Shown piece after piece: positions 1 to 61,445 of a DNA stretch of 61,445 nucleotides. The position numbers and the translations under genes are program-made. Positions within the stretch are counted from its first letter, which is position 1, and every line of letters begins with the position of its first letter. A model generated the notes under the pieces. That model saw nothing but the letters and a program-made list of their open reading frames with translations. It had not been told where the DNA came from and searched no databases. The stretch is from Lewinellaceae bacterium (GTDB lineage: Bacteria > Bacteroidota > Bacteroidia > Chitinophagales > Saprospiraceae), in contig CANJPT010000009.1 in assembly GCA_947476195.1 (NCBI GenBank), forward strand, positions 2,501 through 63,945, given 5' to 3'.

Positions 1-1220
1 TATAGCTCTGTTGCGCCAGGCTCACGATCGCTATAAACAATTACGCCTGCAATACCAGCGCCGCCATCAAGCATTCCGTAACGGGTATTGAAAATGGTAC
101 CACGGTCGTTGTTGCCGATCCATGCGACGCCAGCCTCAAAGTTATTTTCTTTGCGCTTATCACCTGCTTTGAAATCCTGTACCAAACGTTCGCTGAGTTT
201 GTATGTGTTGATACCAGGTCCGCCGGTTGTTTTAGCTGCTACTGTACCTGACTGTGCAGACCAAATGTCGCCATTGGTATTGGAACGTCCGGTGAATACC
301 ATATCAGTTTCCTTAATACCGTTGTCTGTCAGGGTTAGTACCTCGTTCCACTGTGCAGCGCTCATAGCAGCAACTGGTGTATTGACGAGGATATTTCTGG
401 CTTTCAAGGTATTGATGTTACGCACCCACATATCAGGAGTTGGCACCTGTCCCTTACCTACCTGACAGAAATCAGGGATGAGTTTTTCCATGATGAAGTC
501 ATAATCTCCACCGCTGGAAAGTCCGTTCAATAAAGTGGCTGCTTTATCAAAGTTTGAGTTTGCCTCTGCGATGATGGCCTCTTTGGTTACAAAGAGATTA
601 CTCGCTTTATTTGGCTCGTCATTGATGAGACCGGCATAATACATAGAGCCAATACGGGAGTAGGCAAAGCCTTTCCACCAGTAGGCCCAGGCCTTGATGG
701 TATTGGATTTCACCTCTCTACCCGATGCGAATGGCACCTTATCCACAATGGACAGCATGTTATTGCAGGCGTTGTTCAGGCTGTACATATTAGCCCATTC
801 GTGGTAAGTAGGATTTTGACCTTGGTTGGCGTTGTCGTTTACCGACCGTATCAATTCGTACTGTGTGCTGGGGCTTTGAGGGTTTAGCACTTGGGTGCCG
901 TTGTCTAATATCACCTCATCCGGGCAGGCGATCTGGTTCATGAACCAGTTGGCAGCTTCTTCACCGACCTCATCGCCGAGCAAGGAGTGCATACCCATGG
1001 CTCCTGACCAAAAGTATCCAGGTACACCATCATTAAATTTATCATCCAGGCCTTTAAAGCCGCTGATATAAACGCCGCCCTGACCCAGGGCAATGATCCC
1101 ATTCTGGGTAGCCGCACTTTCCGGTGTGGGCTGGTTTGGATTTTCTACATTGAGTTGGTCCTTGCACGAAGTGAAAGCGAAAAGCATCAACAACGCGGGC
1201 AACAATATTTTATAATTCAT
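1..1220 (-). CDS. SusD/RagB-family outer-membrane lipoprotein (3' part beyond window edge)
   Basis: The reading frame is open from the ATG at 1220 to the left edge (about 406 codons), so the C-terminus is missing. The N-terminus is a lipoprotein signal: a hydrophobic stretch ending in FAFTSC, with the Cys at residue 19 as lipidation site. The mature part contains NVENPNQPTPES and repeated helical, Trp/Tyr-rich segments (such as AYWWKGFAYSRIGSMYYAG) typical of the SusD TPR-like fold. SusD proteins cap a SusC transporter and bind the nutrient at the cell surface. The gene starts 62 bases after the SusC gene at 1283-4429, so the two are probably co-transcribed. The substrate cannot be read from the sequence. 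Confidence 0.85.
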   Translation of the reverse strand, partial: MNYKILLPALLMLFAFTSCKDQLNVENPNQPTPESAATQNGIIALGQGGVYISGFKGLDDKFNDGVPGYFWSGAMGMHSLLGDEVGEEAANWFMNQIACPDEVILDNGTQVLNPQSPSTQYELIRSVNDNANQGQNPTYHEWANMYSLNNACNNMLSIVDKVPFASGREVKSNTIKAWAYWWKGFAYSRIGSMYYAGLINDEPNKASNLFVTKEAIIAEANSNFDKAATLLNGLSSGGDYDFIMEKLIPDFCQVGKGQVPTPDMWVRNINTLKARNILVNTPVAAMSAAQWNEVLTLTDNGIKETDMVFTGRSNTNGDIWSAQSGTVAAKTTGGPGINTYKLSERLVQDFKAGDKRKENNFEAGVAWIGNNDRGTIFNTRYGMLDGGAGIAGVIVYSDREPGATEL

Positions 1221-1282
1221 TTTGCTGTTGTTAAAAGTGAAACAAAAAAGACAACTGTCTTTAAAATAGGTGAGGTTCATTC

Positions 1283-4200
1283 TTAGAACCCAAATTTTAG
1301 ACCAACCATGTAAGAGCGCAGGTTAGGCATTGAGTTGTGGTCAGTACCCCTGTCCCAGGCCGAGCTGTCGTTGTATACGTTAGAGGAGTTAACCTCTGGA
1401 TCCATGCCAGTATAATTGGTTTTGGTCCATAGGTTGCGTCCTGCCAATGACAACTGGCATCTTTTCAACACATTTGATTTGATCAGTTTGCCAAGATCTA
1501 CACTCACCTCTATGTTGCGTAAGCGTACAAAAGAAGCGTCTTCGTAGAAATAACTTTTGGTACCATTCCTGGAACGTTCAGCATATACGCCGCGATAGAA
1601 AGAAGACCATGCGCCTGTTTGACCGTTGATGGTGAGTGGCTCCTGGTAGTCACTGTGAATACCGTCCCTGTACATCCATTCCTTGGTCTGATTGTACAGG
1701 TGTGAACCATTGACCCAGTCGATCTGGAAGCTCAACGTGATCATGTTTTTGAAAGTCATCGTGTTGATGAAGTTCATGATAAACTTTGGGTTTGGATCGC
1801 CAAAGCTGTACTGGCCGGGGGTAAAGTATGGCGCCTTCCGTGCGGTGTCCACGACCCAGCCATTGCTGGCTACCTGGAATTTACCCTGTTCTTCTACGGG
1901 GATATAATAGTTGCCTTCATTATCCTTTGCCTGAACATCATGGAGTCCCAGGAAGCCGAACAATTGTCCGATCTTGGTACCTTCTTCCAATACATAACCG
2001 GTGCTACCTGCTGCGGTTAGGAGTACTACAGGAGGTCCGATAATTTTTGAAATTTTGGAGGTTTGCTTACCAAAGTTGGTAGTCATTCTCCAATTGAAGT
2101 CTTTTTTGTCCGCGATCTGCAGATCCAGGATAAACTGGAATCCATTAGAAGCCAGGCCAAATGAGTTATTTTTGTAGGTGCTGATACCCGCAGAAGGGAT
2201 ACCATCTACATTCCAGATGGCGTTGTCAGTGCTTCTTTTCCAGTAAGTAGGCCGGAACGTCAGGTTTTTGAGCCAGTCTCCTTTTAAGAGGGAAACCGTA
2301 AGATCGGCTCCAATCTCAAGTTCTTTGGATTGCTCAACATCCAAATTTGGGTTTGACTGGTTTGGCGAGGAATAGAAAACGTTGCTTCCGCCTACGGTCC
2401 GAGTGCCAAGCGTTACGTAACGGTCGAAAGGTTTTGGCTGAATGCCAGCTGTGCCATACCCTGCACGCAATTTGAACTCAGGCATGATCTTTTCTAATCC
2501 GTTATTCCAGAAATTCAACTCTGAGATACGCAGATAGGCATCACCACGTGGGAAAGTAAAGGGTTTAGAACCGCCTCCAAATGCTGAAGACCAGTCACTA
2601 CGGAAACCGCCGGTCACACCAGCGAAAGTACCAAAGTCTAAATGTTGACTTACTACATAGCCATACGTGATGAACGGCGTGGTATAGTCCCGCACAATGT
2701 ATGGAGTAGTGCCTTGGGTGGCCGTGTACGGCGTGTAGGTAGGCAAACCATAGGTATAGGAGATGTAGTCTTTTTCAAGACGGTTTCGATAGTCGCCGGC
2801 CAGATAGGTAGAAGACTTGATACTCTTGCCCAGATCGAAACGCAGGGTAGCCGAGGTCAGAAAGTTCTGGAACCGGTTGGTATACTGCTGGTTATCCAAT
2901 TCACCGTCTTTTCCGTCCACATAACCTCTCCAATAGTAGTCCGTCTGTTGTACGTTGATATTCTCTGACTGGTTCAGGTAGGTATATAAATTAGTTTGGC
3001 TCTGATAGTTGAGTCCGTATTTCGCATCAAGCTCCAGCCATTTTACGGGCGTATAGTTCAAATTGAAACTCTGAATAATGTCAATAGAACGCGCATCGGT
3101 GCTGGAATAGTCATTGATAAAGTACGGATTGGTACCATTCACACCACCAGCATTGCCCTGGAAAGCAGGATAAGAACCATCGTCCATTTTCAAGGAGTAG
3201 TCCACAAAAGGCCGTGTGTTGAAGGCTGCATAGATCGTGCTGTTACCACCACCGTCGTTGATCGTACTTTTGGTATAGCCCAACTGACTGATTGTTCTGA
3301 ATTTCAGATTTTTTGCCAGTTGAATGCCAATATTGGTCGTCACATTCGAGCGCTTGTAATCTCCATTGTTTAGCAGGTTGCTTTCCTGTTGGTTGTTGGA
3401 AGCTGCAACCAGGAAATCTACTTTTTCACTAGCGCCTGAAATGGCCAAAGAGTTGTTTACGGTTGCTGCTGACTTAAAAAACATGTCAAAGTGATCCACA
3501 TAACCCAGGTTTTTGTCATAAGGTTTGTTGATCAGCGTTTTAGGATTTGTGCTATTCCAAATCAGATTTTCCGAATAGGTACCCGTAGCATTATCGTAGG
3601 TCAGGGGATCTCCTGAACCGCCAACGACCTCATTATTAGCATTCGTTTCGAAACCATGTAAGGTCGCTTTGTGTAAGTTACCAATGTTCAGGTATTGATT
3701 AGCTGAATAGCTGGTAGAGAAGTCAATGTTTAGATCCCCACTTTTCCCCTTTTTGGTAAACAATTGAATAACACCATTTGCCCCTTGAGCGCCATAGATA
3801 CTAGCTGCAGCAGCACCCTGTACTACTTCCACCCGGTCTATGATACTCATATCAAAGGTGTTCAGGCTGGTTGCGCCCATTTCGACACCATCCACCAGAA
3901 TCATTGGTGAAGTACCGGCGTTGATTGTATTGATACCACGCAACAAAATACTGGCTTTGGCGCCTGGTGTACCGTTGACAGAGCTAATCTGTGCTCCGGC
4001 GATCTTACCTACCAGTGCCTGGTCAATAGACGCAGATGGGATGGCAGGCAAGGATTTTGCACCAAGGGTCTGGACATCAATAGCCACCTTGCGCTTGTCC
4101 GTGCCTACTGCTGTGCCAGTCACTACTACCTCCTGAAGGGCAGTATTAGCCAGCAGTACCACATCTACAGTGTTAGAAGCCCCTAGTGTGATCTCCTGAG

Positions 4201-4429
4201 TTGCAAATCCTGTGTAAGAAACTACCAGTGTAGTAGCACCTGCAGGCAATTGTATGGAGTACTTTCCGTCGACATCTGTTCGTGCGCCGACAGTGGTGCC
4301 TTTTGCGGAAACAGATGCCCCAATCAGGGCATCCCCCTCGCCAGACACATTGCCTGACACTATTCTTTGGGCTAAGGCCAGCCCGATCATGGAAAATACC
4401 ATGATTAAGGTTGTTAATAATCGCTTCAT
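1283..4429 (-). CDS. SusC/RagA-family TonB-dependent outer-membrane transporter
   Basis: 1048 residues, normal length for SusC. A signal peptide (about 1-20, ending ALAQ) is followed by a carboxypeptidase-regulatory-like domain (about 21-95, with the ARTDVDGKYS segment), a TonB-box-like stretch QEVVVTG near 100, a plug domain (about 110-225, with LVDGVEM and ANGVIQLFTKKG) and a long beta-barrel ending in MVGLKFGF with a terminal Phe. It imports a ligand delivered by its SusD partner using TonB energy in the outer membrane. It is the first gene of a SusC-SusD pair, and a promoter candidate lies about 130 bases upstream. The N-terminal 100 residues closely resemble those of the second SusC at 6229-9447, while the barrels differ. 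Confidence 0.95.
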   Translation of the reverse strand: MKRLLTTLIMVFSMIGLALAQRIVSGNVSGEGDALIGASVSAKGTTVGARTDVDGKYSIQLPAGATTLVVSYTGFATQEITLGASNTVDVVLLANTALQEVVVTGTAVGTDKRKVAIDVQTLGAKSLPAIPSASIDQALVGKIAGAQISSVNGTPGAKASILLRGINTINAGTSPMILVDGVEMGATSLNTFDMSIIDRVEVVQGAAAASIYGAQGANGVIQLFTKKGKSGDLNIDFSTSYSANQYLNIGNLHKATLHGFETNANNEVVGGSGDPLTYDNATGTYSENLIWNSTNPKTLINKPYDKNLGYVDHFDMFFKSAATVNNSLAISGASEKVDFLVAASNNQQESNLLNNGDYKRSNVTTNIGIQLAKNLKFRTISQLGYTKSTINDGGGNSTIYAAFNTRPFVDYSLKMDDGSYPAFQGNAGGVNGTNPYFINDYSSTDARSIDIIQSFNLNYTPVKWLELDAKYGLNYQSQTNLYTYLNQSENINVQQTDYYWRGYVDGKDGELDNQQYTNRFQNFLTSATLRFDLGKSIKSSTYLAGDYRNRLEKDYISYTYGLPTYTPYTATQGTTPYIVRDYTTPFITYGYVVSQHLDFGTFAGVTGGFRSDWSSAFGGGSKPFTFPRGDAYLRISELNFWNNGLEKIMPEFKLRAGYGTAGIQPKPFDRYVTLGTRTVGGSNVFYSSPNQSNPNLDVEQSKELEIGADLTVSLLKGDWLKNLTFRPTYWKRSTDNAIWNVDGIPSAGISTYKNNSFGLASNGFQFILDLQIADKKDFNWRMTTNFGKQTSKISKIIGPPVVLLTAAGSTGYVLEEGTKIGQLFGFLGLHDVQAKDNEGNYYIPVEEQGKFQVASNGWVVDTARKAPYFTPGQYSFGDPNPKFIMNFINTMTFKNMITLSFQIDWVNGSHLYNQTKEWMYRDGIHSDYQEPLTINGQTGAWSSFYRGVYAERSRNGTKSYFYEDASFVRLRNIEVSVDLGKLIKSNVLKRCQLSLAGRNLWTKTNYTGMDPEVNSSNVYNDSSAWDRGTDHNSMPNLRSYMVGLKFGF

Positions 4430-4565
4430 ACGAAAATTGAGTTGGTTAAAAATTTATGAACTACTTTAATGAAAACAATTTGGCTAAAAAGGGTTGTATT
4501 TAATATTGTCAATATGCGTTTAGCGAGTTCATTTGTAGTATTATTCGCTACTATTTTAGTAGGGT

Positions 4566-4593
4566 CAAACATAGCATATCTTTCTTAAACAAA
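4566..4593 (-). promoter_or_regulatory. Candidate promoter for the first SusC gene
   Basis: Read on the minus strand, TATGTTTG at 4566-4573 matches the Bacteroidota -7 word TAnnTTTG. A TTTG at 4590-4593 could be the -33 element, although the 16-base spacing is a little short. Transcription would start near 4559 and leave a leader of about 130 bases before the ATG at 4429. The terminator of the preceding SusD gene lies immediately upstream, which supports a separate transcription unit. Confidence 0.45.
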
Positions 4594-4604
4594 ACCAATA
4601 TTTA

Positions 4605-4649
4605 GTAGTAAAAAAAGAAGTGGCTGCCCTATTTAAAGGGCAGCCACTT
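4605..4649 (-). terminator. Intrinsic terminator after the second SusD gene
   Basis: A perfect 13-bp inverted repeat (4618-4630 and 4637-4649; arm AAGTGGCTGCCCT) has a 6-base loop. On the minus strand the stem is followed by CTTCTTTTTTT. It lies 70 bases past the stop of the SusD gene at 4719 and separates the two SusCD units. Confidence 0.85.
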
Positions 4650-4718
4650 GCTAGATTGTGCCAGCTTTTAAAAAGCTGGTGTAATACAAAAACTAACGTA
4701 AAGACCTTCTGATAGCGA

Positions 4719-6149
4719 TTAGAACTTATCCCAGAACAATTTGGTCTCCACAATATCGCCACCGATCGCAGCAGCAGCAGCAGTGTAGTTTGCAGTATTC
4801 AGGTTTTGCTCCTGAACCGGATAAGTGTAACGCAATGGAACTGCAGAATTAGCGTCCGTTGGAGGAGTCAAGACTGGATAGTCAAGACGACGCCAGGTTG
4901 TCCAAGCTTCATGACCGCGATTGTAAAGTGCGATCCAGGATTGTGTGCCAATTTTCTGTTTCCAGTTTCCGGCAGCTGTAGCATAAGCCACGGAAGGTTG
5001 TGCCAAGTAAGCATCGGCCTCAGCCTGTGTACCACCCCAAGCTTCGATAGAAGCGCGGATACCTTCTGCATATTCAGCAGCAGCATCACCCACAATATAG
5101 CCACGCTCAATTGCTTCAGCATGGAGGAAGTGTGTTTCTGAAGCATCAAAAAACATGGCAGGATAATCTGCAGCGGTCAAGGTTGCATTCGGCTTAGAAT
5201 AAGTCGAATAGTTATTGCTTGCGCCATATATACCACCTGAATAAGCTCCGGTAGCATCTGTGGTGAAGTACAGTGGGATACGTGGATCATTTAAAGCGAT
5301 CATTGCGTTCACCATAGTATTGGCAGCCACAAAGTCTTTACGACCACTTTGGATAAGATCGGACCAAACCGGGTTTACATTAGGCGGTGCGCTCAGGTAC
5401 TGGAAAACAATGTTATCTGCATTGGTTTGTACCGCATTTGACTCAGCTGCAGATACTGCAGTTTTTGCCAACGCATCATTAGAATCTGCGATGATCATAG
5501 CCATACGCAGTTTGAGGGAGTTGCCAAATGTTTTCCAACGGCCCATATCGCCTCCGAACATAAGATCATTGCTTCCAAATCCATCAGCGCCAGCATCAAT
5601 TGCAGTAAGTGCTGCATCCAAACGGCGCATCAGGTCCAGATAAATGGTTTCCGCATTATCATACTTTGGGACCACATTCGTGGCATTCAAAGCTTCAGAA
5701 TATGGAACATCACCATAGGTATTCACCAAGGTTGCAAAGGTATAAACCTCCAATAACTCAATGCAAGCAGCCTGGTTTTTACGTTCTGCTGCATTTGCCT
5801 CCGCATCGGATTGTAATGGAACCAAGCGAGCTCCATCATTCAGATTTAACAAAACAGAAGTAAACACTGTGTTCCAAAAGTTTTGTGGAATATTCCGAGT
5901 TGCGAGATCATAATTGGACTCATCGGTATACGTAGTCTCCGTCCATTGCTGGGCAAAGAGCCGAAATACGTTGTTGTTTACATTCGTACTGGTCATAATG
6001 TCAGACAATGACTTTTGTGCGAATGAGAACAAGGTTCCAGGAGGAACAATTACAGGCTGTTTGGTATTGTCATTGAGGTCTCCAAAATCTTTTTTGCAGG
6101 AAACAATGACGGTGGTAAAGGCCACCAATAATATGAGAATTTTTTTCAT
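4719..6149 (-). CDS. SusD/RagB-family (SusD-like group 2) lipoprotein
   Basis: 476 residues. The lipoprotein signal ends in TTVIVSC (Cys 17) and is followed by KKDFGDLNDN, a start typical of the SusD-like group found beside shorter SusC receptors. Segments such as FRLFAQQWTETTY and the ETHFLHAEAIERG stretch fit the family's alpha-helical fold. As a surface lipoprotein it should sit on the SusC barrel and bind substrate. It lies 79 bases after the SusC gene at 6229-9447 and ends at a strong terminator, so the pair forms one operon. Substrate unknown. Confidence 0.92.
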   Translation of the reverse strand: MKKILILLVAFTTVIVSCKKDFGDLNDNTKQPVIVPPGTLFSFAQKSLSDIMTSTNVNNNVFRLFAQQWTETTYTDESNYDLATRNIPQNFWNTVFTSVLLNLNDGARLVPLQSDAEANAAERKNQAACIELLEVYTFATLVNTYGDVPYSEALNATNVVPKYDNAETIYLDLMRRLDAALTAIDAGADGFGSNDLMFGGDMGRWKTFGNSLKLRMAMIIADSNDALAKTAVSAAESNAVQTNADNIVFQYLSAPPNVNPVWSDLIQSGRKDFVAANTMVNAMIALNDPRIPLYFTTDATGAYSGGIYGASNNYSTYSKPNATLTAADYPAMFFDASETHFLHAEAIERGYIVGDAAAEYAEGIRASIEAWGGTQAEADAYLAQPSVAYATAAGNWKQKIGTQSWIALYNRGHEAWTTWRRLDYPVLTPPTDANSAVPLRYTYPVQEQNLNTANYTAAAAAIGGDIVETKLFWDKF

Positions 6150-6228
6150 TTTTTCTAATATTTAATTTGATAAAAGTAGCAAAGAGGCAAAAGGCAAAGT
6201 TAAACTTTGTTCTAAGTCCCTCATCACT

Positions 6229-9200
6229 TTAGAATTTGGCTTGTAGGTTTACACCGAATGTTCTTTGTGTCGGGTAAGAACCGACTTGATAGCCTTGTAC
6301 ATTACCCGAACTCATTCCATCTTCAGGATCTGCATATGGCAGGTTTTTGCTAATGATCCAAGGATTCCGTGCATACAAACCTACCGTAAGCCCCTTGATT
6401 GTATTGTCGCTGCCCAACCATTTTTTAGGCATATCATAGTTCAATGTGATATCGCGAAGTTTCACAAAACTAGCATCATAGATAAAAGCAGCCGCTGGAT
6501 TGCGGCGATATCCCAGGATACCGAAATTGACCGTACTAACCCGCTTTGCATTTGGAGTACCGTCTGCAAGAACGCCTGGTACCAGGTAACCGCCAGAAAG
6601 TCCGTCTGCTGATACTGGTGAACGGAAGTCATCGCCGGTGTCGTTTTTGCCAGTAGTTTCCTGATAAAGGCCTGTTGCCATACCGTAATAAAGGTCAAGC
6701 GAGAAAAGATCACCGCCTTGACGGACGTCTACGAGGAAGCCTAAGGTCAAATTCTTATAACGGAGGGTATTGTTGATACCACCAGTCCAATCAGGATTGA
6801 TGTTTCCGATCACCTCGTTAGAAGTTGCGCTTTGTTGGTAGTAACCACTAGCGGCAACGATTTTTTGGCCGTTTTCATGGTATACGAAGTTGTTGCCACG
6901 GATAGTGCCATAAGGCTCGCCTAAAGCTGCGTTGATTGAAACACCGCCTTGCATAGAAGCCAATTGCAGGTTGTCAATACCATCAGAAAGGGAAACCACT
7001 TCACTGCGGTTGCGGGCCCAGTTCAGGTCAATAGTCCAGTCAAAATCGGTAGAGTGTATTGGACGAGCAAAAAGTTGCAATTCAATTCCCTTGTTTTCGA
7101 TTTCGCCTGCGTTAATAAACTTAGCTGAATATCCTGTTGCACGGGATACTGGTGCAGAGAAGATTTGATTGACCGAATTTTGCTTGTAGTAAGTAACATC
7201 AAAACCAACCCGGCTATTCAGGAATCTCATTTCAAGACCTGCTTCAAGAGCCTTTGTCCGTTCAGGTTTTAGATCTGGATTGTTCTTAACGGTCGAAGAC
7301 GTGGCAACAGGAACGCCATCAAAAGCAGTTTGCAAGCTGTAAGTATCGTACAGCGAAGAATATGGCGCACTATTTCCTACTTCTGCATAGTTAGCACGGA
7401 TCTTACCAAATGAAATAATGTCATTGGTTCCCAAGAACTTAGAGAAGATGATACCAGCAGAAGCAGCAGGGTAATAATAGGTATTGTTATCCGTAGCCAA
7501 AGTTGAAGAGCGGTCACCGCGCATACTTAGGTCAAGAATAGCCCATTCATTGTATACAAAACCTGCTTGGCCGAAAATACCATTCACTTCAATTCGAGGG
7601 GCTGTTTCAACTGGCGCCTCCATTGCATTTTTCGTGTTTGACAACGCGTAAAGATTTGGAACAGAAAGTCCACCATTGGTTTTAGCCAAAATGGTGCTGA
7701 TATCCTGTTTACGCTTGTTAGCGCCTACCAAAGCTTCAAATTTTAGTTTGTCACCGAGTTTAAACGATTTAGTTTGAGCCAGGAGATCCAGGTTGTATTC
7801 CTGATAGTGGCGGTTGAAACGCTTATATTCAGAAGGATCAACAGAGCCGTAGGCGATGCGCTCTTCCTGTAATTCGTCAGATTGGTCAAGAGAAACACGA
7901 CCGGTAAGACTGAGCCAGTTAGTCAACTGATACGAGGTACCCATATAACCGAAATAACGATTACGGTGGTCTGTAGAATAGTTTTCTTCCCGTACCCAAT
8001 AAGGGTTATCCCAATAGATTGGTGTCAGATCGGTTGGATCGGCCCAGTTCCAGGTAGCATTGGCATGGTTGCGGTTGTAATCAGCCTGTTGGTCTTTTAC
8101 GTCAACATTGACCTGCCACCATTGGCGGAAACTGGTCATTTGGTTTTTTGCATCATAACCAGTTCCGTAGCGACCTGTGCCGCCGGTACTTGCAAAGTTA
8201 ACGACAGAGAAAACTTTCAATTTTGACGTTACATCGTAGCCGGCAGAAAAATTCACAAGGTCTTTATCGATCCGGCTGTTTGGCATTAAACCTTTGTCGG
8301 TAGTCTTGGTGTAACCAAGTTTAAAGTAACCATTATCGTTTTGGCCATCGATGAATATACTGTTGTTTGTACCCACTGCAGTTTCGAAGAACGTGGTTGG
8401 ATCATTTGCAGCAGCTACCCATGGCTTCGACTTGTTATAATTAGGCGAAGTTTCATCAAATGCGTCTGCCTGATACACCTGCAAGGTTGGATCGAATTTG
8501 CCACCCCATGAAGCATCTTCACTGGTTGGTACAACTAAGTCGGGAGTACCATTGCCATCCACATCACGGGAAAGGAAAAAGCCAGAAGCATCTTCGTAAT
8601 AAGCACCATAACCGCCACCGTACTCTTTCTGGTACTTGACAAAAGTGCTTGGATCGTAGTTGCCACCATTCACGCCAAGATTGACCGTAACACCAAGGCC
8701 TTTCTTTTTGCTTCCTTTTTTGGTTGTGATCATCACCACACCATTCGTGGCTCGTGAGCCGTACAAGGCACTGGCAGCAGCTCCTTTAAGTACGGTTACG
8801 CTTTCTACGTCATCTGGGTTGATATCACTTGCTGCGTTGCCGTAATCATAACCAGCACGAGCAGACCGCTGACCAGCGGTGTTGGTATTCGAGTTGTCAA
8901 TCGGCACGCCATCAATAACGAAAAGTGCCTGGTTGTCGCCCAAAAGCGACTTTGAACCACGAAGCACGATGTTGGTCGAACCACCCAGGTTGTTGTTGCG
9001 TTTGATTTGCAAACCAGCCACCTTACCAGACAACGAATTGGTTATGTTGTTGTCACGGGTACGGGTGATTTCCGAACCATCCACTTTTTGAGCAGAATAG
9101 GCAAGTTCGTTTTTGTAGCGTGAAATACCCAAGGCAGTCACCACTACTTCATCCAGTTGGGTGTTGTTAACCATGACAATGTTCACCGTGTTAGAAGTGC

Positions 9201-9447
9201 CAATGGCAACTTCTTGTGTAGCATAGCCAGTGTAAGAAAACACCAGTGTAGTAGCACCGGCGGACACGGGCAATGAGTATTTGCCATTAATGTCAGTGCG
9301 TGCGCCTCCAGAGGCACCTTTTACTACGACGGTTGCGCCGATAAGCGGTTCGCCATCGCCTGTCACGATACCCATTACATTGCGTTGGGCAAGGGCAAGC
9401 CCGAACCCAGCGAATAAGAGTACGAGAATTGTTAATAATCGCTTCAT
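6229..9447 (-). CDS. SusC/RagA-family TonB-dependent outer-membrane transporter
   Basis: 1072 residues. Signal peptide about 1-20 (ends ALAQ), carboxypeptidase-regulatory-like domain about 21-95 (GARTDINGKYS), TonB-box-like DEVVVTALGI near 100, plug domain with ITNSLSGKVAGLQI, LFVIDGVPIDN and TNGVVMITTKKGS, then a long barrel ending in FGVNLQAKF. The plug wording is the canonical SusC consensus, closer to the family norm than that of the 1283-4429 gene. It is the first gene of the operon with the SusD at 4719-6149. The upstream leader is long. Confidence 0.95.
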   Translation of the reverse strand: MKRLLTILVLLFAGFGLALAQRNVMGIVTGDGEPLIGATVVVKGASGGARTDINGKYSLPVSAGATTLVFSYTGYATQEVAIGTSNTVNIVMVNNTQLDEVVVTALGISRYKNELAYSAQKVDGSEITRTRDNNITNSLSGKVAGLQIKRNNNLGGSTNIVLRGSKSLLGDNQALFVIDGVPIDNSNTNTAGQRSARAGYDYGNAASDINPDDVESVTVLKGAAASALYGSRATNGVVMITTKKGSKKKGLGVTVNLGVNGGNYDPSTFVKYQKEYGGGYGAYYEDASGFFLSRDVDGNGTPDLVVPTSEDASWGGKFDPTLQVYQADAFDETSPNYNKSKPWVAAANDPTTFFETAVGTNNSIFIDGQNDNGYFKLGYTKTTDKGLMPNSRIDKDLVNFSAGYDVTSKLKVFSVVNFASTGGTGRYGTGYDAKNQMTSFRQWWQVNVDVKDQQADYNRNHANATWNWADPTDLTPIYWDNPYWVREENYSTDHRNRYFGYMGTSYQLTNWLSLTGRVSLDQSDELQEERIAYGSVDPSEYKRFNRHYQEYNLDLLAQTKSFKLGDKLKFEALVGANKRKQDISTILAKTNGGLSVPNLYALSNTKNAMEAPVETAPRIEVNGIFGQAGFVYNEWAILDLSMRGDRSSTLATDNNTYYYPAASAGIIFSKFLGTNDIISFGKIRANYAEVGNSAPYSSLYDTYSLQTAFDGVPVATSSTVKNNPDLKPERTKALEAGLEMRFLNSRVGFDVTYYKQNSVNQIFSAPVSRATGYSAKFINAGEIENKGIELQLFARPIHSTDFDWTIDLNWARNRSEVVSLSDGIDNLQLASMQGGVSINAALGEPYGTIRGNNFVYHENGQKIVAASGYYQQSATSNEVIGNINPDWTGGINNTLRYKNLTLGFLVDVRQGGDLFSLDLYYGMATGLYQETTGKNDTGDDFRSPVSADGLSGGYLVPGVLADGTPNAKRVSTVNFGILGYRRNPAAAFIYDASFVKLRDITLNYDMPKKWLGSDNTIKGLTVGLYARNPWIISKNLPYADPEDGMSSGNVQGYQVGSYPTQRTFGVNLQAKF

Positions 9448-9850
9448 ACTAAAAATTAATTTGGTGAAATAATGTGTGAATTGTTTAGTGTAAGATCTTT
9501 TGGATTAAATTAGGGTATATCGCCCGACAGTTTATTGACTGCCCTGATTTTTAGGTAAAAAGCTGCTCATAATAGAGCCACTCACCAGAGGAAGTAATAC
9601 TGTTTTCAAGCGGCCTTTGAAGGTTTGGTTGAGTGTTTATTTGGGATTACTTTTGGCATAAAGCAGGGGTTATCCAAACCAAAGGTAAAACGCCTCGGTA
9701 ACAAAAAAACTAAAAAATTAACGTTTTAATAAAATACAGCTCGCCACAAATTAAAATTATGCGTTTTTAGATAAAAGATTGCGAAGATATTACGGAAAAT
9801 CCTTCAATTTTGATCTTTAGCGTTTTTTCGCTTTGACTCGACCTGCGTAT
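9448..9850. other. Intergenic region between pdxJ and the second susC
   Basis: About 400 bases with no convincing reading frame. The half next to pdxJ is AT-rich. The only signal I can name is the minus-strand promoter candidate at 9680-9705, which would leave an unusually long (about 225-base) leader for the susC messenger. No clear riboswitch fold or repeat was recognised in that leader. Confidence 0.5.
9680..9705 (-). promoter_or_regulatory. Candidate promoter for the second SusC/SusD operon
   Basis: Minus-strand TACCTTTG at 9680-9687 fits TAnnTTTG. A TTTG at 9702-9705 could be the -33 box, but the 14-base spacing is shorter than usual, so the -33 assignment is weak. Confidence 0.4.
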
Positions 9851-10564
9851 CTATTGTAGTTGTCTCAAATACATTCTGACCGTATTTTCCAGCCCATAGT
9901 AAAGCGCATCGGCTATAAGTGCATGGCCAATACTGACTTCTAATAACTGAGGACAATGATCTTTGAAAAAGCGAAGGTTTTCCAGGTTTAGGTCATGCCC
10001 GGCATTGATCCCAATGTCAATTTTGTTTGCTACTTGAGCGGCTTCTATATAGGCTCGAACTGCTTCAAACTGGTCTTTACTGAAATCATGCGCAAATGGC
10101 CCTGTGTAAAACTCCACGCGGTCAACACCAGCCAGTTTGGCGCCTTCCACCATTTTGGCTTCCGGATCCACAAATACGGAGACGCGAATTCCTTTTTTAT
10201 GAAGTTCCTGTACAACCTCTCTCAATTCTGATTGCTGCGCAACGGTATCCCAGCCATGATCGCTCGTAAGTTGGCCTTCCGTGTCTGGCACTAACGTACA
10301 CTGGTGCGGCGGATTCGCTAACACCAAGTCCATAAAAGCCCGATCGGGCTTGCCTTCTATGTTGAACTCGGTGGTCACTACCGCATGCAAAAGCGGGATA
10401 TCATCATATCGGATATGGCGCTGATCGGGGCGGGGGTGAACCGTAATGCCTTGTGCACCAAAAGATTCGATGTCTTTGGCAACCTGCACCAGATCTGGCA
10501 AATTGCTACCGCGCGAATTCCGTAGCAGGGCTACTTTGTTGATGTTTACGCTTAGGTGGGTCAT
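9851..10564 (-). CDS. pdxJ: Pyridoxine 5'-phosphate synthase
   Basis: 237 residues, the usual PdxJ length. It condenses 1-deoxy-D-xylulose 5-phosphate with 3-amino-2-oxopropyl phosphate to pyridoxine 5'-phosphate, the last ring-forming step of DXP-dependent vitamin B6 synthesis in the cytosol. Diagnostic stretches are LSVNINKVALLRNSRG at the N-terminus, GITVHPRPDQRHI around residue 40, FNIEGKP near 70, and GINAGHDLNLENL and EVSIGHALIADAL near the C-terminus, which hold the phosphate- and substrate-binding residues. It stands alone on the minus strand, divergent from the CPBP protease gene. A good -7 box lies about 90 bases upstream of the ATG. Confidence 0.97.
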   Translation of the reverse strand: MTHLSVNINKVALLRNSRGSNLPDLVQVAKDIESFGAQGITVHPRPDQRHIRYDDIPLLHAVVTTEFNIEGKPDRAFMDLVLANPPHQCTLVPDTEGQLTSDHGWDTVAQQSELREVVQELHKKGIRVSVFVDPEAKMVEGAKLAGVDRVEFYTGPFAHDFSKDQFEAVRAYIEAAQVANKIDIGINAGHDLNLENLRFFKDHCPQLLEVSIGHALIADALYYGLENTVRMYLRQLQ

Positions 10565-10650
10565 ATGTTGGTGATTGGTTTAGTGGTAAATGCAGCAGTT
10601 TGGAATTATGGGTATAGAAAACAATCCATGTCTATCTCTACCTTGCGGCG

Positions 10651-10658
10651 CAAATGTA
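10651..10658 (-). promoter_or_regulatory. Candidate -7 element for pdxJ
   Basis: Minus-strand TACATTTG matches TAnnTTTG exactly. Transcription would begin near 10644, giving an 80-base leader. I could not identify a good -33 TTTG. The element lies in the short divergent gap next to the start of the CPBP gene. Confidence 0.45.
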
Positions 10659-10665
10659 GAAGGCT

Positions 10666-11601
10666 ATGCAAGAAAATGAACAGATTGACCAACATGATTT
10701 TTTACCAACAACCCCAGTGCTTCCAGAGCCAAGGGTTAGATTGGTGCTACTGGCACAGATCAGCCTGATGGTCTTTTGCTCCGGTATCGGGGTAATGCTT
10801 TATTATATGATCTGCACAATCGCTGGCTGGGATACTTCGGCAGCCCTCAGCGCGGATTCGCCACTTATGGTACGCTGGCAGGTTCGGCTACAGTTGGGGC
10901 TAACCCACCTGTTTGGATTTTTAGTTGCAGGAGCCGTCACCGTTCGGATCTTTTATCAGGGTATCACACAGACCCAAACTGGTTGGCCGGATTATCTCCA
11001 AACCCGTCGTTGGCCTCAGGCAACCGAGCTTTTACTGGGTATTTTGCTGATGGCTGTTTCTTTACCGCTGGTGCTGTATACGCTGACGATCAACCAACAA
11101 TTCCCATTGCCCGAAATTTTCAAATCAGCCGGAGAACAAGCGGATGAAGCCCTGAAAGGGCTGCTCCACATGGATAGTTGGGCCGAATTTGTAGTCAATG
11201 TTGTGCTGGTCGCTTTGCTTCCTGCGCTGGGTGAAGAGCTGGTTTTTCGAGGTGTGGTGCAGCAGCAACTGATGCGACGTATTGCCAATCCATGGGTTGC
11301 TATCCTGGTTTCTGCAGCGATTTTCAGCGCGGCTCATTTTCAGTTCGACGGGTTTTTACCCAGGATGATGCTGGGCTTTTTGCTGGGCTGGCTTTATTGG
11401 CGGACCAAAAATTTCTGGGTGCCCGTAGCAGGCCATTTTTTCAACAATGGTCTTCAGGTGGCAGGGCAATATCTCTACGGCAAAGAGCTTACTTCCATTG
11501 ACCTGGAAAAAGACGTACAGGTACCCTGGGAATTTGCAGCCATCTCTGTTTTTTTGACCTGGGTGGTGATGCGGCTCATTGGACAGCTTTATAAGAAATA
11601 A
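10666..11601 (+). CDS. CPBP-family intramembrane metalloprotease
   Basis: 311 residues with about eight hydrophobic segments. The family signature is present: the EELVFRG motif (E190, E191, R195) followed by AAHFQFDGF and then GHFFNNGL, which together supply the Glu/His residues of CPBP (CAAX protease and bacteriocin-processing) proteins. Family members cleave within membranes or act in peptide maturation and immunity; the substrate here is unknown. The N-terminal 30 residues are soluble and acidic. The gene is followed 44 bases later by the M14 peptidase on the same strand, so the two may share a transcript. Confidence 0.9.
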   Translation: MQENEQIDQHDFLPTTPVLPEPRVRLVLLAQISLMVFCSGIGVMLYYMICTIAGWDTSAALSADSPLMVRWQVRLQLGLTHLFGFLVAGAVTVRIFYQGITQTQTGWPDYLQTRRWPQATELLLGILLMAVSLPLVLYTLTINQQFPLPEIFKSAGEQADEALKGLLHMDSWAEFVVNVVLVALLPALGEELVFRGVVQQQLMRRIANPWVAILVSAAIFSAAHFQFDGFLPRMMLGFLLGWLYWRTKNFWVPVAGHFFNNGLQVAGQYLYGKELTSIDLEKDVQVPWEFAAISVFLTWVVMRLIGQLYKK

Positions 11602-11645
11602 CCTGGATTTCTGGACAGCTAGACTTTAGACCTATTCTGTAAAAC

Positions 11646-14186
11646 ATGAAAATTTTACTTCTCGCAATTTGCCTCCTTCTACAAGGCGACCTTTTTTCTC
11701 AGGAAAAACCAACCCTGAACTACTATCTGCCTGCGGCAAATTACAACCCCGCGATTCCTACGCCCGCCGCCTGGCTGGGTTATGAGGTTGGCGAATGGCA
11801 TGCTACCCACGATCAGCTCCTGGGCTATATGAAAGCCCTGGATGCTGCCAGTGATCGCATCAGTTTGCAGGAATACGGCCGTTCACATGAAAACCGCCCC
11901 CTGGTGTGTCTTACGATAACAGATCCAACTAACCGCAGCCGGCTGGATGAAATAAAAGCTTCCCGTGCCCGATTGGTAAACCCGGTAGAAAGTGGGAAAA
12001 TGGATCTTAAAAATCTGCCTGCCGTCAACTATATGGGCTATTCAATTCATGGCAACGAGACCAGCGGAAGCAATGCGGCGATCCTGGTAGCCTACTATCT
12101 GGCAGCTGCCCAAACACCTGAAGTAGAACAGTTGCTACACAATACGGTCATTCTATTCGATCCCTGTTTTAATCCGGATGGTATGCAGCGGTTTTCCACC
12201 TGGATCAACAGCCATAAAAGTCAGAATCCATCTCCCGATCCGGCAGGTGACGAGTACAATGAACCCTGGCCCCGCGGCCGAACCAATCACTACGGCTTTG
12301 ACCTCAACCGAGATTGGCTGGTAGCCCAGCAACCAGAAACCATAGGAAGAGTCGGTCTTTTTCAGGAGTGGCACCCCAATGTATTGACGGATCATCACGA
12401 AATGGGCAGCGGATCTACCTTCTTTTTTCAGCCTGGGGTGCCCAGCCGGGTAAATCCGATTACACCAGCCCGAAATCAGGAACTGACCGCCAAAATTGCC
12501 ACCTACCATGCTCGCTTACTTTCGGAGAAAAAGATTCTGTTTTTTACGGGCGAAAACTATGATGATTTCTACTACGGAAAGGGTTCGACCTATCCGGATG
12601 CTCAAGGTAGCATCGGCATATTGTTCGAACAAGGTAGTAGCCGGGGTACTGCGCAGGAAACGGATAATGGCCTGCTGAGCTTCCCCTACACCATTCGGAA
12701 TCAAGTATATGCCTCCCTTTCAACGCTGCAGGCGGTGGGCGAAATGCGGGTAGAATTGAACGAGTATCTACGCGATTTTTATAGATCAGCGCTGGAGGAA
12801 GCCCGCAAAAGTGAGGTAAAAGGATATGTTTTTGCAGATGAAGACCTGCCCGCCCGCGAGTTCCTAAGCCTATTGGGCAAGCAAGGAGTACAGGTTCAAA
12901 ACCTTCAGGAAAACATTAACCTGAACGGGCAATCTTTCCAAAAGGGCGCAGCCTTTTTTGTGGGCGGCGAACAGCCGCAATACCGACTTATACGAGGTAT
13001 TTTTGAGCGAACCATCACCTTTAACGACAGCATTTTTTATGACATTTCGGCTTGGACCCTGCCCGATGCTTTTGGTCTCAGATGGTCAGCCTTGAGTGGC
13101 AAAATACCGGCTGTTTCTACTGGTCTTTCGCTTGTTTCCCGTAATCCACCGTCGGTTATTGGCAGTAGTCCGGATTACGCATATGTGATCCCGGCAGCAG
13201 GCTATGAGATCCCGGAAGTATTGGTCAAGTTGCAAAGATCCGGTCTTCGTATCCGGGTGGCTATGGAGCCCTTTGAAGCGGAGAAACAACATTTTGAAGC
13301 CGGATCGATCCTGATCGCCGCCGATCGTCAGCCGATGAGTGCGGTGGATTTTGTCAGCAGGATGAATGAGATCGCACAGACTGGCATTCCGTTGGCTGTT
13401 ATCCGAAATGGTTTTACACCTGAGGGCCCGGATCTGGGCAGTAGCGCATTCCCGACTTTGCGCACGCCCCAGGTTCTGCTCCTGACAGGAGAAGGTGTGA
13501 ACGTAGCAGATGCGGGCGAAATCTGGCACCTGCTTGATACCCGGTATCATATGCCTGTTACACTCGTTGAATCGAGCCGTTTGGGCGCATTAAACCTTGC
13601 AAAATACAATGTGATCATCCTTGCAGACGGAAGCTTTGGCAGTCTTTCGCCAGAAAAAATGAAACAATTCGTCCAGGATGGTGGCACGATCATTGGTACC
13701 GGAAGTGCACTTAAATGGTTGAAAAACAATGGTCTTGCGGCCCTTGAATTCCGCAATCAAATTCCCGATGCACCTGGAAGACGACCGTATGGCAATCTCA
13801 CGGAAGACCGGGGTGCACGTGTCCTACCCGGCGCAATTTTCGAGGCAGATCTTGACCTTACACACCCGCTTTGTTTTGGTTACACCCGCAATCGATTGCC
13901 GCTTTTCTTTTCTGATACACTTTTTGTAGAGCCAGCCAAAAACGCCTATGCAACACCCGTCACACTGACGAAAGCCCCGTTGCTTGCCGGCTACATACAC
14001 TCCAAACAAAAGCCTCTGACCCCGGGCGCAGCGGGCGCTATTGTGTGTGGATTTGGACGGGGAAAGATTATTTGCTTTCCTGGAAATTTGAATTTTCGGG
14101 GTTTTTGGTATGGCACGAACCGATTGTTTGCAAATGCTATCTTCTTTGGGAATCTGATCAGCACAGAGGGTGTGGAGAAGAAGTGA
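11646..14186 (+). CDS. Secreted M14-family zinc carboxypeptidase
   Basis: 846 residues with a Sec signal peptide at about 1-18. The N-terminal catalytic domain carries the M14 zinc set: H135 and E138 in IHGNETSGS, then the DHHEMGSGS pair (H250/H251). A downstream acidic residue in GILFEQGSSRG (E328) is the candidate general base. FDLNRDW is also typical. The C-terminal half (about 400-846) has a flavodoxin/GATase-like look (VLLLTGEGVN, LADGSFGSL) found in large Bacteroidota M14 enzymes. It should trim peptides outside the cytoplasm. No type IX C-terminal signal is visible, so a periplasmic location is the simplest guess. Confidence 0.9.
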   Translation: MKILLLAICLLLQGDLFSQEKPTLNYYLPAANYNPAIPTPAAWLGYEVGEWHATHDQLLGYMKALDAASDRISLQEYGRSHENRPLVCLTITDPTNRSRLDEIKASRARLVNPVESGKMDLKNLPAVNYMGYSIHGNETSGSNAAILVAYYLAAAQTPEVEQLLHNTVILFDPCFNPDGMQRFSTWINSHKSQNPSPDPAGDEYNEPWPRGRTNHYGFDLNRDWLVAQQPETIGRVGLFQEWHPNVLTDHHEMGSGSTFFFQPGVPSRVNPITPARNQELTAKIATYHARLLSEKKILFFTGENYDDFYYGKGSTYPDAQGSIGILFEQGSSRGTAQETDNGLLSFPYTIRNQVYASLSTLQAVGEMRVELNEYLRDFYRSALEEARKSEVKGYVFADEDLPAREFLSLLGKQGVQVQNLQENINLNGQSFQKGAAFFVGGEQPQYRLIRGIFERTITFNDSIFYDISAWTLPDAFGLRWSALSGKIPAVSTGLSLVSRNPPSVIGSSPDYAYVIPAAGYEIPEVLVKLQRSGLRIRVAMEPFEAEKQHFEAGSILIAADRQPMSAVDFVSRMNEIAQTGIPLAVIRNGFTPEGPDLGSSAFPTLRTPQVLLLTGEGVNVADAGEIWHLLDTRYHMPVTLVESSRLGALNLAKYNVIILADGSFGSLSPEKMKQFVQDGGTIIGTGSALKWLKNNGLAALEFRNQIPDAPGRRPYGNLTEDRGARVLPGAIFEADLDLTHPLCFGYTRNRLPLFFSDTLFVEPAKNAYATPVTLTKAPLLAGYIHSKQKPLTPGAAGAIVCGFGRGKIICFPGNLNFRGFWYGTNRLFANAIFFGNLISTEGVEKK

Positions 14187-14193
14187 TTGCTCC

Positions 14194-14226
14194 AGTAGGG
14201 GTGCGACTTGAAGTCGAACCCCTACT
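14194..14226. repeat. 33-bp near-perfect palindrome with GTAG foot between convergent genes
   Basis: AGTAGGGGT (14194-14202) pairs with ACCCCTACT (14218-14226), and CGACTT pairs with AAGTCG inside, with single mismatches between. It touches the stop codon of the adenylyltransferase gene and lies just past the M14 gene. The GTAG at the foot recalls REP sequences recognised by RAYT transposases. It may also end transcription, although neither side has a long T run. Confidence 0.6.
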
Positions 14227-14720
14227 CAACACCGTTCCAAAATCTTTTGTTCAATATTCGTAGTAGAATACCCTTCCACAAACGGCAGACTGAGCACTTG
14301 TCCACCCCGGGCCAGCACCAGATCTGAACCAACGATCTGCTCAGTTTTCCAGTCACCGCCCTTTACCAGAAGATCAGGCTGAACGATCCTGATGAGTTCC
14401 AGTGGGGTATCTTCCTCGAAAACGACCACGGCATCTACCATTTGCAAGGCCGCAAGCAGGTGGGTTCGGGTGAGTTCGTCATTGATGGGCCGATGCGGAC
14501 CTTTTAGTCTCCGGACGGAAGCCGCGCTGTTAAGTCCAACCACCAGGCGGTCTGCCAGGTCACGTGCCTGAGCCAGGTAGTGCAGGTGCCCATAATGCAA
14601 CAGATCGAAACATCCATTGGTAAATACAATGCGCTGCCCCGCCGCCCGCCATTGGGCCAGGGTATCGCTGATGGCTTCCTGAGTCTGGATTTTTTGTTGG
14701 ATCCTGTTGAAATTTGTCAT
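14226..14720 (-). CDS. rfaE2: D-glycero-beta-D-manno-heptose 1-phosphate adenylyltransferase (HldE C-domain type)
   Basis: 164 residues from the ATG at 14720. A longer frame from 14762 would start inside a palindrome and add 14 residues that look untypical. It belongs to the cytidylyltransferase-like nucleotidyltransferases: VFTNGCFDLLHYGHLHYL holds the HxGH motif, and VKGGDW with the GYSTTNIEQKI end are HldE/RfaE2 hallmarks. The reaction makes ADP-heptose from heptose 1-phosphate and ATP for lipopolysaccharide inner core. The kinase half (RfaE1) is not fused, as is common in Bacteroidota. The gene is divergent from tcdA across a large inverted repeat. Confidence 0.9.
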   Translation of the reverse strand: MTNFNRIQQKIQTQEAISDTLAQWRAAGQRIVFTNGCFDLLHYGHLHYLAQARDLADRLVVGLNSAASVRRLKGPHRPINDELTRTHLLAALQMVDAVVVFEEDTPLELIRIVQPDLLVKGGDWKTEQIVGSDLVLARGGQVLSLPFVEGYSTTNIEQKILERC

Positions 14721-14739
14721 GCTGGGAGTTGTTGGTTTT

Positions 14740-14813
14740 TTGTTGGAATGGAATGTATACATACGTAACTGATAGTCTCACTTAGTTACTATGTATACAT
14801 TTCATTCCAACAA
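14740..14813. repeat. Large inverted repeat in the rfaE2/tcdA divergent promoter region
   Basis: Two arms of about 30 bases (14740-14770 and 14784-14813) pair with one mismatch and one single-base bulge around a 13-base loop. Each arm holds the perfect 10-bp palindrome ATGTATACAT (14753-14762 and 14791-14800), centres 38 bases apart. It fills the space between the two divergent starts, so it could be a double operator or a cruciform-forming element. Confidence 0.75.
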
Positions 14814-14824
14814 CTTTAAAAACA

Positions 14825-14832
14825 TACTTTTG
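14825..14832 (+). promoter_or_regulatory. -7 element for tcdA
   Basis: TACTTTTG matches TAnnTTTG and stands 22 bases before the ATG at 14855, giving a leader of about 16 bases. The -33 region falls on the right arm of the 14740-14813 inverted repeat, so that repeat could influence promoter access. Confidence 0.55.
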
Positions 14833-14854
14833 CCGCCAAAATACGCATTGCAGT

Positions 14855-15598
14855 ATGAATTCTGAAGAAGAACACGCTACTCCTGCCTGGCTTCAACGCA
14901 CCGAGATACTCTTGGGCGAAGAAACCTTGACAAACATGAAAAACCTCCGGGTCATGGTCATCGGCCTGGGTGGTGTAGGCAGTTTTGCTGCTGAATTCCT
15001 GACCCGCGCCGGCGTTGGAAATATGACCATTGTGGACGGTGATACGGTTGATCTGAGCAATACCAACCGACAACTTCCGGCCCTGCATAGCACCGTTGGC
15101 AGACGCAAAACGGAGGTAATGGCCGAGCGAATGATGGACATTAATCCCGAATTGAAACTCACTGTACGCGATGAGTTTATTGATCCAAAATCAGTCAAAA
15201 CCCTGATATCCAAAGATTTCGATTATATTTTTGACTGTATTGACTCCATCCAGCCCAAGCAATATGTCATTGTGGCCTGCAAACAAATCGGCGTCCGCAT
15301 CATCAGCAGTATGGGCGCAGGCGGTCGGCTTGACCCTTCCAAAGTTCAGGTGGCTGACATTTCAGAATCCTTCAATTGTCCCTTTGCCCAGCAGGTACGG
15401 AAGGGCCTGAAAAAGAAGGGTGTTTATCGGGGCGTCACCGTCGTTTTTTCCTCCGAACTGGTCAGCAAAGACCATATGAAAATGACAGACGGCAGTAAGT
15501 TCAAAAAATCGTTTTACGGTACCAGTTCTTATATACCGGCGCTTTTTGGCCTGCACATGGCCAGTGTGGTAGTGCAGGAGGTGGCCGGGAAGCGATAG
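14855..15598 (+). CDS. tcdA: tRNA threonylcarbamoyladenosine dehydratase (ThiF/E1-like)
   Basis: 247 residues. The E1-like nucleotide-binding fold is evident in VMVIGLGGVGSFAAEFLTRAG (about 31-51), IVDGDTVDLSNTNRQ (about 59-73) and the ATP-contact QLPALHSTVGRRK. FDCIDSIQPK and SSMGAGGRLDP are typical of TcdA rather than MoeB or ThiF. The enzyme cyclises t6A37 of ANN-decoding tRNAs to ct6A using ATP. It lacks the zinc CxxC pairs of MoeB, in keeping with TcdA. Single gene, short leader, convergent with ileS across a 221-base palindromic element. Confidence 0.9.
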   Translation: MNSEEEHATPAWLQRTEILLGEETLTNMKNLRVMVIGLGGVGSFAAEFLTRAGVGNMTIVDGDTVDLSNTNRQLPALHSTVGRRKTEVMAERMMDINPELKLTVRDEFIDPKSVKTLISKDFDYIFDCIDSIQPKQYVIVACKQIGVRIISSMGAGGRLDPSKVQVADISESFNCPFAQQVRKGLKKKGVYRGVTVVFSSELVSKDHMKMTDGSKFKKSFYGTSSYIPALFGLHMASVVVQEVAGKR

Positions 15599-15618
15599 GC
15601 GTATGGGGATTTCAACAT

Positions 15619-15839
15619 GAGTCATTCCGAATTTTGACCGTGCCAAGCTTCGGAGAGGCTTAACATTTGTAGAAAATGGAATTTTTGATTTGGATGGACC
15701 TCGTAGAGGTCTAACATTGGTAATTCAAATCCACGAACCCATGCATGTTAGACCTCTACGAGGTCCTTGTGCTATATTATAACATAATATCTACCAACAT
15801 TTAACCTCTCCGAGGTCCAAAGCAAAATTCGGATGACTC
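15619..15839. repeat. Nested palindromic element made of REP-like units
   Basis: Three nested inverted pairs lie between convergent tcdA and ileS. Outer: GAGTCATTCCGAATTTTG (15619-15636) against its reverse complement at 15823-15839, with one indel. Middle: GGAGAGGCTTAACATTTGTAG (15652 on) against CTACCAACATTTAACCTCTCC (15791 on). Inner: a perfect 22-bp pair at 15696-15717 and 15744-15765 beginning GGACCTCGTAGAGGTC. The unit, a CCTC-GTA-GAGG mini-hairpin followed by TAACATTGGTAG, recurs at 46.8 kb. Confidence 0.8.
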
Positions 15840-15862
15840 GTGTTTAGACACCACGATAAAAA

Positions 15863-18800
15863 TCAATCCACCGTCACTTCAATTTGGAGTGTCACGTCGT
15901 CATTCAATTCGACGGCCTCTCCTTCCACCAAATCCGCCAGCACCAACGAATTTGCCAGCACCTCATCCTGGATATATGCACCAAACTGCTCCACAGCCGA
16001 CACGATCGCCGGATGGCGTTCGATGCGTACCGCGATGCGATCGGTTACGTTGAAATCCTTGTCTTTACGAATGTTCTGGATTCGGTTCACCAGGTCGCGG
16101 GCTGTGCCTTCCGCCAGGAGCTCCTCGGTTAAGTTGACGTCCAGGGCAACTGTGATGGATCCGTCGGAAGCTGATTTCCAGCCGGGCAGATCTTCTGTAA
16201 CGACCACCAGATCTTCCGGACTAAGGGTATAGACCGTCCCTTTGATATTTACCTCCAGAGCGCCCGTTTTTTCAAGAGAAGCAATTTGTTCGTTTGAAAA
16301 ATTAGCGATCAAACCAGCCGCATCTTTCATATCCTGGCCAAGTTTGGCGCCGAGTGTTTTGAAATTTGCCTTTGCCGATTTTTTCAAAAGCCCGCTGGAG
16401 TCGGTGACGTACTGAAGTTCCTTCACATTGATCTCACTCAGGATCAAGGCTTTTACCTCGTCTACTGCCGTGATAAATGCCTCATCAAGCACGGGCAACA
16501 ATACTTTTTGTAGCGGCTGACGCACGCGGATCTTTTCCCTTTTGCGGATACTGAATGCCAGGGAACAAATGCGTTGAGCGTAGTCCATCCGGGTCTCAAG
16601 AGCCAAATCGATCTTTGAAATGTCAGGTTGCACGAGATCCGTAAGGTGCACTGAATCATGCCGGAGCGGCGTATTTTTTGCCTTCGCCTGCTCTTTGATC
16701 GAAGCGGTCAGGTTGCGATACATCCAATCTGAAAAGAACGGTGCGACGGACGCCATAAGCTGTGTGGTGACCATCAGGCACTCGAACAGGGTTTGATAGG
16801 CCGCTGTTTTATCTTCGTTCAGGTCTCCTTTCCAGAAACGGCGACGAGAGAGCCGTACGTACCAGTTGCTCAGATGCTCATCCACAAAGTCTTCGATGGC
16901 GCGGCAGGCTTTTGTCACATCATAATCGTCCATGGCAGCACGGTAGTCCGCCACCAGCGAGTAGAGTTTGGAAATGACCCAGCGATCCAGCTCAGAGCGT
17001 TTTTCATACGGCATGACGTTGAACTCGTCGTGTTTGAACCCGTCGAGATTGGCGTACAGCGCGAAGAAATTGTAGGTGTTGTAAAGGGTTCCAAAAAGCT
17101 TGTTTCTGGTCTCCAGGATGCCTCCGGTATCAAATTTCAGATTGTCCCAGGGATTGGCATTTGACATCATGTACCAGCGGGTAGCATCTGCGCCAAACTC
17201 CGAAAGGGTCTCAAAAGGGTCTACAACATTGCCTTTTGACTTGGACATTTTTTCTCCGTTTTTGTCCAATACAAGGCCATTGGAGACCACATTTTTGAAG
17301 GCAACGGAATCGTACACCATACCCGCGATGGCGTGCAAAGTATAAAACCAGCCCCGGGTCTGATCCACCCCTTCAGCTATAAAAGTGGCCGGATAACTTA
17401 CTTCGAAGGGTGATTTGAAGGGTTTATCGTCCCCGTTTTTCAGTTTTTCGTAATCCAGACCCCACTGGGCATAAGGCATGGCGCCGGAATCGAACCAGAC
17501 GTCGATGAGGTCGGTTTCGCGATACATGGGGCGGCCAGAGGGGGAGATAAGGATTACTTCGTCGATGAAGGGTCGGTGGAGATCAAACCCCTCCCCTTGG
17601 GGGAAGGGGGACTTGATCTGTGTATTTGCTTTGAAATCTTTTGTTCCTTGAGGGTTTTGATTGGTGATTGTTTCTAATTCTTTCTTACGCCTTTTGAGGA
17701 TGATGCGCAGTTCATCAAGGACTTTGTATTTGTGGCCAAGGATGTCTTCATTTTTGAACCGTATTACCTCAAAACCAACGGCATTGAGTAGTTCGGTTCG
17801 GATTTGGTCATATTCTGGTTGAAAATCGTGGATAGTGCCGTCTACTTCCACTACCAATTTATGTTCGAGGCTCACGAAGTCGGCTATAAAATTCTCTATG
17901 GAGTGCTGTCGGCGAAACTTGACCCCATCCAACTGCTTATCTCTCAAAAGTTCCCACATAGCAGCCTCTCCTGCCGTCTGATTTTTACGCATGCCCCGCG
18001 CAAATTCCTTCAAATAAGCCCAACGCTCCGGCGAAGTTGTTTTGAACCAATCCCCACGAAATTCTTCCATAAACCTACCATCTTCCCCAAGGTCATCACC
18101 ATTCGCAGAGAAACCCGAGTGCAAGTCCCCTTCCCCCGACGGGGAGGGGTTAGGGGTGGGGTTAAACGGATTGCTCCCCATCATCCCTGCCTTCAACGCC
18201 TTCTCAACTTCTCCACTCAATTCCATGACTGAACCTATACAGATCTCCTCTTCTCCATCTTCTGTGCGCCAGATCGGAAGCGGGATGCCCCAATAGCGGG
18301 AGCGGGAAAGGTTCCAGTCCTGAAGATTGTCAAGCCATTGACCAAAACGGCCTGTTCCAGTACTTTCCGGATGCCAATTGATGGTTTTATTCAATTCTGA
18401 TAGCCGATCCTTTGCTGCAGAAGCCCTTACGAACCAGGAATCCAGCGGATAGTAAAGCACCGGTTTTTCTGTTCGCCAGCAATGTGGGTAAGTATGCTTG
18501 TATTTTTCAATTTTGAAGGCTTTATTGTCCTCCTTCAGACGCAAACCAACGAGCAAATCCGTCGGTTTAAAGTCCTTATCCTTTTGAATTTCAATGGGAT
18601 AGTATTCGGATTTGACATATCGTCCGCCGAATTCAGGCACCTCGTCCACAAATTTCCCCTGACGGTCAACGAGTGGGAAAGGCAGACCTGAATTTTTCTC
18701 GTTTGGAAGGCCGATAAATGGAATACCAGCGGTCTTACAGGCCCGGAAGTCATCTGCACCAAAATATGGTGCGGTGTGTACTACACCGGTGCCATCTTCG

Positions 18801-19867
18801 GTCGTGACCCAGTCGCCAGGGATCACCTGGAAACCTTTTGCTTCGAGTTCGGGCGTGGAAGCTGCCGGGGTCGGGAGCAATTGCTCATACCGGACACCGA
18901 CCAGTGCGCTGCCTTTGATCCCTTCTTTCACTACCTGATAGGGGAGTTTTTTATCCCCGATCTTGAAAGAATCCAAAGGCTGGTTTTCGTCCTCGGCATT
19001 GAAATAACCAGCCACCCGAGCCTTAGCCAGCACTACGCTGACCGGCGCACCCGTGTAGGGGCTGAGGGTTTTGACCTTTACATATTCGATCTTTGGCCCA
19101 ACGGTAAGTGCAACGTTGGATGGCAGAGTCCAGGGTGTAGTGGTCCAGGCCATGATGCGCACATCTTCGTTTTCATCATCGAAAAGAGGTGCTGAGGCCG
19201 CATCCCGCTTTACTTTGAACATGGCTACTGCTGAGATATCGGTGACCTCTTTATAGGTACCCGGCATGTTTAATTCATGCGAACTAAGTCCGGTTCCGGC
19301 TGCCGGACTAAAAGGTTGTATGGTAAAGCCCTTATAGAGAAAAGACTGACCATCGGCGGTTTGCTTTTTGTAAAGCCGTTGCAGCATATACCACACCGTT
19401 TCGATGTAGCTGTTCTCGAAAGTGATATAAGGGTTATCCAGGTCTGCCCAATAACCCATTCGTCTGGTTTTATCTTCCCAGAGATCTTTATAACGCATGA
19501 CAGTGCTGCGACAGGCGGCATTGTACTCCTCCACAGAGATCTTTTTGCCGATGTCTTCTTTTGTGATGCCCAGTTCTTTTTCAACCTGCAATTCAATGGG
19601 CAAGCCGTGTGTATCCCAGCCGCCTTTACGGGCTACCCGAAAACCTTTGAGGGTATTGTAGCGGCAAAAAAGATCTTTCACCGTGCGGGCCATCACGTGG
19701 TGAATGCCGGGTTTACCATTGGCAGAAGGTGGACCTTCGTAAAAAACATAGGCGTTTTCGGCCGGGCGTTGCTCGACAGATCGTTCAAAGATCTTTTCGT
19801 CCTCCCAAAACTGGCGGATCTCGGCGTCGATGACTGGGAGGTTCAGGTGTTTGAATTCGCGATACAT
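15863..19867 (-). CDS. ileS: Isoleucyl-tRNA synthetase with in-frame DUF559 nuclease insertion
   Basis: From the ATG at 19867 (MYREFKHLNLP, the family's usual start) the protein has 1334 residues, about 190 more than typical Bacteroidota IleRS. A TTG at 19909 could extend it by 14 residues but looks unlikely. The enzyme charges tRNA-Ile with isoleucine. The HIGH-equivalent GIHH is at residues 54-57 and KMSKS at 873-877, with editing and anticodon domains in order. Residues about 568-761 do not belong to IleRS: they start and end with low-complexity hairpin-encoded peptides (NPTPNPSPSGEG and SPFPQGEG) and hold a DUF559/Vsr-like endonuclease domain. IleRS sequence resumes at DLHRPFIDE. Both halves of the synthetase look intact. 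Confidence 0.95.
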   Translation of the reverse strand: MYREFKHLNLPVIDAEIRQFWEDEKIFERSVEQRPAENAYVFYEGPPSANGKPGIHHVMARTVKDLFCRYNTLKGFRVARKGGWDTHGLPIELQVEKELGITKEDIGKKISVEEYNAACRSTVMRYKDLWEDKTRRMGYWADLDNPYITFENSYIETVWYMLQRLYKKQTADGQSFLYKGFTIQPFSPAAGTGLSSHELNMPGTYKEVTDISAVAMFKVKRDAASAPLFDDENEDVRIMAWTTTPWTLPSNVALTVGPKIEYVKVKTLSPYTGAPVSVVLAKARVAGYFNAEDENQPLDSFKIGDKKLPYQVVKEGIKGSALVGVRYEQLLPTPAASTPELEAKGFQVIPGDWVTTEDGTGVVHTAPYFGADDFRACKTAGIPFIGLPNEKNSGLPFPLVDRQGKFVDEVPEFGGRYVKSEYYPIEIQKDKDFKPTDLLVGLRLKEDNKAFKIEKYKHTYPHCWRTEKPVLYYPLDSWFVRASAAKDRLSELNKTINWHPESTGTGRFGQWLDNLQDWNLSRSRYWGIPLPIWRTEDGEEEICIGSVMELSGEVEKALKAGMMGSNPFNPTPNPSPSGEGDLHSGFSANGDDLGEDGRFMEEFRGDWFKTTSPERWAYLKEFARGMRKNQTAGEAAMWELLRDKQLDGVKFRRQHSIENFIADFVSLEHKLVVEVDGTIHDFQPEYDQIRTELLNAVGFEVIRFKNEDILGHKYKVLDELRIILKRRKKELETITNQNPQGTKDFKANTQIKSPFPQGEGFDLHRPFIDEVILISPSGRPMYRETDLIDVWFDSGAMPYAQWGLDYEKLKNGDDKPFKSPFEVSYPATFIAEGVDQTRGWFYTLHAIAGMVYDSVAFKNVVSNGLVLDKNGEKMSKSKGNVVDPFETLSEFGADATRWYMMSNANPWDNLKFDTGGILETRNKLFGTLYNTYNFFALYANLDGFKHDEFNVMPYEKRSELDRWVISKLYSLVADYRAAMDDYDVTKACRAIEDFVDEHLSNWYVRLSRRRFWKGDLNEDKTAAYQTLFECLMVTTQLMASVAPFFSDWMYRNLTASIKEQAKAKNTPLRHDSVHLTDLVQPDISKIDLALETRMDYAQRICSLAFSIRKREKIRVRQPLQKVLLPVLDEAFITAVDEVKALILSEINVKELQYVTDSSGLLKKSAKANFKTLGAKLGQDMKDAAGLIANFSNEQIASLEKTGALEVNIKGTVYTLSPEDLVVVTEDLPGWKSASDGSITVALDVNLTEELLAEGTARDLVNRIQNIRKDKDFNVTDRIAVRIERHPAIVSAVEQFGAYIQDEVLANSLVLADLVEGEAVELNDDVTLQIEVTVD
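17586..18166 (-). mobile_element. In-frame DUF559 endonuclease element inside ileS, with terminal inverted hairpin repeats
   Basis: Each end carries a CCCCTCCCC / GGGGGAAGGGG hairpin (17586-17615 and 18122-18151). The two ends are inverted copies of each other over about 29 bases, ending in ACTTG on the inside. The 18-kb end has an extra CCCC-rich run to 18166. Between them, in the ileS reading frame, lies a roughly 110-residue DUF559 domain (PD-(D/E)XK superfamily) with MRKNQTAGEAAMWELLR, FRRQHSIENFIADF and LVVEVDG. D663, E674 and D676 (numbered in IleRS) fit the D...ExD active site, so the nuclease may be active. There is no Cys/Ser at the N-edge or His-Asn at the C-edge, so this is not an intein. 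How it moves is unknown. Confidence 0.8.
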
Positions 19868-19923
19868 ATAATATTCTGTTGTGGATTCGTGGATTGGGTG
19901 AATTGTCAAGGTTCGAAGTAATC

Positions 19924-19931
19924 CAAAAATA
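19924..19931 (-). promoter_or_regulatory. Candidate -7 element for ileS
   Basis: Minus-strand TATTTTTG fits TAnnTTTG. Transcription would begin near 19918, giving about 50 bases of leader before the ATG at 19867. No T-box or other leader structure is evident in that space. Confidence 0.45.
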
Positions 19932-19940
19932 TATTTTCAG

Positions 19941-20144
19941 TTATTTGAAGTAGAAAATCAAGGCGATGATCGCTGACCATAAAATCAAGCCAATGAAATG
20001 CGTGATGTACCCGTAATTATCCAACTCAGTGTAGTAAGAAAAGTCTCGTTTGCAGCCACCAAGCAACCATAATATACCAAATCCAGGTGTCCGGAAAAAA
20101 TATCCAATTCCCACTCTAATTATTTCACCAAAGAACTCTTCCAT
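19941..20144 (-). CDS. Small membrane protein of unknown function
   Basis: 67 residues from the ATG at 20144. A longer in-frame start at 20219 is rejected because a hairpin and a -7 box (20153-20160) lie within that extension. The N-half is amphipathic (MEEFFGEIIRVGIGYFFRTPG), then GILWLLGGC is followed by RDFSYYTELDNYGYITHFIG and a hydrophobic helix WSAIIALIFYF ending in Lys. It could carry one or two membrane spans. No family is recognised. It sits just upstream of ileS in the same direction, but each has its own -7 box. Confidence 0.6.
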   Translation of the reverse strand: MEEFFGEIIRVGIGYFFRTPGFGILWLLGGCKRDFSYYTELDNYGYITHFIGLILWSAIIALIFYFK

Positions 20145-20152
20145 AAAAGCCG

Positions 20153-20196
20153 CAAAAGTAAGAGACCCCGGTTGGTATACACCAGCCGGGGTCTCT
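20153..20196 (-). promoter_or_regulatory. Hairpin fused to a -7 box (terminator-promoter junction)
   Basis: A stem of AGAGACCCCGG against CCGGGGTCTCT (20161-20171 and 20186-20196), extendable inward with one mismatch, is followed on the minus strand directly by TTACTTTTG. The TACTTTTG (20153-20160) is a perfect -7 word for the small membrane gene, while the hairpin plus T-rich stretch resembles a terminator for the antitoxin-like gene upstream. On the plus strand the hairpin is followed by GTTTTT. Confidence 0.6.
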
Positions 20197-20348
20197 GTTT
20201 TTCCAAACAGTCTTACCACGTCAGGTGTGTAAACACTGGCGAATAATAATACCGTCGGAAATAATTGGTTGAAACACAGAGCGAAGGTAGGAAAAAGACT
20301 TATAAGCCAAACAAAGTTCTCAATTTTTGCTCAACCATATTTTCCACT

Positions 20349-20579
20349 TCATAAGGCAATTGGATTCTCGTTTTGATTAGAATAGATACCTTCTTCTCGT
20401 TCATTCAAAAAATCGAACGCCGGGTTTTGGATTGCATAAAGCCATGTTTTATCATCGATATCGGCACTTTCTGGAAGTAAAATAATTACCCTCACTTTTT
20501 GATTACGCAACCTGAGCGGCGTCAAGAGATGCAGATTCCCAGATTGGTCAACCTGAGCAGTTGTTTCGATTGCTTGCAT
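20349..20579 (-). CDS. Antitoxin-like protein (orphan)
   Basis: 76 residues. The pattern MQAIETTAQVDQSGNLHLLTPLRL, VRVIILLPESADIDDKTWLYA, NPAFDFLNEREEGIY resembles small predicted antitoxins found next to PIN- or MazF-type toxins: an N-terminal beta strand segment plus an acidic C-terminus. No toxin gene follows. Instead, a second frame overlapping the end and running to 20288 encodes about 25 residues ending EVENMVEQKLRTLFGL, which could be the last piece of a deleted toxin. A perfect TATCTTTG -7 box lies just upstream. The family assignment is by resemblance only. Confidence 0.6.
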   Translation of the reverse strand: MQAIETTAQVDQSGNLHLLTPLRLRNQKVRVIILLPESADIDDKTWLYAIQNPAFDFLNEREEGIYSNQNENPIAL

Positions 20580-20594
20580 GGCTTGAATTTTTTA

Positions 20595-20602
20595 CAAAGA
20601 TA
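20595..20602 (-). promoter_or_regulatory. -7 element for the antitoxin-like gene
   Basis: Minus-strand TATCTTTG matches TAnnTTTG, 16 bases before the ATG, predicting a leader of about 10 bases. Confidence 0.5.
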
Positions 20603-20667
20603 AATGAATCACGGGTAATTTTTAGGTCCCAAAGTTTTCTTTTCCCCAGACATTTCCCCTAAAAAGA

Positions 20668-20675
20668 TACATTTG
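20668..20675 (+). promoter_or_regulatory. -7 element for the lipid kinase gene (nearly leaderless)
   Basis: TACATTTG matches TAnnTTTG and ends only 8 bases before the ATG at 20684. With the usual start 5-8 bases after the box, the messenger would begin at or within a few bases of the start codon. Confidence 0.5.
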
Positions 20676-20683
20676 CCCTTGTT

Positions 20684-21616
20684 ATGCAAGTACCTGAAGC
20701 CCAACCATTCTGGCACATCATCGCCAACCCAGCTGCACGGGGTTGGGCGGTGGAACAGCAATGGCCTCAGGTTGAACGGCTCTTACAGGAGCTGGGATTT
20801 GCCTACACGGTACATTTCACCGAGCGGCCTGGCCATGCCGCCCAATTGGTGGAAAATACGCTGCTCCAAGGCGGACGTTATATCCTAGGGATTGGTGGAG
20901 ACGGCTCGAATCACGAGATCGTGCATGGGATCTTCAGCCAGCAATTTGTGCCGCCTTCCGAGGTTTCTTACGCCTTGTTGCCTTTTGGAACAGGGAATGA
21001 TTGGGCCCGGCAATACGGTATTCCGAATGATCCACGCCTTCGTCTGCAGCGCTTGTTGGAACTAAAAACCGTGCAACAAGATATCGGTCTGGTCAAATAC
21101 CAACGCGATGGCCAGACGCTTTCCCGCTATTTTGTGAATGTGGCTGGGATGGCCTACGATGGGTTCATTGGGAAAAAGCTGATGAAAAACCCTGCCCGAA
21201 ATAAGGCGCATTATCTCCTGAAAGTGGCTCAGTACCTCACCGAATATAAGCTTAGCAAAGTCCGGATCACTTTTGACGGACATTCGGTGGAGGACTACTT
21301 TTATACCATCAATATCGGGCTCTGTCGCTTCTCCGGCGGGGGAATGCAACTGGTGCCACAAGCTATTTCCGATGATGGACTTTTTGCGCTCACCTTTGCC
21401 CGGCAAATTTCAAAACTGGAAGTATTGCTCCAAACACCACGTTTTTATAACGGGACCATCCTGCAACATCCCAAAATTGAAGGGCATCAGGTGCGTAGCA
21501 TACGGGTCGAGCATCTGGATGATACACCGACGTTACTGGAGGCGGATGGGGAGTTTTTGGGGGAAACGCCGGTGGAGTTTGTAATCCTGGAGCGGGCGCT
21601 TCGGGTGGTTTTGTAA
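20684..21616 (+). CDS. Diacylglycerol/lipid kinase family protein (YegS/DagK-like)
   Basis: 310 residues with the DAGK catalytic fold: IIANPAARGWA near the N-terminus, the nucleotide-binding GIGGDGSNHEIVHGI (about 68-82), LLPFGTGNDWARQYGI (about 99-114), FVNVAGMAYDGF, and the C-terminal beta domain ending in LLEADGEFLGETPVEFVI. The enzyme phosphorylates a lipid hydroxyl (diacylglycerol, or another membrane lipid) with ATP. Which lipid cannot be told. Single gene, convergent with the BNR-repeat gene across a palindrome. Confidence 0.9.
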   Translation: MQVPEAQPFWHIIANPAARGWAVEQQWPQVERLLQELGFAYTVHFTERPGHAAQLVENTLLQGGRYILGIGGDGSNHEIVHGIFSQQFVPPSEVSYALLPFGTGNDWARQYGIPNDPRLRLQRLLELKTVQQDIGLVKYQRDGQTLSRYFVNVAGMAYDGFIGKKLMKNPARNKAHYLLKVAQYLTEYKLSKVRITFDGHSVEDYFYTINIGLCRFSGGGMQLVPQAISDDGLFALTFARQISKLEVLLQTPRFYNGTILQHPKIEGHQVRSIRVEHLDDTPTLLEADGEFLGETPVEFVILERALRVVL

Positions 21617-21638
21617 CCACTGAGCACATTTACTTCAC

Positions 21639-21736
21639 ATTTTAATTTTACCACATAGTTCACATAGCACACATAGTTTTGAAGCGGGAAAACTATGTGT
21701 GCTATGTGGTAAAATTAAATACGAACTATGTGGTAA
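21639..21736. terminator. Bidirectional terminator palindrome with repeated CACATAG words
   Basis: ATTTTAATTTTACCACATAG...CACACATAGTTTT (21639-21680) pairs with AAAACTATGTGTG...GTGGTAAAATTAAAT (21689-21720). The left arm holds an extra 9-base TTCACATAG unit that must bulge out. A third partial copy (AACTATGTGGTAAAA) follows at 21724. It lies between convergent genes and has A/T tracts on both sides. Confidence 0.7.
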
Positions 21737-21740
21737 AAAA

Positions 21741-24368
21741 TTACCGTGTCACCACAAACTTCCGTGTCCCCCAAACCTTGCCGGCGGTGCGCACAAAAGC
21801 AAAATATACCCCCGGTGCAAAGTCCTGAAGACTGATCTCTTCTTCGTGTTTCCCGAAGCCCAGGAACTGTTTTGTAAACATCGTTTTTCCCGAAACATTG
21901 ACAATATTGACCGCTGCCACCTGGCTGGATTTTAGATTTTCTATTTTTAATACGGCTGCTACAGAAGCTGGATTGGGCGAGATACTCAGTGTAGGAGCAG
22001 CACCGCCGTTGGGCGTGAAGGTGCCCGAGTTTTCACCAAGTTTTAAAGAATCGATCGGGAAGGAAAGTATACTTCTGGCATAGGTCCCTGCGATGAGCGT
22101 CTTCTGTGCATCATTGATTCCGAGGCTATAAACTGGCACCATCGGAATACCTGTTCCCAGCCGCTCCCAATGTAAACCACCATTTGTGGTGCCATACACA
22201 CCACCGTCCGTGGCTGCGAAAATTACACTGTCCTGATTGTCAGGCAGAATGATCAGATCATTGACCGCCAGGTTGGGCAGATCACCTTCAATGGAGGTCC
22301 AGTTTGCCCCCAGATCATCTGAGCGGTGGATATGTGCCGCAAAATCATTGCTTTTGTAGCCCGTGTGACAAACAAATACCCGATTTGCATCCGTGGGCGA
22401 AGCTTTTACAGCTGAAACATAGCGTTCGGGAAGTCCTGCTGTGATATTCACCCAGGTTTGACTGGCCGGATTTCCGCGCCAAACATTGGCATCGGTCGTA
22501 CCAACATAGAGCAGGTCCGGATCAAGCGGACTTTCATTCAAGGTTGAGATCGTGTGGTACCGTGCGCCAAAAATATCGCCATCCGTGAGGTCTTCGCTAA
22601 TGGGAGTCCATGCTGGTAAATGCCCAAAACCCTGATAAACACGGTAGGTTCCAGTGTACATCACATTTGCATCATGCTGGCTGATGGCGTATTGCATATC
22701 CCAGTGACGGCGGTCGTTTTCGTCAATGCCACTGGTAGCGGGGTTGAAATTTGCGCCGTCAGTGGTTCCGAAAATGGCGCCATTTTGAAATTCGTAATAG
22801 AAAATGTTTGGGTCTGTAGGGTGAAAAGCTGCCTGAAAACCATCCGCGCCAAATACCCGGAGCCAGTTTTCGAGATTGGCGGCATTGCCGGAACTCGTTC
22901 CATTGTCCTGCGCGCCACCAAAGTAAAAGTCGGGCTGGTGCGGATTATAGGCTACCCGATAGAGTTGGGTGGTGGGGATATTCTCAATTTTTTGCCAGGT
23001 AGCGGAATTATCCGTAGAGCGGTAAAGGCCGCCGTCGGTAGCCAGCAGGTAAGATTGAGGCCCAAGAAATGCCAGATCGTGGTGATCAGCGTGTACGCCC
23101 TGGCTAAATCCGGCCGCCGGCTCCCAGTTTTCACCGCCGTCTTTTGATCGCCAGCTTTGAACTCCCAATAGCCAGACCTCTGAGGGATTGAATGGGTTGA
23201 TCCGGATTTGTCCAAAATACCAGGCAAAATTGCTCTGAAATCCAAGGTCCAGGCTCTGACAGGGATTTTGGTTCCAGGTTTCGCCGCCATCAAAGGTTTC
23301 AAAAAGCCCGGAAAACGAGAGGCTGGTATTCACATACGAGGCAAAAAGGTGATTGGCATTGGAGGGGTCAATGGCCAGACCAATTCGACTGTTTACATCT
23401 TCGGGCAATCCACCGCCTAATTTTGTCCAGGTTTCGCCGCCATCCACAGACTTCCAGATCCGGGCGTTTTCGCCGCTCACAATGCTTTCCTGATTGTTAC
23501 GGATACGGTCCCAAACGGCTGCGTAAAGTGTATTCGGATCGGTGGGTGACATGACCAGGTCAATGACTCCTGACTCGTTGTTGATAAAAAGTTTTTGCTG
23601 CCAGGAGCCGCCCAGGGTATTGGATTTATAAAGACCCCGGTCGGTATTACGTTCAAAAGGCAAGCCCATGGTAGCCACAAATATGCGCGAAGCAAGCGTT
23701 GGATGCACGATGATCTTTGACACAATTCGCTGGTCTTCAAGTCCCAGATGTTGCCAGGTTTCTCCGCCATCTCCACTCCGCCAAACGCCATCGCCAATAA
23801 AAGGATAGCCACTGATATTTGGGTCGCCTGTGCCGACATAAACAACGTCGGGATGGCTCGGATCAAAAACGATGTGGCCTATGGAGAGAAAGCTTTGTTC
23901 GTCAAAAACTGATTTCCAGTTTTGGCCGCCATCTTCTGATTTCCAAACACCGCCATGAGAATAGCCGATGTAAATGATGTTGGGATCAGACGGATGAACC
24001 GCAATGGTATTGATGCGTGCACCAATATTGCCCGGGCCTTCAAGTTTCCATGGAGCCGAAAAACCTTTTATTCCATCGCGCGATTTTGCTGCCAGATCTG
24101 ACTGGTGTGCTACTCGCATGGCAGCTGTATAGGTGCTGATATCTGTGCGAAAATCAGGCCATTCGCGAAGTGTAAATAACCACTCTGCCGGGCGGAGATT
24201 GCTGGTGTCTTTCAAATCTTTCCCTTCATTTTCAAGCGTCTGTCCTGGGGTAGGAGCAGTTTCTTTTTTTAAGTTTTTCAACAAAAAAAGCAAAAAAAGG
24301 AAAACTACAGCACCTAAAATGACAAGATTTCGGGCTGGAAAAGTGCTACGGGTTTGACGTTGGAACAT
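21741..24368 (-). CDS. Large BNR/sortilin-type beta-propeller protein with type IX secretion signal
   Basis: 875 residues. Many BNR repeats of the S-x-D-x-G-x-x-W kind (SEDGGQNWKS, SGDGGETWQH, SVDGGETWTK, SKDGGENWEP, STDNSATWQK, SDDLGANWTS) build one or two propellers, as in VPS10/sialidase-like exo-proteins. The C-terminus (about 800-875: SISPNPAS, VNIVNVSGKTMF, LQDFAPGVYFAFVRT, RKFVVTR) is a type A sorting domain for the type IX system, so the protein should reach the cell surface. The N-terminus has a hydrophobic helix (about 15-31) with charged flanks and no clear cleavage site. No catalytic residues are assigned. A 7-of-8 -7 box (TACCTTCG) lies at 24397-24404. Confidence 0.9.
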   Translation of the reverse strand: MFQRQTRSTFPARNLVILGAVVFLFLLFLLKNLKKETAPTPGQTLENEGKDLKDTSNLRPAEWLFTLREWPDFRTDISTYTAAMRVAHQSDLAAKSRDGIKGFSAPWKLEGPGNIGARINTIAVHPSDPNIIYIGYSHGGVWKSEDGGQNWKSVFDEQSFLSIGHIVFDPSHPDVVYVGTGDPNISGYPFIGDGVWRSGDGGETWQHLGLEDQRIVSKIIVHPTLASRIFVATMGLPFERNTDRGLYKSNTLGGSWQQKLFINNESGVIDLVMSPTDPNTLYAAVWDRIRNNQESIVSGENARIWKSVDGGETWTKLGGGLPEDVNSRIGLAIDPSNANHLFASYVNTSLSFSGLFETFDGGETWNQNPCQSLDLGFQSNFAWYFGQIRINPFNPSEVWLLGVQSWRSKDGGENWEPAAGFSQGVHADHHDLAFLGPQSYLLATDGGLYRSTDNSATWQKIENIPTTQLYRVAYNPHQPDFYFGGAQDNGTSSGNAANLENWLRVFGADGFQAAFHPTDPNIFYYEFQNGAIFGTTDGANFNPATSGIDENDRRHWDMQYAISQHDANVMYTGTYRVYQGFGHLPAWTPISEDLTDGDIFGARYHTISTLNESPLDPDLLYVGTTDANVWRGNPASQTWVNITAGLPERYVSAVKASPTDANRVFVCHTGYKSNDFAAHIHRSDDLGANWTSIEGDLPNLAVNDLIILPDNQDSVIFAATDGGVYGTTNGGLHWERLGTGIPMVPVYSLGINDAQKTLIAGTYARSILSFPIDSLKLGENSGTFTPNGGAAPTLSISPNPASVAAVLKIENLKSSQVAAVNIVNVSGKTMFTKQFLGFGKHEEEISLQDFAPGVYFAFVRTAGKVWGTRKFVVTR

Positions 24369-24479
24369 ATCGGAGAAAAAGCGTTAATCTTGAATGCGAA
24401 GGTACTGCCTTTGATATCCAGCGAAAGCGAAAACTTGCATCTCTGCCGATTTGAGCTGTTTTACCCGGCTAATCCGCTT

Positions 24480-24487
24480 TATCTTTG
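24480..24487 (+). promoter_or_regulatory. -7 element for the AlkD-like gene (leaderless)
   Basis: TATCTTTG matches TAnnTTTG and ends 6 bases before the ATG at 24494, so the transcript probably starts at the start codon itself. The box also rules out the in-frame TTG at 24485 as initiator. Confidence 0.55.
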
Positions 24488-24493
24488 TATGCT

Positions 24494-25165
24494 ATGTTAC
24501 AACCTTCGGACTACTATGCTTCAGTGCGTGAGACCTTCCGCACCCACGGGAACCCAGAGACCGCACAGGGCCAAATGGCTTATATGCGCAATCAGTTTGA
24601 ATATTTTGGGCTCAAGATGCCAGCGTGGACGGCGCTTACCAAAACTTTGCAGGCACAAAACGGCATCTCGGAAGGGGAAGATCTGAAAACACTCATCCGG
24701 CTTTGTTTCCAGGATGAGCATCGGGAAATGCACTATTTTGGACTGGAAATCCTGGAAAAGACGCTAAAAAAACAGCCTTCGGAGTGTATAGAATTTTTGG
24801 AAGAACTCATTTGCACCCGTTCCTGGTGGGATACGGTCGACTGGATCAATAAACTGGTGGGACTGCATTTTCGCAAATACCCCGAATTGATCCAGCCGGT
24901 CACCGAACGCTGGATGGCTTCCGGAAATATCTGGCTACAGCGCGTTTGTCTCATCTTTCAACTCACCTATAAAGAAAAAACAGACACGGCCCTGCTTTTT
25001 AAGTATATAGAAAGGGTAGCTGGCTCCAAGGAGTTTTTTCTGCAAAAAGGAGCCGGTTGGGCTTTGCGACAATTGGCCAAAACCAACCCGGAAGCCGTGC
25101 GGGCATTTGTTGAAAAAACGCGCCTGGCTCCTTTGACCCGGCGGGAAGCTTTGAAGAGTATTTAA
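24494..25165 (+). CDS. DNA alkylation repair protein (AlkD-like HEAT repeats)
   Basis: 223 residues from the ATG at 24494. Helical repeats typical of AlkC/AlkD-type glycosylases: MAYMRNQFEYFGLKMPAWTAL (about 27-47), REMHYFGLEILEK, the active-site region SWWDTVDWINKLVG (about 112-125) with the conserved Trp-Asp pair, and KGAGWALRQLAKTNPEAVRAFVE at the end. The family removes N3- and N7-alkylated purines without base flipping. The gene is single and divergent from the BNR gene. Confidence 0.9.
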   Translation: MLQPSDYYASVRETFRTHGNPETAQGQMAYMRNQFEYFGLKMPAWTALTKTLQAQNGISEGEDLKTLIRLCFQDEHREMHYFGLEILEKTLKKQPSECIEFLEELICTRSWWDTVDWINKLVGLHFRKYPELIQPVTERWMASGNIWLQRVCLIFQLTYKEKTDTALLFKYIERVAGSKEFFLQKGAGWALRQLAKTNPEAVRAFVEKTRLAPLTRREALKSI

Positions 25166-25210
25166 AGTTAGGAGTTACAAGTTTATTGTTAGTGGCAACT
25201 TTGGAACAAA

Positions 25211-25810
25211 ATGACAACAAGCATGGATTATATATATTTTAAGGGACCTAGTGAAGACATGTCAGACTTAGTTGACATAAAAACCACTTGTTCAATTTGT
25301 GGCAAAATTGACAATTGCTTTGAACTGGACTATGCTTTGACAAACGAGTTTAACCAAAATGAAAAAGAAGGTAAAGTTGGTTGTTATGCTTGTTTAAGAG
25401 AAGGCAAGTTTGGTTTTTGGCACGATACAGAATTTGGAATGCTTGACGAAAATGGACTCTCAAAAGTGTATAACCATAATATGGACAATCCACCTGCTAT
25501 TCCTCAAGATCTTCTCAAAGAGATGCTTCGAACACCAAGAATCGTAACCTGGAATCAAGAACTTTGGTTGACACACTGCAATGATTTTATGATTTATAAA
25601 GGGACTTGGGAACAGAAAGACTTTTATTCAAACAGTCAAAATGGGAACGGAAGAAAACTATTTTTGGAAATGACAAACGAAGACCTGTTGCATTTATGGG
25701 ATGAATCACTGGACGAAGAGCAAGAAAAACTGGTTGAGTGGCATGCCACATATTATGTTTTTCAATGTAGACAATGTAATATCTTAAGAGGAAATTGGGA
25801 CTGTGACTAA
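25211..25810 (+). CDS. CbrC-like (UPF0167) cysteine-rich protein
   Basis: 199 residues. Two Cys pairs (CSICGK near 30 and CYACLREGKFGF near 58), then TPRIVTWNQELWLTHCNDFMIYKG and a C-terminal CRQCNILRGNWDCD follow the layout of the CbrC/UPF0167 family, in which the cysteines probably bind zinc. In E. coli a member is linked to colicin tolerance, but the molecular role is unknown. The gene is markedly more AT-rich than its neighbours and has a different codon usage, suggesting recent acquisition. It stands alone, followed by a 38-base hairpin. Confidence 0.7.
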   Translation: MTTSMDYIYFKGPSEDMSDLVDIKTTCSICGKIDNCFELDYALTNEFNQNEKEGKVGCYACLREGKFGFWHDTEFGMLDENGLSKVYNHNMDNPPAIPQDLLKEMLRTPRIVTWNQELWLTHCNDFMIYKGTWEQKDFYSNSQNGNGRKLFLEMTNEDLLHLWDESLDEEQEKLVEWHATYYVFQCRQCNILRGNWDCD

Positions 25811-25864
25811 AAGCCCGAAATCGTTAGAAACCACGAATTCCTGAATTGGCTGGAACGGGAATAA

Positions 25865-25902
25865 ACAATGCCCCGTCGAGCTTGCGCTCGGCGGGGCATT
25901 GT
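25865..25902. repeat. Strong 17-bp-stem hairpin after the CbrC-like gene
   Basis: ACAATGCCCCGTCGAGC (25865-25881) pairs with GCTCGGCGGGGCATTGT (25886-25902) around the loop TTGC, with one wobble. There is no T run on either strand, so it is not a textbook terminator. It may be a REP-like unit or stabilise the 3' end of the transcript. Confidence 0.7.
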
Positions 25903-25927
25903 CATGAAAGGTGGTGAAAAAATTTGG

Positions 25928-26017
25928 TTAGATGGTCGTTGGGGCTCTCAGTGCATAAATTTTGCGGCCAGCGTAAATCGCGGCAAGTACCATTGTGTAA
26001 GTGAAAGTTGCTGTCAT
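25928..26017 (-). CDS. Possible small protein, 29 residues
   Basis: ATG at 26017, stop at 25928-25930. The peptide MTATFTYTMVLAAIYAGRKI plus ALRAPTTI has a hydrophobic N-half and a basic C-half, like small membrane-associated peptides. I see no clear -7 box or ribosome-binding site, and no family is recognised. It may be a chance frame. Confidence 0.25.
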   Translation of the reverse strand: MTATFTYTMVLAAIYAGRKIYALRAPTTI

Positions 26018-26209
26018 GGCTAAGTATTGTCGGTTTAGTGATTAAAAATTTACGACGCTTATCTGTTGCGACCTTTAATGATTTCATAACGCGCAGGATT
26101 ATTCGGGCGCTGCCAGAAAAATTTATTTTTCTTCAAATAAATTTTAAGTAATTGATAGTCAAATATTTGGAGACAAAAAAATTAGTTTAAAAGCATTTGC
26201 TTGTCGTAT

Positions 26210-26265
26210 CTACGAATAAATTCGTAGAAAAATTTGCAACTACGAAATATTTCGTAGAATCTTTG
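26210..26265 (+). promoter_or_regulatory. BlaI promoter with two palindromic operators
   Basis: Operators CTACGAATAAATTCGTAG (26210-26227) and CTACGAAATATTTCGTAG (26240-26257) are perfect or near-perfect 18-bp palindromes, spaced 30 bases start to start (about three helical turns). A -33 TTTG (26233-26236) and a -7 box AATCTTTG (26258-26265, one mismatch to TAnnTTTG) are 21 bases apart, so the second operator fills the spacer and the first lies just upstream of -33. This is what autorepression by a BlaI dimer pair would look like. Confidence 0.85.
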
Positions 26266-26314
26266 CGTTCTAATCACCCAACTCGCGGATCACGAGTGAC
26301 CTAATTCAACAATT

Positions 26315-26716
26315 ATGAGCTTAGCCCGGCCAACCGACTCTGAACTTGAAATCCTGCACATCCTCTGGTCGCAAGGACCCAGTACCGTGCGCACTGTAAA
26401 TGACCTGCTCAACGAGCAGCGCCGAAATACTCCATCAGCCAAAGAGTCTGCGGGCTATACCACGACCCTGAAACTCATGCAGATCATGTTTGAAAAAGGT
26501 CTGGTGACCCGGGTAGAGGAAGGGCGTACGCACGCCTACACTGCCTTCGTGCAGGAACGTGATACGCAAGGGGTGCTCCTGCAACAGTTTGTAGACAACG
26601 CTTTTAAAGGCAGCACCGCCCGGCTAGTTATGCAGGCACTTGGCAACCATGAAGCCAGCACTGCAGAACTGGATGAGATCAAAGCATTGATTGCCAAAAT
26701 TGAATCTGAGAAATAA
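26315..26716 (+). CDS. blaI: BlaI/MecI/CopY-family transcriptional repressor
   Basis: 133 residues. A winged-helix start, LARPTDSELEILHILWSQGPSTVRTVNDLL, then AGYTTTLKLMQIMFEKGLVTRVEEGRTHAYTAFVQE (recognition helix and wing), and a C-terminal dimerisation part with KGSTARLVMQALGN. These repressors bind palindromes as dimers and are cleaved when their partner BlaR1 protease is triggered. Two matching palindromes cover its promoter, and the BlaR1-type gene follows 104 bases downstream. The regulated target beyond this pair is not visible in the window. The symbol denotes the family, not a link to beta-lactamase. Confidence 0.93.
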   Translation: MSLARPTDSELEILHILWSQGPSTVRTVNDLLNEQRRNTPSAKESAGYTTTLKLMQIMFEKGLVTRVEEGRTHAYTAFVQERDTQGVLLQQFVDNAFKGSTARLVMQALGNHEASTAELDEIKALIAKIESEK

Positions 26717-26820
26717 GCTAAAGCAAACATAGAATGGTTTTGAGCACGGACGGTTTTCAATCATTTTGAAATCACGCATTTGCATCACTCAAATCATTAA
26801 AATCACTTTCATCACAGAAT

Positions 26821-29040
26821 ATGATGACAATGCCCGACGCTTTACTTCGCGCCCTTGGATGGGCACTTACACACTCCCTCTGGCAAGCTGCAGTGACTGC
26901 GCTTGCGCTCCTTATTTTGTTGCCCCCGTTGCAAACGGCCCGGCAACGATATTGGGCAGCTTATGGCGCGTTGATGGCCGTTTTGGCAGCGGCAGTGGGT
27001 ACTTTCATTTGGATGTACGAGCCGGTTTCGGCTGCCGGCGCAGGAGTGCAGGTAAACAATCCGGAAAACATCTTTTTTTTCGGGTCTAACCAGTACTTAA
27101 GTACAAGTCTGGTCGAGTCCTTTTCGCATTGGCTGGAGTTAAATCACACCCTCGTGGTTGCCATCTGGCTCATTGGATTTGTGTTTTTTCTCCTTCGACT
27201 GGGGATGGGGCTTTGGCAGGCGCATCGACTCAGGACCCGCGGTGTAAATACCCTGGAAGCTATTTGGCAGGAAAAGATCCGCACGCTAAGCGAGCAGATC
27301 GGGGTTTCCCGCAGTGTCCAGCTTTTTGAATCGGCGTGGGTACACGCGCCGCTCACGATGGGTTGGTTGAAGCCTGCGATCCTGTTGCCCATTGGTTTTG
27401 TAAACCACCTTTCATTTGCTGAGGTAGAAGCTGTGCTGGCACATGAGCTGGCGCATATCGCCCGGCGAGATTGGATCTTTAATCTTCTGCAGGCATTTGT
27501 TGAAAGTATTTTTTATTACCACCCAGCCGTGTGGTGGATCTCGCAGGTCGTGCGCCGCGAACGTGAAAACGCTTGCGACGACGTTGCGCTGGCTGCCACA
27601 GGCAACCCACTCGCTTTTGCCCGCGCGTTGGTACAGGTACAGGAAATGGCCGCTCCGGTACCAGCCCTTGCGCTCGCCTTAAGTGGCAAACGCCGCCGCC
27701 CATTATTGGAACGGGTCAGGCGGATCTTGAATCAAGCACCACAACAACAACATCAAGTTATGGAAAAAATTACAGCAACTGTTATACTGCTCGCGCTATT
27801 GGCCCTCGTGGGCCTGCGGGCCAATTCTGTGCCGTCCATCGAAGCGGCCTTTGCCCAGATCGCCGACATACCTGCCAATTTTTTTGGTGGAGAAAGTGAT
27901 GGGGATCAAATGGCAAATGACAGTGTACCCAAACCCAAAAACACCCGAAAGATCACCCGGGAAGACGACAATGGACGCGTAGAAGCGGAGTTCAAAAACG
28001 GCAGGATCACCCGCCTCAACATCGACGGAAAAGAAATTCCGGAAGCAGAATTTGAAGCGCACGAGGCTATTATCGAGGAGTTGGCAGCGGACACGCCACC
28101 CCCACCGCCTCCGCCGCCGGCAGATTTTTTTGGAAACCGACCGGGTGTCAGTGGGTTTGAATTTCCTGAGCCTCCGGAAGCCCCTGAGGCTCCAGAGGCG
28201 CCGGATTTTTTCAGATTCGGTCCTGCATTTCCCCCACTTGCGCCGCTGCCTCCTATGGCCTCGCTCGGGGGTGGAATCAGTATCTTGTCAGATAAGGACG
28301 AAGCTGGAAACACCATTATCCGCCTGGATAACCACGGCAAGGGTACCGAGGTCATTGTAAAAGATGGCGCCATCTGGATCGATGGCAAAAAATTAGAAAA
28401 AGGCGAGTCTGTTGATATTCCGGGCTTCAGCTTCGGAGAGGATGGGCAGTATTTTTTCAATATTGGTGCGGATGGTATTGGCTATGGCTTTGGGGATGGA
28501 AACTTTGCTTTTGGAGATATCGATGCCATTGCACATGGTATTTCTCCGGAACAACGGGCAAAGCTGGAAGCCGAAATGGAAAGCCTGAGGGAAGAGCACG
28601 CAAAAATAATGGAAGCGCACCGACGCAACTTTGAGCTTGACCGGAAACAAGCGGAAAAAGATTGGAAGAAGAACCAGAAAGAATGGGAGAAACAACAAAA
28701 GGAGTGGGCAAAAGGGCAAAAAGAATGGGCTAAGGAGCAGCAAAACTGGGCACGTCAACAAGAGAGCTGGCAAGCAAGCCAGGAAAAATGGCAGGCCGAG
28801 GCCCGTGCTGTGGAGGCCAAAAATCAAGCCATGCAGGACATGTTGAAAAAGGAACTCCTGCGGGATGGTCTTATCACGGACCCGGAGCACTTTTCAATGC
28901 AATTGAATGCCTCGGAATTAAAGATCAACAAGAAAAAACAATCCGAAGCAATGCACAAAAAGTACCTGGAACTGATAGAAGGTGCTACCGGAAATAAGAT
29001 CAAAGGAGAAAACAGTTTCCTCTTCAATTACACGGATTAA
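26821..29040 (+). CDS. BlaR1/MecR1-type M56 membrane metalloprotease with tryptophan-heptad coiled coil
   Basis: 739 residues. The N-terminal third has four membrane segments (about 10-28, 36-57, 98-118 and 313-329). Between the last two lies the zinc protease site HELAH (208-212), with ENACDDVAL downstream supplying a further ligand. There is no penicillin-binding sensor domain. The C-terminal part has a charged patch with KITREDDNGRVEAEFKNGRI, a run of eight prolines near 420, repeats of PEAPEAPEA, and a long coiled coil in which Trp recurs every seventh residue (615, 622, 629, 636, 643, 650, 657). The protein should sense an unknown signal in the periplasm and trigger cleavage of BlaI. Confidence 0.9.
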   Translation: MMTMPDALLRALGWALTHSLWQAAVTALALLILLPPLQTARQRYWAAYGALMAVLAAAVGTFIWMYEPVSAAGAGVQVNNPENIFFFGSNQYLSTSLVESFSHWLELNHTLVVAIWLIGFVFFLLRLGMGLWQAHRLRTRGVNTLEAIWQEKIRTLSEQIGVSRSVQLFESAWVHAPLTMGWLKPAILLPIGFVNHLSFAEVEAVLAHELAHIARRDWIFNLLQAFVESIFYYHPAVWWISQVVRRERENACDDVALAATGNPLAFARALVQVQEMAAPVPALALALSGKRRRPLLERVRRILNQAPQQQHQVMEKITATVILLALLALVGLRANSVPSIEAAFAQIADIPANFFGGESDGDQMANDSVPKPKNTRKITREDDNGRVEAEFKNGRITRLNIDGKEIPEAEFEAHEAIIEELAADTPPPPPPPPADFFGNRPGVSGFEFPEPPEAPEAPEAPDFFRFGPAFPPLAPLPPMASLGGGISILSDKDEAGNTIIRLDNHGKGTEVIVKDGAIWIDGKKLEKGESVDIPGFSFGEDGQYFFNIGADGIGYGFGDGNFAFGDIDAIAHGISPEQRAKLEAEMESLREEHAKIMEAHRRNFELDRKQAEKDWKKNQKEWEKQQKEWAKGQKEWAKEQQNWARQQESWQASQEKWQAEARAVEAKNQAMQDMLKKELLRDGLITDPEHFSMQLNASELKINKKKQSEAMHKKYLELIEGATGNKIKGENSFLFNYTD

Positions 29041-29042
29041 GT

Positions 29043-29149
29043 TAAAAGTATCAAGTTTCAAGTGGAAAGTTTTACCAGGGCCTGGCATTCGTTATTTGGG
29101 CAGGTCCAACTTTCCACTTGAAACTTTCAACTTGATACTTTTACTACCC
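29043..29149. terminator. Bidirectional palindrome between convergent genes, one arm enlarged
   Basis: AAAAGTATCAAGTTTCAAGTGG...AAAGTT (29043-29070) pairs with AACTTTCCACTTGAAACTTTC...GATACTTTT (29109-29142). The right arm has extra bases (a duplicated GAAACTTTCAACTT word) that must loop out. The loop is about 40 bases. It sits between the BlaR1 gene and the polyprenyl synthase gene and can serve both strands. Confidence 0.65.
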
Positions 29150-29159
29150 CCTTGAAACG

Positions 29160-30137
29160 CTATTGTTCCCGTTCCAACAGATCAGCAACAGTTTTTCTCA
29201 AAATCGCTTTGCGGTCTTCGGGTACCTGAATGGCCTCCAAATGCTGGAAAGCTTCCTGCTGGAAACGCCGCTTTTCTCTGGAAACCAATTCAGGAATAGC
29301 ATTTCGGTCAAAAATGGCCCGCACTGCTGCCACTTTTTCATCAGGATTTTCTGCGCCCGTTTTCATCCAATCGAGCAATTCATTGCAGTCCGCAGTGGGG
29401 GCAGTTTCCAGGGCTTTTAGTACAAGCAGCGTCTTTTTGTTTTGCAAAATGTCGCCGCCCACCTGCTTGCCAAACTTGGCCGGGTCGCCGTAGGTATCCA
29501 GCAGATCATCCTGAATCTGAAAAGCAACCCCCGCCAGGCGCCCAAATTCGTACAAATGACGTGCATCGGTTTCGGAGGCTTTGGCGCATACGGCGCCCAT
29601 TTCAAGTGCACCACCGAGCAAAACGGCCGTTTTCAATTCGATCATCTGCAAATATTTAGGGATGCTTACTTTCGGCTGCGTTTCGAAATCCACATCCATT
29701 TGCTGGCCTTCGCATACTTCTGTAGCTACCCGGTTGAAAATCCGGATCAATCGAAGCGCAGTATCCGCATCCTCCATGCTTGCCAAAAAGCGATAGGCAA
29801 AGATCAACATCACATCACCGCTCAGGATGGCAGTCGTGGTATTCCATTTGTGATGTACCGTAGGCTGCCCCCGACGTAAGGGGGCGGCATCCATGATATC
29901 ATCGTGCATTAACGAGAAATTATGAAAAAGCTCGACCGCCCAGGCCGCTGAAAGCGCAATTTCTACGTTATCCTCAAAAAGTTCGTGTCCCATCAGGACC
30001 AAAGCTGGGCGGAGGCGCTTTCCACCAAGGGTCAGGATGTACGCACAGGGCTCGTAAAGCGCTGGTGGTGAGGCAGGAAAGGGGTTTTTGTTTGAAAAGG
30101 AAGCAATTAAATCGAGTACTTGAGAAAGATTGCGCAT
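29160..30137 (-). CDS. Polyprenyl diphosphate synthase (trans-isoprenyl synthase)
   Basis: 325 residues. The first Asp-rich motif lies in LMHDDIMDAAPLRRGQPTVHH (about residues 80-100) and the second in FQIQDDLLDTYGDPAKFGKQ (about 207-227). GGKRLRPALVLMG near 35 provides the pyrophosphate-binding Lys/Arg. The enzyme condenses isopentenyl diphosphate with allylic diphosphates to make farnesyl-, geranylgeranyl- or longer chains for quinones, undecaprenyl carriers or carotenoids. The bulky residues before the first motif that set the length do not allow a firm product call. Single minus-strand gene. Confidence 0.93.
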   Translation of the reverse strand: MRNLSQVLDLIASFSNKNPFPASPPALYEPCAYILTLGGKRLRPALVLMGHELFEDNVEIALSAAWAVELFHNFSLMHDDIMDAAPLRRGQPTVHHKWNTTTAILSGDVMLIFAYRFLASMEDADTALRLIRIFNRVATEVCEGQQMDVDFETQPKVSIPKYLQMIELKTAVLLGGALEMGAVCAKASETDARHLYEFGRLAGVAFQIQDDLLDTYGDPAKFGKQVGGDILQNKKTLLVLKALETAPTADCNELLDWMKTGAENPDEKVAAVRAIFDRNAIPELVSREKRRFQQEAFQHLEAIQVPEDRKAILRKTVADLLEREQ

Positions 30138-30288
30138 GGTGGCAGCTGTTGAATTAGGCGCAAACTAACTGAGCAAAATTGGTTTCGTGTAAAAAAGTTA
30201 CAAATAAAAAAGGTTGACCGGGGGAATGGTCAACCTATTTAATTTTTTGAAGAACAAAATCGGTGTTGGATTAAAAGCCTGCCGATCC

Positions 30289-30384
30289 TTAAAGACGAGC
30301 AGCTAAAGCCGAAAAATAGCCAATTACTTGCGGGGAAAAACGTACCAACGCAATAGTGGCTACAGCAGTAAATAATACAAGCAT
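30289..30384 (-). CDS. Possible small hydrophobic protein, 31 residues
   Basis: ATG at 30384, TAA at 30289-30291. MLVLFTAVATIALVRF followed by SPQVIGYFSALAARL forms a single hydrophobic helix with positive residues inside and at the end, as in small membrane proteins. A TACCTTCG box (7 of 8 to TAnnTTTG) lies about 75 bases upstream. No family recognised; moderate to low confidence that it is translated. Confidence 0.35.
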   Translation of the reverse strand: MLVLFTAVATIALVRFSPQVIGYFSALAARL

Positions 30385-30558
30385 AGAACAAGTGTTGATT
30401 ATAGTGAAACGATTTAGTCTGCCTGTGTCTTAGCAAATTATAGTTCTGCTAAGGGGCACGAAGGTAAAGTTCTATTGGGGTTTAACAAGTAATCGACAGG
30501 ATTTTTTTGTTAAATTTACATTTATTTAAAGAGTGGCATTCTAAAGAGGTTTTCTATT

Positions 30559-30566
30559 TACTTTTG
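30559..30566 (+). promoter_or_regulatory. -7 element for the cysteate-synthase-like gene
   Basis: TACTTTTG matches TAnnTTTG, 45 bases before the ATG at 30611. No good TTTG at the -33 distance is seen. Confidence 0.5.
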
Positions 30567-30610
30567 CATCCGATTTCACCTGTCTATCATTAAATTAAAG
30601 TCTTTGGCGC

Positions 30611-31609
30611 ATGGTTTTTAACAACATTCTTGAGACAATTGGCAAGACCCCGCTAATCCGCCTGAACAATATCGTACTACACATCCCTGCAACTGTGTAT
30701 GCTAAAGTTGAGGCCTTTAACCCTGGGTTGAGTGCTAAAGACCGCATTGCCCTTCACATGATCGAACGCGCTGAGCGCCTGGGCAAACTTAAGCCCGGAG
30801 GTACTATAGTAGATGCTACCAGTGGCAACACTGGGTTCAGTCTCGCCATGGTGGCCGCTATCAAAGGCTATAAGTGCGTGCTTACCGTAACCAGCAAAAT
30901 CAGCGAAGACAAGTTGAACAACCTGAAAGCAATGGGTGCTGAAGTACACCTTTGTCCTCAGGAGGCCAAGCCAAACGATCCGGCGTCCTATTACCGCCGT
31001 GCAGAACAGCTTGCCAAGGATATTCCGGGCGCTTATTATATCAATCAAAACTTCAACCAGGAAAACAGCGAAGCACACTATCTTAGCACAGGCCCGGAGA
31101 TCTGGGAACAAACAGAAGGGCGTATCACACACCTTATCGGCGCTACCAGTACGGGTGGCACAATGTGCGGTTCTGGCCGTTACCTTCGAGAACAAAACCC
31201 AGATCTTAAGATTATCGGGGTGGATGCTTATGGTTCGGTACTTCAGAAATACCACGAGACTGGTGTGTATGACGAAAAGGAGATTTATCCTTACCGTATC
31301 GAAGGAACTGGGAAAAACATCATCCCGGCTAATATGGACTTTGACCTGATCGATCGGTTCGTCAAGGTTACCGATAAAGATAGTGCCCTTCGCGCCCGCG
31401 AACTCGCCCGCATGGAAGGCATGATGGTCGGTTATTCGAGCGGTGCAGCACTCCAGGCGCTTGAGCAAATTCAGGACGAATTGACTGAAAACGATCTGGT
31501 GGTATTGATCTTCTCAGACCATGGCTCGAAATATGTTACCAAGTTCTTCAGCGACAAGTGGATGATCCAACAAGGATTTTTGGAGCAGGAACTGGAAACT
31601 GTGTCATAG
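30611..31609 (+). CDS. PLP-dependent cysteine-synthase-like enzyme, probable cysteate synthase
   Basis: 332 residues of the fold-type II PLP family. IGKTPLIRLNNI opens the protein, the PLP lysine is in NPGLSAKDRIA (about 37-47), the substrate loop is TSGNTGFS (about 76-83), and the phosphate-binding loop is GATSTGGTMCGSGRYL (about 178-193). Cysteine synthases read NPGGSVKDR here, so the pocket differs. The next plus-strand gene is a serine-palmitoyltransferase-like acyl transferase; that pairing matches the capnine (sulfonolipid) pathway, in which a CysK-like enzyme makes cysteate from phosphoserine and sulfite. An ordinary cysteine or cystathionine synthase remains possible. Confidence 0.75.
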   Translation: MVFNNILETIGKTPLIRLNNIVLHIPATVYAKVEAFNPGLSAKDRIALHMIERAERLGKLKPGGTIVDATSGNTGFSLAMVAAIKGYKCVLTVTSKISEDKLNNLKAMGAEVHLCPQEAKPNDPASYYRRAEQLAKDIPGAYYINQNFNQENSEAHYLSTGPEIWEQTEGRITHLIGATSTGGTMCGSGRYLREQNPDLKIIGVDAYGSVLQKYHETGVYDEKEIYPYRIEGTGKNIIPANMDFDLIDRFVKVTDKDSALRARELARMEGMMVGYSSGAALQALEQIQDELTENDLVVLIFSDHGSKYVTKFFSDKWMIQQGFLEQELETVS

Positions 31610-31773
31610 ATCAAGCGATATTTTTTGACAGGATATACAGGATGAACAGGATACGTCGGCTTCGCCGACTGCGTAGCATGGAGTTTTGTGACGACTATTC
31701 CATATGCTTTCTAAAACCTATGAGGTCTCCCATGATTCATCATTTCTCATTCATCATTCATCATTAACAAGAA
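31610..31773. other. Intergenic spacer with dispersed-repeat-like words
   Basis: Contains three CAGGAT words at 9-10 base spacing (31630-31652), a perfect hairpin GTCGGC-TTC-GCCGAC (31655-31669) and a run of ATTCATC-type words (31735-31765) right before the GTG start of the next gene. These resemble low-complexity spacer repeats seen widely in Bacteroidota. The hairpin has no T run. Confidence 0.5.
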
Positions 31774-33018
31774 GTGGATTTATTCGACCGCATTTACAAT
31801 CAAGCTGGCCCATTGGGCAAATACGCTGAGGTGGCTGAGGGCTACTATATGTTTCCTCAATTGGAGGGAGAACTCGGCAATCGCATGACTTTTCAAGGCA
31901 AAGAGGTGATTTGCTGGAGTATCAACAACTACCTCGGGCTCGCCAATCATCCCGAAGTCCGCAAAACTGACGCAGAAGCTGCCGCACGCTGGGGTTTCTC
32001 TTACCCGATGGGCGCCCGAATGATGAGCGGCGACACCCAGCTCCACCACGAACTCGAAACGAAACTTGCCCACCACGTTGGCAAACCTGCCGGCTTATTG
32101 GTGAACTACGGCTATCAGGGTGTGATGTCTGCTATTGACGCGATGCTAACCCGCCATGACGTAGTGGTATACGATTCTGAAAGTCATGCATGTATCGTGG
32201 ATGCAATGCGTATGCACATGGGGAAACGTTTTGCTTACACGCACAACGATATAGGGAGTCTCGAAAAATGTCTGGTACGCGCCAAACGTCTTACCGAAGA
32301 GAGCGGCGGCGGTATCCTCGTTATCACGGAGGGTGTATTTGGTATGCGTGGCGACCAGGGCAAACTCCGTGAGGTATGCACCCTGAAAGAAAAGTACGGA
32401 TTCCGCCTGTTCATTGACGACGCACATGGTTACGGAATGCTTGGGAAAACAGGAGCTGGGACAGCTGAAGAGCAAAATGTGACGGAGGATGTCGACATTT
32501 ATTTCAGCACATTTGCGAAAAGCATGGCGCTTATTGGTGGATTCATCGCAGCACAACCAGAAATCATTCAGTTTCTGAAGTACAACATGCGCAGTCAGAT
32601 TTTCGCCAAATCATTGCCATTGCCCTTGGTAGAGGGGCTTTTGAAGCGTTTTGAATTGCTTATTACGCATCCTGAGTTTCGTGAAAAACTTTGGCACAAT
32701 GTGCGCATCTTACAAGCCGGACTCACGGAGCGCGGCTTCGATATAGGTGATACCAATACTTGCGTAACCCCTGTGTATATGCACGGTGAGGTGGAAGAAG
32801 CGATGGCACTTGTGAAAGATTTGCGCGACCAATATGGTGTTTTCTGCTCCATGGTTGCCTACCCGGTCATTCCCAAAGGAATGCTGATTCTACGCCTTAT
32901 TCCAACTGCCAACCATACAGAGGAAGATATTCAGGTTACCCTTGATGCATTTACGGCTGTTCGTGAAAAAATGCAGGCAGGTATTTACAAGCAGTTTGTA
33001 CCGGAGATACTGGTATAA
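31774..33018 (+). CDS. Alpha-oxoamine synthase, probable cysteate/serine acyltransferase
   Basis: 414 residues from a GTG start at 31774. A fold-type I PLP enzyme of the alpha-oxoamine synthase group (serine palmitoyltransferase, KBL, AONS). Evidence: WSINNYLGLANHPEV, YPMGARMMSGDTQLHHELE, LLVNYGYQG, IDDAHGYGMLG (the PLP-contacting Asp-His) and the Schiff-base lysine in FSTFAKSMALIGGFI. It joins an amino acid to an acyl-CoA or acyl-ACP with loss of CO2, the first step of sphingolipid or, with cysteate, of capnine-type sulfonolipid synthesis. The neighbouring cysteate-synthase-like gene favours the latter; serine palmitoyltransferase is the alternative. Confidence 0.82.
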   Translation: MDLFDRIYNQAGPLGKYAEVAEGYYMFPQLEGELGNRMTFQGKEVICWSINNYLGLANHPEVRKTDAEAAARWGFSYPMGARMMSGDTQLHHELETKLAHHVGKPAGLLVNYGYQGVMSAIDAMLTRHDVVVYDSESHACIVDAMRMHMGKRFAYTHNDIGSLEKCLVRAKRLTEESGGGILVITEGVFGMRGDQGKLREVCTLKEKYGFRLFIDDAHGYGMLGKTGAGTAEEQNVTEDVDIYFSTFAKSMALIGGFIAAQPEIIQFLKYNMRSQIFAKSLPLPLVEGLLKRFELLITHPEFREKLWHNVRILQAGLTERGFDIGDTNTCVTPVYMHGEVEEAMALVKDLRDQYGVFCSMVAYPVIPKGMLILRLIPTANHTEEDIQVTLDAFTAVREKMQAGIYKQFVPEILV

Positions 33019-33042
33019 AACAATATTTGAAATGCTGCAATC

Positions 33043-33086
33043 AAAAGTAAGCCTCGTCAACTATCTCGTTGGCGAGGCTTACTTTT
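33043..33086. terminator. Strong bidirectional terminator
   Basis: AAAAGTAAGCCTCGTCAAC (33043-33061) pairs with GTTGGCGAGGCTTACTTTT (33068-33086) with one wobble and a 6-base loop. A-tract and T-tract edges allow use on both strands. It ends the acyltransferase transcript 25 bases past the stop. Confidence 0.85.
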
Positions 33087-33129
33087 AAAGGGCTTATTGG
33101 CGAGGCTCTTGGAGCATCTCAATATTAAG

Positions 33130-33292
33130 AGCTTGTTCGGGAATTAGTTTTAATCCGAAAGCGAGTAAATTTCATTTCAGGAAAGGCAAAATTTGCAGTC
33201 GTGGGCAATACAGCGTCCCGATTGAAGCGGAATAATGCTGAATAAAATAAAATTTGCTGGTTTCCGGCCAAAATCTACTTTCTGAACAAGCT
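33130..33292. repeat. MITE-like element, copy A
   Basis: 163 bases with imperfect terminal inverted repeats: AGCTTGTTCGGGAATTAG at the left and its counterpart CTACTTTCTGAACAAGCT at the right. Inside lies GGCAAAATTTGCAG (33185-33198), also found in copy C, and an A-rich AATAAAATAAAATTTGCT near the right end, similar to copy B. It fills the gap between the terminator at 33086 and the desaturase gene end. Confidence 0.6.
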
Positions 33293-33308
33293 ATAAATGC
33301 TCCAAAAA

Positions 33309-34073
33309 TCAGGTCCGGCGGAGCGTAATGATCCGGGAATGATGTAGCAGGCGGAGCACCGGATACATTGGGTCAAATTCCCAGGGTTTTGAGGCAAAAT
33401 TGGGACTGTTCGGATGTTTATGGTGGTTATTTTGAAACAACTCTCCCAATAATAATAAGTCAAAAGGAAGGGTGTTGCGGGAGTCATCCCCGTTCTCGTA
33501 GTTTTGGTAGCCATATTTATGGCCGCACCAATTAACTGCAGCACCGTGTATCGGGCCCATTAAAAAGTGCAGCGGAAGGAGGAGGTACATCCACCAGGAA
33601 GTGGCAAAAACCACATAAAAAATAATGTAGCCAGCACCCCAGGCTAAACGAGAAAACCAAGAGCTTCCGAATTTATCCAGCCAGTTCCAAGTTGGATAGT
33701 TACCTAAAAAATTGGGGGCAACATCAAGGGTGCTTTTCATCAGGCCGCTAAAAATCTTGGCCGTATGGGCCATCAGCCCAAAAACATCTTTGAAAAAATG
33801 GGGGGAGTGCGGATCCTTTTCAGTGTCAGAAAAAGCGTGGTGCATCCGGTGCATGATGGCATAAGCCTTGGGTACCAAATAGGATGAACCTTGAGATGCG
33901 TAGGCTAAAAAATGAAAAGTGCGCTCCCAAAATTTGTTCATCGTGAACATTTTATGCGAGGCGTACCGGTGATGGAAAAAGGTTTGAAAAAAGATGGAAG
34001 TGAACCAATGGGCAAGAAAAAAGACTAAAACAGGCATGCTTAATTTATGTTTGAACGGTACAACGTTACGCAA
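33309..34073 (-). CDS. Acyl-CoA/fatty-acid desaturase (membrane di-iron)
   Basis: 254 residues. The three histidine boxes of membrane desaturases are present: HHRYASH (about 34-40), HRMHH (about 74-78) and NNHHKHP (about 215-221), with hydrophobic segments at about 10-30 and 145-175. The enzyme introduces a cis double bond into acyl chains (delta-9 type likely) with electrons from ferredoxin or cytochrome b5-like partners. The protein is shorter than eukaryotic forms but normal for Bacteroidota. It converges with the sulfonolipid pair, and a functional link to lipids is plausible but unproven. Confidence 0.92.
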   Translation of the reverse strand: MRNVVPFKHKLSMPVLVFFLAHWFTSIFFQTFFHHRYASHKMFTMNKFWERTFHFLAYASQGSSYLVPKAYAIMHRMHHAFSDTEKDPHSPHFFKDVFGLMAHTAKIFSGLMKSTLDVAPNFLGNYPTWNWLDKFGSSWFSRLAWGAGYIIFYVVFATSWWMYLLLPLHFLMGPIHGAAVNWCGHKYGYQNYENGDDSRNTLPFDLLLLGELFQNNHHKHPNSPNFASKPWEFDPMYPVLRLLHHSRIITLRRT

Positions 34074-34334
34074 TATTCATGGCATCGACTTTCGAAAAAA
34101 AGGTATCAAACCAACGCTGGTCCAACTTTTAACAGCCTGTATTGATTCTTGCCAATAATTTCCTTCAAACAGCAGGGCGGGCAAAATGTTTACACTTTGC
34201 AATCGGGTTGTGCACGGGTTTATACTGTTTTTGCAAATTGATTTTTTAAAGATCTGGTACAAATAATTTTTGACTCACCTTAACGACATATTTCACACCT
34301 TCCGCAACGTATAAATGCCGAAATTTGCCCGATT

Positions 34335-35054
34335 ATGAGCGCCACCACCATCCTTGAAAATATTATTGACGAACGTGCCGAAATGGTCCAGTTAGACCCT
34401 GTTGGCCTGGATCATATCCTTTCAGAAGGTTGGCGGCTACTTGGACGGCGTTTTGTACGCCATAATTTTTCAACCTGGCATCGTAAACTCTGTCGTACTA
34501 TTCCGCTCCGGGTTCGATTGGCACAATTTGAACCTACTAAAAGTCAACGCCAGACCCTTCGGCGCAATGAAGATCTTCGTGTATTAAGTGCCCCGGCCCG
34601 ATTTGATTCGGAAAGAGAGCGGCTTTTCGAACTTCACCGGATGCGTTTTCATGAAAAGCAGGCTACTACACTTGCCTCATTCATTCACGTTGAATCCCCA
34701 AACCTTTACCCTACGGTGGGTCGAGAATTAGAGGTGCATCTGAACAACGAGCTCATAGCATGTTCTTTTTTTCATCTTGGCCAAAAGGCCGTTTCGGGCA
34801 CCTATTGTGTATTTGACCCTGCCCATAGCCGCCGAAGTCTCGGTACGCTTACAATGCTTTTGGAGCTACTCATCGCCAAAGAATCGGGTATGGAATTCTA
34901 TTATCATGGCTATGCGTACGACATTCCATCCCAGTTTGATTACAAACTAAATGTCAAAGGTTTAGAAGCCTTAAACTGGGAGACTGGGGTTTGGTCGCCC
35001 ATGGATCGGGTGCCGGTAAGACGCTGGGTGGATATAGCAGAGTTTGAGAAGTAG
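34335..35054 (+). CDS. Arginyl/leucyl-tRNA-protein transferase-like (ATE C-domain) protein
   Basis: 239 residues. RQTLRRNEDLRVL (about 75-87), FELHRMRFHEKQ, GTYCVFDPAHSRRSLGTLTML and YYHGYAYDIPSQFDYKLNVKGLEALNWETGVW match the GNAT-fold C-terminal domain of aminoacyl-tRNA-protein transferases (ATE1/Bpt), which add an amino acid to protein N-termini to mark them for degradation. The N-terminal cysteine-rich ATE domain is missing, so the enzyme is either a minimal form or a relative with another acceptor. The gene stands alone, divergent from the desaturase. Confidence 0.75.
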   Translation: MSATTILENIIDERAEMVQLDPVGLDHILSEGWRLLGRRFVRHNFSTWHRKLCRTIPLRVRLAQFEPTKSQRQTLRRNEDLRVLSAPARFDSERERLFELHRMRFHEKQATTLASFIHVESPNLYPTVGRELEVHLNNELIACSFFHLGQKAVSGTYCVFDPAHSRRSLGTLTMLLELLIAKESGMEFYYHGYAYDIPSQFDYKLNVKGLEALNWETGVWSPMDRVPVRRWVDIAEFEK

Positions 35055-35084
35055 CTTCAGGAATCGCCTAACTTAGGGGCCACA

Positions 35085-35900
35085 TTAGTCCTTGGGAAAT
35101 GGAATGCCTTGTTCCCGAATTTGCTGCTGTATGGCAAGGCGCAGATCGCTTTGCACCTGCTCGGCCTCCAATTTTTTATGCGTCCAAAACCTGACCTCAT
35201 ACACCACACATTTATCTTGAAAATCAGAAAATCTAACCTCTGTGCGACGCTCGGGGTCATTGTTCAAAATATCTTGTTGAGACGCGGCTGCCGCAGTAAG
35301 TAATGCCAGCATTATCCGCTCATCTGCTGCATGAGATACGCGCACTTGAATTCTAAAGGCTGATGGATGGGTATCGTGATGCGTCCAGTTTAATACGTTT
35401 TCTGTAATAAATTTGTGGTTGGGTAGGATCATTGTGTGGCCATCACGCGTGAGTACCTTGGACGTACGGAGGTTTATTTCCTCCACCTTGCCTACTTTGC
35501 CGTCCACCTCCAATACATCGCCAATTTCAATGGTGCCTTCAAAAAGCAGGAAAATGCCAGATACAATGTCCCGAAAAATTGGCTGAACCCCCAATCCAAG
35601 TCCGACCAATAAAGCGGCTGAACCAGCCAGGATCACTGAGATATGGATGCCGATTATTTCCAGCATCGCAGCTACTGCAACGGTCCAGATAAAATATCTG
35701 GCAAGGAGATAAATCGACATCCGCCGGCCTTTGTCAGACAGCTTTAAGAGTCGCCCTTTTCCATCCCGATTTATCACCCTACGGATGGTACGTAGGAGTA
35801 GTGCACTAAGTAGCCACACCAGGAATAAACCCATCAGCATAGTCATCGTGAAGGTGTATTCACCTATACTAAACAGCTGATAATCAAATATGGGATGCAT
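35085..35900 (-). CDS. Small-conductance mechanosensitive channel (MscS family)
   Basis: 271 residues. Membrane segments at about 14-35, 62-85 and 90-110. The third holds the pore helix LVGLGLGVQPIFRDIVSGIFLLFEG, rich in Gly/Ala as in MscS TM3. The soluble beta domain follows: IGDVLEVDGKVGKVEEINLRTSKVLTRDGHTMILPNHKFI and NWTHHD. The C-terminal part is the vestibule domain. The channel opens on membrane tension to release osmolytes after hypo-osmotic shock. Minus strand, downstream of the acyl-CoA dehydrogenase gene but separated from it by a hairpin. Confidence 0.93.
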   Translation of the reverse strand: MHPIFDYQLFSIGEYTFTMTMLMGLFLVWLLSALLLRTIRRVINRDGKGRLLKLSDKGRRMSIYLLARYFIWTVAVAAMLEIIGIHISVILAGSAALLVGLGLGVQPIFRDIVSGIFLLFEGTIEIGDVLEVDGKVGKVEEINLRTSKVLTRDGHTMILPNHKFITENVLNWTHHDTHPSAFRIQVRVSHAADERIMLALLTAAAASQQDILNNDPERRTEVRFSDFQDKCVVYEVRFWTHKKLEAEQVQSDLRLAIQQQIREQGIPFPKD

Positions 35901-35923
35901 TATTTAATAGGGTCAATGGGATG

Positions 35924-35993
35924 AATGTGGTCAATGAGATAAATCTGCTTTGGACTCGGCCAAGCAGCAGGATCCTATCTCATTGACTACATT
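35924..35993 (-). terminator. Hairpin after the acyl-CoA dehydrogenase gene
   Basis: AATGTGGTCAATGAGATA (35924-35941) pairs with TATCTCATTGACTACATT (35976-35993), one wobble, with a second stem CTGCTTTGG/CCAAGCAG inside. It starts 8 bases past the stop at 36001. Extra GGTCAAT words flank it, as in the 61.2-kb array. Confidence 0.6.
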
Positions 35994-36000
35994 AAATCAA

Positions 36001-37161
36001 TTAAATCATGGGTACGTAAAGTTCGCCATTAAGCACATTGCGCGATATTACGATGCGCTGGATTTCGGAGGTGCCTTCGTAGATCTGGGTGATTTTAGCA
36101 TCACGCATTAATCTTTCCACGTGGTATTCTTTTACAAAACCATAACCACCGTGGATTTGTATCGCTTCTACCGTATGGCGCATTGCTACATCTGAAGCAA
36201 ATAATTTAGCCATTGCAGCGGCCTGGTCATAGTTTAGGTGCTGGTCTTTCATGATCGCAGCGCGATAAACAAGCAAACGAGCCGCTTCTATTTCAGTGGC
36301 CATGTCTGCAATTTTGAATGCAATGGCTTGATGTTGACTGATAGGCTTGCCGAATGCCTCGCGTTCTTTTGCGTAGGCGACAGAGAGCTCGTATGCTCCG
36401 GCTGCGATGCCTAATGCCTGAGATGCGATACCAATTCGACCACCAGAGAGGGTTTTCATGGCAAATTTGAAGCCGAAACCATCTTCACCGATGCGATTCT
36501 CCTTGGGTACTTTTACATCAGAGTACATGATGGAAGTAGTGTCAGAAGAACGTATACCAAGCTTATCCTCTTTCGCACCAATCGCCACGCCCTGCCAATC
36601 CGCCTCTACAATGAGGCAATTGATTCCTTTATGGCCCTTGCTGACGTCAGTCTGTGCCATTACCAGGTGAAGTTTTGAGGTAGCGCCATTCGTGATCCAG
36701 TTTTTCGTACCATTCAACAAATAGTGGTCACCCATGTCAATCGCCGTAGTCCGTTGACTGGTGGCGTCAGAGCCAGCTTCGGGCTCCGAAAGGCAAAAAG
36801 AACCGATCCATTCACCGGTAACAATCTTGGGCAGGTATTTGCGCTTTTGTTCTTCTGAACCAAAGGTTTCAATTCCCCAGCAAACCAAAGAGTTGTTCAC
36901 CGACATGATGACGGAACAGGAGTTATCCACCTTAGAGATTTCCTCCATTGCAAGTACGTATGAAAGAGAGTCCATACCACCGCCGCCATATTCGGGCGAA
37001 ACCATCATACCTAAAAAGCCAAGTTCACCCATCATTTTGACCTGCTGGGTGGGATATAGACCTTTGCTGTCGCGTTCGATTACGCCGGGCTTGAGCTCAT
37101 TTTGGGCAAAATCTCTGGCAGCTTGTTGCACAGCGAGCTGTTCTTCAGTTAGGTGAAACAT
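36001..37161 (-). CDS. Acyl-CoA dehydrogenase
   Basis: 386 residues from the ATG at 37161 (MFHLTEEQLAVQQAARDFAQ). An upstream in-frame start adds 13 untypical residues. ACAD landmarks: GMMVSPEYGGGG, the FAD-binding WIGSFCLSEPEAGSDA and NGTKNWITNG, and the C-terminal REAFGKPISQHQAIAFKIADMA with QIHGGYGFVKEYHVERLMRDAKITQIYEGTSEIQ, which contains the catalytic Glu of short-chain enzymes (YEGTSE). It oxidises acyl-CoA to enoyl-CoA with FAD and passes electrons to ETF. A -7 variant TACTTTCG lies at 37270-37277. Confidence 0.95.
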   Translation of the reverse strand: MFHLTEEQLAVQQAARDFAQNELKPGVIERDSKGLYPTQQVKMMGELGFLGMMVSPEYGGGGMDSLSYVLAMEEISKVDNSCSVIMSVNNSLVCWGIETFGSEEQKRKYLPKIVTGEWIGSFCLSEPEAGSDATSQRTTAIDMGDHYLLNGTKNWITNGATSKLHLVMAQTDVSKGHKGINCLIVEADWQGVAIGAKEDKLGIRSSDTTSIMYSDVKVPKENRIGEDGFGFKFAMKTLSGGRIGIASQALGIAAGAYELSVAYAKEREAFGKPISQHQAIAFKIADMATEIEAARLLVYRAAIMKDQHLNYDQAAAMAKLFASDVAMRHTVEAIQIHGGYGFVKEYHVERLMRDAKITQIYEGTSEIQRIVISRNVLNGELYVPMI

Positions 37162-37282
37162 TATTTGAACGATTGACGGTACAGGCTGCGCTTCATACAA
37201 TTTTCCTCTGAAACGAATTTCGGTGCAGCTATTTCCCTGTGGTGAAACGATAGATTGGTTTTACGGCGGCGAAAGTACGACC

Positions 37283-37328
37283 GCTAAAAAAAAAGAACCC
37301 CGTTAAAGTCTAAAACTTTCAACGGGGT
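37283..37328 (-). terminator. Intrinsic terminator of the Omp28 gene
   Basis: ACCCCGTT-AAAGT (37297-37309) pairs with ACTTTCAACGGGGT (37315-37328), with one bulge. On the minus strand the stem is followed by TTCTTTTTTTTTAGC. It lies 22 bases past the stop at 37350. Confidence 0.88.
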
Positions 37329-37349
37329 GCTATAAAACTGCTGAAAAAA

Positions 37350-38174
37350 TTACTGGATCACATGTTTTTCAGCCACTTGTAGTACTTCCTTGTCCGTAAC
37401 GCCACGATGAACGAAGGCTATTACACTGCAATATTTTGCTTCCCAATCTGCCGGAAGTGAAAAATTAAATGTTTTGTTGACCAATTGTCCTACTTCGAGT
37501 GGCTCTGTGATGATGTCGCCGCTGGGAGCGGTTACCACATCGCGCACCACGTGGCGGTGAACGTAATTTGTAATGAGTGTAGATCCAAAAAGCTGAGGAT
37601 CTACGATGCTGTCCTGCGTAATTAAGATCGTCAACCGGTGTTCTCCCGATAGCGACTGGTCTGGCAGGATACCAACTTTGATGCTTAGGGCGCGTGAGGC
37701 AGGATTAAAAGTGTTTTCTAAAGTAACAGCCAGACTTGGATCTGTTTGCAGGTCTTGAGCAATTTCACCGCCCCAACGGGTGTGCGGCGTAATGAATATA
37801 GAGGTTTCATTGGGCAAAAGACGGCGGTTGATCGAAGCTGTAGGAAAGCCTTCGAGAGCACCAATATAATTGGCAAGTTCCTGTGTTTTTGCCGTGCGGA
37901 AATCGTATTGACTTGAGGCGAATGGTAAAGAAAAGTTACCTGCAGCATGGATGGATGCAATCACCAGATTCTCTGCACCATATTGTTGCTGCAAGGCTAC
38001 CAGGGTCTGAGAGCCAAGGGGGCAGTTTTGACAATGCACACCAGTTATCTCTTCTACCAGTACGGTTCTTCCTTTTACATTGAGGCTTGGATCTGGAATA
38101 ATAATAGGTTGCTCCTTGCAGGCTACCATGAACAGCAATGCTGCGGGGCAAAGGAAAAGCAGGATATTTTTCAT
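37350..38174 (-). CDS. Omp28-related outer-membrane lipoprotein with CxxC motif
   Basis: 274 residues. The lipoprotein signal ends in LFMVAC (Cys 19). A thioredoxin-like start follows, VLVEEITGVHCQNCPLGSQTLVALQQQYG, with CQNC at about 48-51, then HAAGNFSLPF, GFPTASINRR and a C-terminal beta domain with LTILITQDSIVDPQ and YVHRHVVRDVVT. Omp28 proteins are abundant surface or periplasmic lipoproteins in Bacteroidota with unknown function; the CxxC hints at redox chemistry. It is transcribed after the DUF6029 gene (gap 77 bases) and ends at a strong terminator, so they probably form an operon. Confidence 0.9.
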   Translation of the reverse strand: MKNILLFLCPAALLFMVACKEQPIIIPDPSLNVKGRTVLVEEITGVHCQNCPLGSQTLVALQQQYGAENLVIASIHAAGNFSLPFASSQYDFRTAKTQELANYIGALEGFPTASINRRLLPNETSIFITPHTRWGGEIAQDLQTDPSLAVTLENTFNPASRALSIKVGILPDQSLSGEHRLTILITQDSIVDPQLFGSTLITNYVHRHVVRDVVTAPSGDIITEPLEVGQLVNKTFNFSLPADWEAKYCSVIAFVHRGVTDKEVLQVAEKHVIQ

Positions 38175-38251
38175 CGCTATAATTGAATTAATGAAGTCAA
38201 AAGATCAGTGCGTTTTTAAAAAAAAACTAAGAAAATGTTCTAATGAAGTGC

Positions 38252-39922
38252 TTAAAATGAAGCGTTTACGGTAAGCCGAACCCCATGAAATGCGGGCTCT
38301 AAACGGCAAATACCTCCGGCACAATTGATTCCCTCCACCTGTTTAACGTATGCCAGTGATACACGAGTGGATTTCAGAGAATATACTATTCCCAAAGATG
38401 GAAAATGGGTGCCATCGTATTTTTGTTTCTCTTTTGCTTGTTCTGGAGTAAGGTTTTCGTCCAGCGATTTGTGCTTGATCTTGTACATATCGGAGGCATA
38501 AATAATCCAGTGGGGAGCCAGGCCTACTTCTACCAGTCCATTGACCCAGGAGCCAAATTCATCGTCGGTGGCTAAATACTGGGCTTCTACCCGCACCGAT
38601 CTTCTTGGGGTGAATTTATATAGAAATTCGGTGTAAGGTGTAAGTGCGTTCACGTAACCACCTTTCCCTTGATAGATCAGGATATTGTATTTTAGGACCT
38701 GTAAGCCTCCGATAACCTGCCATTTGCGCTTCTGTTTGTAGGTAAATTCCGGCGTAATCTCGCGGTAAAGTTCAACTCCGTCCAAAAGCCGAATGTCTGA
38801 GACATTGATACTTGCAGATAGTTTTTTGTTGAACTTATAGCGCGTATCCAATTGAAAGGACTGTTCGCCCAATTCCTGGGTGGCGGGTGAGAAACGCGCG
38901 GTTAGTCGGTAGGTATTTTGCTTCGCCATAGGGGGCAGAAAATTGATGGCGCCCTGCGTACCTAAAGCATTTGGCGTTTGGCGAAATGAAAAATCTTTGG
39001 TGCGTTTTGCTTCGAATGAAATGCCGAAGCCATGTTTGGAATAGCCAAGGCTGGAATATACTGTGTATCCGGTTCGATTGACCAGCTTGCCATAGGTCGT
39101 TTCAATTTCGTTGCCGATCAGAATAGAATGGGGCGCATTTGGATCGTAGATCATATCCTTTGTCTTCCCTGCGGCCTCCACATACCAGGTAAAATCGCCG
39201 GCAGTCAGGGTATTGAAAACCGTTGCTGCATAAGTATTGTATTGCAGCTCGATCTGTTCATCCTTGATATAACCAGCCACTTCAAATTTTGCGTCGTCGA
39301 TGGTTACACTATTGTAAGTACGACCTACAATACCTGCTCCAGGTGCAAAGGATAAGTTTTTAGTAGAATCGGGTTTGAAAAAACCCTCCATAGAACCGCC
39401 TCTAAGTACCGTTCCGTACTGATCGAACTGCTGTTTTTGGCGTCCTGCGAATGCTTTTACTTTCCAATTGTCATTGAAGCGATAGCCTACCTGTGCACCA
39501 TACAATGCATTGTCTATCATAAGGGTACGTTCTTCGTAGGCCCGGTAAATAAGGCCTGCTCCGATCTGGTCATACAGATAGCCACCAGACACATCAAATT
39601 TATCGATTTGCTTGTGTACAAACCAGCGGCCGATACCCACGTCAGTATAGACGGCACTTGGATTCAACAAATTGGAGTTGTTGAACATGTCAAAACGCAT
39701 GCCCATGTCAAGTCCGTTGTGCGAATAATTGAGTGAAAGCCAGGTTTCAGCGCCGAATTTCAGGTAGTCATATTGTGGGATACCAGCGGTACCCAACACA
39801 GAGTCAGAGGCAAAGAAAAAATTGCCATTCCCCTGAAAGCTTCCCGTAATATGGGAGTTGTTTTGGGCAAAGCCAACAAAGCAAAGGGCGATAAAAGAGT
39901 GTAAAAGGAAAAGTCTTTTCAT
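38252..39922 (-). CDS. DUF6029 outer-membrane protein
   Basis: 556 residues from the ATG at 39922, which begins a clear signal peptide (MKRLFLLHSFIALCFVGFAQ). Upstream in-frame codons cross the -7 box. Repeated amphipathic strands with aromatic ends (LKFGAETWLSLNYS, MGMRFDMFNNS, FTWYVEAAGKTKD, VRVEAQYLATDDEF) and a final VRLTVNASF ending in Phe suggest an outer-membrane beta-barrel. Proteins of this family usually neighbour Omp28-type lipoproteins, as here, implying joint function, but the role is unknown. Confidence 0.85.
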   Translation of the reverse strand: MKRLFLLHSFIALCFVGFAQNNSHITGSFQGNGNFFFASDSVLGTAGIPQYDYLKFGAETWLSLNYSHNGLDMGMRFDMFNNSNLLNPSAVYTDVGIGRWFVHKQIDKFDVSGGYLYDQIGAGLIYRAYEERTLMIDNALYGAQVGYRFNDNWKVKAFAGRQKQQFDQYGTVLRGGSMEGFFKPDSTKNLSFAPGAGIVGRTYNSVTIDDAKFEVAGYIKDEQIELQYNTYAATVFNTLTAGDFTWYVEAAGKTKDMIYDPNAPHSILIGNEIETTYGKLVNRTGYTVYSSLGYSKHGFGISFEAKRTKDFSFRQTPNALGTQGAINFLPPMAKQNTYRLTARFSPATQELGEQSFQLDTRYKFNKKLSASINVSDIRLLDGVELYREITPEFTYKQKRKWQVIGGLQVLKYNILIYQGKGGYVNALTPYTEFLYKFTPRRSVRVEAQYLATDDEFGSWVNGLVEVGLAPHWIIYASDMYKIKHKSLDENLTPEQAKEKQKYDGTHFPSLGIVYSLKSTRVSLAYVKQVEGINCAGGICRLEPAFHGVRLTVNASF

Positions 39923-39944
39923 ACAAGAAGGAAGGATATTTGGG

Positions 39945-39952
39945 CAAAGATA
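39945..39952 (-). promoter_or_regulatory. -7 element for the DUF6029-Omp28 operon
   Basis: Minus-strand TATCTTTG fits TAnnTTTG, 23 bases before the ATG at 39922. It also argues against the longer start at 40009. Confidence 0.55.
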
Positions 39953-40010
39953 GCTTTCGCTGAAAATCCTTTCTCCTTTTGATGAAGTAAAATGGTCGTT
40001 TGCTGACAAA

Positions 40011-40571
40011 TTAGCTCCAGCTCATAAATTCCGGAATATCCGCAATGACCTCAAAGCGGTTGCCTTTGTTATACATGACCTGACTCCATAACTGTGCGGG
40101 CTTGGATTTGAACAGGTAATTGGCATCCATATGTGCAGTGACCCAGGAGCCTATTTCCATTTCTTCTTCCAGTTGGCCACCTGACCAACCGGCATATCCG
40201 ACAAAGAATCGGATGTTATTAGGCTCTATTAAACCATTGGAAATCAAAAATTTAAGACTTTCAAAATCGCCGCCCCACCATACGCCATCGGTCAATTGGA
40301 TACTTTCTTCCAGCAAATCGCCCACATTGTGGACATAATGCAGGGTGTCTGTTTGCACGGGGCCGCCATAAAATACCTCAGCGTCGAAGTTTGGGAACGT
40401 GTTGATAAGTTCTGTCACCTTCATGTCTGTTTTTTTGTTAAGGATGAAGCCAACACTCCCTTCCTCATGATGTTCGCAAAGTAGTATTACGGCACGTTGG
40501 AAATACGGGTCAAGCATGAAGGGCTCGGCTACCAGGAGCTGCCCGCTTTTGATCATGGAATTGGTCTTCAT
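40011..40571 (-). CDS. YqgE/AlgH-family protein
   Basis: 186 residues. SGQLLVAEPFMLDPYFQRAVILLCEHHEEGSVGFILNK (about 9-46) is the family signature, followed by FYGGPVQTDTLHYVHN and FFVGYAGWSGGQLEEEMEIGSW. YqgE proteins are small cytosolic proteins, often near yqgF, of unclear function (AlgH was named for alginate regulation in Pseudomonas). Here it lies between DUF6029 and deoC on the minus strand. A -7 variant TACTTTCG is at 40596-40603. Confidence 0.95.
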   Translation of the reverse strand: MKTNSMIKSGQLLVAEPFMLDPYFQRAVILLCEHHEEGSVGFILNKKTDMKVTELINTFPNFDAEVFYGGPVQTDTLHYVHNVGDLLEESIQLTDGVWWGGDFESLKFLISNGLIEPNNIRFFVGYAGWSGGQLEEEMEIGSWVTAHMDANYLFKSKPAQLWSQVMYNKGNRFEVIADIPEFMSWS

Positions 40572-40644
40572 CGCACCTAAAGGATTAGTTATGTACGAAA
40601 GTAAGTAAGAATATTTTTTCCTCCAAATTTTTAACAGGCAAAAT

Positions 40645-41307
40645 TTACCTGGATGCTCTAACGATTTCTACTCCCGCAGAAGTACCCACTCGTTCAGCAC
40701 CTGCATCGATCAGGGCTTGGGCATCGGCCAGGGTGCGTATGCCTCCAGCTGCTTTGATTTTGATATTTGCAGGAGCGAGTGCCCTAAGGGTACGCACCAT
40801 TTCAGGGGTAGCGGGGTGGCCATGGAAACCAGTACCCGTTTTAAGCCAGGCCACACGGGAGCTGACCGCGAGTTCGCAGACACGGCGAATTTCATCGTAG
40901 GTAAGCAAACCACATTCCAGGATAATTTTGAGGGTGCGGCCGCGCAAATTGGTTGCAAGGGCGATCGCTTCGATATCGTTGCCAACGTGATTCCAGTTTC
41001 CGCTTTTGAGTGCTGAAATGTTGATTACAGCATCAATGTCGTCTGCACCCTCTTCGGTAGCACGTTTGATCTCTTCACTTTTGGCTGCGATCGCTGAATA
41101 TCCCATGGGGAAACCCACTACAGTCACGATGCGCGTTTTTGGACTCATCTCGTCAATAAACCGCCGGGCATCCCGAACAAAAAAGGGTGGTATACATACT
41201 CCCGCGAATTTATGCTGTTGGGCTTCTTCGCAAACGCGACGCACATCCGCTAAGCAGGTGTCTGGCTTTAGGAGTGTCTGTTCGATGAATTTGGCGATAT
41301 CTGACAT
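40645..41307 (-). CDS. deoC: Deoxyribose-phosphate aldolase
   Basis: 220 residues from the ATG at 41307. A GTG 12 bases upstream would add MEIT. DeoC features: IEQTLLKPD, the VCIPPFFV core, VVGFPMGYSAIAAKSEEIKRA, GADDIDAVINISALKSGNW (with the catalytic Asp), the Schiff-base lysine in AWLKTGTGF (about 152-160) and KAAGGIRTLADAQALIDAGAERVGTSAG at the end. It splits 2-deoxyribose 5-phosphate to acetaldehyde and glyceraldehyde 3-phosphate in deoxynucleoside catabolism. The moxR gene ends 35 bases upstream on the same strand. Confidence 0.96.
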   Translation of the reverse strand: MSDIAKFIEQTLLKPDTCLADVRRVCEEAQQHKFAGVCIPPFFVRDARRFIDEMSPKTRIVTVVGFPMGYSAIAAKSEEIKRATEEGADDIDAVINISALKSGNWNHVGNDIEAIALATNLRGRTLKIILECGLLTYDEIRRVCELAVSSRVAWLKTGTGFHGHPATPEMVRTLRALAPANIKIKAAGGIRTLADAQALIDAGAERVGTSAGVEIVRASR

Positions 41308-41342
41308 AGTAATTTCCACAATTATTGAATAAAAACTAACCC

Positions 41343-42338
41343 TTACGGCACTTCCACCGCATTAAGTACCTGCCTCACGATGTCTTCTGCGGTGAGTCCT
41401 TCTGCTTCGGCCTCATAGGTAAGACCAATACGATGCCGAAGTGCATCTGCACAAATATAACGTACATCTTCTGGTACCACATAACCCCGGCGGCGCAAAA
41501 AGGCCGTGGCGCGGGATGCCTGCGCCAACGCTATACTGGCCCTCGGAGACCCACCGTACTGAATCAGCGAGGCAAGATTTTTTAATCCAAATTGAGCTGG
41601 GTTACGAGTAGCAAATACAATATCAAGGATATATTGCTCTATCTTTTCGTCCATATAAATACCATGCATCACCTCACGGGCTCGGAGCAAGGTGGCGGTG
41701 TCGAGCACTTTATGCACATAAGGCTGCTCTCCCGAAAGGTTGCGACGCATGATATCGCGTTCTTCATCTTTGGAGGGATAGCCAATTTTAACCTTTAATA
41801 AAAAGCGATCGGCTTGTGCTTCAGGGAGCGGGTAGGTCCCTTCCTGCTCAATAGGATTTTGGGTAGCCAGCACCAGAAATGGATCATCCAAAGGGAACGT
41901 CTCAGAGCCGATGGTGACCTGTCGCTCCTGCATGGCTTCAAGCAATGCACTTTGCACTTTGGCGGGTGCCCGGTTGATCTCATCGGCAAGCACAAAATTG
42001 GAAAATACCGGGCCCTTGCGAACCGTAAATTCTGATTGGGCAGGGTTGTAAATCATTGTGCCCAATACATCCGCAGGCAGTAGGTCGGGTGTAAACTGTA
42101 TTCTGCTGAATTTAGCATCTACAGCTTGTGCCAAGGTCTTGATCGCCAGGGTTTTTGCCAATCCTGGCATTCCTTCAAGTAGGATATGACCCTTAGTCAG
42201 CAGTCCAATGAGCAGTTTTTCGATCATTTGCTCCTGGCCGACAATAACTTTTGAAGTCTCGGCTTTTAGTAGTTCCACAAATCCACTTTCGAGATGAATC
42301 TGGTGGTTGAGTGCTTGAAGGTCAAAGTATTGGGCCAT
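41343..42338 (-). CDS. MoxR-family AAA+ ATPase
   Basis: 331 residues from the ATG at 42338 (MAQYFDLQALNHQIHLES). A frame from 42398 adds 20 residues not usual in the family. Walker A is in LLEGMPGLAKTLAIKTLA, Walker B in FVLADEINRAPAKVQSALLEAMQERQVTIG, sensor 1 in FLVLATQNPIEQEGTYPLPEAQADRFL, and sensor 2 in GGSPRASIALAQASRA. MoxR ATPases act as chaperones for metal insertion or complex assembly, usually with VWA-domain partners, but none lies nearby here. TACTTTTG at 42444-42451 is its -7 box. Confidence 0.93.
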   Translation of the reverse strand: MAQYFDLQALNHQIHLESGFVELLKAETSKVIVGQEQMIEKLLIGLLTKGHILLEGMPGLAKTLAIKTLAQAVDAKFSRIQFTPDLLPADVLGTMIYNPAQSEFTVRKGPVFSNFVLADEINRAPAKVQSALLEAMQERQVTIGSETFPLDDPFLVLATQNPIEQEGTYPLPEAQADRFLLKVKIGYPSKDEERDIMRRNLSGEQPYVHKVLDTATLLRAREVMHGIYMDEKIEQYILDIVFATRNPAQFGLKNLASLIQYGGSPRASIALAQASRATAFLRRRGYVVPEDVRYICADALRHRIGLTYEAEAEGLTAEDIVRQVLNAVEVP

Positions 42339-42443
42339 TTTGCTTTCGAATACAGGGATTTGTTTATTTAATGGGCTGAAGTCAAATCGGTGGTTCAATC
42401 AAATTTGCCAAGATACTTGGGGTCAATGTTCTATTGGAACGGG

Positions 42444-42451
42444 CAAAAGTA
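42444..42451 (-). promoter_or_regulatory. -7 element for the moxR gene
   Basis: Minus-strand TACTTTTG matches TAnnTTTG. The MITE-like copy B begins 20 bases further upstream (42472), so its left end supplies the -33 region of this promoter. Confidence 0.55.
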
Positions 42452-42471
42452 GCACGTGTTCCCGAGGTCTA

Positions 42472-42633
42472 AGCGCTTGTTAGGGATTTAGTTTTGAGGC
42501 GAACTCGAGTCGATATTGTTTTAATGGAGTCGAAATTTATAGTTGTGTGTGGTAAATACGGCGAAAATTTTAACGCGAATTAAAATAAATATTTGCCGTA
42601 AACGTACCAAAATCTACATTCCGAATAAGCGCT
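42472..42633. repeat. MITE-like element, copy B, between divergent promoters
   Basis: 162 bases starting AGCGCTTGTTAGGGATTTAG and ending CTACATTCCGAATAAGCGCT, inverted repeats matching at about 20 of 25 positions. Inside, GTCGAAATTTATAG (42529-42542) corresponds to GGCAAAATTTGTAG of copy C, and the stretch at 42561-42598 (GCGAAAATTTTAACGCGAAT... to TTTGCCG) aligns closely with 45040-45076 of copy C. It separates the moxR and fabD promoters. Confidence 0.65.
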
Positions 42634-42667
42634 AAAGGTTTCTGCTGTGAAGGGTTTACCCTTTTAT

Positions 42668-42675
42668 TACTTTTG
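42668..42675 (+). promoter_or_regulatory. -7 element for fabD
   Basis: TACTTTTG matches TAnnTTTG. The leader is about 75 bases. The right end of MITE-like copy B lies 34 bases upstream, next to the expected -33 region. Confidence 0.55.
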
Positions 42676-42757
42676 CAGCCTAAAACCTACCCGTTCCTAA
42701 AATTTAAAATTAAACCAGCTGGTCTAACCAGAAGATTCAGCAGAAAATACTTGACAC

Positions 42758-43636
42758 ATGAAAGCATACGTTTTTCCTGGGCAAGGCTCTCAGGCAGTGG
42801 GCATGGGCAAAGAACTTTACGAGACGAATACCCAGGCCAATGAGCTTTACGAACAAGCAAACGCTATTCTCGGCTGGCGAATCAGCGAGGTGATGTTTAA
42901 TGGAACAAAGGAAGATCTGACCCAGACCAACGTGACTCAGCCAGCCGTATTTTTAGAGAGCATTGTGCGGGCCAGGATATCAGGCACAGCATTTCAGCCT
43001 TCTGGGGTAGCCGGGCATTCATTGGGCGAATTTACAGCACTTTGTGCAGCGGGAGCATTGTCTTTTGAGGAGGCGCTTTCGCTGGTAAATAAGCGGGCAT
43101 TTGCAATGCAAAAAGCTTGTGAACTGGCGGATGGAACCATGGCTGCCGTATTGGGCATGGAAGATGAAGCGGTAGAAGCCGTTTGCCTGGGCATTGAAAA
43201 TGAGATTATTGTGGCAGCGAACTACAATTCTCCAGGCCAACTTGTCATTTCTGGTTCCCGTAAAGGCATTGAGATCGCAGTAGAAAAACTTATGGCAATT
43301 GGAGCAAAGCGGGTGCTGGTTTTGCCTGTGGGTGGGGCATTCCACTCTCCTTTGATGAAACCTGCACAAGACGAGTTGGAACAGGCCATCAACGCGGCAA
43401 TTTTTTCAAAACCAATTTGTCCGGTTTATCAGAACGTTCACGCCAAACCCGTTACCGACCCTGAAGAGATCCGTAAAAATCTGGTAGCACAACTAACTGC
43501 CCCGGTGCGCTGGACCAAAACGATCGAAAATATGATTGCCGATGGCATCACGGAGTTTGTGGAAGTAGGAGCAAGTGCTGTATTGCGAGGTATGATCCGG
43601 AAGATCAATAAAGATGCGGTCACAGATGGCCTTTAG
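42758..43636 (+). CDS. fabD: Malonyl-CoA:acyl-carrier-protein transacylase
   Basis: 292 residues. FPGQGSQAVGMGKEL opens the enzyme, the nucleophile is Ser88 in GHSLGEFTALCAAG (catalytic elbow), the malonyl-carboxylate Arg lies in SLVNKRAFAMQ, the catalytic His is in GGAFHSPLMKPA near 193, and QLTAPVRWTKTIENM with FVEVGASAVLRGMI closes the fold. It loads malonyl groups onto ACP for fatty-acid synthesis. It is not next to other fab genes here. A terminator hairpin follows directly. Confidence 0.97.
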   Translation: MKAYVFPGQGSQAVGMGKELYETNTQANELYEQANAILGWRISEVMFNGTKEDLTQTNVTQPAVFLESIVRARISGTAFQPSGVAGHSLGEFTALCAAGALSFEEALSLVNKRAFAMQKACELADGTMAAVLGMEDEAVEAVCLGIENEIIVAANYNSPGQLVISGSRKGIEIAVEKLMAIGAKRVLVLPVGGAFHSPLMKPAQDELEQAINAAIFSKPICPVYQNVHAKPVTDPEEIRKNLVAQLTAPVRWTKTIENMIADGITEFVEVGASAVLRGMIRKINKDAVTDGL

Positions 43637-43690
43637 TACCGATGAAATAACAAACTCCAAATCATGAGGTTGTTGTTTCATCGGTACTTA
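43636..43690 (+). terminator. Terminator hairpin after fabD
   Basis: AGTACCGATGAAATAACAA (43636 on) pairs with TTGTTGTTTCATCGGTACT (to 43687) with one mismatch and a loop of about 15 bases. It overlaps the stop codon and is followed by TAACTTT. Confidence 0.75.
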
Positions 43691-43744
43691 ACTTTGTAAC
43701 TTAATAAATCATGTAAGCTCAACTTACCCAAACTCGAATCTCGG

Positions 43745-44974
43745 ATGCGATTATTTTTTCTCTTTTCCTTTTTTCTTTCTGCTGCAGCGGCTTCTGCTCA
43801 GGTTGTTTCTGATAAACTGGAAGCCTATTTTTCGTTCGATAACTGCAATGGTGTTGATGACAGTGGCAATGGCTCAACCGGCGCCCTAAAAGGCAATATT
43901 GGCTGTACTTGTGGCCTCCGGGATTCTGCCATGTACTTCGTGGACGACAATGACGCGATTAACCTTGTGGGGCCTTTCGCCGATGTGTTTAGTACCAGCG
44001 ACTTCACTGTCAGCTTTTATTTTCGACCCACTCCACAAAATAGTCAGCAAAATGCCTCACAACTGGTGATGGCCAAGCAAGACCAATGCAGTTTGAAAAA
44101 TGCTTTTTGGGTACGATATAACGACTATGGACTGGTCGGAACCATTTCCTCCGGGATCAGCGAAAACGATTCACTGCTTGTATCAGTTACGGCGAAGCTT
44201 GACCGAAATACTTGTTGGCAGTTCATCACACTAACGCGGAGCAATACCCGATATTCCCTCTACGTGAATGGTATTCTGGCCGATTCACACGCCTCAGCGG
44301 CACGGATAGATCTGACCAATACAACTCCATTGGTCATTGGCGAACCGGTTTGTCCACTTGATTTGGAGTTGAAGGGAGTATTCGACGAATTGCGCTTTCA
44401 CAGTAAAGCTCTTAGTGTGGACGAGATTAAAAAATATAACCTTCATGCTGACCAGATTTTGACCAGGGATACCTTGGTTTATTTGGGCAATTCTTTCCAA
44501 CCAATTGTTACACAGTACTGTGTAGAACAATTCGTTTGGTCGCCAATAGCTGGGGTTGATAATCCCATCGAAGCAGAACCTATTATTACACCCACCACCA
44601 CGACCACCTATGGAGTCACATTCAGCTATTCAGATGGCTGTGTAGCCAATGATACGGTCCACGTCAGGGTCATTGATCCTGAAACGCTTGATTGCAATTT
44701 AATATTCATTCCCAATGCGTTCTCTCCTGGTGAAACGCCCCATATCAATGATATGTTTGGGATCAGTAACCCTTTTGCAGTGGACGAATTTATCTCTTTC
44801 GAGATCTTTGACCGATGGGGTGGACGGGTGTTTGCTGCAAATACCCAATTTGATACCTGGGATGGAATGTCTAACGGAAAACCTAACAATCCCGGAGTTT
44901 TCCTTTACCGTCTGCGGTACAAATGTGATGGCGTGGAAAAAGTGAAAGCTGGAAGCTTAACGCTACTCAGGTAA
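43745..44974 (+). CDS. Secreted LamG-domain protein with gliding-type (type B) C-terminal sorting domain
   Basis: 409 residues. Signal peptide about 1-19 (ends ASAQ). Concanavalin-like LamG domain at about 25-230: LEAYFSFDNCNGVDDSGNGSTG, FTVSFYFRP, WQFITLTRSNTRYSLYVNGIL, GVFDELRFHSKALSVDEIKKY. A short Ig-like part with TTTTTYGVTFSYSDGC follows. The last 85 residues (FIPNAFSPGETPHINDMFGI, FEIFDRWGGRVFAANTQ, WDGMSNGKPNNPGVFLYRLRY) are the gliding-motility/CHU_C sorting domain recognised by the type IX system. Probably a surface adhesin or carbohydrate-binding protein. Confidence 0.92.
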   Translation: MRLFFLFSFFLSAAAASAQVVSDKLEAYFSFDNCNGVDDSGNGSTGALKGNIGCTCGLRDSAMYFVDDNDAINLVGPFADVFSTSDFTVSFYFRPTPQNSQQNASQLVMAKQDQCSLKNAFWVRYNDYGLVGTISSGISENDSLLVSVTAKLDRNTCWQFITLTRSNTRYSLYVNGILADSHASAARIDLTNTTPLVIGEPVCPLDLELKGVFDELRFHSKALSVDEIKKYNLHADQILTRDTLVYLGNSFQPIVTQYCVEQFVWSPIAGVDNPIEAEPIITPTTTTTYGVTFSYSDGCVANDTVHVRVIDPETLDCNLIFIPNAFSPGETPHINDMFGISNPFAVDEFISFEIFDRWGGRVFAANTQFDTWDGMSNGKPNNPGVFLYRLRYKCDGVEKVKAGSLTLLR

Positions 44975-44976
44975 AA

Positions 44977-45116
44977 AATGCTTTAGATCTTGTTTGGGGG
45001 GCGCGAGGCAAAATTTGTAGCTCAATCTGGGGTGCTAAGGCAAAAGTTTTAACGAAAATTGAAATACAAATTGCCGGGGGTAGCCCAATCCCAAATCCAG
45101 AACAAATGCTTAGAGT
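44977..45116. repeat. MITE-like element, copy C
   Basis: About 140 bases, starting within three bases of the LamG gene stop. The ends AATGCTTTAGATCTTGTTTG and CCAGAACAAATGCTTAGAG are weak inverted repeats. The interior GGCAAAATTTGTAG (45007-45020) matches copy A, and 45040-45076 (GCAAAAGTTTTAACGAAAAT... to ATTGCCG) matches copy B at roughly four of five bases. Confidence 0.55.
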
Positions 45117-45151
45117 GTTTCGTTTAAGAACGGTGAAATGAATATAAAAAG

Positions 45152-45184
45152 AAAAGCCCAAGGCACGTTTGCCTTGGGCTTTTT
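45152..45184 (+). terminator. Intrinsic terminator downstream of the LamG gene
   Basis: AAAAGCCCAAGGCA (45152-45165) and TGCCTTGGGCTTTT (45170-45183) form a perfect 14-bp stem with loop CGTT, ending in a T run. It lies about 180 bases past the stop, after MITE-like copy C, which it probably keeps within the transcript. The A-rich DNA from 45230 to 45385 has no gene; its only sign is the start of the cytochrome gene. Confidence 0.85.
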
Positions 45185-45385
45185 CACTAAACCGTTTCTA
45201 TTGTATGAAGCAGTAGATAGACTACCAAATTTGTGCCAAAAAAGAAAAAAATCAAAAAAAAATCAAAAATGTGAAATATTGCCGATAGTCAGTCCTTAAT
45301 TATTTGGACAGCATTCGTAACAGTCTGTACATAAAAGCATTTTGCTACTGATTCGGACAAAAAAACAAAGGCTTAAAAAACTTCC

Positions 45386-45736
45386 ATGTTCAATATGTTT
45401 TCAAAAATATTTTGGGTTCTCTTTCTTTTTTCTTTAACCTGTAGTGCATGTGATGATGAACAGACAAAGCGTACTGCAGCTGTCGCTACAGATCCTAATT
45501 TAACAGTGGCTCCCGATGGCATGGCCATTTTCAGGCAAAAATGTGTCATTTGCCATGGCGCGGACGGTACACTTGGCCTCAACGGTGCGAAAGATTTGAG
45601 CCAAAGTGTTCTGCCAATCGAGGAGCGGATCAATACAATTACCAACGGCAGAAAGCTGATGACCCCATTCGGCACCATCCTTAATCCTGACGAGATTAAG
45701 GCTGTTGCTACCTACACCCAAACCTTAAAAAAATAA
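45386..45736 (+). CDS. Lipoprotein cytochrome c (class I)
   Basis: 116 residues. A hydrophobic N-terminus ends in LTCSAC, giving a lipidated Cys near 22. The haem motif CVICH (about 53-57) follows IFRQKC. The distal Met ligand is probably in GRKLMTPFG (about 90), and the final helix is NPDEIKAVATYTQTLK. It should transfer electrons in the periplasm, anchored to a membrane. A second in-frame ATG at 45395 is an alternative start. The epimerase gene begins 6 bases after its stop, so the two are co-transcribed. Confidence 0.9.
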   Translation: MFNMFSKIFWVLFLFSLTCSACDDEQTKRTAAVATDPNLTVAPDGMAIFRQKCVICHGADGTLGLNGAKDLSQSVLPIEERINTITNGRKLMTPFGTILNPDEIKAVATYTQTLKK

Positions 45737-45742
45737 TCTTCG

Positions 45743-46762
45743 ATGCAAAAAGATTCACTCGTTTTAGTCACCGGTGCTACCGGATTTGTAGGCTCCTATT
45801 TGATTCGGTCTCTGCTCCAAAAAGGGATGCGTGTCAGAGCCTTACGACGTAAAAATAGCCGTCTCGACCTGCTCGCGGGCGTAGCAGACAAAGTCGAATG
45901 GATACAGGCCGATGTGACCGATACGGGTGCACTCGAAGATGCTTTTGAAGGGGTGACCCATGTATGCCATTGTGCTGCAATCGTTTCCTTTCATCCGAAG
46001 GATGCCGATAAAATGTTGAAAGTTAACGTAGAAGGCACGGCAAATATCGTCAACCTCTGCCTCGACTTTGGTGTAAAAAAACTGGTGTATGTAAGTAGTA
46101 TCGCTGCCTTGGGGCGGGCGACCAATCGCCCACATCTGGATGAAAGCTGTAAATGGGTAGAAAGTAAAGACAACAGTCGTTACGCAATCAGCAAGTACGG
46201 CGCCGAGATGGAAGTGCATCGCGGCATCGCCGAAGGACTATCGGTAGCGATCGTCAGCCCATCGGTCATTGTTGGGAGTCAGTACTGGGATGAAGGCATG
46301 GCCGGGTTTTTTAAAAAAATTGATCAGGGGCTTAAATTTTGCCCCAGTGGCGGTTCAGGTTTTGTGGACGTCCGCGATGTGGTGCGCTTTATGACACTAC
46401 TTCTGGAAAGCGATATTTCTGGCGAACGGTACATTTTGAACAGCGACAATCTTTCCCACAAGCAGTTTTTTGGCATGATCGCCCGGGAATTGGGTGCTGT
46501 ACCACCGCCGGTCACTGTCGGCCCTCTTTTGGCTGAAGTAGCCTGGCGGGTAGAATGGCTAAAAGAAAAGATTCTGGGCGTTACACCTATGGTTACCCGG
46601 GAAAGTGCCCGTGCCAGCGTGACGAACTACACCTATGGGAATGAGAAATCCCGCTCGGTGTTTGGATTTGAGTATTTGACGATGGAGCAGACGGTTAGGG
46701 ATACTGCGAGGCAGTTTTTGGAGGCTAAGCGGGAGGGATTTGTGCTGAAGTTTTTGGGATGA
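45743..46762 (+). CDS. NAD(P)-dependent epimerase/dehydratase (extended SDR)
   Basis: 339 residues. The Rossmann motif LVTGATGFVGSYLI (about 7-20) fits extended SDRs, with ADVTD, the VNVEGTANIV segment, YVSSIAALG, and the catalytic YAISKYGAE (Tyr-xxx-Lys, about 150). The rest (VSPSVIVG, GFVDVRDVVRFM) matches the dihydroflavonol-reductase-like branch. The substrate is unknown. It overlaps functionally with nothing obvious, although co-transcription with cytochrome c is clear. Confidence 0.9.
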   Translation: MQKDSLVLVTGATGFVGSYLIRSLLQKGMRVRALRRKNSRLDLLAGVADKVEWIQADVTDTGALEDAFEGVTHVCHCAAIVSFHPKDADKMLKVNVEGTANIVNLCLDFGVKKLVYVSSIAALGRATNRPHLDESCKWVESKDNSRYAISKYGAEMEVHRGIAEGLSVAIVSPSVIVGSQYWDEGMAGFFKKIDQGLKFCPSGGSGFVDVRDVVRFMTLLLESDISGERYILNSDNLSHKQFFGMIARELGAVPPPVTVGPLLAEVAWRVEWLKEKILGVTPMVTRESARASVTNYTYGNEKSRSVFGFEYLTMEQTVRDTARQFLEAKREGFVLKFLG

Positions 46763-46807
46763 AATTTATTTTGGGACCCGATTCTGCTCAAATTTTGAAA
46801 GGAAATA

Positions 46808-46885
46808 GCCTCGTAGGGGCCAAACATTGGTAGAAAAGGGCGTTTGGTTTTTGCTTGAATCTCGTAAAGGTCTAACATTGGTAAA
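46808..46885. repeat. Two direct copies of the CCTCGTAGAGG...TAACATTGGTAG repeat
   Basis: GCCTCGTAGGGGCCAAACAT (46808 on, followed by TGGTAGAAAAGG) and ATCTCGTAAAGGTCTAACAT (46859 on, followed by TGGTAAA) are 51 bases apart and match the inner unit of the 15.7-kb palindrome. They lie between the epimerase gene and the promoter of the PLD gene. Confidence 0.7.
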
Positions 46886-46901
46886 CCACCACCAGCATTT
46901 T

Positions 46902-46935
46902 TTTGCTCAATTTAATACGAATTGTTTTATATTTG
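46902..46935 (+). promoter_or_regulatory. Promoter of the PLD nuclease gene
   Basis: TTTG (46902-46905), 22 bases, TATATTTG (46928-46935): a good fit to the Bacteroidota -33/-7 pair. Transcription would start near 46942, 15 bases before the ATG. Confidence 0.65.
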
Positions 46936-46956
46936 TCTGAAAATTGACCAAAGCCA

Positions 46957-47976
46957 ATGAATACCGCCCATTTCCAAAACCTGCCCGAGCACCTTTGTCG
47001 ATATCTTTCCGAAGTAAAGTACAGCGCGTACATAGCCGTTTGCTGGTTTACGCACAAAGACATTTTTGAAGCGCTGCTTGAACGCCTTCAGCACGGGGTT
47101 CGAATCGTACTTCTGTTGGAATACGACAGCCAAAACATCCGGGAGGACGGACTTGATTTTCAAAAGTTTATCCGGTCTGGTGGTCAACTCTGGGCCTGTA
47201 GGGAGCTTGGATTGATGCACCACAAATTTGCGATTTTAGACAATCATCTACTCCTCTCAGGCTCTTTCAACTGGACTTACAATTCGAACGCTGAAAATCT
47301 GCTGATCACCGACGATCCGATGACGCTGGATGCGTTTCGGAAAGAATTTGAGCGACAAAAATCCAGGACCCAACGCATTTTTCAGGTACGTCGCGCCGAT
47401 GTAAAAGTGTTTGCGGCTTTCCCCTTGTTTGAAAAAACGCAGTTTCCAATGGCTGATTTGCGCAAAAAAGTAAGTCAGGGAGCAAATGTGTGGCTGATTC
47501 GTTTGGACAAATTAAAAATCGACCGCAGTATTCTATTTGCAGAACATTACATCCCATTTGATCCAAAAAACCTACTTGGACCCTTTTGGATCGCTTATCG
47601 GATGTGGGACGAGGAGCTTTATGATGCGAAAATGGAGCGACTAAAAGCGGAATACGCTGATACATTGCTCCGGGATCTCCGTTGTTGGGCGCAGCGAATG
47701 AAGGTCGGCGATTTGGTTTTTGGATTATGCCGGAACGCCGTTCGGGCAAAAAATCCGAGTCAGAACAGCGTTCCGGCTTATATCACCGCTGTCGGAATAA
47801 TTCAGTCCGAGCCTCAACCATTTTCAGGTGAGGAGTTCTCTACCTTTCGGGCGGTTCAATGGGTGAAAATCCTGGAAGAGGAGCCCTTTTTACTGTCGGA
47901 GAAGATTTCCGGGCAGTCGGTGCTGAAGTATCGAGGATCGGCATTGCGGGTTTTGCAGGAGGTGTTTAATTCGTAG
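46957..47976 (+). CDS. Phospholipase-D-like nuclease with EVE/McrB-like C-terminal domain
   Basis: 339 residues. Residues about 20-130 form a single PLD half: AVCWFTHKDIFEALLERLQHGVRIVLLLEYDS, then the catalytic HHKFAILD (HxKxxxxD) with SGSFNWT. A lone HKD motif implies a dimer, as in Nuc or Zucchini-type nucleases. Residues about 235-339 (AQRMKVGDLVFGLCRN, AVGIIQSEPQPF, FRAVQWVKILEEEPF) look like the EVE/PUA-type domain of McrB-like proteins, which read modified bases. A restriction or RNA/DNA-quality role is inferred. It has its own promoter and no partner gene. The second domain is by resemblance only. Confidence 0.75.
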   Translation: MNTAHFQNLPEHLCRYLSEVKYSAYIAVCWFTHKDIFEALLERLQHGVRIVLLLEYDSQNIREDGLDFQKFIRSGGQLWACRELGLMHHKFAILDNHLLLSGSFNWTYNSNAENLLITDDPMTLDAFRKEFERQKSRTQRIFQVRRADVKVFAAFPLFEKTQFPMADLRKKVSQGANVWLIRLDKLKIDRSILFAEHYIPFDPKNLLGPFWIAYRMWDEELYDAKMERLKAEYADTLLRDLRCWAQRMKVGDLVFGLCRNAVRAKNPSQNSVPAYITAVGIIQSEPQPFSGEEFSTFRAVQWVKILEEEPFLLSEKISGQSVLKYRGSALRVLQEVFNS

Positions 47977-48016
47977 ATTTTTTTCTAAACCAAGTGTAAT
48001 ATTCAACGGATTGTTT

Positions 48017-48024
48017 TAAATTTG
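48017..48024 (+). promoter_or_regulatory. Candidate -7 element upstream of a gene remnant
   Basis: TAAATTTG matches TAnnTTTG. Its surroundings (GGATTGTTTTAAATTTG) resemble the PLD gene promoter (GAATTGTTTTATATTTG), suggesting duplication of a promoter segment. Confidence 0.4.
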
Positions 48025-48099
48025 CCCATAATTTGTTTGTTGCTATATCTGCCTAAAGAAAAATTAAAAGGCCTCGACCACCCCGAATAATCAACAAGA

Positions 48100-48358
48100 A
48101 TGCATACCGCTCGCCTCGAATATGATTCTTATGCTCAAGATGGCTACGTCAAAGTCATCTTATATGATGATCTGGTGGGTATCTGGTCATTCACCTTGAA
48201 CATGGGCAAAATGAATGGGATGAAAATAAGTCATATTGTTTCAGGATGGAAAGTTGGTGGAGATGAGCCGTGAAGATGTTATGAACAGGCTATTTATTCG
48301 AAAGTTTTACCAAAAAACAAAGGAGGGTGGGCAGACCCCAGAGCCTCATTCCTTGTAG
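48100..48358 (+). pseudogene. Possible frame-shifted gene remnant
   Basis: A 57-codon frame from ATG 48100 to TGA 48273 (MHTARLEYDSYAQDGYVKVI...) overlaps a second frame, ATG 48263 to TAG 48358 (MSREDVMNRLFIRKFYQKTK...). The middle also reads plausibly in the third frame (HLEHGQNEWDENKSYCFRME). Three protein-like stretches in different frames suggest a small gene with indels. No family recognised. The rest of the 462-base gap holds only the -7 box at 48017 and the dyad at 48397. Confidence 0.35.
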
Positions 48359-48396
48359 TGGGCCCCCTTAGGCGCCCGCTATTTTTTCAGTTTAAA

Positions 48397-48411
48397 ACCG
48401 TTACAAACGGT
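48397..48411. promoter_or_regulatory. Small dyad upstream of dnaE
   Basis: ACCGTT-ACA-AACGGT, a perfect 6-bp inverted repeat 28 bases before the dnaE start, is a possible operator. No matching second site was found, so a chance dyad cannot be excluded. Confidence 0.3.
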
Positions 48412-48438
48412 AAATTATTTTATAGAAAAAATTAGCCC

Positions 48439-51400
48439 ATGCCAAATTTCGCCCATCTACACTGCCATACCCAATATTCTCTCCTCGACGGAGCAGCGTC
48501 CATCCCAGGCCTTTTCAAAAAAGCCGCGGCAGATGGTATGAAAGCCCTGGCCATTACCGACCACGGGAATATGTTTGGCGTGTTCCAGTTTGTAGCCGAA
48601 GCGGCCAAGCATGAAGGCGTGAAACCGATTGTCGGTTGCGAGTTTTATGTCGTGACAGATCGTCACCGACGCACGTTCACCAAGGAAGACAAAGACAAAC
48701 GCTTTCACCAGCTCTTCCTCGCCAAAAACCCGGAAGGCTATAAAAACCTCGTGAAACTCTGTTCCCTCGGCTATATACAGGGACTGTATGGCAAATACCC
48801 ACGCATCGATAAGGAACTAGTTTTGCAGTACCACGAGGGCCTAATTGCCACCACCTGCTGCATCGGGGCGATGGTGCCGCAGGCTATCTTAAGAAAAGAC
48901 GAAGCCACAGCAAGGAAGGAATTTGAATGGTGGTTCGATATTTTTGGGGAGGATTATTACATTGAAATTCAGCGACATCAGATGCCCGAGCAGGACCGGG
49001 TGAATGAGGTATTACTTCGCTGGGCCGATGAATACAAGGTCAAAGTGATCTGCACCAACGACTCGCACTATGTAGATCAAAAGGATTCCAACGCCCACGA
49101 TATCCTGCTTTGTGTCAATACAGGAGAGAAACAGGCCACCCCGGCAATCCGGGAGTTTGTAGAAGAAGGCACGGTGATGAAAGGAGGCCGCTTTGCCTTT
49201 TGGAACGACCAGTTCTATTTCAAGACACAGGCAGAAATGGGAGCATTGTTCAAAGACGTGCCACAGTCTCTGGACAATACGATGGAGATCGTGGACAAGT
49301 GCGAGCACCTGAAACTAAAAAAGGATATCCTGCTGCCTAATTTCGTGGTGCCACAGGAATTCCAGACCCAGGACGATTTTTTGCGTCACCTGACCTTCGA
49401 AGGCGCCCGAAAAAAATACCGGGAGATTACTCAAGAAGTCGAGGACCGGCTCAATTTTGAGTTGCACACCGTCAAGACCATGGGCTTTGCGGGCTACTTC
49501 CTTATTGTAGCCGACTTTATCAATCACGGTAAAGACATTGGAGTGTTCATTGGTCCGGGTCGTGGTTCGGCGGCTGGCAGTGCGGTGGCCTATTGCATCG
49601 GCATCACGAACATTGACCCGATTAAGTACCAGTTGCTGTTCGAACGTTTCCTGAACCCCGACCGTAAATCCATGCCAGATATTGACACGGACTTCGACGA
49701 CGAAGGCCGACAGAAGGTCATTGATTACGTGGTAACAAAGTATGGCAAACAGCAGGTAGCACAGATCGTTACTTATGGTACGATGGCCGCTAAAAGTTCT
49801 ATCAAAGACGTATCGCGGGTACTTGATCTTCCGCTGGATCAGGCCAATGCACTGGCCAAACTCGTACCGGATAAGCCGGGTACCTCGCTCAAACGGGTGC
49901 TTACCGCTCCTTTCACTGGCGAAGGCTCCCTGGCCGAAAAAGAAAACCTCGGTCCGGAAGACATCGAAAACGCCAAAAAGCTCCGGGAACATTTGGCCGC
50001 TGTGAATACGCCGGAAGGCAAGGTTTTAAAGGAAGCCATGATCCTGGAAGGTTCTGTGCGCGGAACAGGCATCCACGCGGCAGGTATCATCATTGCACCG
50101 AAAGATCTCACAGAGATCATACCTGTCTATGCGTCCAAAGAAACGGAGTTGCTTATTACGCAGTATGAAGGTTCTATCATCGAAGACGCCGGGGTTATTA
50201 AAATGGACTTTCTGGGTCTAAAAACCCTCACCATAATTAGGGATGCCCTGATCTTAATCGAGCAAAATCACAATGTCAGGATCAACATTGACGACATTCC
50301 ACTCGACGACAAAAAAACCTACGAACTCTACCAGAAAGGAGAGACCAACGGCACATTCCAGTTTGAAAGTGCCGGGATGCAGAAGTATCTCCGCGACCTT
50401 AAGCCAGATAAATTTGACGATCTGATCGCGATGAACGCCTTGTATCGTCCGGGACCTTTGGAGTATATCCCGGACTTTATTGCGCGCAAACATGGCCGGC
50501 AGGCGGTGACGTATGATCTGGCGGACATGGAGGAATATTTGAAAGATACCTTCGGGGTCTGCGTTTACCAGGAGCAGATTATGCTACTTTCCCAAAAACT
50601 CGCCGGTTTCTCCAAAGGCGATGCCGACGTGCTCCGGAAAGCGATGGGTAAGAAGCAAAAGTCTGTGCTCGACAAGATGAAAAGTCAGTTCATCGAAGGT
50701 GGCACTGCGCGCAACCACGAGGCCAAGATCCTTGAAAAGGTCTGGACCGACTGGGAAGCCTTCGCGATGTATGCCTTCAACAAGTCGCACTCCACCTGCT
50801 ATGCTTTGGTGGCGTACCAGACAGCCTATCTGAAGGCCCACTACCCCTCAGAGTATATGGCAGCCGTTTTGACCCACTCGCAGAGTAATATTGAAAAGAT
50901 CACTTTCTTCCTCGAGGAGTGTAAACGCATGGGTCTGGCGGTGAAAAGTCCTGACGTGAATGAATCCGGCGTAAATTTCGCGGTCAATAAAAAAGGGGAT
51001 ATCCGATACGGTATGGGCGCAGTAAAAGGCGTTGGTGAAGCAGCAGTGGAGGTTATGATCATAGAGCGCAAAAAGGGAGGTCCTTTCATAGATATATACG
51101 ATTTTATGCGCCGGGTTAGTCTGCGGGTGGTAAACAAACGGGTAATGGAAAACCTGGTTTATGCCGGGGCCTTCGACAGTTTTGGACTTGCACGGGGGGT
51201 GTTTTTTACGCCAACTGACAAATACGAAACGTACATTGAAAACCTGCTGAAATACGGTTCTGCTCACCAGGAAGACAAGGTGCTGTCCGTCAACTCGCTT
51301 TTTGGTGATCTCTCTGATTCGGTCAGCATTCCCGAACCCAAAGCACCCAGAGCGGAAGACTGGGGGCTCATTTTCAAACTCCAGAAAGAGCGCGATGTCA

Positions 51401-51993
51401 TTGGTGTTTACCTCAGCGGCCACCCACTTGATGACTTCCGATACGAGTGGGAAACTTTTGCCTCGCCGCTTGCAAATGTGGATAATTTTAAAGGCCGCAA
51501 AGTCAATGTAGCGGGTTTTGTACTCAAATCTGATCACCGTGTCAGCCAAAAAGGCACCGGTTGGGGGAAATTTACCCTGCAGGATTATACCGGATCACTA
51601 GAGATCACGATGTTTTCGGAGAGCTACGCCAAGTTCAGATCCTTCTTTGAAGAAGGTACAACCGTTTATGTCGAGGGCGAATACAAGCAGCGCTACAATT
51701 CGGATGAAATGGAATTTAAGGTGCTGAATGTCCGCCTGCTGGAAACCATCGGGGAAGAAAAGACGCAGTCTGTGACGCTCAAAATACCGGTGGAAAAGAT
51801 CTCTGCCGACTTCATTGAGCAGATCGAAAAACTTTGCACCACGCACAAGGGCAAGCACACCCTGCGCATGGAGCTGATCGATTTCCAGAACAAAGAGAAA
51901 CTGCCTTTTACCTCTATGGCCAAAAAGGTGAACGTTGGGAATGATTTTATTGCGGCGATGGAGTTGTTGGGGGTGGAATGTGGGGTGAATTGA
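48439..51993 (+). CDS. dnaE: DNA polymerase III subunit alpha
   Basis: 1184 residues, normal for DnaE. PHP domain at the N-terminus ([23 protein letters not shown]); the polymerase catalytic aspartates in [14 protein letters not shown] (about 412-425) with [14 protein letters not shown] just before; a further conserved block [25 protein letters not shown]; helix-hairpin-helix about 840-900 ([14 protein letters not shown]); and an OB domain near 1020-1100 ([28 protein letters not shown]). It is the replicative polymerase of the replisome. Proofreading is expected from a separate epsilon subunit. A single gene; a REP array begins right after its stop. Confidence 0.98.
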   Translation: [1184 protein letters not shown]

Positions 51994-52340
51994 ATGGGGC
52001 GTTTTGGCCGGCCCCTACGGGGCGTGAAGATTATAATGCCCGCGTTTTTGGGGCTAGAAACGGGCGGCTCCTACGGAGCGGTTGAGATCAATGGTCAATT
52101 CTATCGAGCGCAAACCTGAGTGTTTTCTATTTGGAAACGGGCGGGCTCCTACGGAGCGGTTTCATATAATGTTAAGGGCCCAACAGGCAAAGCCTTGGAA
52201 ATTTGCATCTAAGCGCTTATCTTTATAAAGCAATCCTCAAAAAAATTTGTTAGCAACACACAAGCCCCGATGGGGCTGCCCGTTTCTAGCCAAGAAACCA
52301 AATTTTTAACCAAATTACCCGCCCCGTAGGGGCCGGCCGT
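51994..52340. repeat. REP-like array upstream of the RAYT gene
   Basis: Five mini-palindromes with a stem of G/C and a TAC or GTA loop lie in the 352-base gap. Forward units: GGCCGGCCCCTACGGGGCG (52006-52024), CGGGCGGCTCCTACGGAGCG (52061-52080) and CGGGCGGGCTCCTACGGAGCG (52138 on). Reverse units: CCCCGATGGGG with GCCCGTTTCTAGCC (52265-52291) and CGCCCCGTAGGGGCCGGCC (52320-52338). The first and last are perfect 19-bp inverted copies, and 52052-52068 pairs with 52275-52291, so the whole array is a nested palindrome ending 8 bases before the RAYT start. Confidence 0.85.
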
Positions 52341-52345
52341 TTATT

Positions 52346-52810
52346 ATGCCAAACACTTACACCCAACTCTATGCCCAATTGGTATTCGCCGTAAAAGGCC
52401 GACAAGCACTGATCCAAAAACAACACCGCGAACAAATCCACCGATACATCACTGGCATCGTTCAAAAGCGCGGGCACAAAATGCTTGCAATCTTCTGCAT
52501 GCCCGATCATGTCCATATTCTGGTGGGCTTCAAACCAACAGGGTCGATTTCTGACCTGGTGCGTGATATCAAAACTAACTCGACCATTTTTATCAAGAAA
52601 AACCAACTCGCCTCTTCCAGTTTTGCATGGCAGGAAGGCTTTGGCGCCTTTTCGTATGCCCATTCACAACTGGATTCGGTTTGCAAGTACATTTTGAATC
52701 AAGAAGAACGGCATAGAAACCGCAGCTTTAAGCAAGAATACCTTTCATTTTTAGAAAAATTTGAAGTGCCACATGAAGAGCGGTATTTGTTTGAATGGCT
52801 GGAGTATTGA
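52346..52810 (+). CDS. REP-associated tyrosine transposase (IS200-like, RAYT)
   Basis: 154 residues. A Y1 HUH transposase: the HUH pair is HVH (55-57) in FCMPDHVHILVGF and the nucleophile is Tyr115 in SVCKYILNQEERH. QLVFAVKGRQALI at the start and GSISDLVRDIKTNS are typical of the IS200/RAYT group. These enzymes cut single-stranded DNA at hairpins. No IS200-type ends flank it, but a cluster of REP-like hairpins lies immediately upstream, so it is best seen as a domesticated RAYT working on its own REP family. Both catalytic motifs are intact. Confidence 0.9.
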   Translation: MPNTYTQLYAQLVFAVKGRQALIQKQHREQIHRYITGIVQKRGHKMLAIFCMPDHVHILVGFKPTGSISDLVRDIKTNSTIFIKKNQLASSSFAWQEGFGAFSYAHSQLDSVCKYILNQEERHRNRSFKQEYLSFLEKFEVPHEERYLFEWLEY

Positions 52811-52832
52811 ATCTGAACGCTTTTATTCCCTG

Positions 52833-53738
52833 ATGATTATGATGACCACACGATCCACAAAACTCATTTTTCAAGTTGCTGGTAAAATCGCTTTTAGCCG
52901 GGAAATTTTAATTGGCTTGTTGTTTTTCTGCGGACCATTCAGCTCGTTTGGACAGGCTTCTACTTTCAGAGGAGATACTGTGATTAGAATTGAGATCACG
53001 TCCAGCGCCGGCTATTATAATTTCGACCAAAAAGCGACTATTGGGAAAACTGATTCGATCGCCCTTAGTCCATCCTTCAGGGGTTGGCATGTAGATGCTT
53101 ATCTTCGAGATCGGTTTAAGTATGAACATAAAAATGAGAGATTAACAAATAAGCGAAAGGCACTAAACATGAAAACCAAATGGATTAATGACGGCCTGAT
53201 AGACAGTTTACTGCAAGAATTGAATTGTAGTTATTACCCGCTCAACTACACCTATTTTGGGTTTGATTCTGCTAGCTTCATAGTTTCCGCTAAGGCTGTT
53301 CAGGCCAAAGTTCGAAAAGGCTATGGCTACTGGTAGCTATTTCCAGAGGACCACAGATCAAGCAAATGTATTTCAGCTTCCAAAGACTTAAGTGACGTCC
53401 GATTATTCAATACCTTTTTAAAAACCGAATTTGATACGGTTGGCTATTCAATCATTTCAGATGTATGGAGCGAAGTTTATTTCAGTGTAGTTACCGCCTC
53501 TAAATCCTATCGTTTTCAAGGTAAATACCCTAATACCCTCAAAATCCCCTGGTATGATCTGGATTTTAACGCTGACCTTTTGCCTAAAAACCTGGTGAAT
53601 CCACGGATCAACAAATATCTGCCACTCATTTTGCCTAAAAAATTCTATCAGATAGAAGACCTACAGCTCGATAAGATCATAGACCGGTATATTGTATGGT
53701 ATCTGGAAATAAAAAGTGAAGGTTTAGATTCGGATTAA
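52833..53738 (+). pseudogene. Secreted-protein gene interrupted by an in-frame amber codon
   Basis: From the ATG at 52833 (or 52842) the frame runs through a signal-peptide-like segment (ILIGLLFFCGPFSSFGQ, about 34-50) and 167 codons to a TAG at 53334-53336, then continues in the same frame for 133 more codons to TAA at 53736-53738. The part after the stop is clearly protein-like (WSEVYFSVVTASKSYRFQG, IPWYDLDFNADLLPKNLVN). Either it is a young pseudogene, or a sequencing error, or the TAG is read through (TAG followed by C). No family recognised. It begins 22 bases after the RAYT gene. Confidence 0.65.
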
Positions 53739-54050
53739 CCAGCTTACTAAAGTTATTGTTCTAATTCAGAATTTTAAACACTTTTTGTTTTTTAATTTAT
53801 AACAAAATATTTTATTTGTACTTTGCGCGCTGTATTTTGAAATCTTTGCATTGAGCAATTTAATGAATTTTACATGCACGAAGAACAACGCTCTCTACTG
53901 GTGAAAGAAATCTGCTGTTCAAATAATCTGCTCATCCTTTCAAGCACGAGGTCATTGGCAGAGAAAAGATTTACGAGCAGGCCTATAAAAAGGAGTCCAT
54001 CTCAATTATCGTACACGCACCATTGAAAGAAATTTATCGCTAACCCACCC
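53739..54050. other. AT-rich gap with a possible gene fragment before radA
   Basis: The first 130 bases are very AT-rich with no signal I can name except GTACTTTGCG near 53818. At 53874-54043 there are two overlapping protein-like stretches in different frames: MHEEQRSLLVKEICCSNN (from 53874) and FKHEVIGREKIYEQAYKKES plus ISIIVHAPLKEIYR (53939-54043). They look like a frame-shifted remnant of one gene. Confidence 0.35.
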
Positions 54051-55433
54051 ATGGCAAAACCACGCACCATCTTCTTCTGCTCCTCCTGCGGCACCTCCGC
54101 CCCCAAATGGCTGGGCAAATGCCCGCAATGCGGCGAATGGAACACTTTCCAGGAAGAACTCATCCAGAAAGAAACCATCGCGGAAGAAAAGCGGAAATCC
54201 TGGGCGCCTACCATGGGTGGCCGCTCTGAATCGCCCAAAGCCGTGCTGCTTGAAAAAGTGCAGTCGGGCAAAACACCCCGGCTCTCTACGCCTGATCAGG
54301 AACTCAACCGGGTACTGGGCGGCGGTATTGTCCCAGGCTCTCTGGTGCTCATCGGTGGACAACCGGGTATCGGGAAAAGTACCCTGCTGCTTCAGATCGC
54401 CATGAAAATTCCCGCTAAAGTGCTGTATGTCAGCGGAGAAGAAAGCGAAGAACAGATCAAGATGCGCGCCGATCGCGTGGGGGCTTTCAAAAGCGAATGC
54501 TATATCCTCACGGAAACTAACACCAACAAGATCCTGCAGCAGGCCCAGGAGCTTATGCCTCAGATGATGATCGTGGACTCCATTCAGACCATGAGCACCC
54601 CGCACCTGGATTCTGCGCCGGGCGGCATCGCGCAGGTACGGGAATGCACAGGCGAATTCCTCCGTTTTGCCAAAGAGACCAATGTGCCCATTTTTCTGGT
54701 CGGACATATTAACAAGGAAGGGGATATCGCCGGTCCCAAACTGCTGGAACACATTGTAGACTGTGTGCTTCAATTCGAAGGCGACCGGCACAATACCTAC
54801 CGAATCCTCCGAACGCTCAAAAATCGTTTCGGCAGCACTGATGAAATGGGTATTTACGAAATGCAGGCGGCCGGATTGCGTGAAGTGAGCAACCCATCCG
54901 AACTGCTTTTGAGCCAAAAAGATGAAGAACTTTCCGGTTGCGCGGTATCTGCCACGATGGAAGGCATGCGCCCCATGCTGATCGAAACGCAATCGCTGGT
55001 CTCCAAAGCGGTATTTGGCACGCCCCAGCGCTCTGCCACCGGGTACGATATGCGCCGGCTTTCCATGCTTTTGGCCGTTTTAGAAAAACGCTGCGGCTAT
55101 TTTTTCAGCATGAACGACGTGTTTCTCAATCTCGCAGGCGGAATACGGGTGGAAGACCCGGCTATAGACCTCTCCATTGTGGTCTGTCTGATCTCCAGTC
55201 TGATGGATGTAAGCATCCCTTCCAATGTCTGTTTTGCAGGCGAAGTGGGACTTTCCGGCGAGATCCGGGCCGTGCAGCGGGTGGAGCAACGCATCGCCGA
55301 AGCTGACCGCCTGGGCTTCAAGGAGATCTATGTTTCCAAATACGGGATGAAAGGCATTGATCCGAAGCGTTTTGGCATTCGGATCCAGACTTTGGGGAAG
55401 GTGGAGGAGTTGAAGCGGGCTTTATTTGTGTAA
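54051..55433 (+). CDS. radA: DNA repair protein RadA
   Basis: 460 residues. N-terminal zinc finger CSSCGTSAPKWLGKCPQCG (CxxC...CxxC, about 10-28); RecA-like ATPase with Walker A GGQPGIGKSTLLLQ (about 102-115) and Walker B MMIVDSIQT; the RadA-specific LKNRFGSTDEMGIYEM; and a C-terminal Lon-protease-like domain (FAGEVGLSGEIRAVQRVEQRIAEADRLGF, near 405-435). RadA drives branch migration during recombination repair as a hexameric helicase. Single gene, convergent with ybeY. Confidence 0.97.
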   Translation: MAKPRTIFFCSSCGTSAPKWLGKCPQCGEWNTFQEELIQKETIAEEKRKSWAPTMGGRSESPKAVLLEKVQSGKTPRLSTPDQELNRVLGGGIVPGSLVLIGGQPGIGKSTLLLQIAMKIPAKVLYVSGEESEEQIKMRADRVGAFKSECYILTETNTNKILQQAQELMPQMMIVDSIQTMSTPHLDSAPGGIAQVRECTGEFLRFAKETNVPIFLVGHINKEGDIAGPKLLEHIVDCVLQFEGDRHNTYRILRTLKNRFGSTDEMGIYEMQAAGLREVSNPSELLLSQKDEELSGCAVSATMEGMRPMLIETQSLVSKAVFGTPQRSATGYDMRRLSMLLAVLEKRCGYFFSMNDVFLNLAGGIRVEDPAIDLSIVVCLISSLMDVSIPSNVCFAGEVGLSGEIRAVQRVEQRIAEADRLGFKEIYVSKYGMKGIDPKRFGIRIQTLGKVEELKRALFV

Positions 55434-55550
55434 TAACATGATAAATTTTAGGCAATCAACCCAGGGATGTTCTTAGGTCACACACCAGTCTGCCGGAAAT
55501 ATCCAGCATACATCTCTTTGTAGGATTGGCTTCGGCCACAAACGGAATGT

Positions 55551-56021
55551 TTAATGGGCTATAAGTTGAGTTAGGAAAAGCTTCGCCAAATAAAAATCTT
55601 CTCGCTCCCGCATTACACGTTCAGCATCTTCTGTTTTATCCAGATAGCCTGCCAAATGCAGCACACCATGTACCAGCACCCGGCAAAGCTCATGTTCAAA
55701 CGCTACACCAAGCGACTGCGCATTGTCCGCCACCCGGTCTGAGCTGATAAAAACATCGCCATGCACCGCATCATCGGAATACGGAAAGGTGATGACATCG
55801 GTATAATAATCATGATCAAGGAACTCCACGTTCATTTCGCGGAGGCGTTCATCGGAGCAAAAAATATAGCTGACCGATACAAAATCCTTGCCTTCGGATT
55901 CGGCTACACCGAGCAGCCAGTTGGTCAGTTTTTGCTCGTCAGGAAGTTCGAATTCAACATCTTCAAAATAAAAAGAAACTGGAATTTCAGGTTCTTCGTC
56001 GGGTAGGTCTGGAAATTGCAT
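55551..56021 (-). CDS. ybeY: Endoribonuclease YbeY (16S rRNA maturation)
   Basis: 156 residues from the ATG at 56021 (MQFPDLPDEEPE); upstream in-frame codons are not family-like. The metal motif is HGVLHLAGYLDKTE, where the third ligand position of the classic HxxxHxxxxxH carries Asp-Lys, a form common in Bacteroidota. SVSYIFCSDERLREMNVEFLDHDYYTDVITFPY is the family core, with HGDVFIS following. YbeY trims rRNA 3' ends and assists ribosome quality control. It ends in REREDFYLAKL, also typical. Confidence 0.93.
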   Translation of the reverse strand: MQFPDLPDEEPEIPVSFYFEDVEFELPDEQKLTNWLLGVAESEGKDFVSVSYIFCSDERLREMNVEFLDHDYYTDVITFPYSDDAVHGDVFISSDRVADNAQSLGVAFEHELCRVLVHGVLHLAGYLDKTEDAERVMREREDFYLAKLFLTQLIAH

Positions 56022-56038
56022 AGAATTTAGGTTTATTA

Positions 56039-56389
56039 TCAGATACAAGGAATCATCCGTACCGTTACAGAAGTAGTGAGTTTGCATCCACCTTTCGTGG
56101 TTACGGTCAATTCATAGGTTCCTTCTTCCCGCACCCGGAGAAAGCGGTCCTGAATCCCATTGTTCCACTCAAAACTTTCATAATCGCCTTCTGCTTTCAG
56201 AATGGTTTCCCCGCCCTTGCAGATGGTGGTTGGCCCTGAAATATTAACACCAGGTGATCCGATGATGGTGATGCCCTTGGGCTTAGCTTGTTCTTTTGCA
56301 GGAATAGGGGTTTGGGATTGAGAAAACAGGCATAAAGGGCTCAACGTCAGACTCAGAACGCAAGTAAGTGTGGAGATCAGCAGTTTCAT
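56039..56389 (-). CDS. Small secreted protein with PKD/Ig-like domain
   Basis: 116 residues from the ATG at 56389, which starts a signal peptide (MKLLISTLTCVLSLTLSPLC, cleavage near FSQSQ). The longer upstream frame overlaps the neighbouring gene and looks noncoding. The mature part is one Ig/PKD-like unit, ISGPTTICKGGETILKAEGDYESFEWNNG, then YELTVTTKGGCKLTTSVTV, a unit usual in large gliding-type adhesins but here standing alone. No sorting signal is seen. It lies between ybeY (17 bases downstream) and a porin-like gene. Confidence 0.75.
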   Translation of the reverse strand: MKLLISTLTCVLSLTLSPLCLFSQSQTPIPAKEQAKPKGITIIGSPGVNISGPTTICKGGETILKAEGDYESFEWNNGIQDRFLRVREEGTYELTVTTKGGCKLTTSVTVRMIPCI

Positions 56390-56433
56390 AGACAACGATT
56401 TTGGCAAGCTTTGAAAAATATAGACTTTAAAGA

Positions 56434-57117
56434 TCACAAACGATGCAAATATCCCACCGTAAGTATGCAAGAACTTAGCCTGGCATCTACCATGTTTGAT
56501 TGAGCCAGTTGGGAAAGTCCGTATTGAAAACGCCCTTCCACTTTCAGGATGCTGTACTTGCCCAAAGGAATATTGCCACCCAGACCCAGATCGGCAGTAA
56601 ATGCTGTGCGGTTCCAATTACCGTCCTTCACCTCAATACTTTCTCTGCTTGAACTTTTATTTCCTGCTTCAGACCCGCTTGTTGTTTTCCAGCCGTTCTC
56701 CAATCGCCCTACAGTTCCTCCTGCCAATAAATACAGTGCACGAATTTTTTTCAAAGGCGATACCTGTACCAACAGGCTTCCTTCCCAATAATGGTAATAT
56801 TCCCTAAACTTCCAGGGGGTTCCATTGAAATTTCCGGCTATGATATCGCTTGGAAAGACCAGGTTTTTAATTGTCTTATTGGCCTTTAATTGCGCACCAA
56901 GCTCCGCCCGAACCCCTAGGACCGGTGAAACCACCCATTCTCCAAGCGCAACTGTTCGCAAACCCACAGCCGGTTCGAAACCAAGGTCATAATGAACGGC
57001 CTTGATCTCCCAGGTCCAAAAAGATAAATTGGGCCCGGACGACAAGCCGATGTGAACCTGTGCAAACGCATTGGAGGAAAGAAAAATGAAAACGAGGGCA
57101 ATTAACGGGTGCTTCAT
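56434..57117 (-). CDS. Outer-membrane beta-barrel protein (PorT-like)
   Basis: 227 residues. Signal peptide about 1-19 (ends NAFAQ), then alternating amphipathic strands (VHIGLSSGPNLSFWTW, GFEPAVGLRTVALGEWVVSPVLGVRAELGAQL, ALYLLAGGTVGRLENG, FTADLGLGGNIPLGKYSILKVEGRFQYGL) ending VGYLHRL. Fits the eight-stranded porin-family beta-barrel of Bacteroidota (PorT-type), role unknown. It and the PKD-like gene read in the same direction with a 44-base gap. Confidence 0.82.
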   Translation of the reverse strand: MKHPLIALVFIFLSSNAFAQVHIGLSSGPNLSFWTWEIKAVHYDLGFEPAVGLRTVALGEWVVSPVLGVRAELGAQLKANKTIKNLVFPSDIIAGNFNGTPWKFREYYHYWEGSLLVQVSPLKKIRALYLLAGGTVGRLENGWKTTSGSEAGNKSSSRESIEVKDGNWNRTAFTADLGLGGNIPLGKYSILKVEGRFQYGLSQLAQSNMVDARLSSCILTVGYLHRL

Positions 57118-57236
57118 AAGTGGCTTTTAAAAATCAATTTCAAATGTCCGCATAAGTTGCTGTTCCAACAAATTGAAATGTTACCTTTCTTTAAAAACAT
57201 CTGCGCTGGATTTTCGTTTCCCTTAAAAATTGACCT

Positions 57237-59162
57237 ATGCGTTCGCTTATCCTTGCTATTTTTTTGATTTGCGTTTATTCTACTGGAATCGCTCAAAGCT
57301 ATACCACAGTAAAAACGACCTCTTCACAAGCGCTCTCCTCCTATAATGCGGGAAATGATGAAGCAGCACGCGGACAGGCGGCCATTGCACAAGGATATTT
57401 TGAAATGGCCCTGAAAGCCGATCCAAAATTCATTGATGGAAAACTCGCACTTGCCGACAATTACGCAGAGCTCCGGGATTTTTTCAAAGCCGAAAAACAT
57501 TTTGAAGAAGCCATTGCCATGGACAGCACCTACAAGCCTGTAGCGTTTTACTTTCTCGCTAAGATAGAATGGGAGTTGGACAAATATGTGGAATGCGCCG
57601 GGCATGCCGCAAGTTATCTGCGGAGTCAGCCGAAAAACGCGAAGAACAAACTGGGTGCGCAACGCCTGCTGTCTTCTGCTCAATTTGCCTCTAATGCGGT
57701 TGGGCATCCGGTGCCCTTCGATCCAAAACCGGTGAGCGACTCGATCAATACCCGATGGATGGAGTATTTCCCTTCCCTAACAGCCGACAATGATCTCCTG
57801 ATCTTCACCCGAAGAGATGAGGATCAGGATGAAAATTTTTATCAGGGTGAACGCATCAATGGTGTTTGGCAAAAGGCCCACCCGCTTCTGGGCGTCAATA
57901 CCGAAAGAAACGAAGGCGCATCCTCCGTCAGTCCCGATGGATCCTGGATGGCCTTTACGGCCTGCAATCGGGAAGGGGATGGCTCTCAGGGATCCTGTGA
58001 TCTGTATTGGTCCCAACTCAAGAGCACAGGCTGGACCAAACCTGTGCCGTTCAGCAGTACGATCAACTCCGAATCCTGGGAATCACAACCCACCATTGGC
58101 GCCGACAACCGGACCCTGATCTTTATCCGGGACACCATTAGCGGTATAGGAAATCACTCGGACATTTATCAAAGCGTTCGGCTGCCCAACGGGAAATGGA
58201 GTACTCCGGAAATACTGGGGCCTCAGATCAATACACCCGGAAAAGAAGATTGCCCTTTTCTCCATCCGGACGGACAGACCTTGTACTTCACTTCTGATAG
58301 TTTGCCCGGAATGGGAGATGCAGACCTTTTCTTCTCCAGAAAGCAAGCCGACGGAACCTGGGGGAAAGCCCAAAACCTGGGCTATCCCATCAATACCAAA
58401 GGCCGGGAAGCCGGGCTGGTGGTAAGCCTGGACGGGCGTACCGCCTATTTCTCCAGCGACCGCCCCAATGGGAGAGGTGGTCTGGATCTTTATACTTTTG
58501 AATTGCCTGAGTTTGCCCGCCCGCAGAAAGTTACCTACGCCAAAGCAAAAGTGACCAATGGGGCTACCGGTTACCCGATTGTCGCCAAGGTGGAATTCAC
58601 GGATGTAAATACGGGGAAAGTCTTTGTCAGTGCAAGCACCAAATCTGATGGTACTTTTTTGGTGTGCCTGCCCGCCGGGAAAGAATATGCCCTGAATGTC
58701 AACAAGGATAAATTTCTGTTTTTCTCCGACAATTTCAACCTGGTGGATACAGCTACTTTTGAAAAGCCTTTTTTGCTGGACATTGAACTCATGCCGATCG
58801 CCGCTGATGCGCTCGTAAAAGAGGGGAAACCCATTGTACTGCGCAACGTATTTTTTGAAACGGGCTCTGCAGAACTTCGCCAGCAATCCATGACAGAACT
58901 CGACCGTCTGGTCAGGCTACTGACAGAAAACCCTGAATTAAAATTTCAAATCAATGGCCATACGGATAATGTAGGCGATGATGGATTTAACCAAAAACTT
59001 TCGGAAGCTCGTGCTAAATCCGTACACGATTACTTGCTCAGCAAAAGCATTTCTCCGGAACGTTTGAGGTACAAAGGCTTTGGTGAAAGCACGCCCCTTA
59101 AACCCAATGACACCCCGGAAGGCAGGGCGCGAAACCGCAGGACGGAGTTTGTGGTGTGGTAA
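57237..59162 (+). CDS. PorE-like envelope protein: TPR, WD40-like propeller, Cna-like and OmpA domains
   Basis: 641 residues. Signal peptide about 1-19; TPR helices at about 30-150 (AQGYFEMALKADPKFIDGKLALADNYAEL); PD40-type propeller repeats at about 170-425 (FPSLTADNDLLIFTRR, SSVSPDGSWMAFTA, PFLHPDGQTLYFTSD, GLVVSLDGRTAYFSSDR); a carboxypeptidase-regulatory-like domain at about 430-520; and an OmpA peptidoglycan-binding domain at the end (INGHTDNVGDDGFNQKLSEARAKSVHDYL, GRARNRRTEFVV). PorE of the type IX secretion system has this architecture and links the machine to peptidoglycan; related gliding paralogues exist. Its stop touches the stop of the convergent SPOR gene. Confidence 0.88.
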   Translation: MRSLILAIFLICVYSTGIAQSYTTVKTTSSQALSSYNAGNDEAARGQAAIAQGYFEMALKADPKFIDGKLALADNYAELRDFFKAEKHFEEAIAMDSTYKPVAFYFLAKIEWELDKYVECAGHAASYLRSQPKNAKNKLGAQRLLSSAQFASNAVGHPVPFDPKPVSDSINTRWMEYFPSLTADNDLLIFTRRDEDQDENFYQGERINGVWQKAHPLLGVNTERNEGASSVSPDGSWMAFTACNREGDGSQGSCDLYWSQLKSTGWTKPVPFSSTINSESWESQPTIGADNRTLIFIRDTISGIGNHSDIYQSVRLPNGKWSTPEILGPQINTPGKEDCPFLHPDGQTLYFTSDSLPGMGDADLFFSRKQADGTWGKAQNLGYPINTKGREAGLVVSLDGRTAYFSSDRPNGRGGLDLYTFELPEFARPQKVTYAKAKVTNGATGYPIVAKVEFTDVNTGKVFVSASTKSDGTFLVCLPAGKEYALNVNKDKFLFFSDNFNLVDTATFEKPFLLDIELMPIAADALVKEGKPIVLRNVFFETGSAELRQQSMTELDRLVRLLTENPELKFQINGHTDNVGDDGFNQKLSEARAKSVHDYLLSKSISPERLRYKGFGESTPLKPNDTPEGRARNRRTEFVVW

Positions 59163-59786
59163 TTATTTCCGGTCAAAAACAGCCGCATCAATTCCTTTTG
59201 TCTTCAATTTTTCGACGACCCGGATGGCAGCTTCTTTGTCGTTAGAGCGGTATACGATTACGGCGTCCTTACCTTCCTTGGTCTTGGAGATTTCAGCATT
59301 GGGATAACCGGCTTTGATCACTTCTTTCAGACGAGTACGAGCGCCTTCCAAATATGAAAATGTACCTGCGCGAACGGCCCAACGGCCTGATCCTGCGCTA
59401 CTTACCGTTGCAACACTCTTTTTGGTATTAGAGGTGGAAGGGCTAGCGCTTGGCACCTTTGCGATGGGGGCGTTAGGTTTGGTAGTATTCGTAGCAGTGG
59501 CGGTTTCTGAAACACCAGGTTTTGAGGTGCCTGGTTTGACCGTCAATTTGGTGGTAGTGCTGGAATTTGACAAAGAATCTTTATTGATATAAGAACTTCC
59601 CGTGGTAGCCATAGTGTCTTCAGCAGCATATCCCATATCTTGGAGGGTTTCTTCCAATTCTGCTGCCTCACGGGCTTCTTGTTCCTTTTTGTCTTTTTGT
59701 TTTTGGCAGGTATAGTAACCAGCGGCTATAATGAACAAGCTCAAGAGGCCGTAGAGTACGTAGGTGAGTAGGCTATTGCTTTTCAT
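59163..59786 (-). CDS. SPOR-domain membrane protein
   Basis: 207 residues. One N-terminal membrane helix (LLTYVLYGLLSLFIIAAGYYTC, about 6-27) followed by a charged region, a Thr/Ser/Pro-rich linker (about 65-130), and a C-terminal SPOR domain, GRWAVRAGTFSYLEGARTRLKEVIKAGYPNAEISKTKEGKDAVIVYR. SPOR domains bind denuded glycan strands at the division site, so a septal role is likely. Convergent with the PorE-like gene with no spacing at all: the two stop codons are adjacent. Confidence 0.93.
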   Translation of the reverse strand: MKSNSLLTYVLYGLLSLFIIAAGYYTCQKQKDKKEQEAREAAELEETLQDMGYAAEDTMATTGSSYINKDSLSNSSTTTKLTVKPGTSKPGVSETATATNTTKPNAPIAKVPSASPSTSNTKKSVATVSSAGSGRWAVRAGTFSYLEGARTRLKEVIKAGYPNAEISKTKEGKDAVIVYRSNDKEAAIRVVEKLKTKGIDAAVFDRK

Positions 59787-59940
59787 ACTGTGCTTGTTTT
59801 GTGTTTAGATGATTATAAGTGCTGATTTTCAGGCGCTAAGGTAATAGTTGTTGTTTAGGATATTCCATGTTTTCAGGAAGGTTTCCTTTTTAACTCACTT
59901 TTCATTTCAACTATTCAGCGGTCGGTGTGTTTAAACGGTT

Positions 59941-59948
59941 TATTTTTG
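59941..59948 (+). promoter_or_regulatory. -7 element for the ferredoxin-type reductase gene
   Basis: TATTTTTG matches TAnnTTTG; transcription would start near 59955 with a leader of about 48 bases. Confidence 0.5.
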
Positions 59949-60002
59949 CGGAACTTTCGCTAAAACAAACCGACCCTTTTCAAGATACTATTTTCCCTCG
60001 AT

Positions 60003-61109
60003 ATGGATTTTTTTGAACTAAAGATAAAAAATAAGACCGCCGAAACCGCTGATACCACCACCATCGAACTGGACATTCCTGTCGAGCTACGTGATCTATT
60101 TACGTATAAACAAGGCCAGTATCTGACCTTGCGACTTCATGTGGATGGACAAGAATTACGCAGATCGTATTCTATGTCGTCCAGCCCCTTAGAAGATCGA
60201 TTGGCAGTGACGGTGAAAAAAGTGACTGGCGGACTGGCTTCCACCTACTTGCACGACCAGGCTAAGGTAGGCGACACACTCGAAGTTGCCCCGCCACAGG
60301 GTCGGTTTTTCAACGACTTAAACCCAGATAAGCGTCGAACCTACTATGTTTTTGCAGCTGGAAGCGGCATTACGCCATTGCTCTCCATCATCAAAACAAC
60401 CCTCGAATCTGAGCCGATGAGCGCTATTTTCTTGCTATATGGCAGTCGAAATGAGGAAAATATCATTTTTCGGGATGAACTTGACCAACTCTCTGAACGC
60501 TATGTTGGCCAACTTCACGTTGAGCATGTCCTGAGTCAACCCCGGAAAGAAAGTACCGGTGGCGGCCTCTTTGGCATATTCAAAAAAAGCACTACCAATT
60601 GGCAGGGGAAAATCGGCCGGATCAACGCGGATACGGCCAGTACTTTTTTAGATGATAATCTGGCACATGGCCCTGAATCAGATTGTATCTATTTTATCTG
60701 TGGCCCCGGTGACATGCCTGATTTGATCAAAGCTACCCTTTTAGAACGGGAAATCCCAGCCAAACAAATTTATACCGAGCGTTTTGTCAATGCAACGCAC
60801 ACGCCCGGTGATATCTCTGAGGGCGGCATAAGCGGAAAACGTATCATCGTTCATCTTAAAGGACAGCGTATAGAACTTCCGGTACCAGAGGGCGCGACTA
60901 TTCTGGATGTGCTCGTAAAAGCGAAGATGGATCCGCCATACTCCTGCACCGCTGGAGCCTGTTCCACTTGCATGGCAAAACTAATCAACGGGAAAGTCAA
61001 AATGGAAGCCTGTTATGCACTCGATGACGAGGAAGTAAAGGCCGGATATATACTTACCTGTCAATCACACCTCGAGACTGAGGTTGTGGAATTGACTTAT
61101 GATATGTGA
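60003..61109 (+). CDS. PaaE-like ferredoxin/FAD-dependent reductase
   Basis: 368 residues in three modules: FAD-binding barrel with RRSYSMSSSP (about 53-62), NAD(P)-binding domain with FAAGSGITPLLSI and FICGPGDMPDLIK, and a C-terminal plant-type 2Fe-2S ferredoxin domain with cysteines in SCTAGACSTCMAKL and the last in ILTCQS. This order matches PaaE and phenol-hydroxylase-like reductases that feed electrons to oxygenases. In many Bacteroidota this protein occurs without paa genes and its partner is unknown, perhaps a desaturase or monooxygenase. A loop near 185-200 (STGGGLFGIFKKSTTN) is an insertion. No neighbour reveals the partner. Confidence 0.93.
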   Translation: MDFFELKIKNKTAETADTTTIELDIPVELRDLFTYKQGQYLTLRLHVDGQELRRSYSMSSSPLEDRLAVTVKKVTGGLASTYLHDQAKVGDTLEVAPPQGRFFNDLNPDKRRTYYVFAAGSGITPLLSIIKTTLESEPMSAIFLLYGSRNEENIIFRDELDQLSERYVGQLHVEHVLSQPRKESTGGGLFGIFKKSTTNWQGKIGRINADTASTFLDDNLAHGPESDCIYFICGPGDMPDLIKATLLEREIPAKQIYTERFVNATHTPGDISEGGISGKRIIVHLKGQRIELPVPEGATILDVLVKAKMDPPYSCTAGACSTCMAKLINGKVKMEACYALDDEEVKAGYILTCQSHLETEVVELTYDM

Positions 61110-61127
61110 GGATGTATTGTTGGTCAT

Positions 61128-61320
61128 TATGGTCATTTAGGTCATTAGTCATTGAGGTAATTGGGAGCTTTGGACTTGCTTAGTTTTGTTCATGACTCCC
61201 AATGACTAATGACCCCAATGACTAATGACCCCAATGACTAATGACCCCAATGACTAATGACCTCAATGACTAATGACCCCAATGACTAATGACCCCAATG
61301 ACTAATGACCCCAATGACCA
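61128..61320. repeat. 16-bp tandem array attached to a convergent-gene palindrome
   Basis: AATGACTAATGACCCC repeats 7.5 times without gaps from 61201 to 61320; the fourth unit has one change (CCTC). The reverse complement of the unit occurs once in GGTCATTAGTCATTGAGG (61140-61157), and CTCCCAATGACTAATGACC (61195 on) pairs with it, so the array extends one arm of a terminator-like palindrome between the reductase and the WG-repeat gene. Confidence 0.85.
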
Positions 61321-61323
61321 CGC

Positions 61324-61445
61324 TCAAACCTCCCGCCAGACCACTTCCCCCTGTCGGTTGATATATTGCCATTTGCCATCCAGAATGGTAAAAGCAAGGC
61401 CATCGCGAAAAGGGGCGGCAGCTTGAAATGTGGGAGGGATAGCAC
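61324..61445 (-). CDS. WG-repeat protein, C-terminal end only
   Basis: Forty codons reach the right edge of the window; the stop is TGA at 61324-61326. The reading frame gives PFRDGLAFTILDGKWQYINRQGEVVWREV, a WG/KWG-type repeat (F-x-G-L-A ... W-x-Y-I-x-x-x-G). Proteins of this sort are built from many such repeats and have no general function. The start lies outside the window. Confidence 0.65.
   Translation of the reverse strand, partial: AIPPTFQAAAPFRDGLAFTILDGKWQYINRQGEVVWREV

Follow-up and report, generated by a model that had tools for sequence, protein, structure and literature searches.

Homing nucleases that reside in essential genes usually have the damage that they cause hidden by an intron or an intein. 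Vsr-like (EDxHD) homing endonucleases are known, among them the intron-borne I-Bth0305I. In Rickettsia, palindromic elements (RPEs) occur in frame in many unrelated protein genes (PMC10969869 and PMC3733652); these elements are ~150 bp long and code for a conserved short peptide (PMC10969869). One of these sources (PMC3733652) also reports REPs inside ORFs, at about the same recB site in two species, as well as REP-transposase units (REPtrons) and the CGTC repeats, a REP superfamily without a dedicated transposase. The Caulobacter DUF559 protein VsrA is the reported cause of an SOS response in cells without a solitary cytosine methylase (PMC12907096), which implies that the DUF559 family can act on DNA in vivo.

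The locus described here lies in the isoleucyl-tRNA synthetase gene (ileS) of a Lewinellaceae bacterium of the phylum Bacteroidota, within a stretch of 61,445 nucleotides of contig CANJPT010000009.1 (hereafter the window). Like the RPEs, the elements of this kind are in-frame, stop-free palindromic insertions in many unrelated genes, with empty alleles in relatives; unlike in the RPEs, a pair of inverted hairpins here encloses a conserved ~105-aa nuclease domain. With REP/REPIN sequences and RAYT genes (REPtrons) they share paired inverted REP-like hairpins around a nuclease-type gene and nuclease-free copies elsewhere, but here the enclosed gene is a DUF559 (PD-(D/E)XK) protein, no Y1/HUH transposase gene was found enclosed by them or alongside in the fetched loci, inspection by eye turned up no GTAG tag, and the nuclease-carrying form is often found inside genes, in frame. 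The predicted fold is akin to that of I-Bth0305I and Vsr, and conserved sites in conserved genes are likewise patchily occupied; in contrast to the intron-borne enzyme, there is no sign of an intron or intein, and the reading frame runs through the insert. As in inteins with homing endonucleases, the nuclease is within the frame of an essential protein, but no intein model matched and the site is a variable loop, not a catalytic motif. Caulobacter VsrA and the Neisseria protein 3hrl, stand-alone DUF559 or Vsr-like proteins, belong to the same domain family but are free-standing genes, and the VsrA paper does not mention palindromes (PMC12907096). Already known are in-frame palindromes (in Rickettsia), REP-transposase units and Vsr-like homing endonucleases. 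The literature searched, outside which most subscription journals lie, yielded no description of a nuclease-carrying, in-frame, unspliced form and no paper linking DUF559 with palindromes or REPs; nor did the search return a paper on a very-short-patch-repair endonuclease with in-frame insertion.

Our preferred reading, to which we assign a probability of about 0.6, is that the ileS insert represents a family of mobile elements with hairpin borders and a Vsr-like DUF559 nuclease, which reside in genes in frame, apparently unspliced, at tolerant loops or protein ends. The element would be homing-like, and its movement is suggested by comparison of sequences.

The initial annotation had described the ileS frame as open through about 190 non-IleRS residues between NPF and DLHRPFID. 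Both statements hold: there is no stop inside the ORF, and a 192-residue insert is bordered by NPF and FDLHRPFID; the limits first given to it (17586-18166) were refined (Table 1). The Pfam domains follow the order tRNA-synt_1, DUF559, Anticodon_1 and others, and the TIGR00392 (ileS) profile matches two stretches with DUF559 in between. The reading of the insert as an intein was rejected since no intein model is among the six Pfam matches of the frame at E 0.001. No second IleRS above the family cut-off was found among the matches listed for this genome (97% complete), so the filled ileS is probably the IleRS of the cell. By eye, the motif FKTTSPERW of the lead segment resembles the Y/F-x-T...W/Y lead of other inserts. 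Far from the gene, at 61192-61318, the window has 7.9 tandem copies of a 16-bp unit, with 97% matches.

Table 1. Coordinates of the features of the ileS locus, given as positions in the window
Feature	Position	Strand	Evidence
ileS (isoleucyl-tRNA synthetase), insert included, 1348 aa	15863..19909	-	ORF, Pfam, TIGR00392 E 9e-268
In-frame insert, aa 583-774, 192 aa, flanked by NPF and FDLHRPFID	17588..18163	-	empty alleles of relatives
5' terminal repeat in gene sense, head AACCCCACCCCTAA plus hairpin, read as NPTPNPSPSGEG...	18122..18163	-	G020 elements have ends like it
Spacer and lead segment (FKTTSPERW at 18020-18046)	18014..18121	-	omega 0.15-0.43 in 5' spacer
DUF559 nuclease domain (Vsr-like PD-(D/E)XK)	17705..18013	-	Pfam E 2.7e-34; 3hrl E 1.2e-19; pLDDT 84.5; Foldseek
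Putative active-site residues D677, E688, D690 (H694, D701, R704 further on)	17840..17881	-	columns invariant in 40/40 of the embedded clade
Hairpin at the 3' end (gene sense), translated as SPFPQGEG, inverse of the 5' hairpin	17586..17615	-	arm comparison, pattern search, folding

The nuclease domain matches Pfam DUF559 (PF04480) at aa 633-735 of the ileS product with 117.8 bits, against a cut-off of 20.6, and its D, E, D, H and D columns are intact. The DUF559/Vsr-like domain proposed from the sequence, with D663, E674 and D676 in place, is thus present; counted from the TTG start, as done here, these residues are D677, E688 and D690, the lower numbers being counted from an ATG 14 codons later. 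Column counts show no variation at Asp677, Glu688, Asp690, His694 and Asp701 across the 40 members of the embedded clade described below, and the fold suggests a catalytic role for the first three. The solved chain closest by sequence, 3hrl, is also the best Foldseek match of the AlphaFold model of the domain (7.1e-8), followed by the catalytic domain of I-Bth0305I (3r3p; 2.1e-5, TM 0.66/0.77) and, more weakly, by Vsr (1cw0; E 2.1e-2). Both the invariant catalytic columns and a homing endonuclease as the second-best match of the predicted fold are in favor of a mobile element.

As noticed initially, the ends of the insert are inverted copies of a GC-rich hairpin: the arms at 17586-17615 and 18122-18151 comprise 30 nt each and are 87% complementary. 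A one-arm pattern with up to 3 mismatches matched only these two places in the window and none in 100 shuffles. The 5' end in gene sense includes a head, and the 3' end is a hairpin without the head of the G020 elements. Folded as single-stranded DNA, the 3' hairpin is better than shuffles (z -3.24) and the 5' hairpin is not (z -0.62). Hairpin-flanked copies elsewhere, another expectation of the initial annotation, are found in genes of relatives but not in the same genome, where the search for a second good copy of the ileS-insert hairpin gave just two 3-mismatch matches, a point against a mobile element. On the whole, the refuting conditions named in the initial annotation turned out largely in favor of its reading. 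The second DUF559 of this genome is a stand-alone gene beside a different hairpin pair; for that hairpin, two exact pairs and one 2-mismatch match were found in the genome, compared to 3 matches of the reversed control.

In the genus, the same ileS site exists in three states. Among the 30 best-scoring ileS loci, a sample of best matches that tilts toward unsplit (empty) genes, as filled genes score in pieces and therefore rank low, 25 are empty, one contains a hairpin pair alone, and 4 were unreadable with the motif used. The empty sites in relatives that had been set as a check therefore exist, and the reading of the insert as a fixed ancestral domain of IleRS was rejected. The empty alleles L073, L085 and L094 share the extended flank of the filled ones (e.g., ...AGLMADNPYKGG-FDLHRPYID). 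The empty-looking loop of L085 (genome G005) reads AAAGGAGGGTTTGAT, which resembles the hairpin's 3' end; it is possibly a scar left by a lost element. Another empty ileS (L080) nevertheless has a stop-to-stop frame of 1354 aa because the frame runs on upstream of the gene. Filled with DUF559, ileS was found in 8 of the 41 genomes searched (G000, G006, G007, G021, G030, G033, G034 and G455); the filled gene of G033 is on a short contig, and G030 also possesses an empty ileS on another contig (L096). In L004/L022, the ileS sequence ends at the 3' hairpin and other sequence continues to the contig end, which reflects either a rearrangement at the repeat or an assembly join.

The hairpin-only allele, in genome G020 (L087), is in frame and nuclease-free, and its ends are identical in 38/40 and 40/40 positions to those of the DUF559 element in the AAA helicase gene of the same genome, as expected of a non-autonomous derivative. 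Terminal inverted repeats along with non-autonomous copies are features of insertion sequences and MITEs. This correspondence, together with the occurrence of empty, hairpin-only and filled sites within one genus, argues for mobility.

In a tree of 140 DUF559 domains (104 alignment columns, bootstrap not settled), which took in part of the stand-alone hits so that its proportions are not frequencies, 40 domains form one clade (95/95) in which 37 are located in host frames. The tree requires at least two origins of the ileS inserts, the DUF559 domains of the eight filled genomes falling into at least two lineages. Group 1 (the window, L003 and L004) joins the insert of G455 and two helicase inserts and, more widely, inserts in MutS, HemD and a third helicase, all of the same genus; group 2, with the ileS inserts of five genomes, is separate from it. 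The PurL and UvrD inserts of genome G224 are kin to two stand-alone copies there, and the MetH copies of four families cluster, with an M23 insert among them. Such recurrence in one loop and kinship of copies across genes favor a mobile element. Embedded domains of HsdR, HsdM, Eco57I, HemF and more fall outside the 40-member clade. A nuclease-free hairpin pair in frame was also observed in G224, at 1500-1620 of L208, in an open frame of ~1039 residues.

Within group 1, the nuclease has an omega of 0.033-0.064, IleRS upstream of the insert one of 0.035-0.037, and the spacers range over 0.15-0.77; third-position identity of the domain is about that of the host. The nuclease domain of the window is, judging from these values, under purifying selection as strong as that on IleRS itself, and the ileS copy looks old and vertically inherited together with the gene. 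The lower omega of the group 1 nuclease, compared with the spacers, is a further point for the preferred reading. In group 2, the amino-acid sequence of the nuclease changes faster than that of the host, and no omega is given because the synonymous sites of the nuclease are saturated. For L015 and L017 of this group, third-position identity is 0.57-0.84 in the host and 0.45 in DUF559, which points to an older or separate history of the insert and is compatible with movement; as a point against that reading, this is one pair of ten, the other pairs being near saturation and less clear.

Beyond ileS, a DUF559 match was found in 222 of 395 genomes searched in the phylum. Ranked by E-value and not drawn at random, the 150 best hits per family came from the 395 genomes for DUF559 and from 148 for the two controls; 49 of the DUF559 hits, 2 of the GIY-YIG hits and no Y1_Tnp hit lay in a frame of 300 aa or longer, an excess that also speaks for in-frame mobility. 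A long frame between two stops does not by itself prove embedding, as L080 illustrates. All 49 long-frame hits were read, and their hosts were identified with Pfam or through BLAST matches to members named by Pfam; L107 and L108 have no recognisable host, L043 (HsdS) was named by eye only, and L139, a diverged fusion, was excluded from the host count. Altogether, 23 host families are named by Pfam. They are IleRS, LeuRS (two sites), MetH, methylmalonyl-CoA mutase, MeaB, HemD, HemE, HemF, HisF, a PurL-type amidotransferase and N-formylglutamate amidohydrolase; MutS, RecG, UvrD, an AAA_11/12 helicase, RNase H and an M23 peptidase; and HsdR, HsdM and Eco57I-, ISP-, MmeI- and N6_N4-type methylases. 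The MeaB and methylmalonyl-CoA mutase hosts are possibly parts of one fused protein, 7 of the 23 families include fusions at protein ends instead of internal insertions, and some hosts are restriction-modification proteins, for which a nuclease fusion could have another reason. The initial proposal of in-frame entry at tolerated loops gains good support from these 23 families, from the empty and hairpin-only alleles and from the multiple ileS lineages. One of the two LeuRS sites (L114, L118, L122) is located just ahead of a STMPGWAGSSWYW motif, and may be the equivalent of the insert site in IleRS. In L104 (genome G321), the HsdR frame has, ahead of its DUF559 insert, a GIY-YIG domain that is likewise in frame (Pfam 4.7e-14); nucleases of other kinds may thus get into genes in this manner too.

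The ends of the relatives were compared over 250 bp on each side with 1,333 control windows, after 17 of 147 domains had been dropped (duplicates, contig edges, N runs). Among embedded copies, 28/46 had an inverted pair above the 99th percentile of the control, as did 14/16 fused and 42/68 stand-alone ones, again in favor of a mobile element, whereas 13 of 39 members of the embedded clade have no such pair (26 have), which counts against it. An insensitive test for a palindrome on one flank (95th percentile of the control) was positive for 11/40 (5') and 15/40 (3') members of the clade and for neither flank in 20/40, the copy of the window among the latter. Many ends thus appear to be eroded, absent or missed. 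Direct repeats exceed the 99th percentile of the control in 43 of 68 stand-alone copies, and in the examples read among the high scorers they are two-hairpin units, REPIN-like in look. In L006, L061, L067, L148, L167 and others, a stand-alone DUF559 gene is found between direct repeats of hairpin pairs of ~100-260 bp.

The metH gene of one genus allows a second comparison of filled and empty sites. Of 91 genomes searched, 86 matched; the metH match is split by an insert in 10 genomes, partial in one more and unsplit in 69. In the comparison with 30 empty rows, which as best matches tilt toward unsplit genes, the filled metH of G382 nests among empty sisters with starred support, and at least two changes are forced, another point for mobility. 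The G382 insert replaces residues of the metH linker. Classical homing by double-strand break repair often leaves a co-conversion tract; the 60 bp on each side of the G382 insert resemble the empty sisters to the same degree as the rest of metH, and hence no co-conversion is seen. For homing, the patchy distribution would be compatible and the absence of co-conversion not supportive. The mobile-element reading is further weakened in that no target-site duplication is visible at the metH junctions, and in that at third positions the insert has, on average over 66 filled pairs, not diverged further than the host (0.50 vs 0.46; lower in 19 of 66), which implies that much of the distribution may be old or vertical.

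If the hairpins are the ends of a mobile unit, the enzyme that moves them need not be DUF559. In IS200/IS605 elements, TnpB accompanies TnpA; by analogy, a single-strand transposase of the Y1 (RAYT) type might act in trans on REP/REPIN-like ends and move them, DUF559 being cargo or a retention nuclease, a scenario that we regard as plausible but somewhat short of an even chance. The hairpin pattern occurs in 85 of 395 genomes, that of the window not among them, and a strong DUF559 is present in 59 of these 85 compared to 104 of the other 310 (odds ratio 4.5, p 5e-9, kinship ignored). Among 148 genomes, hairpins were found in 23/44 with both DUF559 and Y1, 5/41 with Y1 only, 3/19 with DUF559 only and 8/44 with neither (kinship again ignored). 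The association of hairpins with DUF559 is therefore limited to genomes that also have Y1 transposases, at the expense of the preferred reading, and these counts make a Y1 transposase a serious candidate for moving the ends, although without DUF559 it shows no effect on the hairpins (5/41 vs 8/44). Insertion by such an enzyme would need no target duplication, in agreement with the metH junctions, and the solo DUF559 genes read as examples have REPIN-like pairs of inverted hairpins at their flanks. The genome of the window has 7 Y1_Tnp matches, one of them a RAYT-like gene at window positions 52358-52702, ~34 kb from the element; against this, a phmmer search with the protein of that gene as the one query, limited in sensitivity, found no relative in the 274 fetched loci. 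No strong DUF559 is found in G144 (32 hairpins), which has Y1_Tnp, or in G060, whose 12 hairpins occur with neither family and so weigh against the Y1 scenario. Nuclease-free hairpins, in 40 regions from listed places with three beside known DUF559 inserts left out, are inside ORFs in 3/48 cases vs 581/1,200 random positions. Residence in genes thus appears to be mainly a property of the nuclease-carrying form, and the mostly extragenic position of the other hairpins counts against the preferred reading.

Domestication, under which an old insertion was kept for a benefit to the host (e.g., DNA repair or anti-phage defence) and is now a plain domain of IleRS, would account for the similar omega of domain and host in group 1 and for their similar third-position identity, which indicates inheritance with the gene. 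A selfish homing nuclease, however, would be under selection too, and the empty alleles within the genus, the further copies in many unrelated genes and the different DUF559 lineage in the same ileS loop of sister species make this explanation unlikely. It is far less probable still that bypassing during translation, RNA processing or protein splicing keeps the nuclease out of the mature product, leaving a normal host enzyme: the paired inverted ends could bring the borders together, and yeast mitochondria are known to bypass inserted blocks (PMC5009743), but the insert is in frame and stop-free, the Pfam matches include no intein model, and the nuclease coding sequence is conserved as protein. 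A chimera of assembly or binning is conceivable to the extent that the window and many relatives come from fragmented assemblies and that L004/L022 turns to non-IleRS sequence past the 3' hairpin. Given the same architecture in two Saprospiraceae MAG records (L003, L004) and in single-contig genomes (G161, LeuRS and RecG; G087, LeuRS; G190, HsdR; G294, MetH; G170, HsdR), a chimera is extremely improbable for the window, and an assembly artefact was rejected as the cause of the phenomenon.

Under the preferred reading of a hairpin-bounded mobile nuclease element, the segment would have moved as DNA into a protein loop, and in essential genes only in-frame, tolerated insertions would survive. 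The host transcript would supply the nuclease as part of the host protein, and the nuclease would cut insert-free alleles and so favor the keeping or spread of the insert, as homing endonucleases do, without an intron or intein. We propose, more tentatively, a phylum-wide extension: unspliced in-frame homing elements of a dedicated hairpin-ended DUF559 clade may re-enter the same loops of IleRS, LeuRS, MetH and RecG and now and then reach other genes. The nuclease would act on alleles that lack the insert, the hairpins would be the ends used in transposition, and neither intron nor intein would be needed.

The nucleases described here appear to stay in the frames of essential enzymes, in the lineage of the window under selection, and loop tolerance would thus be a third way to hide. 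If this is true, the REP-like hairpins of Bacteroidota would gain a candidate partner enzyme, and one type of odd domain fusion met in annotated genomes would be explained. Insertions in about 20 unrelated genes of related bacteria point to mobile DNA of a kind that is little known and stays concealed within functional genes.
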